Shown here in pieces: positions 1 to 57,514 of a DNA stretch of 57,514 nucleotides (positions within the stretch are counted from its first letter, which is position 1; each line of letters starts with the position of its first letter). The stretch spans positions 13,769 to 71,282 of the forward strand of contig JAGHZW010000169.1 of assembly GCA_017745195.1 (NCBI GenBank). The letters run 5' to 3'. The stretch is from Pseudoxanthomonas sp. Lineage in GTDB: Bacteria > Pseudomonadota > Gammaproteobacteria > Xanthomonadales > Xanthomonadaceae. Position numbers and translations under genes: made by a program. The notes under the pieces are model-generated. The model was not told the DNA's origin and did not search any database. It saw only the letters and a program-made list of their open reading frames with translations.

Positions 1-1
1 C

Positions 2-532
2 GTACTCGGGTTTCGTCAGCAGCACCACCGCCAGCAGAAGAAGTTCACCGTCGACATGCTGCATGCGATCGAGCACCAGGTCTCGCGCTACGTACTGACC
101 ATCAGCGTGATCAACGCGGTGGTCGGCCTGGCCTTCGCCGGGATCCTCTACCTGCTGCGGTTCCCGCTGCAGGAGGCGCTGCTGTGGGGCACGATGGTGA
201 TGCTGCTCAACTACGCGCCTTACGTCGGCCCGCTGATCGGCATGTGCATGATGCTGCTGGTCGGCTTCATCGCCTTCGACGACACCTTGCGCTCGCTGCT
301 GCCGGCGGCGCTGTACCTGCTGCTGCACATGGTCGAAGGCCAGATCATCACCCCGATTGTCCTGGGCCGGCGGATGGCGCTGTCGCCGCTGGTGCTGATC
401 CTGGCGCTGATGCTGTTCGGCTGGCTGTGGGGCCTGGTCGGCCTGCTGCTGGCGGTGCCGCTGCTGGTCTGCGTGAAGCTGGTGCTGGCCCAGATCGAGG
501 GCCTGCAGGGCTGGGCGCGGCTGCTGGAGTGA
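2..532 (+). CDS. AI-2E/PerM-family membrane transporter, 3' part only
   Basis: The reading frame is open from the window edge, so the 5' part of the gene lies outside. The 176 visible residues hold several hydrophobic segments, including the run LVLILALMLFGWLWGLVGLL near the end, and the conserved region HMVEGQIITPIVLGRRMALS typical of the C-terminal half of AI-2E transporter (PerM/YdiK-type) proteins. Family members are inner-membrane permeases of about 350 residues; substrates are mostly unproven, and some act as cation antiporters or signal exporters. The protein ends in a short cytoplasmic tail. The internal ATG at 56 is not the start, because the frame upstream also matches family-like sequence. 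Family assignment is firm, substrate unknown. Confidence 0.85.
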   Translation, partial: VLGFRQQHHRQQKKFTVDMLHAIEHQVSRYVLTISVINAVVGLAFAGILYLLRFPLQEALLWGTMVMLLNYAPYVGPLIGMCMMLLVGFIAFDDTLRSLLPAALYLLLHMVEGQIITPIVLGRRMALSPLVLILALMLFGWLWGLVGLLLAVPLLVCVKLVLAQIEGLQGWARLLE

Positions 533-566
533 GTGCGACGGCCCGCGGGATTGCAGGCGGATTCTT

Positions 567-588
567 GTAGGCGCCCGTCTTGCGGGCG
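567..588 (+). repeat. GTAG-headed REP-like hairpin
   Basis: A GTAG tetranucleotide (567-570) is followed by a perfect 6-bp inverted repeat, CGCCCG (572-577) and CGGGCG (583-588), with a 5-base loop. This is the layout of the GTAG-headed palindromic repeats (SMAG/REP class) known in Stenotrophomonas and relatives. Only one copy is seen here. It sits 35 bases after the permease stop and may also help end transcription, although no T-run follows. Confidence 0.4.
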
Positions 589-705
589 ACGCGATACGAC
601 TGGACTGGACCCGTGTTCCACCGCGCCACGGGCCGGATCGATGCACCGACCGCGCCGGGAATGCCGCCGGGGCGCCCCGCCATGGGCAGCCAGCGGGCGG
701 CGGCC

Positions 706-711
706 TACAAT
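706..711 (+). promoter_or_regulatory. -10 box for a leaderless transcript of the HAD gene
   Basis: TACAAT matches the sigma-70 -10 consensus in 5 of 6 positions and ends exactly six bases before the GTG at 718. There is no Shine-Dalgarno sequence before that GTG. Transcription would therefore begin at or beside the start codon. No convincing -35 element is visible. Confidence 0.5.
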
Positions 712-717
712 GCCCGG

Positions 718-1458
718 GTGAGCTTCGCCGTCCGCGCCATCACCCTCGACCTCGACGACACCCTGTGGCCGTTCGCGCCGATCGGCGCGCGGATCGACCA
801 GGTCCTGCACGACTGGATGCTCGTGCACAGTCCGGCCACCGCCGCGATGTATCCGGTGACGGCGATGAAGGAGCTGCGCGAGCGCTCCTTCCGCGACAAC
901 CCGCAGCTGCACCACGACCTGTCGGCGCTGCGCCGGCTGACCCTGCGCGAGGCGCTGGAAGCCAGCGGCGCCTCGCTGGACCTGCTCGAGCCGGCCTACG
1001 AGGCGTTCTACGCCGCGCGCAACCAGGTCGAGTACTACCCCGATGCGCTCGATGCGCTGGCCCGGATCGCCGCGCGCGTACCGGTGGCGGCGCTGAGCAA
1101 CGGCAACGCCGACCTGCAGCGGGTCGGCATCGCCCACCTTTTCGCCTTCCAGCTGGGCGCGCGCGAGCACGGCGCGGCCAAGCCGGAGGCGAGCATCTTC
1201 CACGCTGCCTGCGCGCGGCTGGGCTGCGGCCACGGCGAGGTCCTGCACGTCGGCGACCATGTCGAGATGGACGTGGCCGGGGCCGCGCGCGCCGGCCTGC
1301 GCAGCTGCTGGATCAACCGCGAGGACCGCCGCTGGGAGCACGAGGAGATCGTGCCCGACCTGCAGTTCACCACCCTCACCGCGCTGGCCGACTGGCTGGA
1401 CGCGAACGACGACCACCGCGACTCCGCGCCGAACCCGATGCGAGACCACGCCGCATGA
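718..1458 (+). CDS. YigB-like HAD-superfamily phosphatase
   Basis: A 246-residue cytoplasmic HAD hydrolase of the YigB/Gph type. Motif I is DLDDTLW, with nucleophile Asp11 and acid/base Asp13. Motif II is LSNGN, motif III is the Lys in KPEASIF, and motif IV is HVGDHVEMD. E. coli YigB dephosphorylates FMN and the riboflavin-pathway ribitylaminouracil phosphate; the same substrate is possible here but not shown. The frame is open further upstream (ATGs at 580 and 682), but similarity begins at RAITLDLDD, so I chose the GTG at 718, supported by the -10 box six bases upstream. The stop overlaps the next start (ATGA at 1455-1458), coupling it to the aminopeptidase. Confidence 0.85.
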   Translation: MSFAVRAITLDLDDTLWPFAPIGARIDQVLHDWMLVHSPATAAMYPVTAMKELRERSFRDNPQLHHDLSALRRLTLREALEASGASLDLLEPAYEAFYAARNQVEYYPDALDALARIAARVPVAALSNGNADLQRVGIAHLFAFQLGAREHGAAKPEASIFHAACARLGCGHGEVLHVGDHVEMDVAGAARAGLRSCWINREDRRWEHEEIVPDLQFTTLTALADWLDANDDHRDSAPNPMRDHAA

Positions 1459-2825
1459 ACCACAAGGCCCACTACGCCGAATCCGGCAGCTCCGCCCTGC
1501 CGCTGCACCTGCTCGACCGCGACGGCTACGGCCACTGGCGCGCCGCGCAGCCGGCGGCGGTGGCGGCCTGGCTCGACGCGCAGGAATTCCAGCCCGTACC
1601 CGGCTCGGTGGCATTGCTGCCCGGCGAAGGCGGGCTGCTCGGCGCGGTGCTCGGCCTGGGTGATCCGCTCGACCCGTGCAGCTACGCGCATGCGCCGACC
1701 GCGCTGCCGGCCGGCGCCTGGGCGCCGGCCACGGAACTGCCCCCGGCACAGCGGGCCGCGCTGCAGCTGGGCTGGGGCCTGGGCAGCTACCGCTTCGACC
1801 GCTACAAGAATCCGCCGCGCACGCCGGCGCGGCTGCGTCTGCCGCAGCTGGACGAGGAGGCGCTGGACGTGCTGCTGGCGACCATGCGCGTGCGCGACTG
1901 GGTCAACACCCCGACCCAGGACATGGGCCCGCAGCACCTTGAGGACATCGCCCGCGAACTGGCCGCCGAGCATGGCGCGCAGCTGGAAGTGGTGGCCGGC
2001 GAATCGCTGCTGGCGCACAACTTCCCGGCGATCCACGCGGTCGGCCGCGCCTCGCACCGCGCGCCGCGATTGATCGAGCTGCGCTGGGGCGAGGCTTCGC
2101 ATCCGCACGTGGTGCTGGTCGGCAAGGGCGTGTGCTTCGACACCGGCGGCCTGGACATCAAGCCGGCCGACGGCATGCGCAACATGAAGAAGGACATGGG
2201 CGGCGCCGCGCACGCGCTGGCCCTGGCCGGGCTGGTGATGTCGCGCAGGCTGCCGGTGCGGCTGAGCCTGCTGGTGCCGGCGGTGGAGAACGCGATCGGC
2301 CCCGACGCGTTCCGCCCGGGCGAGGTGATCGCCACCCGCGCCGGCGTGAGCGTGGAAATCGACAACACCGACGCCGAGGGCCGGGTGATCCTGTGCGACG
2401 CGCTGACCTACGCCGGCGAGCAGAAGCCGGCGCTGGTCATCGACTTCGCCACGCTCACCGGCGCGGCGCGCATTGCGCTCGGCCCGGACCTGCCGGCGCT
2501 GTTCGCCAATGACGATGCGCTGGCGGCCGAATGGATCGCCAGCGGCGAGCAGACCCGCGACCCGGTCTGGCGCATGCCGCTGTGGCGCCCGTACCTGCGC
2601 TACCTGACCAGCAATGTCGCCGACCTGGCCAACGCCGGCTCGCGCATGGCCGGCGCGGTCACCGCCGCGCTGTACCTGGAGCGCTTCGTGCCCAACGGCA
2701 CGCCGTGGGCGCACCTGGATACCTACGCCTGGAACGACAGCAGCCGTCCCGGCCGCCCGGCCGGCGGCGAGGCGCTGGGCCTGCGCTCGGCGTGGGCGCT
2801 GCTGAAGGCGCGCTACGGCGGCTGA
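1455..2825 (+). CDS. M17 leucyl aminopeptidase family protein
   Basis: A 456-residue cytosolic metallo-aminopeptidase of family M17 (leucyl aminopeptidase/PepB type), which releases N-terminal residues from peptides using two metal ions. The metal and catalytic signatures are GKGVCFDTGGLDIKPADGM, with the metal-binding Lys and Asp, and the hallmark NTDAEGR with its Asp and Glu ligands. The N-terminal domain (about residues 1-150) is variable, as in PepB-type members. The ATG overlaps the stop of the HAD phosphatase by 4 bp, indicating translational coupling. The 3' end is followed by a GC-rich hairpin. Whether it is a general peptidase or a Cys-Gly peptidase cannot be told from sequence. Confidence 0.93.
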   Translation: MNHKAHYAESGSSALPLHLLDRDGYGHWRAAQPAAVAAWLDAQEFQPVPGSVALLPGEGGLLGAVLGLGDPLDPCSYAHAPTALPAGAWAPATELPPAQRAALQLGWGLGSYRFDRYKNPPRTPARLRLPQLDEEALDVLLATMRVRDWVNTPTQDMGPQHLEDIARELAAEHGAQLEVVAGESLLAHNFPAIHAVGRASHRAPRLIELRWGEASHPHVVLVGKGVCFDTGGLDIKPADGMRNMKKDMGGAAHALALAGLVMSRRLPVRLSLLVPAVENAIGPDAFRPGEVIATRAGVSVEIDNTDAEGRVILCDALTYAGEQKPALVIDFATLTGAARIALGPDLPALFANDDALAAEWIASGEQTRDPVWRMPLWRPYLRYLTSNVADLANAGSRMAGAVTAALYLERFVPNGTPWAHLDTYAWNDSSRPGRPAGGEALGLRSAWALLKARYGG

Positions 2826-2837
2826 TCGTCGCGACCG

Positions 2838-2861
2838 GCGCGGGCTGGAGTCCGCCCGCGC
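2838..2861 (+). terminator. GC-rich hairpin, possible terminator
   Basis: A perfect 8-bp inverted repeat, GCGCGGGC and GCCCGCGC, with an 8-base loop, lies 12 bases after the aminopeptidase stop. No T-run follows, so it would be a weak or Rho-assisted terminator. Confidence 0.35.
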
Positions 2862-2899
2862 GCTGGAAGATCATCCTGTCTCCTCGCGGGGGAAGCAGG

Positions 2900-3961
2900 A
2901 TGCTGAAGCTGGGTAGATCCCTGTTGCTGCTGGCGGCCATCGGCGCCGGCCTGGGCGTGCTCGTCAACACGCTGCCGTGGCTGCAGTGGCTGCAGCAGCG
3001 CACGCCGATGCCGGCGGGGACCGAAACGCGCTGGCTCGGTTTTGCGCTGGTGGCGGGCGCGTGCCTGCTCGCACGGCATGAACTCGGACGCCTGCAGCGC
3101 GCGCAGCAGGCCCGTGAACTGCGGGCCTCGCAGGACGGCCAGGTTTTCGAGGCCCGCGCGGGAATCGTCTGGTTCGCGCTGCCGGTGGTGCTGTGCGTGG
3201 TGTTCGGCTGGAGCGGACAGGCCGCGCTGCACAAGGGCCAGCTGGGCATGGCCATCATCGGCTTCGCGCTGCTGGCGCTGTTCGTGCTGGCCGGCTGGCA
3301 GCTCGTCGTGCAGGTACTGCGGCCCGGCCCGCTGCTGCGCATGGACCGGCACGGCATCGACCACGCCATGTACGGGCCGATCCCGTGGCGCGAGGTGGTC
3401 GGTATCCAACTGCAGAGCATCCGCACCCGCTACTCCACCCAGCACACGCTGATGCTCGGCGTGCGCGATGCCGGACGCTACCTAGCGAACGCGCCGCCGC
3501 TCACCCGCTGGGTGCACGCGCGCCGCCTGCGCGGCCAGCGCGGGGTGGCCGTCCTGGCGCTGCCACTGAACCTGCTGGTCAAGGATGCGGACCTGGTCCA
3601 CGCCGCGGCGCGGGCCTTGCGCGCACGCGATGACGCACCGTTCCTCGACCGCTGGCATGCGCGCATGGAGGACCATGAGGTGCGCGCGCTGCTGGACATG
3701 CAGGAGCTGGCCGCCGAATCGACGCGGATCGCCGAGGAGATGGCCGCGCTGCCGGACGACGCCGACCCGGCGCGGCTGGCCGCGTTCGAGGCGCGCCTGC
3801 GCGGGCATCGCGCGCGCCACGACGCGGCGATGCCCGGGCTGCGGGTCGCCATGGACGCGCAGGCGCGGCGGATCCGGCGCGACATCCGCGACGGCCGGTG
3901 GCTGGCCGCGGCCGTGCTCGGCCTGTTGCTGCTGTCGATCGGCTTGTGCCTGATGCGTTGA
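2900..3961 (+). CDS. membrane protein resembling the STM3941 family
   Basis: A 353-residue protein with hydrophobic segments near residues 5-22, 48-60, 90-107, 115-135 and at the very C-terminus (about 330-352). Between them lies a cytoplasmic region starting LLRMDRHGID..PIPWREVVGI, the bPH-like fold seen in STM3941-type proteins of unknown function. The stretch from about 250 to 320 is rich in Ala, Arg and Glu and probably helical or coiled. The start was placed at the ATG preceded by GGGGGAAGC. It is convergent with the diguanylate cyclase, with 13 bases between stops. No enzymatic motif is visible, and the family link rests on the PH-like stretch only. Confidence 0.6.
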   Translation: MLKLGRSLLLLAAIGAGLGVLVNTLPWLQWLQQRTPMPAGTETRWLGFALVAGACLLARHELGRLQRAQQARELRASQDGQVFEARAGIVWFALPVVLCVVFGWSGQAALHKGQLGMAIIGFALLALFVLAGWQLVVQVLRPGPLLRMDRHGIDHAMYGPIPWREVVGIQLQSIRTRYSTQHTLMLGVRDAGRYLANAPPLTRWVHARRLRGQRGVAVLALPLNLLVKDADLVHAAARALRARDDAPFLDRWHARMEDHEVRALLDMQELAAESTRIAEEMAALPDDADPARLAAFEARLRGHRARHDAAMPGLRVAMDAQARRIRRDIRDGRWLAAAVLGLLLLSIGLCLMR

Positions 3962-3974
3962 GCGAGGTCGCCAC

Positions 3975-5675
3975 TCAGGCGACGGGCAGCGCGGCGATCT
4001 CGGTCTCGTAGCGGTCGCGTCCGCTGCGCTTGGCCCGGTACAGCGCGCGGTCGGCGCGCTGCAGCAGCATCCCGGCGCTGTCGCCGTCGCCTTCGAACGC
4101 GGCCACGCCGATCGACACGGTGATCGCCGGAAGCTCGCGGCCCAGGTATTCGACCCGCAGCGCGCGCACAGCCGCGCCGATCTCGGCGGCGCGGCGCCCG
4201 GCCTGTTCCGAAGTGGCCTCGGGCAGGATCAGGGTGAACTCCTCGCCACCGTAGCGGCAGGCGATGTCCTCGCCGCGCACGAGCGATGACAGCAGCCGAC
4301 CGAAGCCGGCCAGCAGCGCATCGCCGCCCGGATGGCCGTGCAGGTCGTTGAACGCCTTGAAGTGGTCCAGGTCGAGCATCAGCAGCGCCAGCGGCAGCCC
4401 CCTTCGCTCGCAGCGGGCCAGCTCCCGGCCCAGCGATTCCTCCAGGTAGCGACGGTTGAACAGGCCAGTGAGCGGATCGCGGATCGACTGGATGCGCAGG
4501 CGCTCCTGCAGCGCCAGGTTGTGCAGGGCCATCGAGAGCTTCTCGGTCACCGCCTGCACCAGCTCCATCCGCCCGAGCATCGCCGGCGACGCCGACGACA
4601 GGTACAGGAAGCCCAGCTGGTGGCCCTGCGCGGCCAGCGGCAGGCAGGCGGTATTGAGCTCGACGTCGATCGCCGGCGGATGGATGTGCGCGCAGCGCAG
4701 CGTCTCGCCATGCGCGCGCAGCAGGTGCGGCTGGCCGCGACGCAGCGCCCAGCACTGCTCGAGCGGCAGCAGCGCGGTGCTGGCCGCGGCATGCTCGCCC
4801 CAGTGCGCCAGCTCCTCGGCGTAGTCCTGCGAAGCACGGATCCGGTACAGGGTGCCGCCGGTCCCGGGCAGCAGGCGCGACAGCAGCTGGCTGGTCAGCG
4901 CGACCGCTTCCTCCGGCTTCATGCAGTTCTGCAGCAGGCTGCCGTAGCGGTTGAGCTCGGCCAGGTCGGCGGTGTGCCGCTCGAGCTGTTCGACCGATTC
5001 GCGCAGGCGCAGGTTGGCCTGGGTGCTGGCGCGCTCGGCCTTGCCGCGGCGACGGATCTCGCGCACCAGCATCCAGTACACCGCGCCGACCACCGCGATG
5101 CCCAGCGGGATGCCGAGCAGCGCCAGTGCGCGCAGGATGTCGGCGCTGCGCCGGCTGGACACGCCGCGCGCGACCAGCAGTTCGCGCTCGCGCTCGACCA
5201 GCTGCTGGGCCTGGCCGCGGATGGCGGACGACACCTCCAGCACCTCGCGGTCGATTCCGGCCTGGGCGGCGGGCAACCCGCCCTGGCGATAGAGGCCGAG
5301 GTTGGTCTCGATCTGGGCGATGCGCCGGTCGCGCAGCGCACTCAGCGCGCCGACCCGTTGCAGCTGCTGCGGGTTGTCGCCGACCAGGTGCGCCAACCGG
5401 TCCAGCAGCGGTCGGGTCTGCTCGCGGCTGAGCCGGTAGATGGCCAGGTAGTCGACATCGTCGGTCAGCAGGTAGCCGCGCTGGGCGGCCTCGGCATCGC
5501 GCAGCCGCGCCTCGACCGCGTCGACGCTGGCGATCACCTCGTTGGTGTGCGCGACCTGGTTGGCGTCAGCGATGAAGCGCTGCGCCCCGAGCAGCACGCC
5601 CACGCCGACAGCGGCGAAGATCAACGCGGCGATGGGCAGTCCGATACGGTTGGCGAGACGCAGGCGGCGGGGCAT
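3975..5675 (-). CDS. diguanylate cyclase with CHASE3-like sensor, GAF and GGDEF domains
   Basis: A 566-residue inner-membrane signalling enzyme that would make c-di-GMP from two GTP. Order: TM1 (about 15-37), a periplasmic CHASE3-like helical region (about 40-183, with the typical EAAQRGYLLT), TM2 (about 186-206), a coiled linker, GAF (about 250-395) and GGDEF (about 405-560). The catalytic signature is GGEEF (476-480). The inhibitory I-site RGED lies exactly five residues before it, so product inhibition should work. The start is the ATG of MPRRLR, with a basic N-terminus directly before TM1; the longer frame adds 15 residues of unlikely sequence. It stands alone between a convergent membrane protein and the DesR-like gene. 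Confidence 0.9.
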   Translation of the reverse strand: MPRRLRLANRIGLPIAALIFAAVGVGVLLGAQRFIADANQVAHTNEVIASVDAVEARLRDAEAAQRGYLLTDDVDYLAIYRLSREQTRPLLDRLAHLVGDNPQQLQRVGALSALRDRRIAQIETNLGLYRQGGLPAAQAGIDREVLEVSSAIRGQAQQLVERERELLVARGVSSRRSADILRALALLGIPLGIAVVGAVYWMLVREIRRRGKAERASTQANLRLRESVEQLERHTADLAELNRYGSLLQNCMKPEEAVALTSQLLSRLLPGTGGTLYRIRASQDYAEELAHWGEHAAASTALLPLEQCWALRRGQPHLLRAHGETLRCAHIHPPAIDVELNTACLPLAAQGHQLGFLYLSSASPAMLGRMELVQAVTEKLSMALHNLALQERLRIQSIRDPLTGLFNRRYLEESLGRELARCERRGLPLALLMLDLDHFKAFNDLHGHPGGDALLAGFGRLLSSLVRGEDIACRYGGEEFTLILPEATSEQAGRRAAEIGAAVRALRVEYLGRELPAITVSIGVAAFEGDGDSAGMLLQRADRALYRAKRSGRDRYETEIAALPVA

Positions 5676-5747
5676 GGCGAAATTGTGCGGGATGCGGCGC
5701 CAAACGGCACGCCCATGCAAGCGCCGTACCGTTCAGCGCGCGCCCGG

Positions 5748-6350
5748 TTACAGCCAGCCCTTCTGCCGGGCCAGCCGCGCCGCTTCGACCCGGTTGCCGG
5801 CACCGAGCTTGCCGATCGCCTCGGACAGGTAGTTGCGCACGGTGCCCTGCGAGAGGTTGAGCCGGGCCGCGATCTCGCTGGAGGAACGGCCCTCGCCGGC
5901 CAGGCGCAGCACCTGGCGTTCGCGGTCGTTGAGCGGGTCAGACTCGCCCCAGGCCTCCACCGCCAGTTCCGGGTCGATCGCGCGGCCGCCGTGGCGGACC
6001 TTGCGCAGCGCTTCAGCCAGCCGTTCGGCCGGCGCGTCCTTGAGCAGGTAGCCGACCACGCCGGCCTCCAGCGCGCGGCGCAGGAAACCGCTGCGGGCGA
6101 AGGTGGTCACGATCACCACCTTGACCGGCAGTTCGTGGCGGGCGATGCGCTGGGCCAGCTCCAGCCCGGTCAGGCCGGGCATCTCGATGTCGGTGACCAG
6201 CACGTCCGGCTGCAGCCGCTGCACCTCGCGCCAGGCACCCTCGCCGTCGGCGACCGCACCGACGACCTCGATGTCGCTTTCCATGCCCAGCAGCGCGGCC
6301 AGCGCACCGCGGACCATCGCCTGGTCTTCGGCCAGCAGGACGCGGATCAT
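5748..6350 (-). CDS. desR: DesR-like NarL/LuxR-family response regulator
   Basis: A 200-residue DNA-binding response regulator. The receiver domain (1-120) has the acidic pocket AEDQ, phospho-acceptor Asp54 in LVTDIEMPG, and Lys in LLKDAP. The LuxR-type helix-turn-helix (about 135-198) contains LNDRERQVLRLAGEG and LNLSQGTVRNYLSEA. It is the last gene of the ABC ATPase, permease, kinase, regulator unit, the standard DesKR arrangement, so it is likely phosphorylated by the adjacent kinase and probably regulates that unit. Bacillus DesR responds to membrane fluidity; that stimulus is not established here. The start is the ATG of MIRVLLAED. A 189-bp gap before it has its own -10-like TAACGT and repeats. 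Confidence 0.9.
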   Translation of the reverse strand: MIRVLLAEDQAMVRGALAALLGMESDIEVVGAVADGEGAWREVQRLQPDVLVTDIEMPGLTGLELAQRIARHELPVKVVIVTTFARSGFLRRALEAGVVGYLLKDAPAERLAEALRKVRHGGRAIDPELAVEAWGESDPLNDRERQVLRLAGEGRSSSEIAARLNLSQGTVRNYLSEAIGKLGAGNRVEAARLARQKGWL

Positions 6351-6375
6351 CGATGGTGGGGCGTTGCGTGCATGG

Positions 6376-6400
6376 CGCGACGTTAGCAAATGTCGCGACG
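6376..6400. promoter_or_regulatory. direct repeat CGCGACG upstream of desR
   Basis: The heptamer CGCGACG occurs at 6376-6382 and 6394-6400, a spacing of 18 bp, 26-50 bases before the desR start. On the minus strand the sequence between them holds TAACGT (6380-6385), a -10-like hexamer. The layout suits a regulator site on the desR promoter, possibly for DesR itself. Confidence 0.35.
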
Positions 6401-6539
6401 GCGGCGCATGCGGCGCCATGCCTTGCAGGTTGATGCACGCGGCGCTGGCGCGGCACCCGGCTTGGGCGGCAACGGCGGTTCGTCCGCTTGCGGCAGCACG
6501 GTCGCGCATCGATCAGGCCGCGTCGCCGGCGAACGCCAC

Positions 6540-7727
6540 CTACGAGGAGGCGGTGCCGGTCGTGCCGGGGACCACGGACACCGCGACGACGCCGCCATGC
6601 CAGCGCGGCAGTTCGGCCACCAGGCAGGTGCCGCGATCCCGGAGCGGACCGACGTGCAGGCTGCCGCCCAGTGCCTGCAGCCGCTCGCGCATGCCGTCCA
6701 GGCCGTTGCCCGGGCGGATCGCGCCACCGCGGCCGTCGTCTTCCACCTGCAGCCGCCACTGCTGCGCGACCTCGCACAGCGAGACCCGCACGTTGCGCGC
6801 ATGCGCGTGGCGGTGGATGTTGGTCACCGCTTCGCGCAGGCACAGGGCCAGCACCGTTTCCTGCTCCGGCGCCAGCGCCAGTTCGCCGCGTTCGACCTGC
6901 AGCGAGGTGCCCTCGCCTTCCAGCAGCACCTTCGCCGCCGCCAGTTCCGCGGCCAGGCCGACCGCGCGGATCCCGGTCACCGCCCGGCGCACCTGGCCCA
7001 GCGCCTCGCGCGCGACCTGGCCCAGCTCGCCGATCTCGCGCTGCGCGGCGTGCGGATCGCGCTCGATCAGCTTGCCGGCCAGGTCGGCCTTGAGCGCGAC
7101 CAGCGACAGGGTGTGGCCGAGCAGGTCGTGCAGGTCGCGGCCGATGCGTTCGCGCTCGGCGGTGGCGGCCAGGCGCCGCACCTCGTCCTGCGACAGCCGC
7201 AGGGCCGCATCCTTCTGTTCGGCCAGGCGCTGGGCATGGACCAGCAGTCCGGTGACCACCGTGGTCAGCGGCATCCAGAGCATCGCCGACCACGGGTAGC
7301 CGATCGCACGCGCCAGGCCGATGAACAGCGCATTGAGCGCCAACAGCGTGAGGGCGTATGCCCATTCGCGACGCCAGCGTCCCGAACCGAGGAACACGCA
7401 ACCGAACACGAAATAGCTCATGCCAGACGGGTACCACCGCAGCAGCGCCAGGCTCAGCCCGCACATGCCCAGCGCGTACAGCGGCACTTGTCGCCGCGGC
7501 TGCAGCAGCGCGGCCGCGTACAGGGCGAGGAACAAGGGATAGGACAGCAGGGTCAGCGCCCACCAGCGCGCGTCGTAACCCTGCGGGGTGAACACCGGGA
7601 CGATGAACACCCACACCGTCCACAGCACGTGGATCGCCTCGCTCCACGCCGGCCGACCACGCGCCAGCGCGCGGGCGACCAGCGAATCGGGCGCCGGCTG
7701 CGGCCAGGCAGGCAGGGATCGGGACAT
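6540..7727 (-). CDS. desK: DesK-like sensor histidine kinase
   Basis: A 395-residue inner-membrane histidine kinase. About five transmembrane segments span residues 33-163, with very short loops and no periplasmic sensor domain, as in DesK-type intramembrane sensors. A HisKA_3 dimerization domain follows, with His200 in ERIGRDLHDLLGHTLSL, then a HATPase_c domain with the N box REAVTNIHRHAHA and the G box EDDGRGG..GNGLDGMRERL. The partner is the DesR-like regulator 189 bp downstream. The ABC ATPase and permease genes lie immediately upstream (21-bp gap), so the pair probably senses membrane state or a compound handled by that transporter. The signal is unknown. Confidence 0.9.
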   Translation of the reverse strand: MSRSLPAWPQPAPDSLVARALARGRPAWSEAIHVLWTVWVFIVPVFTPQGYDARWWALTLLSYPLFLALYAAALLQPRRQVPLYALGMCGLSLALLRWYPSGMSYFVFGCVFLGSGRWRREWAYALTLLALNALFIGLARAIGYPWSAMLWMPLTTVVTGLLVHAQRLAEQKDAALRLSQDEVRRLAATAERERIGRDLHDLLGHTLSLVALKADLAGKLIERDPHAAQREIGELGQVAREALGQVRRAVTGIRAVGLAAELAAAKVLLEGEGTSLQVERGELALAPEQETVLALCLREAVTNIHRHAHARNVRVSLCEVAQQWRLQVEDDGRGGAIRPGNGLDGMRERLQALGGSLHVGPLRDRGTCLVAELPRWHGGVVAVSVVPGTTGTASS

Positions 7728-7748
7728 CGCGGACTCCGGGCGGTTCGA

Positions 7749-8522
7749 TCAGGCGCGGTCCAGCCGGCGCCGCGCCAGCAGGAAGAACACGGCCGCCACC
7801 GCCAGCAGCACGCCCACGTGCAGCCACGGCACGACCCCATCGGCGAAGCCCACCTGCAGCTGCGCGATCCGGGCCAGATGGTACGCCGGCCACAGCGGCG
7901 CGATCGACTTCAGCGTGGCCGGCAGCATCGACAGCGGGATGAACAGCCCCGACAGGAACGCCATCGGCAGGTACACCAGGTTGATCAGCGCCGGCGCGCC
8001 GCGGCCACCGACCAGGGTGCCCAGCCACAGGCCCAGCGCAGCGAACGGCAGCACGCCGAGCAGGCAGGTCGCGGACAGGCCCAGCCACTGCACCGGCGCC
8101 AGGCGCACGACGGCCACGGTCGCGCCGAGCAGCGCCAGCAGCGCGACCACGATCGCGGCGAACAGCAGCGCCATCGCCACCTTGGCCAGCAGGTAGGCGC
8201 CCGGCGGCATCGGCTGGGCGCGCTTGAGCAGCAGCAGGCCCTGTTCGCGGTCCAGGGCCACGGTCACGCCGAAGCCGAACAGGGCCACGCCCATGACTCC
8301 GAACACGCTGTAGCCGGCGAGCAGGAAGCGTGCGGCCTCCGGCGAGCGGTTGCCGCCGAACACCTCGCCGAACAGCAGGTAGAACAGCGGCGGGAACAAC
8401 AGCACCGGCAGCGCGAACGAGGGCGAGCGCAACAGGCGCAGGAATTCGTAGCGGGCCTCCTGCAGGTAGGCGTTCCAGCGCGACGCGATGGCGCCATCGG
8501 CGGCGGTGGTGGTTGCGTCCAT
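7749..8522 (-). CDS. ABC-2 type transporter permease
   Basis: A 257-residue inner-membrane permease of the ABC-2 family with six predicted transmembrane segments: about 37-52, 69-88, 113-137, 144-170, 180-202 and 234-251. The region LKRAQPMPPGAYLLAK between TM2 and TM3 is the usual coupling segment. Its ATG shares one base with the stop of the ATPase gene (TGATG), giving tight translational coupling and a presumed 1:1 complex. ATPase, permease, DesK and DesR in this order form a common export module in Gram-negatives; cargo may be a lipid, peptide or toxic compound and is not predictable here. Confidence 0.88.
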   Translation of the reverse strand: MDATTTAADGAIASRWNAYLQEARYEFLRLLRSPSFALPVLLFPPLFYLLFGEVFGGNRSPEAARFLLAGYSVFGVMGVALFGFGVTVALDREQGLLLLKRAQPMPPGAYLLAKVAMALLFAAIVVALLALLGATVAVVRLAPVQWLGLSATCLLGVLPFAALGLWLGTLVGGRGAPALINLVYLPMAFLSGLFIPLSMLPATLKSIAPLWPAYHLARIAQLQVGFADGVVPWLHVGVLLAVAAVFFLLARRRLDRA

Positions 8523-9454
8523 CAGGCAGCCTCCTCGACAGGATCGGTGGATCGCGCGGATTCGCCGGTCAGGGCGAGGAAGGCATCGGCCAGACCGGCG
8601 CGACGCACTTCAAGTCCGGACAGGGCGGGGTCCTCGGCCAGCAACCGGCGCACCACCGGCTCGGCGTGGGCCGCAATGATCTGCAGGCGGCCGTCGGCGT
8701 CCACGCGCGCCTCCTGCACGCCGGGCCACGCGCCCACCCATGCCGGCGACAGCGACGAGGCGCAGCCGATCCGGCGCTGGGCCACGCGTGCGCGCATTTC
8801 CTCCACGCTGCCCTGCGCCAGCAACCGCCCGTGGTCGATCACCATCACCCGGTCGGCCAGCGCTTCTGCCTCCTCCAGGTAGTGGGTGGTCAGCAGCACC
8901 GCGCAGCCCTGCGCGGCAAGGTCGCGGATCGCGCGCCACAGCGCCTGCCGCGCATCGATGTCCAGGCCGGTGGTCGGCTCGTCGAGGAACAGCAGCTGCG
9001 GTCGCCCGCACACGGCCATCGCGAACTGCACGCGCCGCTGCTGGCCGCCGGAGAGCCGGCCGTAGCGGCGCTCCTTCACCGCTTCCAGCCCGGCCAGGGC
9101 CAGGCATTCGTCGAGGGGGCGCGGTTGCGGGTAATAGCTGCGCGCCAGCGCGACCAGTTCGCGTACCTTCAGCGCATCGGGAATGCCCGCGGTCTGCAGC
9201 ATCACCCCGGTGCGGCGGCGTGCGTCCAGCGAACGCGGCGGCTGGCCGAACAGCTCGACGCGGCCGGCATCGGCCGACTGCAACCCGAGCAGCAGGCCGA
9301 TGGCGGTGGTCTTGCCGGCGCCGTTGGGACCGAGCAGGGCCAGCACCTGGCCGGCATGCAGTTCCAGGTCCAGGCGATCGAGCGCGAGGGTCTTGCCGTA
9401 GTGCTTGCAGGCCTGTTGCAGGCGCGCCAGCGGCGCGCGGGGTGCGGTGTCCAT
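8522..9454 (-). CDS. ABC transporter ATP-binding protein, export type
   Basis: A 310-residue ATPase partner of the downstream permease. The nucleotide-binding domain (about 10-220) has Walker A GPNGAGKTT, Q-loop LQTAG, signature LSGGQQRR, Walker B LLFLDEPTTGLD and the H-loop TTHYLEEAEALADR. The C-terminal 90 residues form the extension usual in DrrA/CcmA-like drug and lipid export ATPases. I chose the ATG of MDTAPRAPLARL. A GTG at 9496 would add 14 residues, and neither start has a strong Shine-Dalgarno. It opens the ABC-DesKR operon and is divergent from the MacA/B-like operon at 9739. The shared upstream region holds two clear inverted repeats. Confidence 0.9.
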   Translation of the reverse strand: MDTAPRAPLARLQQACKHYGKTLALDRLDLELHAGQVLALLGPNGAGKTTAIGLLLGLQSADAGRVELFGQPPRSLDARRRTGVMLQTAGIPDALKVRELVALARSYYPQPRPLDECLALAGLEAVKERRYGRLSGGQQRRVQFAMAVCGRPQLLFLDEPTTGLDIDARQALWRAIRDLAAQGCAVLLTTHYLEEAEALADRVMVIDHGRLLAQGSVEEMRARVAQRRIGCASSLSPAWVGAWPGVQEARVDADGRLQIIAAHAEPVVRRLLAEDPALSGLEVRRAGLADAFLALTGESARSTDPVEEAA

Positions 9455-9538
9455 GGCGATGCCGTCCGGGTGGGAACTCGCCACCAGTGTCTGCACCCGG
9501 CACCGGCAGTTGCAGTCGCCGCCTGCACCGAAAGCGCA

Positions 9539-9550
9539 TGACAGGTGTCA
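9539..9550. promoter_or_regulatory. palindrome TGACA-N2-TGTCA, candidate operator
   Basis: Perfect 5-bp arms TGACA and TGTCA flank GG in the spacer between the two divergent ABC operons. It lies 85 bases upstream of the ABC-DesKR ATPase ATG and 189 bases upstream of the HlyD gene. It has the size of a dimeric regulator site; the cognate protein is unknown. Confidence 0.4.
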
Positions 9551-9569
9551 CTACGTCCCGGTCGCCGGC

Positions 9570-9591
9570 CCCGGCAGGATGCGCTGCCGGG
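9570..9591. promoter_or_regulatory. 8-bp inverted repeat, operator or hairpin
   Basis: CCCGGCAG (9570-9577) and CTGCCGGG (9584-9591) are perfect inverted repeats with spacer GATGCG. No T-run follows on either strand, so a terminator is unlikely. It is between two divergent promoters, which favours a regulatory role. Confidence 0.35.
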
Positions 9592-9694
9592 AGAGCCTGT
9601 CGAAAGCCCGCGGCGCCGTTCGTCCAGGTACGGACATCCGTCGCCGCATCGACCCCCTCCCGGGGAAAGTGACTTCCGGCAACTGGCTGCCGTG

Positions 9695-9704
9695 TACCCT
9701 TGCC
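9695..9704 (+). promoter_or_regulatory. candidate -10 region of the MacA/B-like operon
   Basis: TACCCT (9695-9700) followed by TGCC lies 34 bases before the ATG of the adaptor gene. The same TAnnnT plus (T)GCC pattern recurs upstream of several other genes in this window. A possible -35 element (TGACTT at 9670-9675) has an over-long spacer of 19 bases. Confidence 0.4.
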
Positions 9705-9738
9705 GCGGACACTGGAACGGGAACCCGCAGAGAACGCA

Positions 9739-10986
9739 ATGAACGCTTCCGCTGAACTGCTCAAGGAATTGCGCCTGGAACGCAGCAAGACCCCTTCCAC
9801 CCCGCCACCGTCGCGTCGCGGGCTGTGGATCGGCCTGGGCGTGGCCGCGGCCGTGCTGCTGGCCGTCGCCGCCTGGTTGCTGCTCGGTCGCAAGCAGGCG
9901 CCGGAAGTACGCACTGCGCCGGTAGTGGCGATCTCGTCGGGTGGCGGCGCCAGCGCGTCGGTGCTCGATGCCAGCGGCTACGTCGTCGCCCGGCGCATGG
10001 CCACGGTCTCGGCCAAGGTCACCGGGCGGGTCAAGGAAGTGCTGATCGAGGAAGGCATGCGGGTGGAGGAAGGCCAGGTGCTGGCCCGCCTCGATCCGAT
10101 CGACGCCGCCGCGCAGCGGACGCTGGCCGCCTCGCAGGTCTCCGCATCGAAGAGCCAGGCCGACAGCGTGCAGGCACAGCTGGTCGACGCCGAAGCCAAT
10201 GCCAGGCGCCTGTCGCAGCTGGTCGGCCAGCAGCTGGTCTCACGCGCCCAGTACGACCAGGCCATCGCCCAGCGCGACGCACTGCGCGCGCAGCTGGCCA
10301 CCGCACAGCGCAACGCGCAGGTGGCGGGCGACCAGCTGCGCATCGCCGACCAGGGCGTGGACAACACCGTCGTGCGTGCGCCGTTCTCGGGGATTGTTAC
10401 CGCCAAGGCAGCGCAGCCCGGCGAGATCGTCTCGCCGCTGGCCACCGGCGGCTTCACCCGCACCGGCATCGGCACCATCGTCGACATGGATTCGCTGGAA
10501 GTGGAAGTGGAAGTGGGCGAGTCCTACATCGGCCGGGTGCAGCCGAAGATGCCGCTGGAGATCGTGCTCAATGCCTATCCGGACTGGCGCATCCCCGGCG
10601 AGGTGATCGCGATCATCCCCGCCGCCGACCGTGGCAAGGCCACGGTCAAGGTGCGCGTGGCGCTGAAGGAAAAGGACGCACGCATCGTCCCGGACATGGG
10701 CGTGCGGGTCAGCTTCCTGGAGGCCGCGCCGAAGCCGGGCACCGAACAGAAGCCGCAGGGCGTGCGCGTGCCCGCCGCCGCGATCGTGCAGCGCGATGGC
10801 GCCGATGTCGCCTTCGTGGTCGGCAACGAGGACGCCGTCGAGCAGCGCGCGGTCAAGACCGGCATCGCCATGGGCGGCGACCGCCAGGTACTGTCCGGGC
10901 TGAGCGCCGGCGAGACCGTGGTGCTCGAAGCCCCCGAAACCCTGGCCAACGGCGACCGCGTCCGCGTCGCCGGCGCCCAACCCTGA
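9739..10986 (+). CDS. HlyD/MacA-type periplasmic adaptor protein
   Basis: A 415-residue membrane-fusion adaptor. A short cytoplasmic tail is followed by one transmembrane anchor (about 32-50), a biotinyl-lipoyl domain, an Ala/Gln-rich helical hairpin (about 125-210), a second lipoyl half containing VVRAPFSGIVTAKAAQPGE, a beta-barrel with DSLEVEVEVGESYIGRVQP, and a membrane-proximal C-terminal domain. Such adaptors bridge an inner-membrane ABC or RND pump to an outer-membrane TolC channel. The next three genes encode an ATPase and two MacB-like permeases, so an ABC-driven tripartite pump or lipoprotein-type extractor is likely; no TolC gene is in the window. The start ATG is preceded by AGAG and gives the anchored N-terminus. 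Confidence 0.9.
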   Translation: MNASAELLKELRLERSKTPSTPPPSRRGLWIGLGVAAAVLLAVAAWLLLGRKQAPEVRTAPVVAISSGGGASASVLDASGYVVARRMATVSAKVTGRVKEVLIEEGMRVEEGQVLARLDPIDAAAQRTLAASQVSASKSQADSVQAQLVDAEANARRLSQLVGQQLVSRAQYDQAIAQRDALRAQLATAQRNAQVAGDQLRIADQGVDNTVVRAPFSGIVTAKAAQPGEIVSPLATGGFTRTGIGTIVDMDSLEVEVEVGESYIGRVQPKMPLEIVLNAYPDWRIPGEVIAIIPAADRGKATVKVRVALKEKDARIVPDMGVRVSFLEAAPKPGTEQKPQGVRVPAAAIVQRDGADVAFVVGNEDAVEQRAVKTGIAMGGDRQVLSGLSAGETVVLEAPETLANGDRVRVAGAQP

Positions 10987-11051
10987 TCCGTCCGGACCAC
11001 CACTCCGCAACACGCCACGCGGCCCCGCGCCGACCACCCGAGGAATTGCGC

Positions 11052-11741
<690 letters not shown>

Positions 11742-11756
11742 CCGGAGGACTCCGCG

Positions 11757-12914
11757 ATGAAATACCTCTCGCTCGTATGGGCGCAGCTGTTCCGCAGCAA
11801 GACGCGGACCCTGCTGACCCTACTGTCGGTGGTCACCGCCTTCCTGCTGTTCGGCATGCTCGATTCGGTCCGCGTGGCGTTCAATTCCGGCGGCAGCGTC
11901 GACGGCGCCAACCGCCTGGTCACCACCTCGCGCCTGTCGATCACCCAGAGCCTGCCGGTGCGCCTGGAGCAGCAGATCCGCACCGTGCCCGGGGTCAAGG
12001 ACGTGACCTACGCGATGTGGTTCGGCGGCATCTACCAGGATCCGAAGAACTTCTTCCCGAGCTTCTCGGTGGCGCCGAACTACTTCGACGTCTACACCAA
12101 CCTGCAGCTGCCGCCCGAGCAGCTGAAGGCGTTCCAGTCCACCCAGGCCGGCGCGGTGGTCGGTGAAACGCTGGCCAAGGAGTTCGGCTGGAAGATCGGC
12201 GACACCATCCCGATGCAGGCGACGATCTTCCCGCGCCAGGGCAGCAACGACTGGCCGGTGACCCTGGTCGGCATCTTCCGCTCCAAGGACCGGGCGGCCG
12301 CCAGCGGCGAGGAGCGCCAGCTGGTGATGAACTGGAAGTACTTCGACGAATCCAACGACTACATCAAGGGCCAGGTCAGCTGGTACACGGTCACCCTCGA
12401 CAACCCGGCCCACGCCTCGCGCGTGGCCCAGGCGATCGATGCGCTGTCGATGAACTCCGACCGCGAGACCAAGAGCCAGACCGAGTCGGCGTTCCAGCAG
12501 TCCTTCGCCAAGCAGTTCGCCGACATCGGCCTGATCGTCACCTCGATCATGGGCGCGGTGTTCTTCACCCTGCTGCTGCTGACCGGCAACACCATGGCCC
12601 AGGCGGTGCGCGAGCGGATCCCGGAACTGGCGATCCTGAAGACGCTGGGCTTCAAGGACGGGCTGGTGCTGGTGCTGGTGCTGGTCGAATCGGTGCTGCT
12701 GGTCGGACTGGGCGGCCTGCTCGGCATGGGCCTGGCACGGGTGCTGCTGCCCGGCCTGGCGAGCAAGGCGCAGGGCATGCTGCCGGCGACCATTCCGCTG
12801 CAGACCTGGATCGTGGGGCTGGTGCTGATCGTGCTGATCGGCCTGGTGGTGGGCGTGCTGCCGGCGCTGCGCGCCAAGCGGCTGAAGATCGTCGATGCGC
12901 TGGCCGGACGCTGA
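11757..12914 (+). CDS. MacB-like (FtsX-domain) ABC permease, first subunit
   Basis: A 385-residue permease with the MacB topology: TM1 (about 19-36), a large periplasmic MacB_PCD domain (about 40-255) and three C-terminal transmembrane segments forming the FtsX domain (about 260-283, 303-330, 347-370). The cytoplasmic loop [17 protein letters not shown] is the coupling helix that contacts the ATPase. GGAGG lies 9 bases before the ATG, and the preceding stop is 15 bases upstream. With the next gene it probably forms a heterodimer. Family members power TolC-dependent export or lipoprotein extraction by transmitting motion rather than by forming a channel. Confidence 0.9.
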
Positions 12915-12926
12915 GGAGAGCCGATC

Positions 12927-14237
12927 ATGAAGAAGCAATGGCTGTGGAACCTGCTCACGATCGTGCTGCTGGTCGCGGGCCTGGTCGTATGGATCATGCT
13001 GCCCTGGCAGGGCGTGCTCGGCGTGGCGGTGGCGCTGGCGCTGTGGCTGTTCCTGACCCGCAGCGGCCGGCTGGCGCTGGCCGCCACCGGCATCGGCATC
13101 GCCAGCCTGCCGCAGCGCTGGGGCGCGTCCTCGGTCATTGTCGTGGGCATCGCCGGCGTGGTCGCGGTGCTGGTGGCGATGCTGTCGATGGGCCGCGGCT
13201 TCCAGACCACCATGGGCAGCACCGGCGACGAGACCACCGCGATCGTGCTGCGCGGCGGTTCGCAGGCCGAAACCAACTCGGTGATCATGCGCGACCAGGT
13301 GCCGCTGATCTCCAGCCTGCCCGGCATCGCCCGCGATGGCGAGGGCAAGCCGATCATCTCGCCGGAACTGTCGCAGGTGGTCAACCTGGTTTCCAAGGCC
13401 GACGGCACCGACGTCAACGCCCAGTTCCGCGGCGTCGGCGAGCAGGCCTGGGCGCTGCACGAGAAGGTGAAGATCATCGAGGGCCGCAAGTTCGGCACCG
13501 GCCTGCGCGAGATTGTCGTAGGCCAGGGTGCGCGCAGCCAGTTCCGCGACCTGGACGTGGGCAGCACGCTCAACCTCGGCAACCAGCAGTGGACCGTGGT
13601 CGGCGTATTCGCCTCCGGCGACGTGCACGATTCGGAGATCTGGACCGATGCGCAGACCCTTGCCACCACCTACAACCGCGGCGCCTGGCAGTCGGTCAAC
13701 GTGCGCACGGAGGGCAAGGCCGGCTTCGAGCAGTTCAAGGCGGCGATGGCGGCCGATCCGCGGCTCAAGCTCGATGTGGAAACCACCAAGGCCTACTTCG
13801 GCAAGCAGAGCGGCCAGCTCAACCAGCTGCTGACCATCCTCGGCACGGTGATCGGCGCGATCATGGCGGTGGGCGCGGTGTTCGGCGCGCTCAACACCAT
13901 GTACGCGGCGGTGGCCGGACGCGCGCGCGAGATCGCGACGATGCGTGCGATCGGTTTTCGCGGCCTGCCGGTGGTGGTGGCGGTGATGCTGGAGACGATG
14001 CTGCTGGCCCTGGTCGGCGGCGTGCTCGGCGGCCTGCTGGCCTGGCTGATCTTCAACGGCTACAGCGCCTCGACCATGGGCAGCAACTTCAGCGCGGTGG
14101 TGTTCCAGTTCAAGGTCACGCCCGAGCTGCTGTGGTCGGGCCTGAAGTGGGCGCTGGGGATTGGCCTGGTCGGCGGGCTGTTCCCGGCGCTGCGCGCGGC
14201 GCGACTGCCGATCACCACCGCCCTGCGCGCGCTCTGA
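12927..14237 (+). CDS. MacB-like (FtsX-domain) ABC permease, second subunit
   Basis: A 436-residue paralogue of the preceding permease. It differs by an N-terminal hydrophobic region with two extra membrane segments (about 6-46) before the standard TM near 70-87. A MacB_PCD periplasmic domain (about 90-290) and the FtsX trio of C-terminal helices follow. The loop AGRAREIATMRAIGF is the coupling helix. The gap to the first permease is 12 bases. The unequal N-termini indicate an obligate heterodimer rather than a homodimeric MacB. It ends the operon; a GC-rich hairpin follows 24 bases after the stop. Confidence 0.9.
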   Translation: MKKQWLWNLLTIVLLVAGLVVWIMLPWQGVLGVAVALALWLFLTRSGRLALAATGIGIASLPQRWGASSVIVVGIAGVVAVLVAMLSMGRGFQTTMGSTGDETTAIVLRGGSQAETNSVIMRDQVPLISSLPGIARDGEGKPIISPELSQVVNLVSKADGTDVNAQFRGVGEQAWALHEKVKIIEGRKFGTGLREIVVGQGARSQFRDLDVGSTLNLGNQQWTVVGVFASGDVHDSEIWTDAQTLATTYNRGAWQSVNVRTEGKAGFEQFKAAMAADPRLKLDVETTKAYFGKQSGQLNQLLTILGTVIGAIMAVGAVFGALNTMYAAVAGRAREIATMRAIGFRGLPVVVAVMLETMLLALVGGVLGGLLAWLIFNGYSASTMGSNFSAVVFQFKVTPELLWSGLKWALGIGLVGGLFPALRAARLPITTALRAL

Positions 14238-14261
14238 GCCACGCACGGGCGGCTTCACGCG

Positions 14262-14290
14262 GTGCCGGCTTCGCTGAACGGAGCCGGCAC
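14262..14290 (+). terminator. 9-bp hairpin after the exporter operon
   Basis: GTGCCGGCT (14262-14270) and AGCCGGCAC (14282-14290) are perfect 9-bp arms with an 11-base loop, 24 bases after the last permease stop. The sequence after it (TGTCATTA) has no T-run, so it is an atypical terminator candidate. Confidence 0.45.
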
Positions 14291-14293
14291 TGT

Positions 14294-14314
14294 CATTACC
14301 CTGTCACGGTAATG
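14294..14314. promoter_or_regulatory. palindrome CATTACC-N7-GGTAATG, candidate operator
   Basis: Perfect 7-bp arms (14294-14300 and 14308-14314) with spacer CTGTCAC, 61 bases upstream of the exported hydrolase start. It is the most AT-rich spot in this region and precedes a TACGGT (14342-14347) -10-like element, so an operator reading is more natural than a terminator. Confidence 0.45.
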
Positions 14315-14374
14315 CGGTAGAAGGACCAGCCGGTCGCGCGCTACGGTGTGGCGCCGTCGTTCCTAGCGACCGCC

Positions 14375-15544
14375 ATGTCCGCCGTTTCCATCCACGCCCC
14401 TGGCTGGCCACGAGGCCTCGTCGTGCGCCTGCTCCTGCTGGCCGGCGCCTGCCTGCTGCTGGCCGGCTTTACCCGTTCACCCGGCCTGGCCGATCCGGCC
14501 AGCGCACTCGGCGCGCGCCTGGCGGCGCCCGGCGGTGTCTCGCCGTTGCTGCCGCGCGCACGGATCGAAGCCTTGCTGGCCACCGTGCCCAACCGCAGCG
14601 GCCATGTGACGACCCCGGCCGGCGTGTCCGTGTTCTGGCGCGCGCTCGATCCGGGCGACTACCACATGCACTACGCCTGGTTGGGCCAGCACGGCGCTGA
14701 GAGCCAGCGCATGGACTACACGCTGTCGCTGCACGCGCCGGCGCACGCGCTCGCACCGCGCGGCACGGTGGTCCTGCTGCACGGCTGGATGATGGATGGC
14801 GGCTCGCTGCTACCGTGGTCGGTGGAACTGGCGCAGCGCGGCTACCGCACCATCAGCGTCGACCTGCGCAACCACGGCCGTTCCGGCACCGGCCCGTCCG
14901 GCTACGGCACGCGCGAGGCCGAAGACGTGGTCGCCGTGCTGCGCCAGCTGCGCGCGCAGGGCGAGGTGGTCGGCCCGCTGCACGTGATGGGCGTGTCCTA
15001 CGGCGCCGCCACCGCGATCTTCACCGCGCGCGACCTCGGCACCGGTGCCAGCGGCGCGCAGGTCGACGACCTGCAGCTGGGCGGGGTCGTGGCGATGGAA
15101 TCGTTCGACAACGCCGGCCGCGCGATCCGCGACATGGTCCCGCACATGCTCGCGCGCACGCCGGACACCCTCGGCGAACGCCTGTCGCGGGACTGGATGC
15201 GCTGGCGCTTCGACGCCACCACCCTGGATGGTGCGATCGCAAGCGCCGATCGCCGCCTCGGCCTGGACCTGGACCGGATCGACGTCGGCGCCGCGCTGGC
15301 GCAGGCGCCGGCCTGCGTGCTGCTGCTCCACGGCAGCGACGATGCCCACGTACCGGTCGCCCACGGCCGCGCGCTGGCCGCTGCCGCGCCGCGCGCGCGC
15401 TACCTGGAACTGGCCGGCGAAGACCACCTGAGCCTGCCGATGCGACTGGACCGGCTGGCGCCCACGGTCGAAGACTGGTTCGCGCGCACGCCGGCCAGCA
15501 ATGGCGGTGCCTGCCCGCAACCGCTGCTGCCGGGCCACGGCTGA
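14375..15544 (+). CDS. exported or membrane-anchored alpha/beta hydrolase
   Basis: A 389-residue alpha/beta-hydrolase fold protein. The N-terminus has a signal or anchor helix (about 14-32, VVRLLLLAGACLLLAG), with no clear lipobox. The oxyanion region is VVLLHGWMMDGG, the nucleophile elbow is MGVSYGAA (Ser flanked by Gly-x-Ser-x-Gly), the acid is probably Asp in LLHGSDDAHVP, and the base is His in AGEDHLSLP. Substrate is unknown; an esterase or acylase role in the envelope fits. I chose the ATG of MSAVSIHAPG; the GTG at 14348 only adds nine residues. It is monocistronic between the exporter operon and the convergent EamA pair. Confidence 0.8.
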   Translation: MSAVSIHAPGWPRGLVVRLLLLAGACLLLAGFTRSPGLADPASALGARLAAPGGVSPLLPRARIEALLATVPNRSGHVTTPAGVSVFWRALDPGDYHMHYAWLGQHGAESQRMDYTLSLHAPAHALAPRGTVVLLHGWMMDGGSLLPWSVELAQRGYRTISVDLRNHGRSGTGPSGYGTREAEDVVAVLRQLRAQGEVVGPLHVMGVSYGAATAIFTARDLGTGASGAQVDDLQLGGVVAMESFDNAGRAIRDMVPHMLARTPDTLGERLSRDWMRWRFDATTLDGAIASADRRLGLDLDRIDVGAALAQAPACVLLLHGSDDAHVPVAHGRALAAAAPRARYLELAGEDHLSLPMRLDRLAPTVEDWFARTPASNGGACPQPLLPGHG

Positions 15545-15594
15545 GCGGCGACGCGGCAGCGGTGATTTTCGCGGCCGATACGCGCGTTGCCGGC

Positions 15595-16503
15595 TCAACC
15601 GAGCGCGGCGGCCTTGCGCCGGCTGCGCCACAGCCCTTCGCCGGCGTAGATCGCCAGGCCCAGCCAGATCGCGCCGAAGCCGAGTGCGTCGGCGGCGCGG
15701 AACGGCTCGTGGAAGAACCACACGCCCAGCAGCAGCTGCAGCGTCGGCGCGATGTACTGCAACAGGCCGACCACGCTCAGCGGGATCCGGCGCACGCCGT
15801 AGGCGAAACCGACCAGCGGCACGGCGGTGACCACGCCGCCGAACACTAGCAGCAGGTCGGTGCCCAGGCCCCACTGGCTGGCGAAACCGCCGCCATGCCC
15901 TGCCTCGGCCCACAGCACCCAGGCCAGCGATGGCAGGAACAGGTACAGGCTTTCCAGGCCGAGCCCGGCCACCGGATCGACCGCGACCAGCTTGCGCACC
16001 AGTCCGTACAGGCCGAAGGACGCGGCCAGGCCCAGCGCGATCCACGGCGGCGAACCGGCGCTGAGGGTCAGCCAGGCCACGCCGGCGGCGGCGCAGCCGA
16101 CCGCGATCCACTGCAGCCGGCGCAGGCGCTCGTGCAGCACCAGCACGCCCAGCACCACGTTGACCAGCGGATTGATGAAGTAGCCCAGGCTGGTCTCGAC
16201 CACGTGGCCCGCGTTGACCGCCCAGATGTACAGGCCCCAGTTGAACGCGATCAGCACCGCGCTGGCCGCCAGCGCCGGCAGCGTGCGCGGCTGCGCGGCC
16301 ATCCGCCGCAGCCAGCCCCAGCCGTCGCGCAGCAGCAGCCAGCCGACCACCAGCAGCGCGCTCCAGATCACCCGGTGGGCCATGATCTGCATCGCCGGCA
16401 CCGCCTTGAGCAGGTGCCAGTACAGCGGGACCACGCCCCAGATGACGAAGGTGCCGGCGGTGACCGCCAGGCCGCGGCGGTCGATGCCCGCGTGCGCCGT
16501 CAT
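15595..16503 (-). CDS. rarD: RarD-type EamA/DMT permease
   Basis: A 302-residue inner-membrane transporter with ten hydrophobic segments in two EamA repeats. The N-terminal signature GTFVIWGVVPLYWHLLKAVP and the ISNPLVNV-like NPLVNVVLGVLVLHERL are characteristic of RarD proteins (chloramphenicol-sensitive RarD group). The physiological substrate of the family is not settled. Its ATG overlaps the stop of the upstream yedA-like gene by 4 bp (ATGA at 16500-16503), so the two DMT transporters are translated together. They may export related metabolites or form a pair. Confidence 0.88.
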   Translation of the reverse strand: MTAHAGIDRRGLAVTAGTFVIWGVVPLYWHLLKAVPAMQIMAHRVIWSALLVVGWLLLRDGWGWLRRMAAQPRTLPALAASAVLIAFNWGLYIWAVNAGHVVETSLGYFINPLVNVVLGVLVLHERLRRLQWIAVGCAAAGVAWLTLSAGSPPWIALGLAASFGLYGLVRKLVAVDPVAGLGLESLYLFLPSLAWVLWAEAGHGGGFASQWGLGTDLLLVFGGVVTAVPLVGFAYGVRRIPLSVVGLLQYIAPTLQLLLGVWFFHEPFRAADALGFGAIWLGLAIYAGEGLWRSRRKAAALG

Positions 16504-17402
16504 CGCCGCAGCACCCGGGCCACGGTGATCATCACCACGCCGGCCAGGATCACCGCCATCGCGCCAAGGTCGTGCGCGGTGAAGCGTTCGCCGGCCAGCC
16601 ACGCGCCCAGTGCGACCGCGATCGCCGGATTGACGTAGGCATAGCTGCTGACCAGCGCCGGGCGCACGTGGTGCAGCAGCCAGACGTAGGTGCTGAAGGC
16701 GACGATCGAACCGAACACCGCCAGGTACAGCAAGGCCAGGCTGCCGGGCACGGTCGGCAGGCCGGCGAAACCTTCGCCGCGCAGCAGGCCCACGGTCACC
16801 AGCATCGCGCCGCCGCACAGCATCTGCCCGGCAGCGGCCATGAACGGCGACGGCAGGTCGCGCCCGCGCGACCACACCGAGCCGAACGCCCAGCCCAGCG
16901 GCGCGACCAGCAGCATCACCAGCCCGGTCGGGCTGGCGTTGAGGCTGCTGCCGGCATTGAGCCAGACCACGCCGACGAAACCCACCGCAATGCCCAGCCA
17001 CTCGGCCCGGCTCGGACGCGCGCCGTAGAACACGCCGAAGAACCCCATCCACAGCGGCACCGAGGCCACCGCCACCGCGGCCAGGCCGGAGGACACGTGC
17101 TGTTCGGCCAGGACCACGCAGCCGTTGCCCAGCAGCAGGAGCAGCGCACCCATCGCGGCCAGGTTCTTCCATTGCGCACGGGTCGGCGCGGCCACCCCGC
17201 GCCAGCGCAGGAAGGCGTACATCGCGCTGCCGGCGAGCACGAAGCGCGCGCCGGACACGGCCAGCAGCGGTGGCCAGCCGCCTTCCAGTGCGAAGCGGAT
17301 TCCCAGGTAGGTCGATCCCCAGACCACGTAGACGATGGCCAGGGCGACGACGACGGCCAGGCCGGAAGCGGCGCGTGCCGGGGCCTGTGCGGATACGGAC
17401 AT
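16500..17402 (-). CDS. yedA: YedA-like drug/metabolite exporter (EamA family)
   Basis: A 300-residue, ten-TM exporter of the DMT superfamily. It aligns by eye with E. coli YedA along its length: YVVWGSTYLGIRFALE near the start, LLLLGNGCVVLAEQHVSSGL in the middle, and SSYAYVNPAIAVALGAWLAGE near the end. It is the first gene of a two-gene unit with rarD, overlapped by 4 bp. The promoter is likely in the 190-bp divergent gap, where TAGAAT is present on the minus strand. Substrate unknown; homologues export amino acids or nucleosides. Confidence 0.88.
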   Translation of the reverse strand: MSVSAQAPARAASGLAVVVALAIVYVVWGSTYLGIRFALEGGWPPLLAVSGARFVLAGSAMYAFLRWRGVAAPTRAQWKNLAAMGALLLLLGNGCVVLAEQHVSSGLAAVAVASVPLWMGFFGVFYGARPSRAEWLGIAVGFVGVVWLNAGSSLNASPTGLVMLLVAPLGWAFGSVWSRGRDLPSPFMAAAGQMLCGGAMLVTVGLLRGEGFAGLPTVPGSLALLYLAVFGSIVAFSTYVWLLHHVRPALVSSYAYVNPAIAVALGAWLAGERFTAHDLGAMAVILAGVVMITVARVLRR

Positions 17403-17592
17403 GGGGGAGGACGAGGGAAGCGGCTGCAGATTCTAATCCAGCGCCACCTGTGCCATTGCCCACGCTGCGGTTATCCAGCGTTGCACCGGCACAACGGCCG
17501 GCCTGAAGCGGTGGCAACGCCGCCCGCCAAGGCCTTCACCCGATGTGGCCCGCCGGCGCAGAATCTGGCCAGGCCCCGCGAGGAACGCCACC

Positions 17593-18162
17593 ATGCGTCC
17601 GCTCTTCCTCATTCCCCTGCTCGCCGCCCTGCTGGCTTCGCCGGTCCAGGCCGCGAACACCGTCACCGACCCGTCGCGGCCACGCAGCGTGCCCAGCGAA
17701 GGCAACGTCAGCGTCGACTGGACCGACCCCGGCCAGTTCTCCGACCTGCGCTTCAGCCACAATCGCTGGGAAGCGCAGCAGGGCGACTGGGTGACCACCC
17801 TGGCCCGACACCTGCAGCAGAGCGCCGCCGCGCGCCTGCCGGCCGGCCAGCAGATGGCGGTCACCATCACCGACATCCAGCGCGCCGGCCGCTACGAGCC
17901 ATGGATGGGCATCAACTACGCCCACGTGCGCGTGATGCGCGACGTATACCCGCCGCGGATGACGCTCAACGTGCGCATCACCGGCGCCGATGGCCAGGTC
18001 CTGGCCGAAGGCGAGCGCCGGCTGTCGGACACCAGCTACCTGCAGAGCGCCAGGCCGGGCGACACCGACAACCTGCGCTTCGAGAAGCAGATGATCGACG
18101 ACTGGGTGCGCCGCGAGCTGGTCGCGCCGTCGCAGGCGGTGGCCCGCGACGACGCGCGCTGA
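17593..18162 (+). CDS. DUF3016 family exported protein
   Basis: A 189-residue protein with a clear Sec signal peptide (MRPLFLIPLLAALLASPVQA, cleavage after the AxA near residue 20). The mature part matches DUF3016 proteins: VDWTDPGQFSDLRFSHNR, an amphipathic region, the central MGINYAHVRVMRDVYPPRM and LSDTSYLQ near the C-terminus. It is therefore periplasmic or outer-membrane associated, with unknown function. The ATG is preceded by GAGGAACGCC. The longer frame upstream has no such signals. It is convergent with the host-attachment gene, with one base between stops. Confidence 0.85.
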   Translation: MRPLFLIPLLAALLASPVQAANTVTDPSRPRSVPSEGNVSVDWTDPGQFSDLRFSHNRWEAQQGDWVTTLARHLQQSAAARLPAGQQMAVTITDIQRAGRYEPWMGINYAHVRVMRDVYPPRMTLNVRITGADGQVLAEGERRLSDTSYLQSARPGDTDNLRFEKQMIDDWVRRELVAPSQAVARDDAR

Positions 18163-18163
18163 C

Positions 18164-18568
18164 TCAGAACTCGGGCGCCAGCGCCCGTTCGATGTGCTCG
18201 CGTGGCACGTTGGTGTAGTTCTTCGGCAGCTCGGCGAGCACGCGGCTGCGCGCCTCGCCATGCAGCAGCGGGCGGATCTGGCCCAGGGTCTGCGGATCGG
18301 CAGCCAGCACCAGGTGCGCGTAACGGCCGTCCAGCGCGGCCTGGTTGAGGTGCAGGGCCAGCTGGCGGGCGAAGGAGGCCTCCTCGGCCTCGCGCGCCGG
18401 CATGTCGGCCGGCATCACCGACGGCATCACGCCCTCGGCCGGATCCAGCGCCAGCGCTTCTTCCTGGTGCAGGCGCACCGCGCCATTCTCGCCGCCAAGG
18501 TTGCGGAACAGCCGCGCCGAGGCACCGTCGGCGACCAGCACCCAGGTTTCACGGGGGAGCCTGCGCAT
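18164..18568 (-). CDS. host attachment (Host_attach) family protein
   Basis: A 134-residue soluble protein of the Host_attach family, named from a plant-colonization phenotype. It starts with [18 protein letters not shown], the conserved 'nucleic-acid-binding-like' first strand and loop, and has a central [18 protein letters not shown] and a C-terminal [18 protein letters not shown]. The fold is related to archaeo-eukaryotic release-factor-like domains; a molecular function has not been established for the family. CAGGAGAACCC before the ATG is a strong Shine-Dalgarno. It is monocistronic. Confidence 0.85.
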
Positions 18569-18755
18569 GGGTTCTCCTGTATGTGGTGAGGTTGCAGTGA
18601 AAGTAGGAACCGGCGCGTTAGCACGTTGCGCACGGTTCGTCAGGATTTCGTGGGGCGCCTGCCGGCCCGGCTTGCGCGGCGGCGACTGCGCCACCATCTG
18701 TCCGCTGCGCCGGTCGTGCATGATCGGCCGGCCCCTTTCCACCGACGGAGACGCC

Positions 18756-19220
18756 ATGAGCCGCTTCGACCTCAGCCCGCCCACCCCGGCCCAGCGCGAC
18801 ACGCTGGTCGCCGGCCTGTCGCCGGACGAACGCCGGGTCCTGCTCCAGCACGGCACCGAGGCGCCGTTCTGCGGCGTGTTCCTCGACAACAAGCGCGAGG
18901 GCACCTACTGCTGCCGCCTGTGCGGGTTGCCGTTGTTCCGCTCCAGCACCAAGTTCGATTCCGGTACCGGCTGGCCGAGCTTCTTCGCCCCGTACGACGA
19001 GGCCCACGTCGGCCGCATCCGCGACACCAGCCACGGCATGATCCGCACCGAGATCGTCTGCGCGCGCTGCGGCAGCCACCTGGGCCATGTCTTCCCCGAC
19101 GGCCCACCGCCGACGCACGAACGGCACTGCCTGAATTCGGTGTCGCTGGCCTTCACCGACGCCGACCAGGCGCTGCCCGATCCGCTGCAGCGCGGCGGCG
19201 TGGAAGCCGGGCCTGCCTGA
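18756..19220 (+). CDS. msrB: peptide-methionine (R)-S-oxide reductase MsrB
   Basis: A 154-residue cytosolic repair enzyme that reduces methionine-R-sulfoxide in proteins, using thioredoxin. Zinc is held by two CxxC pairs, Cys53/Cys56 (CRLC) and Cys102/Cys105 (CARC). The catalytic Cys125 sits in RHCLNSVSL. The substrate loop SGTGWPSF and the [11 protein letters not shown] segment are intact. GACGGAGACGCC precedes the ATG. No MsrA fusion is present, and the gene stands alone between Host_attach and YCII genes. Confidence 0.96.
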
Positions 19221-19251
19221 ACAACCAGATCAGGCGATGGCGCCGGCGCGC

Positions 19252-19260
19252 TACCATGCC
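19252..19260 (+). promoter_or_regulatory. candidate -10 region of the YCII gene
   Basis: TACCAT followed directly by GCC lies about 30 bases before the start codon. It shares the TAnnnT(T)GCC pattern with elements at 706, 9695, 19716, 25682 and 46053. Confidence 0.35.
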
Positions 19261-19286
19261 GGTTCCCATCGCGAGGACACGTGCGC

Positions 19287-19661
19287 ATGAAGTACCTGCT
19301 GCTGGTGTACACCGATCCTGCCCTGCTCGAAACGCTGCCCGCCGACGAGTACGACGCGCACATGCGCGGCTGCATCCGCGGTGCCGACACGATGCACGCC
19401 GAGGGCACCCTGCTGGGCAGCAACAAGCTCGAATCGCCGGCGCAGGCGCGCACGGTGCGCGTGCGCGAGGGCCGCACCAGCGTGTTCGACGGCCCGTTCG
19501 CCGAAACCAAGGAAGTACTGGCCGGCTACAACCTGGTCGAGGCCGACTCGATGGAGGAAGCGGTCGAGCTGGCCAAGAAATTCCCGTGGGCCCGATATGG
19601 CGCGATGGAAGTGCGCCCGGTCGCCGACATGGACGCCGAGCGGATGCGCGTCGGCGCCTGA
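19287..19661 (+). CDS. YCII-related (DGPF domain) protein
   Basis: A 124-residue YCII/DGPF-domain protein with the family start MKYLLLVYTD and the name-giving VFDGPFAETKEVLAGYNLVEA-like segment. Members have a dimeric ferredoxin-like fold and often sit beside ECF sigma factors; no sigma factor gene is adjacent here, so the role is open. A GTG at 19281 with GAGG four bases upstream would add two residues. The ATG at 19287 matches the family start and has GAGG ten bases upstream, so either may be used. Confidence 0.85.
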   Translation: MKYLLLVYTDPALLETLPADEYDAHMRGCIRGADTMHAEGTLLGSNKLESPAQARTVRVREGRTSVFDGPFAETKEVLAGYNLVEADSMEEAVELAKKFPWARYGAMEVRPVADMDAERMRVGA

Positions 19662-19715
19662 CCCGTGATGGCATGGTGAGCGGGTGATTCACGTCGCCTG
19701 TGCGGGAGCCGCTGC

Positions 19716-19724
19716 TAACGTGCC
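19716..19724 (+). promoter_or_regulatory. candidate -10 region of the TspO-like gene
   Basis: TAACGT followed by GCC lies 28 bases before the ATG at 19753. The same hexamer occurs on the minus strand before desR. Confidence 0.3.
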
Positions 19725-19752
19725 GGCTTTCCCGAGCCGCTGGAGTTCCACC

Positions 19753-20538
19753 ATGCGCCTGCTGGTCCTGCTGTTCGCGCTGGCGATGCCGGTCGTGGCC
19801 TGGCTGTCGCAGGCCGGGGCATTCGGTCCCGACAACGGCACCGTGTCCGACCGCTACCCGACGCTGCTGGTCGCCGCCGGCTACGCGTTTTCGATCTGGG
19901 GCCTGATCTTCCTGCTCGACGTCGTCTACGCGGCCTGGCAGCTCGGCGGTCGTCGCCGCACCGATCCGCTGCTCGGTCGCATCGCGCCGGCCACGGCGAC
20001 GGGCTTCGCCCTCACCGCGTTGTGGATGCCGCTGTTTTCGCAGGGCCTGTTCGGTCTTTGCCTGCTGGTGATCTTCGGCGCACTGGCGGCCCTGGCCTGG
20101 GCCGCCGTGCAGGTGGCTCGCGCCCCGGCCATCGAAGGCGGGCGGTTGTGGGCCTGGTTGCCACTGTCGCTGCACGCGGGCTGGCTGTCGCTGGCCGGCT
20201 TCCTCAACCTGGCCCAGGCCGGCCTGGCCTTCGGCTGGATCCGGCCCGACGCCCAGCTCGGCGCCAGCCTGGTCCTGTTCCTGCTCGCAGCCATCGTCCT
20301 GCTCGAACTCAACCGGCGCATGCGCGGCAACACGGCTTACGTCGCGGCGGCGCTGTGGGGGCTGGTCGCGGTATGGGTCGAGCAGTCGCGCTCGACGCTG
20401 CCGGGCGCCGATACCGCCGCGCCGGTGGCGGTCGTCATCGCCGTGCTCCTGCTGCCGCAGACCGCGTGGCTCTACTGGCGTCGCCGCTCGCACGAAGGCG
20501 CCCGGGCCTCCCGCGAGGACGCCCGCCTGTCACGTTGA
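19753..20538 (+). CDS. TspO/MBR-related multi-pass membrane protein
   Basis: A 261-residue hydrophobic protein with about eight membrane helices. The second helix carries AAGYAFSIWGLIFLLDVVY, the hallmark 'A-x-x-FSIWGLIY' motif of the longer TspO/MBR-like proteins (often annotated tryptophan-rich sensory protein). The loop before it, VSDRYPTLL, is also typical. Classic TspO proteins bind porphyrins and cholesterol with five helices; this longer subgroup has no assigned function. The ATG was chosen because it begins the first helix; the frame is open 69 bases further up. Its nearest downstream gene is convergent. Confidence 0.65.
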   Translation: MRLLVLLFALAMPVVAWLSQAGAFGPDNGTVSDRYPTLLVAAGYAFSIWGLIFLLDVVYAAWQLGGRRRTDPLLGRIAPATATGFALTALWMPLFSQGLFGLCLLVIFGALAALAWAAVQVARAPAIEGGRLWAWLPLSLHAGWLSLAGFLNLAQAGLAFGWIRPDAQLGASLVLFLLAAIVLLELNRRMRGNTAYVAAALWGLVAVWVEQSRSTLPGADTAAPVAVVIAVLLLPQTAWLYWRRRSHEGARASREDARLSR

Positions 20539-20600
20539 AGGCACCCGCATCGCCGCTTGCCACGTGTGTGCCGCAGCGGCCGAAGCCCGCCGCTGGCGGC

Positions 20601-21371
20601 TCACATACCCCGGAACAGCGCCATGAACGGCACGCTGACCGGCAACGTCTCGCTGCGTCCCTTCAGCCTCAGCGTGCCCTTTCCCGTGTCGTCGCGGACC
20701 ACCGACGCCACCGCCTTCAGGTTGACGATGGTGGAGCGATGGATCTGGCGGAACTGGTGCGGATCCAGCGCTTCCAGCAGTTCCTTCAGCGGCGTGCGCA
20801 GCAGCGCTTCGCCTTCGGCGGTCACCACCACCGTGTACTTGCTGTCGGCGCGGAAGTAGGCGACTTCGTCGAGCATGATCAGCCTGGTCTCGCGACCGCT
20901 GTTGGCGGTGATCCAGGCCAGCGGTGGCGTGCTTGCGGCCGGCTCCGGACGCTGGGCCAGCTGCCGCAGCAGCGCGTCGAGCGTGGCCTGGTCCGGGCGG
21001 CCGGCGGCGACGCGCGCCTGCAGGCGCTGCACGGTGGCCTGCAGCCGCTCGCGCGAGATCGGCTTGAGCAGGTAGTCGACCGCGCCCTTCTCGAACGCAT
21101 CGATCGCGTACTGGTCGTAGGCGGTGACGAATACCACCTGGGTGCGCGGGCTGACCTCGGCCAGCGCGGCGGCGACCTCGATCCCGGTCAGGCCGGGCAT
21201 GCGGATGTCGAGGAAGGCCACGTCCGGCTTGTGCTCGGCGATGGCCTCCAGCGCGCAGGCACCGTCCTCGCACTCGGCGACGATGCGCAGTGCAGGCCAG
21301 ACCTCGCCCAGCTGCAACAGCAGCGAGGTGCGCAGCAGCTCCTCGTCCTCGGCGACGACACACTCAAACAT
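20601..21371 (-). CDS. LytTR-family response regulator
   Basis: A 256-residue regulator of the AlgR/LytR/YehT type. The receiver domain (1-120) has AEDEELLR, phospho-acceptor Asp55 in VAFLDIRMPG, and Lys in DYLLKPIS. The LytTR DNA-binding domain (about 155-256) shows DEVAYFRADSKYTVVV and HRSTIVNLKAVASV. The kinase partner is the overlapping upstream gene. The ATG at 21371 lies eight bases inside the end of the kinase gene; a GTG three bases further up is the alternative. Xanthomonad homologues regulate motility and biofilm genes; targets here are unknown. Confidence 0.92.
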   Translation of the reverse strand: MFECVVAEDEELLRTSLLLQLGEVWPALRIVAECEDGACALEAIAEHKPDVAFLDIRMPGLTGIEVAAALAEVSPRTQVVFVTAYDQYAIDAFEKGAVDYLLKPISRERLQATVQRLQARVAAGRPDQATLDALLRQLAQRPEPAASTPPLAWITANSGRETRLIMLDEVAYFRADSKYTVVVTAEGEALLRTPLKELLEALDPHQFRQIHRSTIVNLKAVASVVRDDTGKGTLRLKGRSETLPVSVPFMALFRGM

Positions 21372-22620
21372 CACGGCGCTCCTCGTTGGCGATGCCGGCC
21401 GGCAGCGGCAGGGTCAGGGTGGCGGCGACGCCGCTGGGGAAGTTGGAGACGATCGAGAAGGACGCGCGCTCATCGTAGGTCAGGCGCAGGCGTTCGCGCA
21501 GGTTCTTCAGGCCGATCCCGGTGCCGGCGGTGGCGCCGCCGAAGCCCTGGCCGTCGTCGGCCACGGTAACGGTGGCATGGTCCTCGAAGCGGCGCGCCAG
21601 GATCCACACCGTGCCGCCGCCGGGCTTGGGCTCCAGGCCATGCTTGATCGCGTTCTCGACCAGGGTCTGCAGCATCATCGACGGCAGCTGCAGCGCTTTC
21701 AGCGATTCGGGCACCTCGACCTTCAGCTCGAGCCTGGCGCCCATGCGGATCTTGAGGATTTCGAGATAGGCGCGGGTGCGCTCGAGTTCCTCGCCGAGGG
21801 TCGACAGGGCGTCGTGTTCGCGCGGCAGCGAGCGGCGCAGGTACTGGATCAGGTGGCCGAGCATCTCGTCGGCGCGCGGCGGATCGGTGCGCGCCAGCAC
21901 CTGGGCGTTGGCCAGGGTGTTGTAGAGGAAGTGCGGCTCGACCTGGGCCTGCAGCAGGTTCAGCCTGGCCACGGTCAGCGCGTTGTCGGTGGCGCTGCGC
22001 TCGGCCTGGGCCTGCTCGTCACGGCGCTGTTCGGCCACGCGGCGGGTGACCGAGCGCTGCAGCGCCTCGGCGTTCTCGTAACTGGTGCCCTCGTCGAGCG
22101 CGAACAGGTCGACCCAGTGCGGCGCGTCCGGCTCGCACAGCAGCGTGGCGCTGCTGGTGCCTTCGCCGGGGACCACCGTGGCCAGGACCCGGTCGCGGGT
22201 GATGGCGAAGCGCGCCAACAGGTTCCACGACGAAGGCTGGGTCCCGCCGAACGGGTCGGTGCGGCGCACCTTGGCCCGCACCTGCAGGCTGCCGCGCGAG
22301 GCCTCGATGTCTTCCACCCGTGGCAGCTCGCGCACCGCGGCCTCGATCAGGGCGAATGCCGCACCGGCGTCCATCGGCAGCTCGATCCGGCGCTGCTGGT
22401 GGTTGCTCAGCACCGCCGCGTCCAGGCGGCCGGCGGCCAGGCGCACCCGGCGCAGGTGGGTCACCGCGCCCAGCATCGCCAGCACCATCGAGCCCCAGGC
22501 CAGCAGCCAGAAAAAGCCGCCGACGCCACCGAATATCCCGCCCCAGACGAAGCCGGCAAGGAGAATCGCCACGGCCCAGGCGAACAGGATGCGCAGGATC
22601 AGGAACAGGCTGGCGGACAC
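21364..22620 (-). CDS. LytS-type sensor histidine kinase
   Basis: A 418-residue histidine kinase of the LytS/YehU class (His_kinase domain). Two close membrane helices (about 3-28 and 32-55) are followed by a soluble region with no named sensor fold (about 60-190), a helix, and the phospho-acceptor His230 in QVEPHFLYNTLAN. The ATPase domain has LVENAIKHGLEP and DDGQGFGG..GIGLKNLRERL. It pairs with the LytTR regulator, whose gene overlaps its 3' end. The start is uncertain: I chose the GTG of MSASLFLILRI because it begins the first helix; an ATG at 22698 adds 26 residues lacking signals. Confidence 0.88.
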   Translation of the reverse strand: MSASLFLILRILFAWAVAILLAGFVWGGIFGGVGGFFWLLAWGSMVLAMLGAVTHLRRVRLAAGRLDAAVLSNHQQRRIELPMDAGAAFALIEAAVRELPRVEDIEASRGSLQVRAKVRRTDPFGGTQPSSWNLLARFAITRDRVLATVVPGEGTSSATLLCEPDAPHWVDLFALDEGTSYENAEALQRSVTRRVAEQRRDEQAQAERSATDNALTVARLNLLQAQVEPHFLYNTLANAQVLARTDPPRADEMLGHLIQYLRRSLPREHDALSTLGEELERTRAYLEILKIRMGARLELKVEVPESLKALQLPSMMLQTLVENAIKHGLEPKPGGGTVWILARRFEDHATVTVADDGQGFGGATAGTGIGLKNLRERLRLTYDERASFSIVSNFPSGVAATLTLPLPAGIANEERRDV

Positions 22621-22773
22621 GGGACACCGGGGGTTGGCAGGTGCCGCGGAGCATAGCCGCCTGCTGCGCGCCTGGAAGCAGGCGCGCGATGAAACCATGG
22701 TGGGGCCGACGAAACCGGCCGCCGCGACCGCGGGATCCGTCGCGCGTGCCCGGCTCCAGGCCGCGCTGCGCGG

Positions 22774-23091
22774 TCAGGCCGGACCGGCGGGCGTGCCGCC
22801 TTCGCGGATCCGCGACCAGGCCCGGTCGAACACCGTGCCGGCCTCGTCCTCGGTCAGCACGCTGGCGAGGACGTCGTCGCGCTGCAGGTACAGCTGCAGC
22901 GCTTCCTCGCGCGCCACGCGCGGGTGGTTGAGGTAGACGTCGTAGGCGGCGCCCAGTACCGGCCAATAGCGGGCGAAGCTGCGCATCGCGCGTGCACGCG
23001 GCAGTCCGTGGTAACGCTGGCGCCAGTGCTCGCGTTCGCGATCGATGTCGATCATCACCGCGTGGCGCGGTGTGGGTTCCACTTCATCCAT
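22774..23091 (-). CDS. hypothetical protein, 105 residues
   Basis: Not recognised. It is a highly charged soluble protein with no signal peptide or membrane segment. Visible features are an aromatic, Arg-rich N-terminal half (REREHWRQRYHGLPRARAM, SFARYWPVLGAAYDVYL) and an acidic C-terminal half (EDEAGTVFDRAWSRIREGG). Coding-like GC-rich third positions and the clear ATG support a real gene. A CRP-like palindrome lies 150-165 bases upstream. It probably is not co-transcribed with the kinase gene 150 bases downstream. Confidence 0.6.
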   Translation of the reverse strand: MDEVEPTPRHAVMIDIDREREHWRQRYHGLPRARAMRSFARYWPVLGAAYDVYLNHPRVAREEALQLYLQRDDVLASVLTEDEAGTVFDRAWSRIREGGTPAGPA

Positions 23092-23240
23092 CAGCCTGCC
23101 GCCTGTCCGACGCCGGCGCGTTTTGCACCGGCGATGGCCCTGTCCATCGAGAATCGCCGTTCCGGCGTCGGCAGCGGGTGAAAGGGAAGGCGCCCGAATG
23201 AAGTGTTCAGTCCGTTCGCGTCCACGCTGCACGGCATGAA

Positions 23241-23256
23241 TGTGACTGGCGTCACG
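23241..23256. promoter_or_regulatory. CRP/Clp-like site TGTGA-N6-TCACG
   Basis: TGTGA CTGGCG TCACG matches the CRP consensus TGTGA-N6-TCACA at nine of ten defined positions. It lies 150 bases upstream of the 105-residue hypothetical gene and just after the 3' end of yhiN. In xanthomonads this box is read by Clp, a c-di-GMP-controlled CRP homologue. Binding is an inference. Confidence 0.5.
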
Positions 23257-23269
23257 CGATCGCAGCCGG

Positions 23270-24457
23270 CTATACGGCCTGGCCTGCCGCGTGTCCCGAC
23301 GCCCACGCCCACTGGAAGTTGTAACCGCCCAGCCAGCCGGTGACGTCGAGCACTTCGCCGATGAAATACAGCCCAGGCACGTGCCGCGACTGCATCGTGC
23401 TGGATGACACCGCATCGGTGTCGACGCCACCGAGCGTCACTTCGGCGGTGCGATAACCCTCGGTACCGCTGGCCACCAGCGGCCAGTCGGCGAGCACGCC
23501 GGCGACTTCGCGCAGCTGCGGCGGGTCGTACTGGCGCATCGGCCTGTTCGGCAGCCACCACTCGCACAGGCGCTGGGCGAAGCGCCGCGGCAGCACCTCG
23601 GCCAGCACCGTCTTCAGCTCGGCATCGGGACGCTGCTTCTGCTGCGCGCGCAACCAGTCGTCCGCGTCGCGGCCGGGCAGCAGGTCCAGGCGCACGGTGT
23701 CGCCGGGCTGCCAGTAGGACGAGATCTGCAGGATCGCCGGACCACTGACCCCGCGATGGGTAAACAGCAGCGCTTCGCGGAAGTCGCGCTTGCCGCAGCG
23801 CGCCTCGACCTCGAGGGCCACGCCGGACAGGTCCTGCAAGCGCTCCTGGTGCCGGCCGCTGAGGGTCAGCGGCACCAGTCCGGCGCGCGTGGGCAGCACC
23901 GCATGGCCGAACTGCCGCGCCAGCTCGTAACCGAAGCCGCTGGCACTGAGGCTGGGAATCGACAGGCCACCGCTCGCCACCACCAGCGTCGGGGCGGCGA
24001 ACGAACCCTGCGCCGTGCGCACGCGGAAGCCACCGCCGTCGGCATGCTCGACCCGCTCGATCGTGCAGTGCGTGCGGATCTCCACGCCCGCGGCGGCGCA
24101 CTCGTCCAGCAGCATCTTCACGATGAGCTTGGAAGAGACGTCGCAGAACAGCTGGCCGAGGGTCTTCTCGTGCCAGGCGATGCGGTGCTTGTCGACCAGC
24201 TCGATGAAGTGCGAAGGCGTGTAGCGGGCCAGCGCCGACTTGCAGAAGTGCGGATTGGCCGACAGGTAGTTCGCAGGCGTGGCGCCGGTGTTGGTGAAAT
24301 TGCAGCGGCCGCCACCGGACATCAGGATCTTCTTGCCGACCTTGTTGGCGTGTTCCACCACCAGCACGCGCAGGCCACGGCCGCCGGCGGTCAGCGCGCA
24401 CATCAGCCCGGCGGCGCCGGCACCGATGACGATGGCGTCGTACGACTGCCCGCCCAT
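23270..24457 (-). CDS. yhiN: YhiN/HI0933-family FAD-dependent oxidoreductase
   Basis: A 395-residue flavoprotein of the HI0933/YhiN family. The N-terminal dinucleotide-binding motif is AIVIGAGAAGLMCAL, followed by the family signature KVGKKILMSGGGRCNFTN. A second FAD-contacting region includes VVASGGLSIPSLSASGFGY, and the C-terminal GEVLDVTGWLGGYNFQWAW is conserved. Function is uncertain: members are annotated as aminoacetone oxidase-like or NAD(P)/FAD oxidoreductases. The yaeQ gene ends 10 bases upstream on the same strand, so the two are likely co-transcribed. Cytosolic. Confidence 0.93.
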   Translation of the reverse strand: MGGQSYDAIVIGAGAAGLMCALTAGGRGLRVLVVEHANKVGKKILMSGGGRCNFTNTGATPANYLSANPHFCKSALARYTPSHFIELVDKHRIAWHEKTLGQLFCDVSSKLIVKMLLDECAAAGVEIRTHCTIERVEHADGGGFRVRTAQGSFAAPTLVVASGGLSIPSLSASGFGYELARQFGHAVLPTRAGLVPLTLSGRHQERLQDLSGVALEVEARCGKRDFREALLFTHRGVSGPAILQISSYWQPGDTVRLDLLPGRDADDWLRAQQKQRPDAELKTVLAEVLPRRFAQRLCEWWLPNRPMRQYDPPQLREVAGVLADWPLVASGTEGYRTAEVTLGGVDTDAVSSSTMQSRHVPGLYFIGEVLDVTGWLGGYNFQWAWASGHAAGQAV

Positions 24458-24467
24458 GCGCCGCTGC

Positions 24468-25022
24468 TCAGGCCGCCTGCGCGCCCATGCGCGCGACCGG
24501 CTGCACGACCGTCTCGGCGCCGTCGGCTTCGAGCAGGCTCACCTCGCCGTCCTGGATCATCACCGTGAAGCGCATGCCGCGCGCATAGCGCGCCGCCAGC
24601 GCCTCGACCTGCGCGGCGGGCAGGTCGAGCACGAGCAGGTTGTCGTGGCGGGCCAGCGCCTGTGCGTTCTTCTCCCACCACAGGTCGGCGGCGCGGCCGC
24701 CGTAGTTGAGCACCACGACTTCCCGGGAACGGCCGCAGGCCTTGCGGATCCGCGACTCGTCCGGCTGGCCCAGTTCGATCCAGCGCTCGACCTCGCCGGT
24801 GTAATCGCGCTGCCACAGGTCCGGGTCCTCGTCGGTGCTCAGGCCACGACCGAACTCCAGGCGCTCGTCCGCGAACAGGGCGAACGCGAGCAGCCGCACC
24901 ATCAGCCGCTCGTCGGTCTCGGACGGATGCTGGGCCAGGGTCAGCGGATGGGTCGCGTAGTAGTGCCGGTCCATGTCGCTGATCTGCAGCTCGGCACGGA
25001 CGACGGTGGCCTTGAGCGCCAT
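24468..25022 (-). CDS. yaeQ: YaeQ family protein
   Basis: A 184-residue protein matching YaeQ throughout: MALKATVVRAELQISDMDRH at the start, then THPLTLAQHPSETDERLMVR, LWQRDYTGEVERWIELGQPD and LNYGGRAADLWWEKN. The fold resembles PD-(D/E)XK nucleases, and an older report of transcription antitermination in Salmonella was not upheld, so function is unknown. CCGCAGGAATCCC before the ATG is a reasonable Shine-Dalgarno. A -10-like TATCAT lies on the minus strand at 25067-25072. It heads a two-gene unit with yhiN. Confidence 0.93.
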   Translation of the reverse strand: MALKATVVRAELQISDMDRHYYATHPLTLAQHPSETDERLMVRLLAFALFADERLEFGRGLSTDEDPDLWQRDYTGEVERWIELGQPDESRIRKACGRSREVVVLNYGGRAADLWWEKNAQALARHDNLLVLDLPAAQVEALAARYARGMRFTVMIQDGEVSLLEADGAETVVQPVARMGAQAA

Positions 25023-25214
25023 GGGATTCCTGCGGTGATGTCGCGGCGGGCGCGAGCGGGACGCGCATGATACGCCGGCACGCGCCGGCGATCGGCGCCG
25101 CGACCCGCCGGCGCCAGCCAGGTATGACGTGCCCCGCGACGGCGCGCTGGATATCCGTGTACGCACGCGGCGGCAACAGCGGCGCCGCCGCGTGGCGATA
25201 CCGGGCAACCGCGC

Positions 25215-25424
25215 TCAGCTTTCGAGCAGGTGCGCCGCGTCGCGCTGGAACGCCCAGTGGTAGGTGTTGGCGGTCTCCACCGGCTGGACGTTGCGGAACG
25301 CGCGTGCGCGTTCCTCGTTGGTGAACGCCTCGGGCACCGTCCCCGGCGGCGAGTGCTGGATCGACAGGAACGCGAGCGGACCGAAGCCCGCGATCGAAGC
25401 GGCGAAATCGGCGACGTTCTTCAT
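25215..25424 (-). CDS. small hypothetical protein, 69 residues
   Basis: Not assigned to a family. The protein begins MKNVADFAASIAGFGPLAFL and continues with a polar, aromatic C-terminal half containing EAFTNEERARAFRNVQ and TYHWAFQRDAAHLLES. It has no obvious membrane segment or signal cleavage site. GAGGTGCCACC before the ATG is a good ribosome-binding site, which supports expression. It is flanked by the yaeQ promoter region and a 307-bp non-coding stretch. Confidence 0.6.
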   Translation of the reverse strand: MKNVADFAASIAGFGPLAFLSIQHSPPGTVPEAFTNEERARAFRNVQPVETANTYHWAFQRDAAHLLES

Positions 25425-25731
25425 GGTGGCACCTCGTGATGGCCCGTCCGCTGGGCCGTTGCTCCTGCAGTTCCCCGTTTGCCGCGGCGCGGCGCCGGCT
25501 CGGCACCACCCGCGGCGGACGGGTCCTTCCCGCCCGTTGGCCAATGCTGTTGCGGCAGCCGCGAAACAGGAGTGAAAGCCACCGCCCGCCACGCTTTCCC
25601 GCGCCGCCGCAGTACCCCTCCTTGCCGGCATCAACGCGCCACTCGTGGCGGACAGGCCACGCCGCGGCCGGGCGGTGGCGGTATCCTTGCCACCCCGCCG
25701 GCGATGCCGGCAGCAACCGCACCGCATTCCG
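25425..25731. other. 307-bp non-coding spacer
   Basis: Divergent spacer between the 69-residue gene (minus) and the DUF3297 gene (plus). It holds a -10-like TATCCT followed by TGCC at 25682-25691, 41 bases before the DUF3297 start. No other structure stands out; open frames here are short and lack ribosome-binding sites. Confidence 0.5.
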
Positions 25732-25974
25732 ATGAGCGATACGCCTCCCGACCGCCTGGCCATGGATCCCCGCAGCCCGTACCACGATGCCGCCCTGCTC
25801 GACCGCGGCGTGGGCGTGCGCTTCAACGGCCAGGAACGCGACAACGTCGAGGAGTACTCGGTGAGCGAGGGCTGGATCCGGGTCCAGGTCGGGCGCTCGC
25901 GCGACCGCCGCGGCAATCCGATGACGATCAAGGTCAAGGGCACGGTCGAGCCGTACTTCCTCAAGCAGGACTGA
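25732..25974 (+). CDS. DUF3297 family protein
   Basis: An 80-residue cytosolic protein matching DUF3297: PPDRLAMDPRSPYHDAALLD, VGVRFNGQERDNVEEYSVSE, GWIRVQVG and NPMTIKVKGTVEPYF are all conserved positions. It is a small beta-rich protein common in Proteobacteria with no known function. The ATG follows a candidate -10 region (25682) by about 45 bases. The stop overlaps a short palindrome that may terminate transcription from both sides. Confidence 0.88.
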   Translation: MSDTPPDRLAMDPRSPYHDAALLDRGVGVRFNGQERDNVEEYSVSEGWIRVQVGRSRDRRGNPMTIKVKGTVEPYFLKQD

Positions 25975-25989
25975 GCGCGGCCCGCGCTC
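25973..25989. terminator. palindrome between convergent genes
   Basis: GAGCGCGG (25973-25980), one base, CCGCGCTC (25982-25989) lies between two convergent stop codons, overlapping the DUF3297 stop. It can act on both strands, but it lacks T-runs and would fold with a small loop taken from the arms. Confidence 0.35.
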
Positions 25990-25990
25990 C

Positions 25991-27094
25991 TCAGGCGCCG
26001 CAGCCGGCCATCTGCCGGTCGGCGTACCACAGCGCGCGCCGGGCCATGTCGTAGGCGCCGTTGGCCACGTTCGGCAGCATGTGCTCGGCGCGGATCGGAT
26101 CGGCGCCGCGCGCATACGCGGCCTCGGCCTTCTGCAGTTCGTCCAGGTGCTCCAGCAGCGGCTGCATCAGCCGTTGCAGCCGCGCGCGGTCGCAATGCCC
26201 GTAGCTGGTTTCCAGCGCGGCGACCTGCTCGCGGATCCGCCGGCTCGCTTCGCCATCCAGGCCCGGTGCCGGCTGGTAGTCGATCGGCGCGGCCTTGTAC
26301 GCATCGCCAGTGGCTTCGCTGCCCAGGTCGGCGACGCGCTCATGCCGTGCGGGATTGAAGCGCACCTCGGGCGAGGCGCGCGCCTGCGCGTGTTCGATGT
26401 CGCGACCGAGCAGGAACCTGGCGATCTTGCGTTGCGCGCGCGCGATCTCCTGCGCGGTGACGTCGGCAAGGTCGCCGTCACTGATCCAGTCCTTGGCGAA
26501 GCGCGTCTCGCGCGACGGAACCGGATTGGAGCGCTGCAGCAGGCGCCTGGCCGCGCTGTCGTCGACCGCGGTCGTGGAACCCGGCGGCGCGGCGGACGGC
26601 GGCGCCCAGCGGTCGGACGCGGTGGCCGGTATCTGCAGGCGGCCGTCGGCGCCGTAAAGGACCAGGGCACCGTGCGCCGGTCCGGCGGCTTTCGCCGGCG
26701 CCGCTGCCGGAACCGGCGCGGCCGCATGCATCGGCGCCGCACCCGGAACCGATGGCACGCCCGAACGCGCGCCGGCCAGGGCCGCCGCCGGCGGCGAGGG
26801 TGCCGGCGGCGCAACAACCCGCGGTTCACGCGCGGAGAACACCAGCTGCACGCGCGGCCCATCGTCCTGCGGCGACGGCGGATGCGGCAGGCCGACCAGC
26901 ACGCGTCCTGCCAGCAGCAGCACGGCCACGCTGCCGGCCAGCGCGAGCGCGCGCGGCAGCGCATCGCCATGCCACCTGGATGTCCTTGCTTCGGGCACGG
27001 GCGCAGCAGCGTCCTGTTTCTCACCGACCCGTGGTGACCGCCGCCACCCCGGGCGAGTTCCCGTGCGGCATCCACTGGCACATGACACGTTCAT
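25991..27094 (-). CDS. membrane-anchored hypothetical protein with Ala/Pro-rich linker
   Basis: Function not recognised. With the ATG at 27094 the protein has 367 residues; a GTG at 26998 would give 335. A single membrane segment (ALALAGSVAVLLLAGRVLVG) is followed by an Ala/Pro-rich periplasmic linker of about 80 residues and a charged C-terminal domain. In that domain, AQEIARAQRKIARFLLGRDI and the helical stretch MLPNVANGAYDMARRALWY stand out. The N-terminal anchor plus flexible linker suggests a periplasmic domain held away from the membrane. The start is uncertain. It is divergent from the one-domain response regulator. Confidence 0.6.
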   Translation of the reverse strand: MNVSCASGCRTGTRPGWRRSPRVGEKQDAAAPVPEARTSRWHGDALPRALALAGSVAVLLLAGRVLVGLPHPPSPQDDGPRVQLVFSAREPRVVAPPAPSPPAAALAGARSGVPSVPGAAPMHAAAPVPAAAPAKAAGPAHGALVLYGADGRLQIPATASDRWAPPSAAPPGSTTAVDDSAARRLLQRSNPVPSRETRFAKDWISDGDLADVTAQEIARAQRKIARFLLGRDIEHAQARASPEVRFNPARHERVADLGSEATGDAYKAAPIDYQPAPGLDGEASRRIREQVAALETSYGHCDRARLQRLMQPLLEHLDELQKAEAAYARGADPIRAEHMLPNVANGAYDMARRALWYADRQMAGCGA

Positions 27095-27205
27095 CCAGCG
27101 CGCGGCGCCCGGCCACGGCCACTGCCTTTTCGCCGCATCATGGTCGACACTGTGCGTGGCCCGGACCTGGCGCCATGGCGATGGCGAGGACGGGAGGAGT
27201 ACACG

Positions 27206-27574
27206 ATGGCATCGATCTCCCCCACGCGCGGCAACGCCCTCGTCGTCGAGGACGACCCCGGCTTGCGCATGTGCATCGCCGACGTGCTGGCCGACATGGG
27301 TTACGCGGTGGTCGAAGCCGGCCACGCCGACGAAGCGTTGCGCGCGGTGGATGGCGGCCTGGCACCGGCGCTGCTGGTCACCGACCATCTGATGCCCGGC
27401 ATGTCCGGGTCGGTGCTGGCGCGCGAGGTCGTCGCGCGCCATCCGCAGGCGCGGGTGATCCTGGTGTCCGGCTACAGCGACCTGTCCGCAGACCCGGGCA
27501 TGATCCTGCTGGCCAAGCCGTTCCGGCTGCAGGAACTGCGCGACTGCGTGGAAGCGGCGGCCGCGCCGCGCTGA
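27206..27574 (+). CDS. single-domain response regulator
   Basis: A 122-residue stand-alone receiver domain with no output domain. The acidic pair is VVEDDPG, the phospho-acceptor Asp60 is in VTDHLMPGMSG, the Ser/Thr-position residue is in VILVSGYSDL, and Lys104 is in LLAKPF. Such proteins act by binding partners (like CheY), as phosphate sinks, or as the receiver of a hybrid kinase. No kinase gene is adjacent. GGGAGGAGTACACG before the ATG is a strong Shine-Dalgarno. It is divergent from the anchored hypothetical gene. Confidence 0.9.
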   Translation: MASISPTRGNALVVEDDPGLRMCIADVLADMGYAVVEAGHADEALRAVDGGLAPALLVTDHLMPGMSGSVLAREVVARHPQARVILVSGYSDLSADPGMILLAKPFRLQELRDCVEAAAAPR

Positions 27575-27602
27575 GCCGGCACGGCGCCGCGTCCGGGCAG
27601 GA

Positions 27603-28808
27603 TCATTCGCCGGTCAGGTCGACCACGTCGAAGGCGGCGACCGGGTCGACCTCGGCGTCGTAGTCGACGTCGTCGCGCTCGAAGCCGAACAGCTTCAGGA
27701 AGTCGTGCTTGTAGCTGGCGTAGTCGGTGACGTCGAACAGGTTCCCGGTGGTCACCGTCGGCCACAGGTCGCGGCAGGCCTGCTGCACGTCGTCGCGCAG
27801 CTCGCGGTCGTCCAGGCGCAGGCGGTTGGAATCGTCGGTCGGCGGCGGGTTGGCCGCGTACAGGTGCTCGCGGAAGGTTCGCTCGAGCTGCTCGATGGTG
27901 CCTTCGTGCAGGCCCTTCTCCTTCATGATCCGGTAGACGATGGCGATGTACAGCGGCATCACCGGGATCGCGGCGCTGGCCTGGGTCACCACCGACTTGA
28001 GCACGGCCACGTTGCCCTGGCCGCCACCGGGCTTGAGCGCGGCGTCGATCGCGTGCGCGGCGCGGTCGAGGTCTTCCTTGGCCTTGCCCAGCGCGCCGTG
28101 CCAGTAGATCGGCCAGGTGATCTCGGTACCGATGTAGCTGAAGGCCACGGTCTTGGCGTCGGGGGCGAGCACGCCGGCCTTGGACAGCGCGTCGATCCAC
28201 AGCTCCCAGTCCTGCCCGCCCATCACCGTGACGGTGTCGGCGATCTCCTGCTCGGTGGCCGGCTCGACCGTGGCGTGGATGATCTGGTCGCGGTTGGTGT
28301 CCACTGCGGTCGCTTCGTACGGCTGGCCGATCGGCTTGAGCGCCGAGCGCTTCAGCTCGCCGGTATCGGGCAGGCGGCGCACCGGCGAGGCGAGCGAATA
28401 GACCACCAGGTCGATCGGGCCGCCCATCTCGCGGGCCATCTCGATCGCCTTGTCGCGCACTTCGTTGGAGAACGCGTCGCCGTTGATCGAGCGGCTCCAC
28501 AGGCCGGCGGCCTTGGCGTAGCGGTCGAACGCGGCCGAGTTGTACCAGCCCGGGTTGCCGGACTTCTTGTCGGTGCCGGGCTTCTCGAAGAACACGCCCA
28601 GGGTCGCCGCGCCGTAACCGAACGCGGCGGTGATGCGCGCGGCCAGGCCGTAGCCGGTGGACGAACCGATCACCAGCACCCGCTTCGGGCCGTCGTTGCG
28701 CACGCCCTGCGACTGCACGTGGCGGATCTGGTCCTGCACGTTCCTGTCGCAGCCCACGGGGTGGGCGGTGGTGCAGATGAAGCCTCGGACTTTGGGATGG
28801 ATGACCAC
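27603..28808 (-). CDS. fabV: trans-2-enoyl-ACP (CoA) reductase FabV
   Basis: A 401-residue NADH-dependent enoyl reductase that completes each fatty-acid elongation cycle; this isozyme class is naturally resistant to triclosan. The FabV signature Tyr-(X)8-Lys is present as Tyr235 and Lys244 in [14 protein letters not shown]. The Rossmann region reads [21 protein letters not shown], and the start [19 protein letters not shown] is typical. The start codon is GTG, with GAGAGAG as ribosome-binding site. The gene is monocistronic, as in Xanthomonas, where FabV is an essential or main enoyl reductase. Confidence 0.97.
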
Positions 28809-28988
28809 GCGGACTCTCTCGGAAGCGGATGGAGGCGCGGGCGCACGGGCGCCGGCGCAGCGGCACAGTCTAAGTGGTACGGCCGGAAACCGGCCCTTCC
28901 GGGGCGTATGGAGCGATCGCCGGACCGGCCATCAACGCGCGGCCGGCCGCCCTGGCGACGCGACGGATACCGCCGCCGCGCGACCGGC

Positions 28989-30224
28989 TTACGGTGCGGC
29001 CGGGCAGATCCGCGCGCCGCGGGCGCGGGTGCGTGCGGCCCAGGCGTAGAGGCCGATGCCGGCCACGGCGGTAGCCGCGCCGACGAAACCGGTCGAGGTC
29101 CAGCCGAAACCGGCGGTGATCGCCATGCCGCCCAGCCACGGGCCCAGCGCGTTGGCGGTGTTGAACGCGGCGTGGTGCGAGGCGGCCGCCAGGGTCTGCG
29201 CGCCGTCGGCCACGTCCATCAGGTGCGACTGCAGGATCGGGCCGAGCGCGCCCATCATGCCGATGCAGACCGTGGCCAGCAGCAGGCTCCACGGCTGCTG
29301 CGCGGCCAGCGGGAACAGCAGCAGCATGGCCACGGCCCAGGCCAGCACCACCGGCACCGCGCGGAACTGCAACCGGTCGAACAGCCAGCCGCCAAGCATG
29401 TTGCCGATCACCCCGCCCAGGCCGAAGCCGGCCACGCCCAGCGGGATCCACGCCGGGGCCACGCCGGTGACCTCGACCATGGTCGGCGCCAGGTAACTGA
29501 AGACCGCGAACATGCCGGCAAAACCAACGGCGCCGATCAGCAGCGCCTGCCACACCGGCAGCCGGTTGAACGCGCGCAGCTCGTCCAGCGGCCGCTCGCG
29601 CGGGCCCTCCACGCCGTCCGGCAGCGACCAGGCGATCAGCGCGACGGTGACCAGCGAGATCACCGACACCGCGGCGAACACCCAGCGCCAGCTCACCAGC
29701 TGGCCGGTCCAGGTGGCCAGCGGCGTGCCGAGCAGGATCGCCAGGGTCAGGCCCAGCATCACCAGGCTGACCGCGCGGCCGCGGGCTTCCGGCGGGCTGA
29801 TCGACACCGCGGTCAGCGCGGCCACGCCGAAATAGGCGCCGTGCGGCAGGCCGGCGATGAAGCGGAACAGGAGCAGGCTGCCGTAATCCGGGCCGAGCGC
29901 GCTGGCCAGGTTGCTGAGAGCGTAGAACGCCATCAGCGCCAGCAGCAGCGTCTTGCGCTTCAGCGCCCCGCCCAGGATCGCCAGCAGCGGCGCGCCCACC
30001 ACCACGCCCAGCGCATAGGCGCTGATCAGGTGGCCGACATCCGGCGCGCTCACCCGCAGCTCGGCGGCCATGTTCGGCATCAGGCCCATGCCGGCGAATT
30101 CGCTGGTGCCGATGGCGAAGCCGCCCAGGGTCAGGGCGGTGAGGACCAGGGCGTGGCGGCCACGGCTGAGGGCCGGGAACGCCGATGCCGCCACGGGTGC
30201 GGTGGGAAGGGGGGCCGAGGACAT
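28989..30224 (-). CDS. MFS transporter, AraJ/NepI-like exporter (DHA1)
   Basis: A 411-residue, 12-TM major facilitator. TM1 carries GGFAIGTSEFAGMGLMPNMA, the signature of the AraJ/YdhP/NepI efflux group; the loop 2-3 motif ILGGALKRKTLL and the antiporter motif C region LGTPLATWTGQLVSWRWVF support a drug/H+ antiporter. Substrate could be sugars, purines or drugs. The start ATG lacks a Shine-Dalgarno, but a CATAAT -10 box ends six bases before it, suggesting a leaderless transcript. A TGCTGC/GCAGCA palindrome overlaps that box. No regulator gene is adjacent. Confidence 0.88.
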   Translation of the reverse strand: MSSAPLPTAPVAASAFPALSRGRHALVLTALTLGGFAIGTSEFAGMGLMPNMAAELRVSAPDVGHLISAYALGVVVGAPLLAILGGALKRKTLLLALMAFYALSNLASALGPDYGSLLLFRFIAGLPHGAYFGVAALTAVSISPPEARGRAVSLVMLGLTLAILLGTPLATWTGQLVSWRWVFAAVSVISLVTVALIAWSLPDGVEGPRERPLDELRAFNRLPVWQALLIGAVGFAGMFAVFSYLAPTMVEVTGVAPAWIPLGVAGFGLGGVIGNMLGGWLFDRLQFRAVPVVLAWAVAMLLLFPLAAQQPWSLLLATVCIGMMGALGPILQSHLMDVADGAQTLAAASHHAAFNTANALGPWLGGMAITAGFGWTSTGFVGAATAVAGIGLYAWAARTRARGARICPAAP

Positions 30225-30230
30225 GGGCTC

Positions 30231-30236
30231 ATTATG
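30231..30236 (-). promoter_or_regulatory. -10 box for a leaderless transcript of the MFS gene
   Basis: CATAAT on the minus strand (5 of 6 match to TATAAT) is separated by exactly six bases (GAGCCC) from the ATG at 30224, with no ribosome-binding site. This is the geometry of a leaderless mRNA. Confidence 0.5.
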
Positions 30237-30249
30237 CTGCGATGCAGCA
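30235..30249. promoter_or_regulatory. palindrome TGCTGC-GAT-GCAGCA, candidate operator
   Basis: Perfect 6-bp arms with a 3-base centre overlap the upstream edge of the MFS -10 box, where a bound repressor would block RNA polymerase. A regulator cannot be named. Confidence 0.4.
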
Positions 30250-30378
30250 AGCCCGCATAGCCCGCCCGATGCAACACCGGGATGCCTGTTCATGGAACGA
30301 CCGGCCCCGGCTGTCGAACCGGCCACGGTCCGGGCGTCGCCTTTGTGGACGGGCGACCGCCCGGGCGACGGAGGACCC

Positions 30379-30960
30379 ATGCCCATTCCCATCGGCCAGG
30401 TCATTGTCGAACAGACCGTCAGCATCGACGGCTGCGCCGAGGACGCCGATGGCGGCATCGGCTTCTTCACCGACGCGCGTGCGATCAACGCCGCCGACGC
30501 CGAACAGCTGCGCATGCTCGGCAGCGTGGGCGCGATCGTGCTCGGCGCGCGCACCTACCGGATGTTCGCCGACTACTGGCCGCAGGCCGATCCGCGCGTC
30601 GAACCGGTCGCCGCGCCAATCCGCGACCTGCCCAAGTTCGTGGTCTCCTCGACCCTGGAGTGGGCGCCGTGGGGTCGGCACCAGGCAGCGATGCTGCTGC
30701 GCGGCGATGGCGTGGCGGCGGTGCGCGACCTGCGCACGCGCATCGACGGCAACCTGGTCATATGGGGCAGCCTGACCTTGACCGATGCGCTGCTGCGCGC
30801 CGGCCAGGTCGACGTACTGCGGCTGCGGATCGTGCCGGTACTGCTCGGTCGCGGCCGCCGCGTCGCCCCGCCCGGCACCGGCCGACGCGACTGGTCGCTG
30901 GCGCAGGCCAAAACGTTCGACGGCGGGCTGGTGGTGCTGGAATACCACGCCGCGCGTTGA
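30379..30960 (+). CDS. dihydrofolate reductase / RibD C-terminal family protein
   Basis: A 193-residue soluble reductase-fold protein of the RibD_C/DHFR-like family. It shows the first-strand QVIVEQTVSIDGCAED, the nucleotide-site GAIVLGARTYRMFADYWP, KFVVSSTLEW, the IDGNLVIWGSLTLTDALL glycine region, and VDVLRLRIVPVLLGRGR. Members bind NADPH; substrates of the stand-alone group are unknown. CGGAGGACCC precedes the ATG. It is convergent with the Nei-type gene, with six bases between stops. Confidence 0.88.
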   Translation: MPIPIGQVIVEQTVSIDGCAEDADGGIGFFTDARAINAADAEQLRMLGSVGAIVLGARTYRMFADYWPQADPRVEPVAAPIRDLPKFVVSSTLEWAPWGRHQAAMLLRGDGVAAVRDLRTRIDGNLVIWGSLTLTDALLRAGQVDVLRLRIVPVLLGRGRRVAPPGTGRRDWSLAQAKTFDGGLVVLEYHAAR

Positions 30961-30966
30961 CCGGGC

Positions 30967-31704
30967 TCACTCGTACAGACGCTGGCAGCGCTCGCAGAAG
31001 AACGCACGCCGCCCGGCCAGTCCCAGGTGCTTGCGGTAGGTCAGCCGCTGCCCGTCCCGCGGGCAGATCGTGCGGGTATGGACCTGGTAGTGCTTGCGCA
31101 GCACGTAGGCCTTCTTCCAGCGCAGGAAATCGAAACTGTATTCACGCGCCTGCTTCACCAGCTCGCCGAGCTTGCGTGGCGACAGCGCGCCGATGCGGCT
31201 TTCCGGATGCACGCGGATACGGTGCAGCACCTCGTTCTTGATGATGTTGCCGACCCCGGAGAACACCTGCTGGTCCAGCAACGCGTCGGCGGCCAGCGCG
31301 TCGGGCTTCGCGCGCAGCTTGCGTCGCGCCTGCGCTGGATCCCAGGCGTCGTTCATGACATCGACGCTCCAGTCGTAGACCTCGTCCAGCGGGGCATCGA
31401 TGAACTTCACCGAGCAGGCGTAGAAGTTCAGTTCGTCGCCATCGTCGAAATCCAGGCCCAGGCGCGGCGGCGTGTCCTTGCGCGCGTTGATCCGGTAGCT
31501 GCCGAACAGCATGAAGTGCACGCGCAGGCTGAAGGCGTCGAACTCGACCAGGAAATGCTTGCCCCAGCTGCGCAGCGCCCGGACCCGCTGCCCGGCCATG
31601 CGCTGGATCGGCTCGCGGCTGTTGCCGCGTACCGACGCCACCCGGCGTCCGGCGAACCCGGCCGCCTCTTCTTTCAGGATCACGATGGATGGACCTTCCG
31701 GCAC
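30967..31704 (-). CDS. nei: endonuclease VIII-like (Fpg/Nei) DNA glycosylase
   Basis: A 245-residue bifunctional DNA glycosylase/AP lyase that removes oxidized bases. The N-terminus is PEGPS, with catalytic Pro2 and Glu3 after Met removal; the helix-two-turn-helix region includes DALLDQQVFSGVGNIIKNEV; a C-terminal zinc finger has CPRDGQ and FFCERCQ. The sequence is closer to Nei than to Fpg/MutM, but the exact substrate class is not certain. The start is GTG, preceded six bases upstream by the -10-like GATACT and lacking a Shine-Dalgarno, so a leaderless transcript is likely. It is divergent from acpH. Confidence 0.9.
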   Translation of the reverse strand: MPEGPSIVILKEEAAGFAGRRVASVRGNSREPIQRMAGQRVRALRSWGKHFLVEFDAFSLRVHFMLFGSYRINARKDTPPRLGLDFDDGDELNFYACSVKFIDAPLDEVYDWSVDVMNDAWDPAQARRKLRAKPDALAADALLDQQVFSGVGNIIKNEVLHRIRVHPESRIGALSPRKLGELVKQAREYSFDFLRWKKAYVLRKHYQVHTRTICPRDGQRLTYRKHLGLAGRRAFFCERCQRLYE

Positions 31705-31710
31705 GTCGCT

Positions 31711-31716
31711 AGTATC
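31711..31716 (-). promoter_or_regulatory. -10 box for a leaderless transcript of the Nei-type gene
   Basis: GATACT on the minus strand, then six bases (AGCGAC), then the GTG start at 31704. It is the third case of this spacing in the window. Confidence 0.45.
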
Positions 31717-31794
31717 GGAATCTCAGGTGACCGCGCCGTCAATCGCACTGCACGCCGGCGTGACACACTGGCCGCTACGCATGAAGAGCCCTCG

Positions 31795-32394
31795 ATGAAC
31801 TACCTGGCCCACCTGTACCTGGCCCGGCCCGATCCGGAAGCCATGCTCGGCGCGCTGCTCGGCGACTTCGTGTTCGGCCGCAGCGCGCTGCAGGACTACA
31901 GCGCGGTGGAGCGGCGCGAGATCCTGGTCCATCGCCAGGTCGACCGCTATACCGACACCCATCCGCTGGTGGTCGCCGCGCGCGAACGCTTCACGCCGGG
32001 ATTGCGCCGCTATGCCGGGATCGCGCTGGACGTGTACTACGACCATTGCCTGGCCCGCGACTGGGATCGTTATGCCGGGGTTCCGCTGGAGGACTTCAGC
32101 GCGCGCTTCTACCGCTACCTGCTGTCGCGACTGGACGACCTGCCGCCGCGGCTGCAGGCGATCGCACCGCGTATCGCCGCGCACGACTGGCTGGGCTCGT
32201 ACCGCGACCGCGCCAGCGTGGATCTTGCGGTCAGCCGGATTGCGACACGGCTGTCGCGCAACGGCGATCGCCTGGTCGCGTGCCTGGACGACCTGCGCCG
32301 GCACGAGCCCGAGATCGCCGCCAGCTTCGATGCCTTCTTCCCGCAGCTGGTGGCACACGTGCTGGCGCTGCGGCGCTCGCCGCCCTTCGCCTGA
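31795..32394 (+). CDS. acpH: ACP phosphodiesterase (AcpH family)
   Basis: A 199-residue protein matching acyl-carrier-protein phosphodiesterase, which removes the phosphopantetheine arm from holo-ACP. Conserved features are MNYLAHLYLARPDPEAMLGA, LLGDFVFGR, the metal-site-like HRQVDRYTDTHPLV, and DVYYDHCLARDWDRY, an HD-like His/Asp set. Length is the family norm of about 193. The start is the ATG of MNYLAH. It is divergent from the Nei-type gene and 68 bases before treA, so it may be co-transcribed with treA. Confidence 0.9.
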   Translation: MNYLAHLYLARPDPEAMLGALLGDFVFGRSALQDYSAVERREILVHRQVDRYTDTHPLVVAARERFTPGLRRYAGIALDVYYDHCLARDWDRYAGVPLEDFSARFYRYLLSRLDDLPPRLQAIAPRIAAHDWLGSYRDRASVDLAVSRIATRLSRNGDRLVACLDDLRRHEPEIAASFDAFFPQLVAHVLALRRSPPFA

Positions 32395-32461
32395 ACCCGG
32401 CGTCTTGCGCGCATCGCCGCGGGCGGCCAAGGTGACCGTCGTACCGCACCACGGAGGCGCC

Positions 32462-34246
32462 ATGCGTCCATCCGCCGCCGCCCCGCTGGCCGCGCGCCTG
32501 CTCCTGCCGGGCCTGCTCCTGCTGGGCCTGCTGCCATTGGCCGTGCCTGCACCGGGCGCGACCACCACGCCGGTGCCGGCGACGATGCAGGCGCGATTGT
32601 CGCGGCCATCGCCGCAGCCCTTGCCACCGGACCAGGCCTGGCCACAGCTGTTCGCCGCGGTGCAGGAAGCGCGGCTGTTCGCCGACCAGAAGCACTTCGC
32701 CGATGCGGTGCCGCGACGCGATCCTGCCAGCATCGAAGGCGCCTACCTCGCCGCCCGCAACAGCGCCGGCTTCGACCTGCGCCGCTTCGTGCTCGACAAC
32801 TTCGCCCTGCCCGCCGAACCGGAGCCGATGCCCGTCGAACACCACGCCGGCCTGCGCGCGCACATCGATGCCCTGTGGCCACGGCTGGTGCGGCACAGCC
32901 CGCGGCCGGACGCGCACGACAGCCTGCTGCCGCTGCCGTGTCCCTACGTGGTGCCCGGCGGCCGTTTCCGCGAGCTCTACTACTGGGATTCGTACTTCAC
33001 CATGCTCGGCCTGGTCGAAAGCGGGCAGAACACGCTGTCGCGACAGATGCTCGGCGACTTCGCCCACCTCATCGACGCCTGGGGCCACGTGCCCAACGGC
33101 AACCGCAGCTATTACCTGAGCCGCTCGCAGCCGCCGTTGTTCTCGCACATGGTCGAGCTGGAGGCGCGCGACGATCCGCAGGTGGCGGTGGCGTACCTGC
33201 CGCAGCTGCGCCGCGAGCACGCGTTCTGGATGGAGGGCGGCGCAGGCTTGGCTCCCGGCCAAGCCATGCGCCGGGTGGTGCGGATGACCGATGGCAGCCT
33301 GCTCAACCGCTACTGGGACGACCGCGACGCACCACGGCCGGAGTCGTTCGTGCAGGACCGCCTGACCGCCGCGGCGGCCGCCCGTCCCGCCGCCGGCGTG
33401 TACCGCGACCTGCGCGCGGGAGCCGAGAGCGGCTGGGATTTTTCCAGCCGCTGGCTGGACGATCCGATGCGGCTGGACACCATCCGCACCACCGACATCG
33501 TGCCGGTCGACCTCAACAGCCTGCTGCACCACCTGGAAGCGACCATCGCCGCGGCCTGCACCCGCAGCGGCGACCGTGCCTGCGCGCGCGAGTACCGGGC
33601 GATGGCCGACGCCCGCGCCGGGGCGATCCAGCGCTACCTGTGGCAACCGCAGGGCTGGTACGCCGATTACGACTGGCGCCGCGGCGTCGTACGCCCGGCA
33701 CTGACCGCCGCGGCCCTGTTCCCGCTGTATGCGGGCATCGCCACGCCCGGGCGCGCGCACCGCACCGCCACGGCCGTGCGCGCTCAGCTGTTGCGCCCGG
33801 GTGGACTGGTCACGACCACGGTCGACAGTGGCCAGCAGTGGGACGCGCCCAATGCGTGGGCGCCGCTGCAGTGGGTCGCCGTCGCCGGGCTGCGCCGCTA
33901 CGGCGAGGAGGCGCTGGCGCACGAGGTGGCAGCCACCTTCACCGGCAACGTGCAGGCGCTGTTCGCGCGCGAGCACAAGCTGGTGGAAAAGTACGACGCC
34001 GACGGCGCGCTGCAGGGCGGCGGTGGCGGCGAATACCCGCTGCAGGACGGCTTCGGCTGGACCAACGGCGTGGTGCTGAAGCTGTTCGCGGTCTATCCGG
34101 ATCTGGAACACGTTTCGACCCGCCCGGAGGCGGCCGAATCCGGCAGCACCGGCGCGGATGCGGGCGGGACCGGTGCCGGCGTGTCGATCCTGCCCGCGCT
34201 CGGCCGTCGTTCCCACGTTCCCGCCCTCGCCCCAGGCCCGCCATGA
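32462..34246 (+). CDS. treA: periplasmic trehalase, GH37
   Basis: A 594-residue exported trehalase that splits trehalose into two glucose units. The signal peptide spans about residues 1-33 (hydrophobic core LLPGLLLLGLLPLAVP, AxA-like end). Both GH37 signatures are present: PGGRFRELYYWDSYF and QWDAPNAWAPLQW, with the Gly-rich GGGGEYPLQDGFGWTNG near the C-terminus. The general acid Asp is in GWDFSSRW and the base Glu in the C-terminal stretch. CACGGAGGCGCC precedes the ATG. The stop overlaps the GST start by 4 bp. The C-terminal tail of about 40 residues is low-complexity. Confidence 0.95.
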   Translation: MRPSAAAPLAARLLLPGLLLLGLLPLAVPAPGATTTPVPATMQARLSRPSPQPLPPDQAWPQLFAAVQEARLFADQKHFADAVPRRDPASIEGAYLAARNSAGFDLRRFVLDNFALPAEPEPMPVEHHAGLRAHIDALWPRLVRHSPRPDAHDSLLPLPCPYVVPGGRFRELYYWDSYFTMLGLVESGQNTLSRQMLGDFAHLIDAWGHVPNGNRSYYLSRSQPPLFSHMVELEARDDPQVAVAYLPQLRREHAFWMEGGAGLAPGQAMRRVVRMTDGSLLNRYWDDRDAPRPESFVQDRLTAAAAARPAAGVYRDLRAGAESGWDFSSRWLDDPMRLDTIRTTDIVPVDLNSLLHHLEATIAAACTRSGDRACAREYRAMADARAGAIQRYLWQPQGWYADYDWRRGVVRPALTAAALFPLYAGIATPGRAHRTATAVRAQLLRPGGLVTTTVDSGQQWDAPNAWAPLQWVAVAGLRRYGEEALAHEVAATFTGNVQALFAREHKLVEKYDADGALQGGGGGEYPLQDGFGWTNGVVLKLFAVYPDLEHVSTRPEAAESGSTGADAGGTGAGVSILPALGRRSHVPALAPGPP

Positions 34247-34929
34247 CCCTCGCCCTCTACGCCCATCCGTTTTCCTCCTACAGCCAGAAGGCGCTGGTCG
34301 CGCTGTACGCCAACGCGATTCCGTTCGAGTACCGCAACCTCGAGGACGCGGCGCACCAGCGCGCGCTGGAAGCGCTGTGGCCGATGAAGCGCTTCCCCGT
34401 GCTTGTCGACAGCACGCGGATCGATGGCACGCCGGCCGATGACGGACGCACCGTGATCGAAGCCACGGCGATCATCGAGTACCTGCACGTGCGCCATCCC
34501 GGCCCGGTGCGACTGCTGCCGGACGACCCGCTGGCCGCGGTCGAGGTGCGCATGCTCGACCGCTTCTTCGACAACTACGTGTCCACGCCGCAGCAGAAGG
34601 TGGTATTCGACGCGATCCGCGCCGAAGCCGACCGCGATCCCTACGGCGTGGCCGAGGCGCGGCGCATGCTCGACACCTCCTACGCCTGGTTGGAAAAACA
34701 CCTGGCCGACGGTCGCACCTGGGCGGCCGGCGACGCCTTCAGCCTGGCCGACTGCGCCGCGGCGCCGTTCCTGTTCTATGCGGACTGGACCCACCGGATT
34801 CCCGAAGCCTGCGCCCGCGTGCACGCCTACCGCGCGCGCCTGCTCGCCTGGCCCGCCTTCGCCCGTGCGGTGGAGGAGGCGCGTCCATTCCGGCCCTACT
34901 TCCCGCTCGGCGCACCGGACCGCGACTGA
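34243..34929 (+). CDS. glutathione S-transferase family protein
   Basis: A 228-residue cytosolic GST. The N-terminal thioredoxin-like domain (about 1-85) has AHPFSSYSQKALVALYANAI with Ser residues in the catalytic loop, the cis-Pro region KRFPVLVD, and the glutathione gamma-glutamyl contact VIEATAIIEYL. An all-helical C-terminal domain follows, with the N-capping motif AGDAFSLADCAAAPFLFY. Activity and substrate are unknown. The ATG overlaps the trehalase stop by 4 bp (ATGA), so translation is coupled to an exported, functionally unrelated enzyme. A 422-bp spacer follows. Confidence 0.92.
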   Translation: MTLALYAHPFSSYSQKALVALYANAIPFEYRNLEDAAHQRALEALWPMKRFPVLVDSTRIDGTPADDGRTVIEATAIIEYLHVRHPGPVRLLPDDPLAAVEVRMLDRFFDNYVSTPQQKVVFDAIRAEADRDPYGVAEARRMLDTSYAWLEKHLADGRTWAAGDAFSLADCAAAPFLFYADWTHRIPEACARVHAYRARLLAWPAFARAVEEARPFRPYFPLGAPDRD

Positions 34930-35080
34930 GCGCACCGGCCCGGAAGCGGCTGGCAACCGGACCGCGGGAGCGCGGCCCCCACGGTGCTGCCGGCAAGCTG
35001 CCGCGAAACAGCGCTGCCTGCAAAAAAAAAGCCGCGTGCCGCGCATACATGCTGCACTGCAACTGGACCTGTCGGCGGAC

Positions 35081-35098
35081 GATGTTAGCGTTAACATC
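35081..35098. promoter_or_regulatory. LacI-family operator upstream of GH31/GH9
   Basis: GATGTTA GCGT TAACATC has perfect 7-bp arms. Its core TGTTAGCGTTAACA fits the LacI-family form TGnTAnCGnTAnCA found before sugar-utilization and TonB-receptor genes in xanthomonads and Caulobacter. It lies 19 bases before the short frame at 35117. No LacI gene is in the window. Confidence 0.7.
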
Positions 35099-35116
35099 AA
35101 TTCCGGGGACTTGCCG

Positions 35117-35287
35117 ATGAATCGATTGAACAGGCGGAACAGGCGCATCCGCCATGGTGTGCGCACCGCCGGGTGCGTGGCCTGCCTGCCTGTCGTTGCC
35201 CCCGCCGGATCGAACAACCGGCCGCACCAAACCGGCGATCACCCGACCTTGTCCAGGCCGGGGACGCGCCACCGCTCCGCCATGTGA
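35117..35287 (+). pseudogene. short frame, possible 5' remnant of a TonB-dependent receptor
   Basis: A 56-codon frame beginning with ATG, preceded by GGGGAC, just after the LacI operator. Its first 32 residues, MNRLNRRNRRIRHGVRTAGC and following, look like the basic n-region and weak hydrophobic core of a long signal peptide, as TonB-dependent receptors often have. The rest is Arg/Pro-rich and unlike any domain. In related genomes such operators normally precede receptor genes. A deletion that removed the receptor and joined its promoter to the GH genes would give this structure. It could equally be a leader peptide or chance. Confidence 0.3.
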
Positions 35288-35351
35288 GTCCATGCGTCGG
35301 ATGCGCACGTCCAGGCACGAACCGGGTATCCCGGCCCCCGAAGCAGGCTCC

Positions 35352-38258
35352 ATGTTCCCAAGACTTCTCCTCCTCGCCGCGGCCGCCGCCAGCACCTCCC
35401 TGCATGCGGCCCCGACCGGACTGGATTCCAACGGCCACCTGCAACCGGTCGGGCGCGCGGCCACGACGCAAGGCTTCGCTTTCACCCGGCTGGAAAACGG
35501 CGTGCAGGTCCGCGTCGCCGGCCACACCAAGAACATCCTCTTCTACGGCCCGGGCACCGTCCGGGTGAACACCAACCTCGGCGAGAATTACTGGAAACAT
35601 CCGAGCATCGTGGTGGTCGCCCCGCCGGCAGAGGTGTCCTTCGGCATCGACGAGTCCGGTGATGCGCTGGCCCTCGATTCGGGGAAGCTGAAGATCACGG
35701 TCGACAAGCGCACCGGCGCGCTGGCCTTCCACGACGCCGCGGGCAGGCTGTTCACCCGGGAGAGGGCGGAAGATCCGGAGGACGTCAGGAAAGTCGAGAT
35801 TTCCGGCGCGCCCACCTACGAGGTCAGCAACACCTTCACCCTCAAGCCCGGCGAGGGCATCTACGGCTTCGGCTTCGTCGAACCGGGGCAGACCAATCGC
35901 CGCGGCAAGGACCTGCTCCTGGTCCAGACCAACGTCGGCATCATCATCCCGGTCATGGTGTCCACCGAGCGCTACGGGGTGATGTGGGACACCTATTCGA
36001 AGATGACGTTCAAGGACAACGCCGACGGTGCCACGCTGTGGGCCGAAAGCGCGCCGGGCGGCGTCGATTACTACTTCATGGCCGGGGCCGACCTGGACGA
36101 GGTGATCGGCGACTACCGCGACCTCACCGGCCAGGCGCCGATGTATCCAAAGCAGGCGTTCGGCCTGTTCATGAGCAAGGAGCGCTACCCCACCCAGCAA
36201 CGCCTCGTCGAGGTTGCCCGCGCCTTCCGCGAGAAGCGCTTCCCGCTCGATTACATCGTGCAGGACTGGCAGTACTGGGGTTCGGACAAGGACGGCACCT
36301 GGAGCGGGATGATCTGGGATCCGGAGCGCTATCCCGATCCGGAGGGCATGGCCAGGACGCTGCACGACCTGCACCTGAAACTGATGGTCTCCATCTGGCC
36401 GGGCGTGGGCAACGATACCGCGCTGGCCCGGGCCCTCGACGCGAAGGGCCTGCGCTTCGCGCCGCTGCACTGGATCTCGAAGCAGGCGCGGATCTACGAC
36501 GCCTACAGCGCGGAAGGCCGCCGGATCTACTGGGACTACGCCCGGACAGGCCTGTTCGACAAGGGCGTGGATGCGCTGTGGATGGACGGCACCGAAGTCG
36601 AGGTGGGCACCGCCTGCTGGAATCCGCAGGAAGTCGAGGACGACATCAAGGGGCTCGAGACCAATGCGATGGGTGATTTTTCCCGTTACCTGAATCCCTA
36701 CACCCTCATGACCACCAAGGGCACCTACGAGGGACAGCGCGCCAGCAACGACAGGCGCGTCTTCACCCTCACCCGCTCGGCCTGGGCCGGTGCCCAGCGC
36801 TACGCCGCCGCCTCGTGGTCGGGCGACATCTTCGCCAGCTGGAAGACGCTGCAGGAGCAGGTCGCCGGCGGAGTGAACGTGACCATGGCCGGCACGCCGT
36901 ACTGGACCCAGGACATCGGCGGCTTCTTCGTCACCGACTTCCCCGGCGGCGAGGACAACCCCGCCTACCGGGAGCTGTTCGCGCGCTGGTTCCAGTACGG
37001 CGCATTCAATCCGCTGATGCGTGTCCACGGCACCAGCATCGAGCGCGAGCCCTACATCTTCGCCGACAAGGATCCGGCGATGTACCGGGCCCTCGTCGAT
37101 GCGGTGAACCTGCGCTACCACCTGCTGCCCTACATCTACAGCCTGGGCTGGCAGGTGAGCAGCGACGGCTACACCCTGATGCGCGGGATGGCGATGGACT
37201 TCCCCGACGATCCGAAGGTCCGCGACCTTGGCGACGAGTTCATGTTCGGGCCGTCCTTCCTCGTCCATCCGGTCACCCGCCCGATGTACCACGTCCAGGC
37301 ACCGCCGCCGGAAACCGTGCCCGCCTCCGCCCTGCACACGCCGGACGGCAAGCCGGGCATCGCGGTCCGGTATTTCGAAGGCACGAACTTCGAGAAGCCC
37401 GCCGGCACGGCGGTCGATGCGCAGGTGGACTACACCTGGCCCGGCCCGCCGCTGGCCGGACCGCCGCCCGGGCTGCACGGATTCGACAATTTCTCCGGTC
37501 GCTGGGAAGGCACGCTGACCGCGCCGGAAAGCGGCGAGTACGAGATCGGCGTGGAAGGCGACGATGGCTTCCGCCTGTTCCTCGATGGCAGGAAGGTCGT
37601 CGAGGACTGGGGCCCGCGGCCCAAGCTCTACCGTGGCGCGAAGATCGACCTCGCCGCCGGCCAGAAGGTCGCGGTGAAGATCGAGTACTTCCAGGGCGGC
37701 GTCGACCGCTCCCTCCGCCTGGCATGGCGCACCCCGACCGCCGCGAAGGACCTGGCACGCCGGAACACGGGCCTGGACACCACCATGGAAACCTACCTGC
37801 CGGCCGGGACCGGCTGGTACGACTTCTGGACCAACCAGTTCCACGCGGGCGGACGGGCCGTTTCCACCGAGGCGCCACTCGACCGTTTCCCGCTGTTCGT
37901 CCGCGCCGGCTCGATCGTCCCGTTGGGGCCGCAGCTCCAGTACGCCACCGAGAAACCGGGCGCGCCTTACCAGGTCCGCATCTATCCGGGCGCGGACGCG
38001 AAGTTCACGGTCTACGAGGACGACAACGAAACCTATGCCTATGAAAAGGGGCAGCGCGCGACCTACGACCTGGCCTGGAACGACGCGACCAGGACGCTGA
38101 GCATCGGCGCGCGCGAGGGCGCGTTCCCCGGCATGCTCGAACGCCGGACCCTGGATGTCGTGCTCGCGGTGCCGGGCCGGAATGCCGGCGCACCCGGGAT
38201 GCCGGTCGGCGCCAGGACGGTCACCTATACCGGCGAGCCTCTCGAGGTCAGGTTCTGA
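35352..38258 (+). CDS. exported GH31 glycosidase with PA14 insert, alpha-xylosidase type
   Basis: A 968-residue secreted enzyme. The signal peptide (MFPRLLLLAAAAASTSLHAA) is followed by the GH31 N-terminal beta-sandwich (to about 220), the catalytic barrel (about 230-590), a proximal beta region, a PA14 domain (about 675-800, EGTLTAPESGEYEIGVEGDD) and a distal beta-sandwich. The nucleophile is Asp412 in LWMDGTEVE and the acid/base Asp492 in WSGDIFASW. The region MSKERYPTQQRLVEVARAF plus IVQDWQYWG matches the PA14-bearing alpha-xylosidases that trim xyloglucan side chains; alpha-glucosidase activity is the alternative. It is followed 187 bases later by GH9. An upstream in-frame ATG exists, but this start gives the signal peptide. 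Confidence 0.88.
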   Translation: MFPRLLLLAAAAASTSLHAAPTGLDSNGHLQPVGRAATTQGFAFTRLENGVQVRVAGHTKNILFYGPGTVRVNTNLGENYWKHPSIVVVAPPAEVSFGIDESGDALALDSGKLKITVDKRTGALAFHDAAGRLFTRERAEDPEDVRKVEISGAPTYEVSNTFTLKPGEGIYGFGFVEPGQTNRRGKDLLLVQTNVGIIIPVMVSTERYGVMWDTYSKMTFKDNADGATLWAESAPGGVDYYFMAGADLDEVIGDYRDLTGQAPMYPKQAFGLFMSKERYPTQQRLVEVARAFREKRFPLDYIVQDWQYWGSDKDGTWSGMIWDPERYPDPEGMARTLHDLHLKLMVSIWPGVGNDTALARALDAKGLRFAPLHWISKQARIYDAYSAEGRRIYWDYARTGLFDKGVDALWMDGTEVEVGTACWNPQEVEDDIKGLETNAMGDFSRYLNPYTLMTTKGTYEGQRASNDRRVFTLTRSAWAGAQRYAAASWSGDIFASWKTLQEQVAGGVNVTMAGTPYWTQDIGGFFVTDFPGGEDNPAYRELFARWFQYGAFNPLMRVHGTSIEREPYIFADKDPAMYRALVDAVNLRYHLLPYIYSLGWQVSSDGYTLMRGMAMDFPDDPKVRDLGDEFMFGPSFLVHPVTRPMYHVQAPPPETVPASALHTPDGKPGIAVRYFEGTNFEKPAGTAVDAQVDYTWPGPPLAGPPPGLHGFDNFSGRWEGTLTAPESGEYEIGVEGDDGFRLFLDGRKVVEDWGPRPKLYRGAKIDLAAGQKVAVKIEYFQGGVDRSLRLAWRTPTAAKDLARRNTGLDTTMETYLPAGTGWYDFWTNQFHAGGRAVSTEAPLDRFPLFVRAGSIVPLGPQLQYATEKPGAPYQVRIYPGADAKFTVYEDDNETYAYEKGQRATYDLAWNDATRTLSIGAREGAFPGMLERRTLDVVLAVPGRNAGAPGMPVGARTVTYTGEPLEVRF

Positions 38259-38445
38259 TCCATCGCGAACATGACCAGGCGCTGTTCTTTCTCCGCCCCG
38301 GGCTCGCTTCGGCCCGCAACCTCTCCTGCACCGTCCAGACCGCCACGGGCCTGGACCACCCGTGCGTCCACCATCAAGCCATGGCGCGCCGCCTGTCCGG
38401 GCGGATTCGCCGCGGATGAACTGACATCACCACGAGGATCCACCG

Positions 38446-40923
38446 ATGAACCAGACCCCTCCCATCCACCGGCGCCGCACCGCCCTCGCCACCCTGCTGC
38501 TGCTCACGACGCATGCCGCGGTGGGAGCCCCGCTGAAGCTCAACGACGCCGGCTACTTCACCACGCCCGGCCTGGACGTGCTGGCCTTCAGCAACACCTA
38601 TGACGGCAACTTCAGCGACTCCAAGATCGCCGGCGTCGAACTGATCCACCACGGCGTGCGCACCGCCACCAACGGCGACGTGCGCCTGTCGCCGACGCCC
38701 GAGCAGTGGGACATCGTCGCCACCCCGGTCGAGCGCAAGGTGGATGCGGCCAGCGGCACGGTCACCACCCGCATGCGCTTCGACAGCGAAAACTTCGAGT
38801 ACGCGGTCAAGGTCTCGCCGCGCGGCGATGGCGTCGCCATCCAGGTCCTGCTCGACAAGCCGCTGCCGGCCAAGCTGGCCGGCAAGGCCGGCTTCAACCT
38901 CGAGTTCCTGCCCTCGGCCTACTTCGGCAAGTCGTGGATGACCGATGCCGGCAACGGCGCGCTGCCGCTGTACCCGTCCGGCCCGAGCCAGCGCGACGCC
39001 ACCGGCGCCACCGTGCGCCTGCCGCTGGCCAGCGGCAGCCACGTGCTCACCCTGGCCCCGGAAGATGCGACCCGTCGCGTGGCGATCCATTCGCCCAAGG
39101 CCGAGCTGAGCCTGTACGACGGTCGCAACAACGCGCAGAACGGCTGGTACGTGGTGCGCTCGCTGCTGCCGGCCGGCAAGACCGGCACGGTGCTGGAATG
39201 GACCGTGGAAGGCAGCACCGTGCCGGGCTGGACCCGGCCCACGGTAATTGGCCACTCGCAGGTCGGCTACCACCCGGCGCAGCGCAAGGTCGCGATCCTC
39301 GAACGCGACCGTCGTGCCGAGGCGCCGACCCGTGCACGCCTGCTGCGCGTGGCTGCCGACGGCAGCAGCGCCGAAGTGCTGGCCGCCCAGCCGCAGCGCT
39401 GGGGCGAGTACCTGCGTTACGACTACTACACCTTCGACTTCTCCGGCGTGCGCGAGCCGGGCCTGTACCAGATCGAGGCCGACGGCCAGCGCACCGCGAC
39501 CTTCCGCATCGCCGCCGACGCCTACGCCAACGCCTGGCATCCGACCATGGACGTGTACCTGCCGGTGGCGATGGACCACATGTTCGTCAACGAGGCCTAC
39601 CGCGTCTGGCACGGCCGCTCGCACATGGACGACGCGCGCCAGGTGCCGGCCGGCAAGGAACATTTCGACCTGTACGGCCAGGGCCCGGAACTGGATTCGC
39701 CGTTCAAGCCCGGCGAGCACATCCCCGGCCTGAATATCGGCGGCTGGTTCGACGCCGGCGACTTCGACCTGCGCACCCAGACCCATTACGCAGCGGTGAT
39801 GTCGCTGGTCGACACCTGGGAACTGGCCAGGCCGATGCGCGACGAGACCAGCATCGACCAGAACAAGCAGCACGTCGAGATCCATCGTCCCGACGGCGTG
39901 CCCGACCTGCTGCAGCAGATCGAGCACGGCACGCTGATGCTGATCGCCCAGCACCGCGTGTTCGGCCACGCCATCCCCGGCATCGTCGAGCCGGACCTGG
40001 GCCAGTACACCCACCTGGGCGATGCGGTGACCAAGACCGACGGCAAGGTCGACGACCCGAACGATCCGGACTCGCCGCACGACGACCGCCTGGCCTTCAC
40101 CAGCGCCACCACCGCGCTCAACTACGGCTCGGCCGCCGGCCTGGCCGCCGCCAGCCGCGCGCTGCGCGGCTACAACGACGCGCTGGCCGCCGAGTCGCTG
40201 GCCACCGCGAAGAAGGTCTGGGACTTCGAGCATTCGCGCGAACCGAACCTGTTCCAGGTCGGCAACACCACCGGCGGCAACCCGCAGGACGAGGAACTGC
40301 GCGCGGCGGTGCAGCTGCTGCTGGCCACCGGCGACCGCAAGTACGCCGAGCGGATCGCCGCGCTGTGGCCGGTCATCGACGAGCGCTTCATGTTCAATGC
40401 CGCGTGGGCGGTGCGCGCGCTGCCGTACATGGACGCGGCGTTCGCCGCGCGGCTGCGCGAGCGCGCCGTCGCGCTCAAGGCCGAAAGCGCCGAAGCACTG
40501 CGCGAGAACCCGTACGGCGTGCCGATCACCCGCGGCGGCTGGGCCGGCAACGGCGCCGTGGTCGGCTATGCGGTGAGCAACTACTGGCTGCACACCGCCT
40601 ACCCCGACCTGTTCGACATCGAGCCGACCCTGCAGGGCCTGAACTACCTGTACGGCACCCACCCGGATTCGAACCTGTCGTTCGTCTCGGCGGTGGGCGC
40701 GCAGTCCAAGCAGGTCGCCTACGGCAACAACCGCGCCGACTTCACCTTCATCGCCGGCGGCGTGGTTCCCGGCGTGCTGATCCTCAAGCCGGACTTCCCG
40801 GAGAACAAGGAGGACTGGCCGTTCCTGTGGGGCGAGAACGAATACGTGGTCAACCTCGGCACCCAGTACGTGTTCCTGGTGAACGCGGCGCAGGCGCTGC
40901 TCGACAAGCAAGGCAAGCGCTGA
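38446..40923 (+). CDS. exported GH9 cellulase (endoglucanase type)
   Basis: An 825-residue secreted enzyme. A signal peptide (about 1-27) is followed by an extra N-terminal beta-rich domain (about 28-260), a cellulase Ig-like domain starting IGHSQVGYHPAQRKVAIL (about 266-355) and the (alpha/alpha)6 GH9 domain. The catalytic-base region is GGWFDAGDFD (Asp436 and Asp439) and the acid is probably Glu799 in WGENEYVV. Likely substrates are beta-1,4-glucans such as cellulose, mixed-linkage glucan or the xyloglucan backbone. The N-terminal domain of about 230 residues has no name I recognise. It is co-directional with GH31 and CACGAGGATCC precedes the ATG. It is convergent with the GGDEF/EAL gene. 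Confidence 0.9.
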   Translation: MNQTPPIHRRRTALATLLLLTTHAAVGAPLKLNDAGYFTTPGLDVLAFSNTYDGNFSDSKIAGVELIHHGVRTATNGDVRLSPTPEQWDIVATPVERKVDAASGTVTTRMRFDSENFEYAVKVSPRGDGVAIQVLLDKPLPAKLAGKAGFNLEFLPSAYFGKSWMTDAGNGALPLYPSGPSQRDATGATVRLPLASGSHVLTLAPEDATRRVAIHSPKAELSLYDGRNNAQNGWYVVRSLLPAGKTGTVLEWTVEGSTVPGWTRPTVIGHSQVGYHPAQRKVAILERDRRAEAPTRARLLRVAADGSSAEVLAAQPQRWGEYLRYDYYTFDFSGVREPGLYQIEADGQRTATFRIAADAYANAWHPTMDVYLPVAMDHMFVNEAYRVWHGRSHMDDARQVPAGKEHFDLYGQGPELDSPFKPGEHIPGLNIGGWFDAGDFDLRTQTHYAAVMSLVDTWELARPMRDETSIDQNKQHVEIHRPDGVPDLLQQIEHGTLMLIAQHRVFGHAIPGIVEPDLGQYTHLGDAVTKTDGKVDDPNDPDSPHDDRLAFTSATTALNYGSAAGLAAASRALRGYNDALAAESLATAKKVWDFEHSREPNLFQVGNTTGGNPQDEELRAAVQLLLATGDRKYAERIAALWPVIDERFMFNAAWAVRALPYMDAAFAARLRERAVALKAESAEALRENPYGVPITRGGWAGNGAVVGYAVSNYWLHTAYPDLFDIEPTLQGLNYLYGTHPDSNLSFVSAVGAQSKQVAYGNNRADFTFIAGGVVPGVLILKPDFPENKEDWPFLWGENEYVVNLGTQYVFLVNAAQALLDKQGKR

Positions 40924-40924
40924 C

Positions 40925-43609
40925 TCAGGCGATCCGGCGCCCGGCGGCTCCGCCGTCCGGGCGCTGGAACAGCACGCGTTGCGGCCGGTGCAGGATGAAA
41001 CCCTGGCCGTAGTCCACACCCAGCTCGCGCAGCACGGCCAGGGTGTGCTCGCCATCCACCCACTCGGCCACCACCTTCAACCCGCGCTGGTGGCCGATCT
41101 GGGCCACCGCGTTGACGATGGCGCGGCTCATCGGGTCGCTGCCGAGGTCGCGGACGAAGCTGCCGTCGATCTTGATCACGTCCACCGGCAGGTTCTTCAG
41201 ATAACCGAACGAGGACATGCCGGCGCCGAAATCGTCCAGCGCGATCCGGCAACCGGCCGCGCGCAGGCGCTCCATCACCCCGACCACGCGCAGCAGGTTG
41301 CGCACCGCTACCGTCTCGGTGATCTCCAGGCAGATCTGCGTGGCCGGCACGCCATGGCGGGCGATCGCGCCGAGGATGAAATCGGCCAGGCCCTCGTCCT
41401 CGATGCTGGCGCCGGACAGGTTGATCGCGCAGGTGCGCAACGCACTTCCGCATGGATGCAGCCGCGCGAAGTTGGCCAGCGCGGTGCCGATCACCCAGCG
41501 GTCCACCGCCGGCATCAGCCCGTAGCGCTCGGCGGCCGGGATGAACGCGCCCGGCAGGAACACGGTGCCGTCCTCCTCGCGCAGGCGCAGCAGCAGTTCG
41601 ATGTGCGTTCCCGGCAGCGACGTCCCGGCCGGCGGCAGCAGCGGCACCACCTCCTGGTAGTCCAGCAGCAGGCGGTCCTGCTCCAGCGCCCAGCGCAGGC
41701 GGTTGGCCCATTCCATCTCGCTGCGCCGGCGCGTGGTGTCCTCGTCCTCGCGATACATGCAGACCCGGTTGCGGCCGGCTTCCTTGGCCTGGTAGCAGGC
41801 GCTGTCGGCCCAGGCCAGCAGGTCCTTCAGCGTGCAGCCGTCGCGGTCGACCATGACCATGCCGATGCTGGCGCTCACCGCGTAGCTGCGGCCCTGCCAG
41901 ATGAACATCACGCCCTCGATGCAGCGGCGCATGCCTTCGGCCAGCGCCTGCGCCTGCCCGGTATCCACGTCGAAGGCGAGCAGGCCGAACTCGTCGCCGC
42001 CCAGCCGCGCCAGCAGGTCGCCGGGACGCAGGTGCCCGCGCATCGCGTGCACCAGCTGCACCAGCAGCTGGTCGCCGGCCATGTGCCCGGAGACGTCGTT
42101 GATCAGCTTGAACTGGTCCAGGTCGATGTACAGCAGGGCGAACGGCGCGCGGCCGGCACGCGTGGCCAGCGCTTCCTGCAGCCGGCGCTCGAATTCGCGC
42201 CGGTTGCACAGCTCGGTCAGGCCGTCGTGGGCGGCCTGGTAGCGCAGCCGCTCGGTCAGTTCGCGCTGCTCGGTGGTGTCGCTGGCGACCATCAGCAGGT
42301 GCGAGGCGCCGTCGACCTCGACCCGCGCCAGCGCCGCGCTGGCCCAGAACGCATCGCCGCCGGCAGCCGCCACCATCACTTCCTGGCTGGCCCAGTGGCC
42401 GTCGTCGCCGGCCGCGGCCATCGCCCGCCCGCCGAGCATCGGATCGGCGAACAGCGACAGCAGCGGCGCACCCGGGGTCGCGCCGAGGTGTTCGCGCGCG
42501 GCCTGGTTGGCATAGACCACGCGGCCGTCGTGGCTGTCGGCGAGCAGCACCAGCGCCGGCAGCAGTTCGTTGAGCACGCGGAAGCGCGCCTCGCTCTCGC
42601 CGAAGCGCGAGGACATGCGCCGGCCCAGGTCCAGCGCGCGCCGCTGGGTGGTCGCCTGGGAGAGCATCAGCAGCGCCAGCAGCACGCTGATCGTGCTGCC
42701 GGCGGCGATCACGCCGTGCGTCTCGTCGGTGTCGACCATGCTGGTGCGCGGCCACAACCGCAGCTCCCAGCGCCGCCCACCGAAATCCATCCGCCGCACC
42801 TGCGCGGGGGCGCCGTCGGGCAGCGCGTCGGACACGAACACCGCTGCCTGCCGCGGCAGCGCGTCCAGGTCGACGATCTCCAGGTGCATGTCATCGAGGA
42901 TCCGCCCTTGCAGCGCCTGCTGCAGCATCGGCTCCAGGCGCAGGCTCACCGCCAGCGCGCCGATCTCGCGCGCACGCCGGATAGCCACCGTCATCGGCCG
43001 CAGCCCGCGCGAATACACCGGCAGACGCACGGTGATGCCGCGCGCATCCGCGTCGTGCGCATCGCTGAACTGGCGCAGCGGGAACGGCGCCGACAGCGCC
43101 GGCGCGTCGGCGTCGCGCGCCGCGTACAGCGCCGACAGGTTCTGCGGCTGCGTGGCGATGTCCAGGCCGACCAGCGCCTCGTTGCCGGCCATCGGCCAGA
43201 CGTACTCGTAACGGTACGCCGGCGACCCCGGCATGCCCGCCCCGGGTAGCCGCTGCGCGAAAGCGGTGGCGACGAAGCCGGTCACCTGCTCGCGGGTGCG
43301 CAGGTTGTCCTGGTACTGGGCGAAGACCTGCTGGTCCATGCGGTCGTTGGACAGGAACACGGTCTGCATCGCCCGCAGCGCCTGCGCGGCCGACTCCAGC
43401 GGTTCGCGGACGCGAGCCGGGGCGGCATCGGCCAGCGACCGCTGCATGGCCTCGGCGTTGGCGCGCGCCTCGAGCCATTCGTTCCGCGCAAGCACGGCGG
43501 TGAACAGCAGCCCGACCATCATCACCAGCAACGCCCACGCCGGCGACGCGCGCAGGGCTTCACCACGGGAGACCTCCGGCGCGGCGGGCATGTGGTCCTG
43601 GAACGGCAT
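40925..43609 (-). CDS. CHASE-PAS-GGDEF-EAL c-di-GMP enzyme
   Basis: An 894-residue inner-membrane protein. TM1 (about 25-42), a CHASE sensor (about 50-290), TM2 (about 300-320), PAS (about 335-445), GGDEF (about 455-615) and EAL (about 630-880). GGDEF is intact (LARLGGDEFGLL). An I-site is absent: the expected residues read RPGD four rather than five residues before. EAL motifs are ELLLR (E-L-L variant), NLSG, LEITET, DDFGAGMSSF, KIDGSFVRDL, AEWVD and GQGFILHRP, so key metal and catalytic acids are retained. It may act as a phosphodiesterase or be bifunctional. The start is the ATG of MPFQDH with GAGGA 7 bases upstream. Confidence 0.9.
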   Translation of the reverse strand: MPFQDHMPAAPEVSRGEALRASPAWALLVMMVGLLFTAVLARNEWLEARANAEAMQRSLADAAPARVREPLESAAQALRAMQTVFLSNDRMDQQVFAQYQDNLRTREQVTGFVATAFAQRLPGAGMPGSPAYRYEYVWPMAGNEALVGLDIATQPQNLSALYAARDADAPALSAPFPLRQFSDAHDADARGITVRLPVYSRGLRPMTVAIRRAREIGALAVSLRLEPMLQQALQGRILDDMHLEIVDLDALPRQAAVFVSDALPDGAPAQVRRMDFGGRRWELRLWPRTSMVDTDETHGVIAAGSTISVLLALLMLSQATTQRRALDLGRRMSSRFGESEARFRVLNELLPALVLLADSHDGRVVYANQAAREHLGATPGAPLLSLFADPMLGGRAMAAAGDDGHWASQEVMVAAAGGDAFWASAALARVEVDGASHLLMVASDTTEQRELTERLRYQAAHDGLTELCNRREFERRLQEALATRAGRAPFALLYIDLDQFKLINDVSGHMAGDQLLVQLVHAMRGHLRPGDLLARLGGDEFGLLAFDVDTGQAQALAEGMRRCIEGVMFIWQGRSYAVSASIGMVMVDRDGCTLKDLLAWADSACYQAKEAGRNRVCMYREDEDTTRRRSEMEWANRLRWALEQDRLLLDYQEVVPLLPPAGTSLPGTHIELLLRLREEDGTVFLPGAFIPAAERYGLMPAVDRWVIGTALANFARLHPCGSALRTCAINLSGASIEDEGLADFILGAIARHGVPATQICLEITETVAVRNLLRVVGVMERLRAAGCRIALDDFGAGMSSFGYLKNLPVDVIKIDGSFVRDLGSDPMSRAIVNAVAQIGHQRGLKVVAEWVDGEHTLAVLRELGVDYGQGFILHRPQRVLFQRPDGGAAGRRIA

Positions 43610-43971
43610 CGTGGGTCCTCGGGCACAGGCGGCAGCCACACCCTTGCCCTATAGGAACGGTCGGCGCCGGCGATTCTTGAGCCGCCGGCACCGTCCGGCC
43701 TGCAGGGCAGCGGCGCTCCGCGTGTCCAGGCAGCAATGTCGGCGACGCCGGTCACCGGGGCGCCGCCGCGCCGTTGCCGACCAGGGCGTGGCGCGCCGAG
43801 GGTACTGCCGTCGGGCTCCTGCCGGCGTGACCGCGCGCCGGTCGCCCCGCAGCCCGGTCAGCAGGTCGGTGGGGCCGCCGTCGCCCGTCGGGGCGTGCAG
43901 CTGCCGACGCCACATGCGCCGGCACCGCGATCACACGGCCGCGTGGAGACGCGGTCGTGCCCGGGCCGGCG
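43610..43971. other. 362-bp non-coding spacer
   Basis: Between the S9 peptidase stop and the CHASE-PAS-GGDEF-EAL start, both on the minus strand. It holds a hairpin near the peptidase stop and presumably the promoter of the signalling gene; a TATAGG-like hexamer is present on the minus strand around 43650. Nothing else is evident. Confidence 0.4.
43937..43956 (-). terminator. hairpin after the S9 peptidase gene
   Basis: On the minus strand GACCGCGT, CTCC, ACGCGGCC pairs in 7 of 8 positions, 15 bases after the peptidase stop. No T-run follows. Confidence 0.3.
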
Positions 43972-45948
43972 TTATTGCGCCGGCGCCCCGCCCAGGTGCC
44001 TGCCGAGGAAGGCGAGCAGCCGGGTGTAGTACTCGCGGCGGTGCTCTTCGGTATAGAAGCCGTGGCCTTCGTTGGGGAAGTACAGCGTCTCCACCGGCAC
44101 GCCGGCCTTTTTTAAAGCCTTTTCCATGCGCTTGCTGTGCTCGATCGGCGCGCGCTCGTCCTTCCCGCCGCCGGCCAGGAACACCGGCACCTTGATCCGC
44201 TCGGCCAGGTTGACCGGTGAGCGCGCGCCCAGCGCGTTGCGCTCGCCCATCCATTCCAGTGCCCAGGTCCGCCCGGAGCGGCTGGCGGACGCATCCAGGT
44301 GCATCATCGGCAGGTCGTAGACGCCGACGTAGCCGACCGCGCACCGGTAGAGATCCGGCTCCTTGGCCACGCCCATCAGCGCCGCGTAGCCACCGTAGCT
44401 GGCGCCGTAGATGCAGATCTTCGAAGCGTCGGCCACGCCTTCGCGCACCGCCCAGCGGGTGGCGTCGGTCAGGTCGTCCTGCATGGCCCCACCCCACTGC
44501 TGGTTGCCGGCCTGCAGGTACTGGCGCCCGTAGTTGCCCGACCCGCGGTAGTTCACCCGCAGCACCGCATAACCGGCGGCGGCCAGGATCTGCGCGTCGT
44601 CGTCGAAGTCCCAGCTGTCGAAGACACCGAATGGCCCGCCGTGCGGCAGCAGCACCATCGGTCGCGGGCCCGCGGCCGCGCCGCGCGGCTCGGTGAGGTA
44701 GCCGTGCAGGGTCATGCCGTCGCGCGCCTTGAAGGTCACATAGCGCGAGGCCGGCACTGCGGCCGGATCGAACCATTCGCGCCGGCTGAACACCCGGTCC
44801 GCATGCTTCGTCCTGGTGTCGAACAGGAAGTAGTCGCCGTTGTTGCGGTCGCTCCACGCGTACAGCAGCACTTCGGAGCCATCGGCGGTGGACGAGGTCA
44901 TCCACACCGGATCACCCCCGAACGCCTGCTCCAGGCTGCGGTAGAAGCGCGATGTCTTCTGGCCCTCGTCGAAGAACCGGTTGCGCACCTTGTCGGTCAT
45001 GTACGACGCGCCGATCGGCGTGTGCCCGTCGAGGTCGTACAGGATCCGGTACGGATCGGCGACGGCATCGCGCATGACCTCGCGGTACTCGCCGGTGGCG
45101 GGGTTCCAGGTCGCGATCGCGTCCGGGCCCTCGTCGCGCTCGACCTGCAGGTAGGCCAGGCTGCCATCGGCGGTGAAGCCCAGTGGATATTCGCGGTGGC
45201 CGCTGGCGTCCTCGTCGTTGACCAGCCGCCACTCCTCGCCGCTGCGCTCGCGGTAATACAGCTTGGTGACGTTGTCGGCGCCGGCACCGTAGGCGAAGCG
45301 CACCTCGGCGCGTGCGTCGGCCAGGAAGCGGGCACGGCGCACCGGCGTGGTGGCCAGCGGCGTGCGCTTGCGGTTGTAGATGTTGAGCTTCTCGATCCTG
45401 GTGTACGGCTCGCTGCTGGTCACCGGAACGGAATAGACCAGCACGTTGCTCGGGTCGCCCGGTATCGTGTCGAGCATGTACACGGCACTGTCCATGTCGA
45501 CCCGCTGGGTGTTGATGACGGCGCCGGGATCGCTGTTGACCCCGTACGGACTGGCCAGCAGCTTGCGATTGGTGCCATCGGCATTGACCGCATACAGTTC
45601 ACCGAGCGCCAAGGGCGTGTCGCGCGATCCGTATTTCTCGGCCATCGACACGACCAGGCGCTCGTTGTTGGCCCACCAGAAATCGTCGACCACCGAATCG
45701 GCGCGACCCATGATCTTGGCCGTGGGAACGCCGTCGGCCCGACGCACGACCGCCAGTACGGTGCGGTCTTCCAGCGGCACGGTCACCGCGTAGTACGCGC
45801 CGTCGGGCGAGATCTTCAACCGCTCGTAGCGGTCCTGCTTCAGGTACAGCTCCAGGTCGACCTTGCCCGGCGCGGCGGCGCCGGCCGGCGCCGCCCACGA
45901 CAACGCGACGGCCAGCAGCACGCCGACCGGCTTCATGCAACGCAGCAT
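43972..45948 (-). CDS. exported S9 family (prolyl oligopeptidase-type) peptidase
   Basis: A 658-residue secreted serine peptidase of the S9C type. The signal peptide is about residues 1-26 (hydrophobic core VGVLLAVALSWAAPAG). A seven-blade propeller-like region spans about 40-385, and the alpha/beta-hydrolase domain runs from about 390 to the end, with Ser in GASYGGYAAL, Asp in GGGKDERAP and His in PNEGHGFYTEEH. It probably trims peptides in the periplasm. Nested ATGs (45954, 45948, 45936) make the start uncertain; the middle one has AGGGG at a good distance. The 3' region has an unusual TTA AAA AAG run. Confidence 0.9.
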   Translation of the reverse strand: MLRCMKPVGVLLAVALSWAAPAGAAAPGKVDLELYLKQDRYERLKISPDGAYYAVTVPLEDRTVLAVVRRADGVPTAKIMGRADSVVDDFWWANNERLVVSMAEKYGSRDTPLALGELYAVNADGTNRKLLASPYGVNSDPGAVINTQRVDMDSAVYMLDTIPGDPSNVLVYSVPVTSSEPYTRIEKLNIYNRKRTPLATTPVRRARFLADARAEVRFAYGAGADNVTKLYYRERSGEEWRLVNDEDASGHREYPLGFTADGSLAYLQVERDEGPDAIATWNPATGEYREVMRDAVADPYRILYDLDGHTPIGASYMTDKVRNRFFDEGQKTSRFYRSLEQAFGGDPVWMTSSTADGSEVLLYAWSDRNNGDYFLFDTRTKHADRVFSRREWFDPAAVPASRYVTFKARDGMTLHGYLTEPRGAAAGPRPMVLLPHGGPFGVFDSWDFDDDAQILAAAGYAVLRVNYRGSGNYGRQYLQAGNQQWGGAMQDDLTDATRWAVREGVADASKICIYGASYGGYAALMGVAKEPDLYRCAVGYVGVYDLPMMHLDASASRSGRTWALEWMGERNALGARSPVNLAERIKVPVFLAGGGKDERAPIEHSKRMEKALKKAGVPVETLYFPNEGHGFYTEEHRREYYTRLLAFLGRHLGGAPAQ

Positions 45949-46052
45949 CCCCATCCCCTGTTCTTTCTTTCCCCATGGCCATCGTGGCAAAGCGTCGCCA
46001 TAGCTGTCCATCCAAACCCGTCACGTCTGCCGCAACGGATGCGCCGGTCGGT

Positions 46053-46061
46053 TACGATGCC
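46053..46061 (+). promoter_or_regulatory. candidate -10 region of the methyltransferase gene
   Basis: TACGAT followed by GCC, about 30 bases before the GTG start at 46088, repeats the TAnnnT(T)GCC pattern seen elsewhere in the window. Confidence 0.35.
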
Positions 46062-46087
46062 TGCCCCCGCCGTCTTCCGCGCATGCC

Positions 46088-46933
46088 GTGTCCCGCTATT
46101 CCGGCCCCCTGCTGACCCGCGACACAGGCGACGCGCTGCTCGCCGCGCATCGCCGCGGCGACGCCACCTGGACCGGCTCGCTGGACCTGGGCCGGAGCAC
46201 CGATACCGCCACGCTCGAGGCCGATCGCTGGCACTGGCGCGGCATGGCCTGTCCGTGGCCGGGCAAGCTCAAGGAGCGCACCGTCTATTTCCTCGACAGC
46301 GATGGAGCGTGGACGCCGGTGTCGCGCTACGCCGGTTCGCTGATCAAGCTGGTGCCCAGCGAATGGGGCGTGCCGACCTTCGAGATCGACGGCATCAAGA
46401 TGCTGCCGACCTCGAAGGAGTCGCCGCTCGACGACGCGCGGCGCAAGGTCGCCCTGGTCGAGCCGCGCGGCAAGGTGGTGCTCGATACCTGCGGCGGGCT
46501 GGGCTACTTCGCCGCCTGCTGCCTGGAAGCGGGCGTGGCCCGCATCCATTCGTTCGAGAAGAACGACAGCGTGCTGTGGCTGCGCGCGCTCAACCCGTGG
46601 TCGCCGGATCCCGAGGCGCCGGAAAGCGGCAGCCGACTGCAGCTGGTCCACGCCGATGTCACCGCGGTGATCGCGGCCGTGGCCGATGCCTCGGTCGATG
46701 CCGTGCTCCACGATCCGCCCCGCTTCGGCATCGCCGGCGAGCTGTATTCGGCCGCGTTCTACGCACAGCTGGCGCGGATCCTGCGCCGTGGTGGCCGCCT
46801 GTTCCACTACACCGGCACGCCGAACCGGCTCACCAGCGGCCGCGACGTGCCGCGCGAGGTGGCCACGCGACTCGAGCAGGCCGGGTTCAAGGCGCAGCTG
46901 GCGCTGGACGGTGTACTCGCCATCCGCCGCTGA
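46088..46933 (+). CDS. archaeal-type class I SAM-dependent methyltransferase (COG2521-like)
   Basis: A 281-residue methyltransferase. The N-terminal third is not assigned; motif I is VVLDTCGGLGYFAACCL, followed by the acidic FEKND, ALNPWSPD, and the catalytic-type motif HDPPRFGIAGELYSAAFY, then GGRLFHYTGTP. The order Asn-Pro-Trp-Ser then HDPPRF..GELYS..FY is that of the COG2521 'predicted archaeal methyltransferase' group. An N-methyl transfer to DNA, RNA or protein is suggested by the Asp-Pro-Pro-Arg motif. The start is a GTG. It is convergent with ybhN and is not clearly in an operon. Target unknown. Confidence 0.78.
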   Translation: MSRYSGPLLTRDTGDALLAAHRRGDATWTGSLDLGRSTDTATLEADRWHWRGMACPWPGKLKERTVYFLDSDGAWTPVSRYAGSLIKLVPSEWGVPTFEIDGIKMLPTSKESPLDDARRKVALVEPRGKVVLDTCGGLGYFAACCLEAGVARIHSFEKNDSVLWLRALNPWSPDPEAPESGSRLQLVHADVTAVIAAVADASVDAVLHDPPRFGIAGELYSAAFYAQLARILRRGGRLFHYTGTPNRLTSGRDVPREVATRLEQAGFKAQLALDGVLAIRR

Positions 46934-47884
46934 CTAGCCGGCGGCGTCGCTGCCCGGCAGGCGCACACGGCGCGATTCCAGCCACAGATAGACCAGTCCG
47001 GCTACGCCCAGCGGCAGCAGGTAGTAGAGGCCGCGGAAGGCCAGCAGTGCGGCCAGCACCGCCGGCTCGCCGAGCTGCGCGCCCAGGGTCAGCAGGAACA
47101 TCGTTTCCCACGCGCCCAGTCCGGCCGGCGTATGCAGCAGCACGCCGGCCACCGCCGACACCAGCACGATCGCCAGCACGCGCGGATAGGCCACGCCCGC
47201 CGGCAGCAGCAGGAACAGCAGCGCTCCCAGCACGGCCCAGTTGAGGCACGACAGCAGCAGCTGCAGCAGGGCCATGCGCAGCGACGGCACGACGAACGCC
47301 TGGCCGCGCAGGTGCAGGTGCCGCCCGCCATGGCGCGCGCACAGCGCCAGGTAGGCCAGGACCATCAGCAGCATCACCGCGCCGGGCAGGCGCCAGGCGA
47401 TGCCCTCGCCGGCGCCCGGTGGAAGCGGCAGCGGCGCCACCAGCAGGACCACGCCGGTCAGCGCGGCGTAGCCCAGCCAGTTGGTCAGCACGGTGAACCC
47501 GGCGATGCGCGCGACCCGCCCCGCGGAAAGGCCGGCGCGACTGTAAAGCCGCAGGCGCATGCCGCCGCTGCCCAGCAGCGCGCCGAGGTTGAGCGCCACC
47601 GCGTAGCAGACGAAGGCGATCGCGGCGGTGCGCCCGCGCGGCAAGCGGTGGCCGACCTGGCGACGCGCCACCAGTTCGTAGGCGCAGTACAGCAGGTAGC
47701 TGAGCAGGACCATGCCCAGGCAGGCGGCCAGCCGCGCCGGCCGGTAGCTACGCAGCGCCGCAGCCACCGCCTGCCAATCGGTGGCCCGCGCGTAACGCAC
47801 GCCGAACACCAGCACCACGACCAGGATCGCCAGGACCAGCACCCTGACCAGGCGGGCGCGATGCCCCGGCGACCCGGCAATCAC
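46934..47884 (-). CDS. ybhN: YbhN-like UPF0104 membrane protein
   Basis: A 316-residue inner-membrane protein with about eight helices, of the UPF0104/lysylphosphatidylglycerol synthase-flippase-like fold. GSGGMRLRLYSRAGLSAGRVARI matches the core motif of the family, and HTPAGLGAWETMFL is a second one. E. coli YbhN is linked to lipid handling. Its GTG start overlaps the clsB stop by 4 bp (GTGA, 47881-47884). It is the last of a ybhP-clsB-ybhN unit with the same order as in E. coli, supporting a membrane-lipid role. Confidence 0.88.
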   Translation of the reverse strand: MIAGSPGHRARLVRVLVLAILVVVLVFGVRYARATDWQAVAAALRSYRPARLAACLGMVLLSYLLYCAYELVARRQVGHRLPRGRTAAIAFVCYAVALNLGALLGSGGMRLRLYSRAGLSAGRVARIAGFTVLTNWLGYAALTGVVLLVAPLPLPPGAGEGIAWRLPGAVMLLMVLAYLALCARHGGRHLHLRGQAFVVPSLRMALLQLLLSCLNWAVLGALLFLLLPAGVAYPRVLAIVLVSAVAGVLLHTPAGLGAWETMFLLTLGAQLGEPAVLAALLAFRGLYYLLPLGVAGLVYLWLESRRVRLPGSDAAG

Positions 47885-49143
47885 GCGTCGCCGCTCCCGC
47901 CGGCGGCACGGGCGTCCCGATGCCCGTCCCCATCCCGCGCAGGATCACCGGCATCGCGCACGATCGCCGCCGGCGTCTCCACCGCGTTGCCGGCCGGCAA
48001 CGCGACCACCCGCGGCTGGTGCGCCGGCAGCAGGCCGGCCCAGTCCGGGAACCTGCGCTGCAGGTGGTAGAGCAGCCACGCCGGCAGCCAGCGTGGCTGC
48101 GCCGGCACCGGCACGCAGCGGTCGACCGGATCGCAGTCCTCGCGCCACAGCCGCTGCATCCGCGCGTGCAGCTGGCGGTTGAAGTCGCGGTCGCGCACGA
48201 ACAGGTTGGCCTCGAGGTTCAGCGACAGGCTCAACGGATCCAGGTTGCTCGATCCTACCGTCGCCCACTGCCCGTCCACCAGCGCGACCTTGCCGTGGAA
48301 CGGACGTGCACGGTACTCGTGGATTTCGATCCCGTCGCCGATCAGCTCCCGGTACAGCGAACGGGCCGCCTTCATCGCCACCGGCATGTCCGGCTCGCCC
48401 TGCAGGATCAGGCGCACGACCACCCCGCGCCGCGCGGCGTGGCGCAGTTCGCGCAGGAAGCCGCGACCGGGGAAGAAATAGGCGTTGGCGATCACGATCT
48501 CCGAGCGCGCCGCGCGGATCGCCTCGCGGTAGGCGCGCTCGATGCCGGTGCTGTTGCGGCGGTTGTCGCGCAGGACGAAGGCCGCCTCGGCGGTGCCGCA
48601 CGCGGGCAGCGCCGCACCACGCCTGGCGCCGCGGACGAAGCCGTGGATGTCCGCCACCACCGGCCCTTCCACCTCCACCGCGTAGTCCTGCTTGGCCTCA
48701 GGCCCGAACGTGCGCAGGTGGTCGGCCGAATAGTTGATGCCGCCGACGAAGGCGCGCGTCCCGTCGATCACCAGCAGCTTGCGATGCATCCGCCGGAACA
48801 CGTTCAGGCGCACGCCGAGCAGGGTCGGCTTGGGATCGAACACGCGGAAATCGACCCCGGCGCCGGCCAGCGGTTCGAGGAATTCCTTCGAGAACCCCGG
48901 CGAGCCGTAGCCGTCCACCAGCACCTGCACCCGCACGCCGCGCCGGGCCGCATCGAGCAGGCGCGCGTGCAGCTGCCAGCCGACCTCGTCCTCGAACAGG
49001 ATGAAGGTCTCCAGTTGCAGTTCATGCCGGGCCGCATCGATGGCCGCGAACACGCGCCGGTAGAAGGCCTCGCCGTTCTCGATCAGGTCCACGCGGTTGC
49101 CCGCGGTCCAGCGCGCGCCGGATCCGGCATCGGCCGGACTCAT
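47881..49143 (-). CDS. clsB: cardiolipin synthase B-like phospholipase D family protein
   Basis: A 420-residue PLD-superfamily enzyme with two HKD motifs: HRKLLVIDGTRAFVGGIN and HGKVALVDGQWATVGSSN. ClsB transfers a phosphatidyl group between phospholipids to make cardiolipin and can make phosphatidylglycerol. It has no N-terminal membrane helices, unlike ClsA, which fits the ClsB class. Its ATG overlaps the ybhP stop (ATGA, 49140-49143) and its stop overlaps the ybhN start. The unusual C-terminal 60 residues, Ala/Asp/Arg-rich, look poorly conserved. Confidence 0.92.
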   Translation of the reverse strand: MSPADAGSGARWTAGNRVDLIENGEAFYRRVFAAIDAARHELQLETFILFEDEVGWQLHARLLDAARRGVRVQVLVDGYGSPGFSKEFLEPLAGAGVDFRVFDPKPTLLGVRLNVFRRMHRKLLVIDGTRAFVGGINYSADHLRTFGPEAKQDYAVEVEGPVVADIHGFVRGARRGAALPACGTAEAAFVLRDNRRNSTGIERAYREAIRAARSEIVIANAYFFPGRGFLRELRHAARRGVVVRLILQGEPDMPVAMKAARSLYRELIGDGIEIHEYRARPFHGKVALVDGQWATVGSSNLDPLSLSLNLEANLFVRDRDFNRQLHARMQRLWREDCDPVDRCVPVPAQPRWLPAWLLYHLQRRFPDWAGLLPAHQPRVVALPAGNAVETPAAIVRDAGDPARDGDGHRDARAAGGSGDA

Positions 49144-50012
49144 GCGCCGGCCCCGGGCAGGGACAGGCGCGCGAACAGCACCGCGTGGTCGGACAGCCGC
49201 GACCACGGCGCAGCGCTGTGCACGGTGGCCTCGACGATCGCCAGGCCGCGCACGTAGATCCGGTCCAGCGGCAGCAGTGGCCAGTGCACCGGGAAGCTGC
49301 GCGCGAGCCGGCCGCGGCTGGCCTCGAACACCTCGGTGAGGCCGCAGCGCCGCAGGCGGGCATGGCCCGCGCCGCGCCAGTCGTTGAAATCGCCGGCGAC
49401 GATCAGCGGTTCGCCAGCGGGAATGGCCGCGTCCAGGTGCGCGCACAGCAGGTCGAGCTGGCGCCGGCGATGCGCCTCGCGCAGGCCCAGGTGCACGCAC
49501 ACCGCGTGCAGGCACTGCTCCTGGCCGGGGACGTGCAGCCGGCAATGCAGCAGGCCGCGGTTCTCGTGCCCGGCCACCGACACGTCGTGGTTGTCATGGC
49601 TGGCGATCGGCAGCATCGACAGCAGCGCGTTGCCGTGGTGCCCATCCGGATAGACCGCGTTGCGGCCATAGGCGAACTGCGGCCACAGGCTGTCGGCGAG
49701 GAACTCGTAATGCGGCGCATGCGGCCAGGCCGCGTGGCGGCGTGCGTGGCCGCTGTGCGCGCCCAGCACTTCCTGCAGGAACACGATGTCCGCGCCGACG
49801 CCGCGGATCGCCTCGCGCAGCTGCGGCAGCACGAAGCGCCGCTGCAACAGATCGAAGCCCTTGTGGATGTTGGCCGTGAGCACGGCCAGCCCGGCGCCGG
49901 CCCGCGCCAGCGCGGGAACCGCTGCTTCCACCGCCTGGGCGACTACCGCCGGCGCTGATGGCGCGTCGCAGGACGACGGAGGCGTATCTCGGTGCATGGT
50001 CGGCGATGGCAT
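49140..50012 (-). CDS. ybhP: YbhP-like endonuclease/exonuclease/phosphatase family protein
   Basis: A 290-residue EEP-fold protein, first of the ybhP-clsB-ybhN unit. Catalytic motifs: LTANIHKGFD (Asn), VFLQEV (Glu), GDFNDWRG (Asp and Asn) and LSDHAVLFARL (Asp-His). EEP enzymes cleave phosphodiesters of nucleic acids or lipids; a phospholipid or nucleic-acid substrate is possible. The start is uncertain: ATGs at 50039, 50012 and 49997 precede the conserved region by 40-80 residues, and an N-terminal variable stretch is present. No signal peptide is clear. Confidence 0.85.
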   Translation of the reverse strand: MPSPTMHRDTPPSSCDAPSAPAVVAQAVEAAVPALARAGAGLAVLTANIHKGFDLLQRRFVLPQLREAIRGVGADIVFLQEVLGAHSGHARRHAAWPHAPHYEFLADSLWPQFAYGRNAVYPDGHHGNALLSMLPIASHDNHDVSVAGHENRGLLHCRLHVPGQEQCLHAVCVHLGLREAHRRRQLDLLCAHLDAAIPAGEPLIVAGDFNDWRGAGHARLRRCGLTEVFEASRGRLARSFPVHWPLLPLDRIYVRGLAIVEATVHSAAPWSRLSDHAVLFARLSLPGAGA

Positions 50013-50225
50013 GGCATCCGCACGTCGGGACCGGGCCATCGTCGGCAGGCCACCGCGAAGCACGGATGAAAGCGCCGTGCGGCGCGGCCGTGGACAAGGC
50101 CACTCGGGCGCGGCCGCCGAACGCCGCCACCGGCCCGGGGCATGCAAGGAAACGCAGGCAAACGGACGCCGCCGCGACGACGAGGGGCGGCGGCATCCGG
50201 CTCCTGCCCTGCGCCAGGGCGGTGC

Positions 50226-50639
50226 TCAGTGCGGGCGTGCCACGCCCTGCAACAGCTGCTGCGAGGCCTTCATGTCGCGGCTGTGCGCGAAATTGGCCAG
50301 CGAGACGATACCGACCAGGCGCTTGTCGCGATCGACCACCGGCAACCGGCGCAACTCGAGGTCGGCCATGTTCATGGCCACTTCGTCGATGTCGTCGTCG
50401 GCGTAGCAGTACTTCAATTCGCGCGACATGACCTGGCGCACCGTCGCGTTGGCGTCCATGCCCTGGGCGAGCGCGCGGATGACGATGTCGCGGTCGGTGA
50501 TGAAACCGACCAGGCGGTCGTTCTCGCCGACCGGAAGGCTGCCGATGTCGTGCTTGGCCATCACCCCGGCGGCGCGGCCGAGGGTATCGTCGGGCGCGAT
50601 CACGCATACGTCCCGGCTCATTACGTCGCTGATTCGCAT
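50226..50639 (-). CDS. two-CBS-domain protein
   Basis: A 137-residue protein formed of two tandem CBS domains, RISDVMSRDVCVIAPDDTLG and TVRQVMSRELKYCYADDDID, with the usual LPVGENDRLVGFITDRDIV and LPVVDRDKRLVGIVSLAN strands. Such proteins bind adenine nucleotides and regulate partners. The C-terminal 20 residues resemble those of similar stand-alone CBS proteins. The start ATG has CGAGGAGACAC upstream. It lies 44 bases downstream of chaB, so co-transcription with chaB is likely. Confidence 0.9.
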   Translation of the reverse strand: MRISDVMSRDVCVIAPDDTLGRAAGVMAKHDIGSLPVGENDRLVGFITDRDIVIRALAQGMDANATVRQVMSRELKYCYADDDIDEVAMNMADLELRRLPVVDRDKRLVGIVSLANFAHSRDMKASQQLLQGVARPH

Positions 50640-50683
50640 TCGGTGTCTCCTCGGTTGATGGGCCGCGGAAGCGTCGGCTTCCG

Positions 50684-50914
50684 TCAGCGCCGGGCGTGCC
50701 ACTGGCCGTCGTCGCCCTTCTCGTAGGTCTTCTTCACCGCCGCCCAGGCCACCCGGTGGGCGACTTCCTCGCGCGAGGCCTCGTCACGACGTTCGGCCGG
50801 ATCGCGGTAGTCCTGCCATGCGCTGTTGAACGCCTCCTTGTAGATCTCCTGCGCGTGGCGGGGCACGTGCTCGCGCACCGATGCGGGGAGATCGCCGATC
50901 CGTTCGTACGGCAC
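50684..50914 (-). CDS. chaB: ChaB family protein
   Basis: A 76-residue protein matching ChaB, a small protein linked to calcium/sodium-proton antiporter regulation in E. coli. The conserved core IGDLPASVREHVPRHAQEIY, KEAFNSAWQDYRDPAERR and REEVAHRVAWAAVKKTYEK is complete. The start is a GTG, with AGGAG upstream. The ChaA antiporter is not in the window. It precedes the CBS gene by 44 bases. Confidence 0.9.
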   Translation of the reverse strand: MPYERIGDLPASVREHVPRHAQEIYKEAFNSAWQDYRDPAERRDEASREEVAHRVAWAAVKKTYEKGDDGQWHARR

Positions 50915-51042
50915 GGGCGGCTCCTGGTCCGGGGTTCCGTGCAGGGTCGCAGCCACGGGATTAAGCGACCGGCAATGCGGCGCATACGGGGCGTTAACCG
51001 CACCTGCGCGCCTTCGCGCCATGACGCGGAGGCGCGCACGGT

Positions 51043-51681
51043 TCAGCCCGGGACCGGCGGCAGTTCCGGCGCGTCCAGGCCGCGGAACGGATCGCGCCAT
51101 GCCTCCAATGCTTCGAGCCGGCGATACCAGCGCAGCAGCGCCGGATAGTCCGCCAGCGGCAGCCGGGTGATGTCGTTGCCGGGCAGGAAGGTGGCCATGC
51201 GGAAGTCGGCGTAGGACAGGCCATCGTCAAGCAACCAGTCGCGCCGCGACAGCTGATCTTCCAGCAGCGTGGCGCCGGCGGCGAAGCGGCGCAGTCCCTC
51301 CTCGACCTTGGCCGGATCGGTCGCGCCCTGTGCGTAGCGCAGCCGGGTACCGCGCTCGTACTGGACCATCTCGCAACCGCGGACGAAGTTCTCCTTGCCC
51401 CAGCTCAGCCACTGGATCATCCGCGGCTCGGCATCGCCGCTGCGCCAGAAGTCCGAGCCGGCATCGCGCGAGAGCCGGCAGGCGATCGCGTCGGTCTCCC
51501 ACAGGCTGCCGCCAGGCCAGGCCAGGATCGGCAGGAACAGGGTCGGGTTGAGCGGGCGGTAGCGCTCGGCCTGGCCCGGCGCGAACGGGGCGGCGAACTC
51601 GAACGCCACCTCGGCGCCGACCTGGCGGGCCACGGCCACCGCCAGCCGCGGATTGGGATTGCGGCTGTAGAGCAGCCTCAC
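51043..51681 (-). CDS. glutathione S-transferase family protein
   Basis: A 212-residue GST. The N-terminal thioredoxin-like domain reads MRLLYSRNPNPRLAVAVARQ, with PTLFLPILAWPGGSLWETDAI containing the cis-Pro and glutathione-binding Glu-Ser/Thr-like residues; the C-terminal helical domain carries DDGLSYADFRMATFLP. It starts with GTG and overlaps the stop of the DUF4287 gene by 4 bp (GTGA). The pair is therefore translationally coupled. Substrate unknown. Confidence 0.88.
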   Translation of the reverse strand: MRLLYSRNPNPRLAVAVARQVGAEVAFEFAAPFAPGQAERYRPLNPTLFLPILAWPGGSLWETDAIACRLSRDAGSDFWRSGDAEPRMIQWLSWGKENFVRGCEMVQYERGTRLRYAQGATDPAKVEEGLRRFAAGATLLEDQLSRRDWLLDDGLSYADFRMATFLPGNDITRLPLADYPALLRWYRRLEALEAWRDPFRGLDAPELPPVPG

Positions 51682-51899
51682 GGCGTGCCGCCTGCGCTGG
51701 CGCGGTGGTAGGCCACCAGCGCGTTGGCATGGCCGTGGCCGAGGCCGTGTTCGCGCTTGAGCACCGCGACCTGCTGCATGTGGGCGAGCCCGGCCAGCCC
51801 ATCGAGCAGGCCGAGCCAGTGCACGACCGGCTGGCCGTAGGTCTTCTCGATCGACCGGAAATACGAGGCCGGTCCCTTGACGGGGGTGGCGCTGTCCAT
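51678..51899 (-). CDS. DUF4287 domain protein
   Basis: A 73-residue cytosolic protein. The region ASYFRSIEKTYGQPVVHWLG and the helix LKREHGLGHGHANALVAYH fit the DUF4287 family, found alone or fused to DUF5655 in many bacteria, with unknown function. It overlaps the GST start by 4 bp. A 99-base gap separates it from the 117-residue gene upstream. The start ATG is the only suitable one. Confidence 0.8.
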   Translation of the reverse strand: MDSATPVKGPASYFRSIEKTYGQPVVHWLGLLDGLAGLAHMQQVAVLKREHGLGHGHANALVAYHRASAGGTP

Positions 51900-51998
51900 G
51901 GCGTGCTCCGCTGGCAGTGGGTGTCGCGGGTACGACGGCCGGGCAGGACCCGGTTCGACATCCCCCGCGAAGCGGTCGCGCCGCGCCGCGGCCCTGGC

Positions 51999-52352
51999 TC
52001 AGTCGACCTCGATGTTGGCGAAGCGGTCGCGTGCGTCCTTGACCGTGCTGCGCCTGCCCGGGCCGCTGCGCGGTGCCGGCTTCTCCTTCGGCGCCACGAG
52101 CTGCTTCGGCACCGGTCCGGGCGTCTTCCTGGGCTTGCGCTTGTGCTTGACCGCGACCTCGATGTCCAGTCCGAGCGTCATCGCGTCCCAGGCGCCGTTG
52201 TGGTCGCCGAGGTTGACCAGCACGCGGGCGACCTTCTTCGGCGGCGGCGGCTGCACGACGACGGTGCTGTAGATCGGCTTGAGATCGACCTCGATGACGA
52301 TGCCGTCGACCAGTTCGAGGGAGACGGTCTTCTTCAGAACCTGCGTTGCCAT
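51999..52352 (-). CDS. small protein paralogous to the 86-residue protein, with basic tail
   Basis: A 117-residue protein with no family I recognise. Its first 60 residues resemble the next upstream small protein: a beta-rich start (TVSLELVDGIVIEVDL), a VVVQPPPP hinge, then ARVLVNLGDHNGAWDAM. The second half is a Lys/Pro/Arg-rich low-complexity tail ending in an acidic FANIEVD. The tail suggests binding to nucleic acid or acidic partners, which is inference. AAGGAGCAAGGAAC precedes the ATG. It is 75 bases downstream of the 86-residue gene and likely in the same transcript. Confidence 0.6.
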   Translation of the reverse strand: MATQVLKKTVSLELVDGIVIEVDLKPIYSTVVVQPPPPKKVARVLVNLGDHNGAWDAMTLGLDIEVAVKHKRKPRKTPGPVPKQLVAPKEKPAPRSGPGRRSTVKDARDRFANIEVD

Positions 52353-52427
52353 GTTCCTTGCTCCTTGCGTCCTCAGGGGATAACCCGCAATGCCGCCCTC
52401 CGCCGCGGCGGCTTCATCCGTTGCACA

Positions 52428-52688
52428 TCAGGGACCGACCGCCGGGGGAATGCGCGGGGTGTCGATGGCGGCTATTTCCACCACCGCCGCAAGCGCCCGG
52501 TTCGGATCGCCGAGGTCCAGGATCTCGGCTGCGAGCAGCTTCGGCCGCGGGGGTGGCGGCGGCACGATGACGCCGGTGGACACGAGCCAGATGGCGAATT
52601 CGATGGACACGGTGTCGTCGATCTTCAGGACGACGCGCTGTTCGGTGATGGGACTGAAACCGGCACGAAGGAACTGCAGCATGTTCAT
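52428..52688 (-). CDS. small protein coupled to the TPR regulator
   Basis: An 86-residue protein with no recognised family. It shows a beta-rich start (RVVLKIDDTVSIEFAIWLV), a five-Pro hinge (VIVPPPPPRP) and LAAEILDLGDPNRALAAVV. The hinge and the LGDxNxA motif are shared with the 117-residue protein downstream, so the two are paralogues. Its ATG overlaps the stop of the winged-helix/TPR gene by 4 bp (ATGA, 52685-52688), meaning translation is coupled to the regulator. No signal peptide or TM segment. Function unknown. Confidence 0.65.
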   Translation of the reverse strand: MNMLQFLRAGFSPITEQRVVLKIDDTVSIEFAIWLVSTGVIVPPPPPRPKLLAAEILDLGDPNRALAAVVEIAAIDTPRIPPAVGP

Positions 52689-54919
52689 GCTCCTGGTGGA
52701 TGCGCCGCGGATGCAGGTGACTCCGCCGGGGCCGGCGCGACAGTCCCCGGGGATTCCACCAGGCCGGCCCGCCTGAACACGGCATGGGTGTCGATGCGCG
52801 AGGCCGGTATGCCCGTGTCCCGCGCGCTCTCCAGTGCGGCACGCGCCTGATCGAGCCGGCCGAGGCCCGCATACGTCAGCGCGTTGTAGAGGGCGACTTC
52901 GCCGGGTTCGATATCCAGCGCCCGTGCCTGGCCTGCCAGGCGCAATGCCGTGTCGGCATCGCCCAGTTGCGCCCGGTACCAGCCCAGCGCGGCCTGTGCC
53001 TTGGCATCGCCCGGATTGGCGTCGAGATAGCGCTGGGCCAGGTCGGCCGCCTGCGCGTAGGCCTGCCGTGCCTGTGCCGCCGTGCCTGGATCGGCGTCTA
53101 GCGCATCGCCAAGATTGCCCGGATAGGAGAAGTCCGTGGGATTGAGCCTGGCGGCGCGCCGGTAGTACCCAGCCGCGCCGGCGTAGTCGCCCTTCTGGTA
53201 GCGCAGGGTGCCCAGGTTGGACAGCACGCCCTCGCGCGGCTCGATCGCCAGCGAGCGCCGCATCGCGGCTTCGGCGGCCTCGTTGTCGCCAGCCGCCAGC
53301 AGCAGGCCACCATAGGTGTTCCAGTAGTCGGCATCGTCCGGACGCAGCGAGACCGCGGTGCGGTAGGAATCGATGGCGTCGCGGTAGTGTCCGAGCCGGA
53401 ACTGCTGGTAGCCCAGGTCCGCATGCACCCTGGCGTTGCCGGGGCTGGCCTTCAGCGCCTCGTGGAAGTCGTTCATCGCCTCGGTTTCCCGGCCCTTGTT
53501 CACGTGCAGCCAGGCGCGCCCGTCCAGCGCCTCCCAGCGGGTCACCGGATCGTTGATGGCCAGGTCGTAGTAGTACAGCGCCTGTTTTTCGTTGTCCTGC
53601 ACGCGGTACAGGTCCCCCAGCGCCACGTTCACGTCACCCAGGGTGCGATCCATGTTCTGCGCGCGCAGGCAGGCCAGTCGTGCCTTGTCGAAGGCGTCGG
53701 CGTTGTGGTTGGCCAGGAAGTTCCAGAGCTCCATGCGGCACAGGGCCGCCTGCGCACGGGCGAAGCCGGCATCGGTGGACAGTGCGCTGCGGAAATGCCT
53801 GGCCGCCTCTTCGCGTCCGCTCGCCCCCTCCGAATGGAGCATCTCGCCCACGCCGAGCAGATAGCTGCCGAACGCCGACGCGTCGCGGGTCGGCATCAGG
53901 CGCCGTTGCAGCGCTTCCCGTTCCTCGGGCAACACGTCGAGCAGCGCGTCGGTCACCGCATTGGCGATGTCGGTCTGGGTGTCGAAGACCGCGTCCGCGT
54001 CGCCCTCGTAGTTGCGCGACCACAGCGTGAAGCCGGTCGTCGCATCGGACAGCCGCGCGCTGATGCGCAGGCGCCCGCCGTCGCGGCGCACGCTGGCATC
54101 GAGCACGGTGGCCACGCCCAGCAGCCGGCCCAGCGCCTGCACGCCCTCGCCGCGGTCGATCGCCTCCGGCGGCCGCCAGGCGGCGACCTTCAACCCCGGC
54201 ACGCCGGCCAGTGCATTGAGCATTTCCACCGACAGGCCTTCGGCGAAGTAGCGGTCCTCGCGCACGTCGCTGAGCGTGGTGAACGGCAGCACCGCGATGG
54301 ACGCCTCCAGCGGCGTGGCCGACGGCGGACGATCCCGCCAGGCCCAGGCGATCGCCGCCAGCAGCACGGCGAACACGAGCCCGCTGGCCCAGGCGCGGCG
54401 CGAATGGCGCGGCGCCGCCTCTTGCGACGGCGTGGACGGTGCTGGCGGCGAAGCTGGCAATGCTGCAACGGCAACCGGTGCGGCCGCATCCTCCGCCGGC
54501 GCCGCGGGTTCCTCCACGGGCGCCGGTGCGGCAGGCACCGCCGCGGGCGCGGCGACGGCCGGCCGCGGCTCGGCCTCCAGCGTTCCGATGAAGCAGTAGC
54601 CCAGCGCGTGCCGGGTCTGGATGTAGCGCGGATGGTGCGAATCGTCGTCCAGCGCGGCACGCAGCTGGGCGATGACCCGGGTCAGCACGCCGGGCGTGAC
54701 GTGGCGGTGGCCCCAGACCAGGTCGAGCAGCGCGTCGCGCCCGAGCAGCTCGCCGGGCCGCTGCAACAGGGCCAGCAGAACGGCGAACGCTTTCGGCTCC
54801 AGCGCCTGCGCCTGGCCGTCACGGACCAGGGTACGGGCAGCGGCATCCACCACGATCCCGTCGAAGCGGTAGCGCGCGGTGCCATCGCCGCCGGCGGGCG
54901 TGGACTCGTCCGGCCTCAT
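52685..54919 (-). CDS. CadC-like winged-helix, TolB-like, TPR membrane regulator
   Basis: A 744-residue protein. The N-terminal OmpR/CadC-type winged helix (about 18-110) has PKAFAVLLALLQRPGELLGRD and the recognition helix region VTPGVLTRVIAQLRAALDDD. An Ala/Pro-rich linker follows, then one TM (about 176-192), a TolB-like domain starting IAVLPFTTLSDVREDRYFAEG (about 205-340) and about eight to ten TPR repeats to the C-terminus. This resembles membrane-bound transcription activators such as CadC, with the C-terminal sensor outside. The ATG at 54919 has GAGGAAG 7 bases upstream. It is divergent from the DUF1232 gene and coupled to the 86-residue gene. Confidence 0.85.
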   Translation of the reverse strand: MRPDESTPAGGDGTARYRFDGIVVDAAARTLVRDGQAQALEPKAFAVLLALLQRPGELLGRDALLDLVWGHRHVTPGVLTRVIAQLRAALDDDSHHPRYIQTRHALGYCFIGTLEAEPRPAVAAPAAVPAAPAPVEEPAAPAEDAAAPVAVAALPASPPAPSTPSQEAAPRHSRRAWASGLVFAVLLAAIAWAWRDRPPSATPLEASIAVLPFTTLSDVREDRYFAEGLSVEMLNALAGVPGLKVAAWRPPEAIDRGEGVQALGRLLGVATVLDASVRRDGGRLRISARLSDATTGFTLWSRNYEGDADAVFDTQTDIANAVTDALLDVLPEEREALQRRLMPTRDASAFGSYLLGVGEMLHSEGASGREEAARHFRSALSTDAGFARAQAALCRMELWNFLANHNADAFDKARLACLRAQNMDRTLGDVNVALGDLYRVQDNEKQALYYYDLAINDPVTRWEALDGRAWLHVNKGRETEAMNDFHEALKASPGNARVHADLGYQQFRLGHYRDAIDSYRTAVSLRPDDADYWNTYGGLLLAAGDNEAAEAAMRRSLAIEPREGVLSNLGTLRYQKGDYAGAAGYYRRAARLNPTDFSYPGNLGDALDADPGTAAQARQAYAQAADLAQRYLDANPGDAKAQAALGWYRAQLGDADTALRLAGQARALDIEPGEVALYNALTYAGLGRLDQARAALESARDTGIPASRIDTHAVFRRAGLVESPGTVAPAPAESPASAAHPPGA

Positions 54920-55059
54920 CGCCACTTCCTCATGTTTGCCTCACGACCTCGGCGAACACGCATGGAACGGTCGTACCCGCCTCATGACCCGCCTGCGCAT
55001 GCCGGGGATGCTGACCCGGCGCCGGCACTGCCGCGCCTACCTACCCTGGAGAGACGCAA

Positions 55060-55716
55060 ATGGACGCTGTGATTACAACCCTGTCCCTGGTCCAGCCGCT
55101 GCCTGCGATCCTGGACGCCACCCCGCCCTTCAGCCTGCTGCACCGTCGCAAGCACATCGGCGGTTACCGCCCTGCGTCGGCCGACCTGGACCGCTTCAAC
55201 CAGCTGCTGGCCCGGCTGGGCCGCCGCCGTCCGCCGCTGGATGTCGACCGGCTGGCCACCGCCGCCCGGCAGCTGGCCGACAGCGCGGACGACGATGCCC
55301 CCGGATGTATCGCCCAACGGATTGCGTGGCTCGAATCGGTCGTGGCGATGACCGGCGACCGCGACTGGGAGGCTGCCAACGAAGTGGCCGGCTATGCCCG
55401 GATGGTGGCCGACTACGCCAACGACACCCACGACCTGATCCCGGACTGGCTGCCGCGGATCGGCCGGCTGGACGATGCCATCGTCATGGACACCGCCTGG
55501 CCGGTGCTGCGCCACGAGCTGTCCTGCTACCGGGATTTCCGTCGCCTGCGCACGGTGGAAGCGGACCTGCGCGGCTGCGCGCCGGAGCAGCTGCCGTTCG
55601 ACCGCCATGCATGGGAAGCGGCGCGCGAGGTGGAAGCCGCACTGATCGCGCATCGGCGCCGGGTGCGGGAATCCAGCTATGCGCCGGCGCCGTCGGCGAT
55701 GTTCCGGATCCACTGA
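55060..55716 (+). CDS. DUF1232/YkvA-like domain protein
   Basis: A 218-residue soluble protein. The segment DLIPDWLPRIGRLDDAIVMD matches the DUF1232 (YkvA) core DLIPDFIPVLGYLDDAIV. The rest, a 130-residue N-terminal helical region and a 60-residue C-terminal region, is not recognised. In this family the core usually forms membrane-associated hairpins; no strong TM segment is visible here. GGAGAGACGCAA precedes the ATG. It shares a 140-base spacer with the divergent winged-helix/TPR gene, which may control it. A strong terminator follows. Confidence 0.7.
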   Translation: MDAVITTLSLVQPLPAILDATPPFSLLHRRKHIGGYRPASADLDRFNQLLARLGRRRPPLDVDRLATAARQLADSADDDAPGCIAQRIAWLESVVAMTGDRDWEAANEVAGYARMVADYANDTHDLIPDWLPRIGRLDDAIVMDTAWPVLRHELSCYRDFRRLRTVEADLRGCAPEQLPFDRHAWEAAREVEAALIAHRRRVRESSYAPAPSAMFRIH

Positions 55717-55757
55717 ACCGGCCCGCGCACCGGCACCCCGGTCGCAGCCCACCCACC

Positions 55758-55781
55758 GATGCCGCCCTCACGGGCGGCATC
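55758..55781 (+). terminator. Rho-independent terminator of the DUF1232 gene
   Basis: A perfect 10-bp stem, GATGCCGCCC and GGGCGGCATC, with loop TCAC, is followed by ACTTTT. It lies 41 bases after the DUF1232 stop and is the clearest intrinsic terminator in the window. Confidence 0.8.
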
Positions 55782-55795
55782 ACTTTTATCCGGCT

Positions 55796-56347
55796 TTACC
55801 CGGCCTCTTCGGGCCACGACGGGCGCGGGCCGACGTCGTCCCGGTAGCGCACCAGCTGCACCAGCGCCGCGCGCGCATCGCCGACCACCAGCGGCGCCGG
55901 CACCGACAGCATCAGGTTCAGCGGCAAGCCGAACTCCTCGATGCTCCAGCCGTGCACGTCGAGCACGCCATCCGGACCGATCGCCTGCGGATGCCGCTCG
56001 CGGATGCGCTGGGCGAAGCTGCCGTGCTCGGGGATGTAGCCGAACACCGGCTTGCCCTTGGCCACCGCGTAGCCGACCTCGAAGCAGGTGCCGCTGTCCG
56101 GCTCCGGGCCGCGGAAGAAGTCCAGGTTGGCCAGCACCGCGTCGGCGCGCTCGATCAGGCCGATGTTGGCGCGGTAGATCCAAGCGGCCTGCTCGCCCGG
56201 ATCGGTGATGTGCGCCGGCACGTCCTGGTCGAGCGGGAACAGGCCCTCGATGTCGAACTGCGCGCACAGCGCCTTCAGTTCCTCGCCACGCGCATGCGCA
56301 TCGGGACGGAACACATCGGGACCGGCGAGGTAGAGCGAGCGGATCAT
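55796..56347 (-). CDS. nucleoside 2-deoxyribosyltransferase-like protein
   Basis: A 183-residue enzyme. The fold start SLYLAGPDVF and the active-site region NLDFFRG..PDSGTCFEVGYAVAKGKPV match nucleoside 2-deoxyribosyltransferases, which exchange bases between deoxynucleosides. Asp76, Asp84 and Glu90 are in the expected places; Glu90 would be the nucleophile. The start ATG is the only suitable one and gives MIRSLYLAGP. It is convergent with the DUF1232 gene and divergent from the PLP enzyme. Related DNPH1 and toxin-domain families are alternatives, but length and context fit a metabolic role. Confidence 0.85.
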   Translation of the reverse strand: MIRSLYLAGPDVFRPDAHARGEELKALCAQFDIEGLFPLDQDVPAHITDPGEQAAWIYRANIGLIERADAVLANLDFFRGPEPDSGTCFEVGYAVAKGKPVFGYIPEHGSFAQRIRERHPQAIGPDGVLDVHGWSIEEFGLPLNLMLSVPAPLVVGDARAALVQLVRYRDDVGPRPSWPEEAG

Positions 56348-56485
56348 GGCGATGCGGCAGCGATGGGGACGACGCCATTGTCGGCGATGTGCACCGGCAG
56401 CGGCACGCGCGCAGCCCGCCGACCGCGATTGACACCGCCGGCCGCGCGACGACAGCATCGGCCCATCGCGTCATGGGGGATCCAC

Positions 56486-57514
56486 TTGGACCGTCGCATG
56501 TTCCTTGCCACCGGCGGACTGGCCACGGCCACCGCCCTGCTGCCCGGCGCCGCCGTCGCGGCCAACCCCGCGCCCTCGCGCGACGCGTTGTTCCAGCGCA
56601 TCGACTTCATGTCCGACGGCCTCGGCCTTGACCCGCGCGAATACGTGGCGCGGCTGCAGGACGTCGTCGCCGGCGGCGGCCTGGTGGCCGACGGCTATTC
56701 GCGCAACGGCGTGATCGGCCAGATCGAGCGCGACTTCGCCCGCCGGCTCGGCAAGCCGGCCGCGATGTTCGTGCCGACCGGCACCCTGGCCAACCACCTG
56801 GCGGTGCGGCGCCTGGCCGGCAACGACCGGCGCGTGCTGGTGCAGGCCGAGAGCCACCTCTACAACGACAGCGGCGATGGCGCGGCCGTGCTCAGCGGAC
56901 TCAACCTGGTGCCGCTGGGCGTCGGCCAAACCCTGCCGCAGCTGGACGAAGTGCGGCAGTGGGTCGAACGCTCGCAGGGCGGGCGGGTCCGCAACGATGT
57001 CGGCGTGATCTCGATCGAGACGCCGGTGCGGCGCCGCGACCACGCCATGGCCGACTTCGCCGGAGTCGAAGCGATCAGCCGCTACGCGCGCGAGCGCGGC
57101 ATCCGCCTGCACCTGGACGGCGCGCGCCTGTTCAGCCTGCCGCTGCATTCGGGCCGGCCGGTGCCGGCCTGGACCGCGCTGTTCGACACGGTCTACGTCT
57201 CGCTGTGGAAGCACTTCAACGGCGCCGGCGGCGCGGTCCTGGCCGGCAGCGAGGCGTTCATCGATGGCCTCTACCACGAGCGGCGCATGTTCGGCGCCGC
57301 ACTGCCCGCCGCCTGGCCGCAGGTGGCGCTGGTGGAGGGCTACGCGGCGCGCTTCGAGGAGGACTACGCCGCCTCCTGGCGCGCGGCCGATGCACTGATC
57401 GCCCGGCTGCAGGCCAGCGGCCGCTACGCCGCGCGCAAGCTGCCCGACGGCACCAGCCGCTTCTTCCTGTCGGTGACCGGGATCGATCCGGGCCTGGTGG
57501 CCGAGCGCCTGCGT
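56486..57514 (+). CDS. apparently exported threonine-aldolase-like PLP enzyme, 5' part
   Basis: The frame runs from a TTG start through the window edge (343 codons seen). GGGGGA lies 5 bases before the TTG. The N-terminus DRRMFLATGGLATATALLPG, ending near AAVAAN, looks like a Tat- or Sec-type signal. The body matches the threonine aldolase/beta-eliminating lyase family: SDGLGL, MFVPTGTLANHLAVR, SHLYNDSGDGAAVLS, ISIETP, RLHLDGARLF and the PLP-lysine motif SLWKHFNGAGGAVL with Lys242. Known threonine aldolases are cytosolic, so the leader is odd. An ATG at 56498 is possible but would remove the Arg pair. Confidence 0.75.
   Translation, partial: MDRRMFLATGGLATATALLPGAAVAANPAPSRDALFQRIDFMSDGLGLDPREYVARLQDVVAGGGLVADGYSRNGVIGQIERDFARRLGKPAAMFVPTGTLANHLAVRRLAGNDRRVLVQAESHLYNDSGDGAAVLSGLNLVPLGVGQTLPQLDEVRQWVERSQGGRVRNDVGVISIETPVRRRDHAMADFAGVEAISRYARERGIRLHLDGARLFSLPLHSGRPVPAWTALFDTVYVSLWKHFNGAGGAVLAGSEAFIDGLYHERRMFGAALPAAWPQVALVEGYAARFEEDYAASWRAADALIARLQASGRYAARKLPDGTSRFFLSVTGIDPGLVAERLR

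Follow-up and report, generated by a model that had tools for sequence, protein, structure and literature searches.

The two small open reading frames that follow a CadC-like membrane regulator gene in Pseudoxanthomonas sp. (contig JAGHZW010000169.1) are paralogous copies of one protein, which is linked to the regulator gene and conserves a hydrophobic strand with a P-x-P motif. We consider it somewhat probable that this small, fast-evolving protein is a dedicated partner of the regulator, binding it, most likely on the cytoplasmic side, and tuning its activity. The window (the whole stretch of 57,514 nucleotides that was analysed) carries the three genes on its minus strand, namely the regulator (52685..54925, 746 aa), copy 1 (52428..52688, 86 aa) and copy 2 (51999..52352, 117 aa), the last of which consists of a beta domain and a basic tail. 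Copy 1 overlaps the regulator stop by an ATGA (bases 52685-52688), and copy 2 starts 75 nt further on, so that the coordinates confirm both the coupling of the first frame to the regulator and the spacing of the second that an earlier note on this DNA had described. Searches with both small proteins gave no Pfam or NCBIfam match at E<=1, and the 24 aligned members yielded stray matches only (best E 0.037 in Pfam and 0.016 in NCBIfam, one member each), none of them above a curated cut-off, in agreement with the statement of that note that the proteins belong to no known family. No publication on the locus was found in the open-licence PMC literature, and the family, matched by neither a database family nor a paper in that literature, is undescribed.

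The regulator starts with an OmpR-type winged helix (residues 38-112, Pfam Trans_reg_C, 2.4e-16) followed by a Pro/Ala-rich linker, shows by hydropathy a single hydrophobic stretch at about residues 177-198 with basic residues ahead, and carries TPRs in its C-terminal part (Pfam). From this pattern one transmembrane stretch is predicted, and the TPR part should be periplasmic. The protein is CadC-like in layout, and the CadC model (NCBIfam equivalog NF007540) covers its residues 25-349 with 61 bits, a weak match far under the cut-off of 400.

The common descent of the two copies is supported by 34% identity over 56 residues (BLASTP) and by a Smith-Waterman score of 74, the maximum of 2000 shuffles being 60; with the proline runs masked, the score is 69 and the shuffle maximum 48 (n=2000). 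The paralogy that had been proposed therefore stands, since the alignment beats shuffled controls with and without the prolines. In addition, a profile built without the window sequences placed copy 2 first (E 2.3e-22) and copy 1 second (E 6.4e-12) among 727 window ORFs. The motif L-x-x-LGD-x-N-x-A, which the earlier note had seen in both proteins, is indeed present in both, with the correction that in copy 1 it starts with I (I-L-D-LGD-P-N-R-A); it is no family motif, because LGD-x-N-x-A is confined to the window pair (2/24 aligned relatives). As judged from the alignment of close relatives (A7), the conserved part of the family is a hydrophobic strand followed by P-x-P, the latter invariant in 24/24 rows, and the window versions are VIVPPPPPRPK in copy 1 (residues 40-50; 52539..52571, -) and VVVQPPPPKK in copy 2 (residues 31-40; 52233..52262, -). 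The sequences diverge strongly, with identities to the 117-aa protein of 14-39% in 20/23 rows, and dN/dS values of 0.16-0.71 in six pairs (own Nei-Gojobori count) suggest that the proteins are constrained but fast-evolving.

An AlphaFold2 model of the 117-aa protein, made from 24 sequences, has low confidence (pLDDT 64, pTM 0.33) and shows strands at residues 8-13, 18-27, 43-45 and 61-70 and no helix. The proline run had been regarded as a hinge. A hinge between two folded halves is not supported by this low-confidence model, in which strands two and three of a single small beta domain flank the P-x-P, and the run belongs to the best conserved part of the protein. The fold search with the model was uninformative because of its poor quality, Foldseek returning no match at E<=0.001 and values of E >=1.5 throughout, with MHC and antibody chains in the lead.

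Within Pseudoxanthomonas, the regulator (E<=1e-60) and the small protein (E<=0.01) occur in the same 10 of 17 genomes and neither occurs in the remaining 7, according to a search with a profile of 13 rows in which all first-look candidates were scored; training rows came from 9/10 of the positive genomes, G011 and the 7 absences having provided none. Two copies are present in four of these ten genomes (the window, strain NC8, P. kaohsiungensis and P. daejeonensis) and a single one in six, so the pair is not an essential unit, and the idea that the two proteins form a heteromer or serve as alternative partners of the regulator is not supported in that form. The small-protein tree has too little resolution for dating the duplication. 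In NC8 (L025 / L173), a one-contig genome of about 57% completeness, the regulator is split over several frames, likely through sequencing indels, and in P. kaohsiungensis the expected ATG of copy 2 is absent (L117:7529-7735, +), where the start would be GTG or another codon.

When the 117-aa protein was searched against 100 genomes, nine other genomes matched at E<=1.4e-4; eight of these matches follow an orthologue of the regulator as its first or second downstream gene, and the ninth, in G011, hits an ORF that has only the tail and lies elsewhere in the genome. Profile searches of the genus and of 345 family genomes produced 15 distinct matches, of which 13 are training rows and two, in G011 and G367, are new and both lie behind the regulator. 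The tie of the family to the regulator is supported, and no homologue without it was seen above threshold in the genus and family profile searches, with the proviso that absences are weaker where fewer candidates were scored per genome (<=17 in the family search, <=14 in the order search). Matches at E 0.0016 to 1 in the 100-genome search were set aside as chance, 81/100 genomes having a match at E<=1; among them, that of G032 (E 0.0016, residues 38-84) falls in a 346-codon open frame that is not behind this regulator. Order-wide profile matches at E 0.0018-0.0075 in four genomes were likewise treated as chance, given 398 genomes. A genome scan with exact peptide patterns of the 117-aa protein alone gave no matches because the family is too divergent.

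The position behind the regulator gene, here called the slot, was then read across genera in loci that the regulator alignment retrieved from named genomes. Among the best 80 of 176 loci, 63 were taken as orthologues (L117-L178, L182) and 17 as paralogues (29-40% identity), and with one orthologous locus running off its contig 62 are readable; the slot counts use these named loci only, which overlap with the genomes labelled G. Proteins of the window family (type A) fill 26 slots, an unrelated type B fills another 26, and 10 slots are other, unclear or disordered (L122, L123, L126, L127, L137, L149, L167, L171, L176 and L177), those of L149 and L176 still holding a V/I-rich stretch and then prolines and that of L137 having no clear gene. 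A type A or type B protein therefore follows 52/62 readable orthologous regulators, whereas the 17 loci with paralogous regulators gave no A7, A9 or type B match at E<=0.05. The 26 type A slots comprise 16 of the A7 kind (close relatives) and 10 of the A9 kind, a distant branch from Rhodanobacteraceae and MAGs. Members of both kinds were first assigned by eye, and of the 26 type B members, 19 belong to the type B alignment, whose profile contributed the other 7. A7 and A9 are of common descent, with a profile-profile score of 33.6 against 13.5 for the best of 150 column shuffles. With an A9-only profile, nine ORFs of the A7 kind are recovered (E 2.4e-4 to 0.024), including the window 86-aa protein (0.017); at E<=0.05 this profile misses the window 117-aa protein and matches no non-slot ORF. 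Common descent of A7 and type B was considered as well and is unsupported (17.1 against 18.7 for the best of 150 shuffles).

In leave-one-out searches, where all rows of the same locus were removed and related species were kept, the slot ORF came first, or second only to a tandem copy, in 24/24, 10/10 and 19/19 cases (53/53). A regular expression for the motif fits 27/43 slot proteins (shuffled mean 2.4, maximum 8, n=1000), a count that is a description and not a test because the expression was written after viewing the sequences. Slot type follows the regulator tree: for 63 regulators (the 62 and that of the window) it changes 11 times, against a mean of 31.8 for shuffled types, and 0/200 shuffles were as low. 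The gaps in front of the first A7- or A9-kind ORFs span -4 to 69 nt, L172 apart. At this last locus (L172:5123-7435, +; Arenimonas daejeonensis), the C-terminal part of the regulator and the small protein share one frame with no stop between them, a fusion that is unproven because this record also breaks the reading frame of the regulator further upstream. A second tandem type A pair lies behind a regulator outside the genus (L159:7213-7425 and 7426-7815, +), and in the slot ORFs of L124, L125 and L164 one small protein carries two copies of a T-P-V-V motif with prolines behind it.

On which side of the membrane these proteins act can be approached through their hydrophobicity. By hydropathy, no N-terminal signal or helix was found in the first 35 residues of the type A proteins or in an in-frame upstream extension (0/24 and 0/10). 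A 17-residue stretch with a mean above 1.6 occurs anywhere in 4/24 type A members, the highest being that of copy 1 (residues 26-42; 52563-52613, -), with a mean of 1.82 over 17 and 1.46 over 19 residues, and a topology predictor could take it for a membrane helix. NC8 copy 1 has an internal hydrophobic stretch as well (17-residue mean 1.64), and the matching position of copy 2 scores 1.33 and is modelled as a strand. The stretches in the two first copies speak against a purely cytoplasmic location. Binding of the small proteins to the TPR domain of the regulator appears doubtful, because that domain is expected in the periplasm and the small proteins showed no export signal; the borderline stretch of copy 1 gives it some chance, and were this stretch to span the membrane as a helix, it would bring the proline motif of copy 1 close to the TPRs, immediately outside the membrane.

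Type B proteins, found in Lysobacter, Stenotrophomonas and relatives, are cupredoxin-like and often lipoprotein-like, the fold being predicted for one member. The model of this protein (L145:7307-7777, +; pLDDT 82, pTM 0.73) has a cupredoxin fold, amicyanin leading the entries listed by VIA-align (Z 11.1, rmsd 2.5, 101 residues aligned). Among the type B members, 13/19 have a hydrophobic N terminus and 14/19 a lipobox-like site, and a D-P near the hydrophobic C terminus is invariant in 19/19 rows. Foldseek listed the SO1698 protein at rank 8 for type B (E 1.0e-3), with D116A and P117A mutants in its PDB titles; in VIA-align, amicyanin leads and SO1698 is not among the 50 entries listed. The C terminus of another type B protein (L128:7255-7758, +), GGVIIRPTGPRPFG, resembles the type A motif, the two families having no sequence relation.

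Copy 2 differs from copy 1 by its basic, proline-rich tail (residues 69-117; 52002..52148, -), a module with profile matches in other genomes of the genus, and its last 51 residues include 15 K/R and 5 D/E. The earlier note had described the protein as having gained a basic tail, and both the tail and its gain are borne out, with the difference that it forms a module which has free-standing relatives in two further genomes: it is fused likewise in NC8, and basic ORFs with the same end stand alone in G011 and P. kaohsiungensis. The full tail model matches in only these 4/340 genomes, and 32 further matches (E<=1e-5) are restricted to its last 19 positions. Genes for AAA+ proteins match the tail profile with E values down to 2.0e-9, and in all six matches inspected (five from the tail profile, one from the 117-aa search) the matching segment lies directly behind the DEAD (Walker B) box. 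Its counterpart in copy 2 is an 18-residue segment, GRRSTVKDARDRFANIEV (52005..52058, -), which is identical to that of the G054 AAA+ protein at 14/18 positions. The AAA+ gene of G011 encodes winged-helix-variant and AAA domains and lies among contractile-injection genes (sheath, tube and hub) within 19 kb. The window's own genome (87.6% complete, all candidates scored) showed no AAA+ segment, nor, in a less complete search, did NC8 and P. kaohsiungensis. Four small ORFs of the genus end in this segment, within <=2 residues of the stop (window 52005-52058, -; L173:7865-7918, +; L033:7277-7330, +; L117:3926-3979, +). The tail could be a capture with a function or a relic, and the end point common to the four ORFs speaks for a function. 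A search of the open-licence PMC literature found no publication on mimicry of AAA+ peptides by small proteins.

Upstream, the regulator is separated by 134 bp (54926..55059) from a divergent DUF1232-like gene (55060..55716, +; Pfam DUF1232 with 23.3 bits, cut-off 23), which is a candidate target of the regulator and which tblastn finds on the other strand in 60/63 orthologous and 0/17 paralogous loci. The intergenic region has a mean column identity of 74% in nine genus sequences, and GGTCATGAGG, present in 9/9 of them, is a candidate operator; between 51600 and 55800, nothing resembling a sigma-70 promoter was found. Elsewhere in the window, endonuclease/exonuclease/phosphatase, PLD-like and lysylphosphatidylglycerol-synthase-TM-like genes stand in a row (46934-50099, -), perhaps as a phospholipid operon, and two long frames of the opposite strand (44299-47244, +, 981 aa, and 51705-52850, +, 381 aa) are likely products of high GC content and not genes.

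That the family was found only behind one kind of regulator suggests a dedicated partner, and this reading fits because there is a partner gene for each orthologous regulator, starts are close or overlapping, no homologue was seen elsewhere, divergence is fast and the type of partner tracks the regulator tree. The partner would be made in step with the regulator and would bind it, most likely on the cytoplasmic side at the winged helix or the Pro/Ala linker, contact being made through the hydrophobic strand with its P-x-P. It would then tune the activity of the regulator on its own divergent promoter, shared with the DUF1232-like gene. In other genera, the unrelated and often exported cupredoxin-like protein in the slot would act on the periplasmic face, although a role shared by both types sits oddly with the frequent export of type B and its seeming lack in type A. 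The 10 of 62 slots with other or unclear ORFs and the poor fold model also weigh against the reading. A specialised form of the partner, marked by the basic tail, would be present as copy 2 in this species and in strain NC8.

The main rival, to which we give a smaller yet real share of credence, is that the small proteins are the output of an autoregulated operon and have a role unrelated to the regulator, for instance together with the DUF1232-like protein. The operon position would fit this reading equally well, linkage as such would fit it too, the DUF1232-like gene is an equally conserved neighbour (60/63 loci), and unrelated families, one of them often exported, can fill the slot; however, starts overlap or are closely spaced in many loci, the small protein co-occurs with the regulator within the genus, slot type tracks the regulator tree and no homologue was seen above threshold away from the regulator, all of which speaks against the rival without being decisive. 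A more daring combination, in which the slot of one regulator is filled by unrelated partners on opposite sides of the membrane and copy 2 of this species acquired at its C terminus an 18-residue peptide of a contractile-injection AAA+ ATPase as a mimic that couples the regulator to the AAA+ machine or its client, seems to us improbable. We give still less credit to copy 2 as an adaptor or decoy whose tail binds the AAA+ machine or a client, the regulator merely controlling it. The match of the last 18 residues before the final D to the segment behind Walker B would agree with such a mimic, as would the end point shared with NC8 and the two stand-alone basic ORFs, but the full tail model matches so few genomes, copy 1 and the other family members have no tail, and the genomes of the window, NC8 and P. 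kaohsiungensis showed no AAA+ segment in the searches described above. Finally, that the small ORFs are mere open frames of a GC-rich strand is scarcely credible: spurious long frames do arise in the high-GC DNA of this region, such as the 381-aa frame on the other strand, but profiles recover the small ORFs across genera, their position is conserved and dN/dS is below 1 in 6/6 pairs.

To our knowledge, few membrane-bound transcription regulators have a known small partner. If the small proteins are indeed dedicated partners, a fast-evolving protein tied to its regulator and replaced elsewhere by an unrelated family would form a natural series, with 62 readable named loci, for studying the control of such regulators, the side of the membrane from which it is exerted and the residues that make contact. 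With its C-terminal AAA+ segment, copy 2 offers a concrete and cheap test of peptide mimicry.

Several known systems resemble parts of this locus. The AAA+ ATPase of contractile injection systems, which we take to be of the Pvc15 kind, shares with the 117-aa protein the segment behind Walker B, matched by 18 C-terminal residues, whereas an ATPase domain is absent from the 117-aa protein. PMC11495950 mentions Pvc15 in its accessible part. The type B proteins occupy the same slot behind orthologues of the same regulator, yet they have no sequence relation to the window family and a hydrophobic N terminus in 13/19 members. With the CadC-type one-component regulators, whose layout is taken from the accessible part of PMC9214523, the regulator has in common the winged helix, the membrane helix and the C-terminal TPR part, and it differs in its score (61 bits against the cut-off of 400) and in the small partner gene that follows it. 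The accessible part of PMC10269533, on membrane-bound regulators, contains none of the words accessory, tetratricopeptide, TPR, Xanthomonad, adjacent and Lysobacter.

Of the known kinds, the co-component system comes closest, with VtrA/VtrC, ToxR/ToxS and TcpP/TcpH as examples (PMC9214523, as far as its accessible part goes). According to that part of the source, the partners are anchored or exported and modelled as eight-strand lipocalin-like barrels, most of the regulators have a C-terminal cysteine, and partner frames were extended upstream there too. As in those systems, a winged-helix regulator with one membrane helix (a topology inferred here) and a C-terminal sensor part is followed by a small adjacent or overlapping gene of the same strand, with an ATGA here and an overlap or short gap in relatives, and the partner evolves fast and has no similarity to known domains. 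Unlike theirs, the type A partner has, as far as hydropathy shows, neither a membrane helix nor a signal peptide at its N terminus, with the internal hydrophobic stretch of copy 1 as a reservation; its domain has only about 70 residues as against eight-strand barrels, and the regulator, with its long TPR part, lacks cysteines beyond residue 419. Although the locus is not classed as a member of this kind, because the likeness observed lies in layout and not in an exported or anchored partner or a lipocalin-like fold, by analogy it may work like one.
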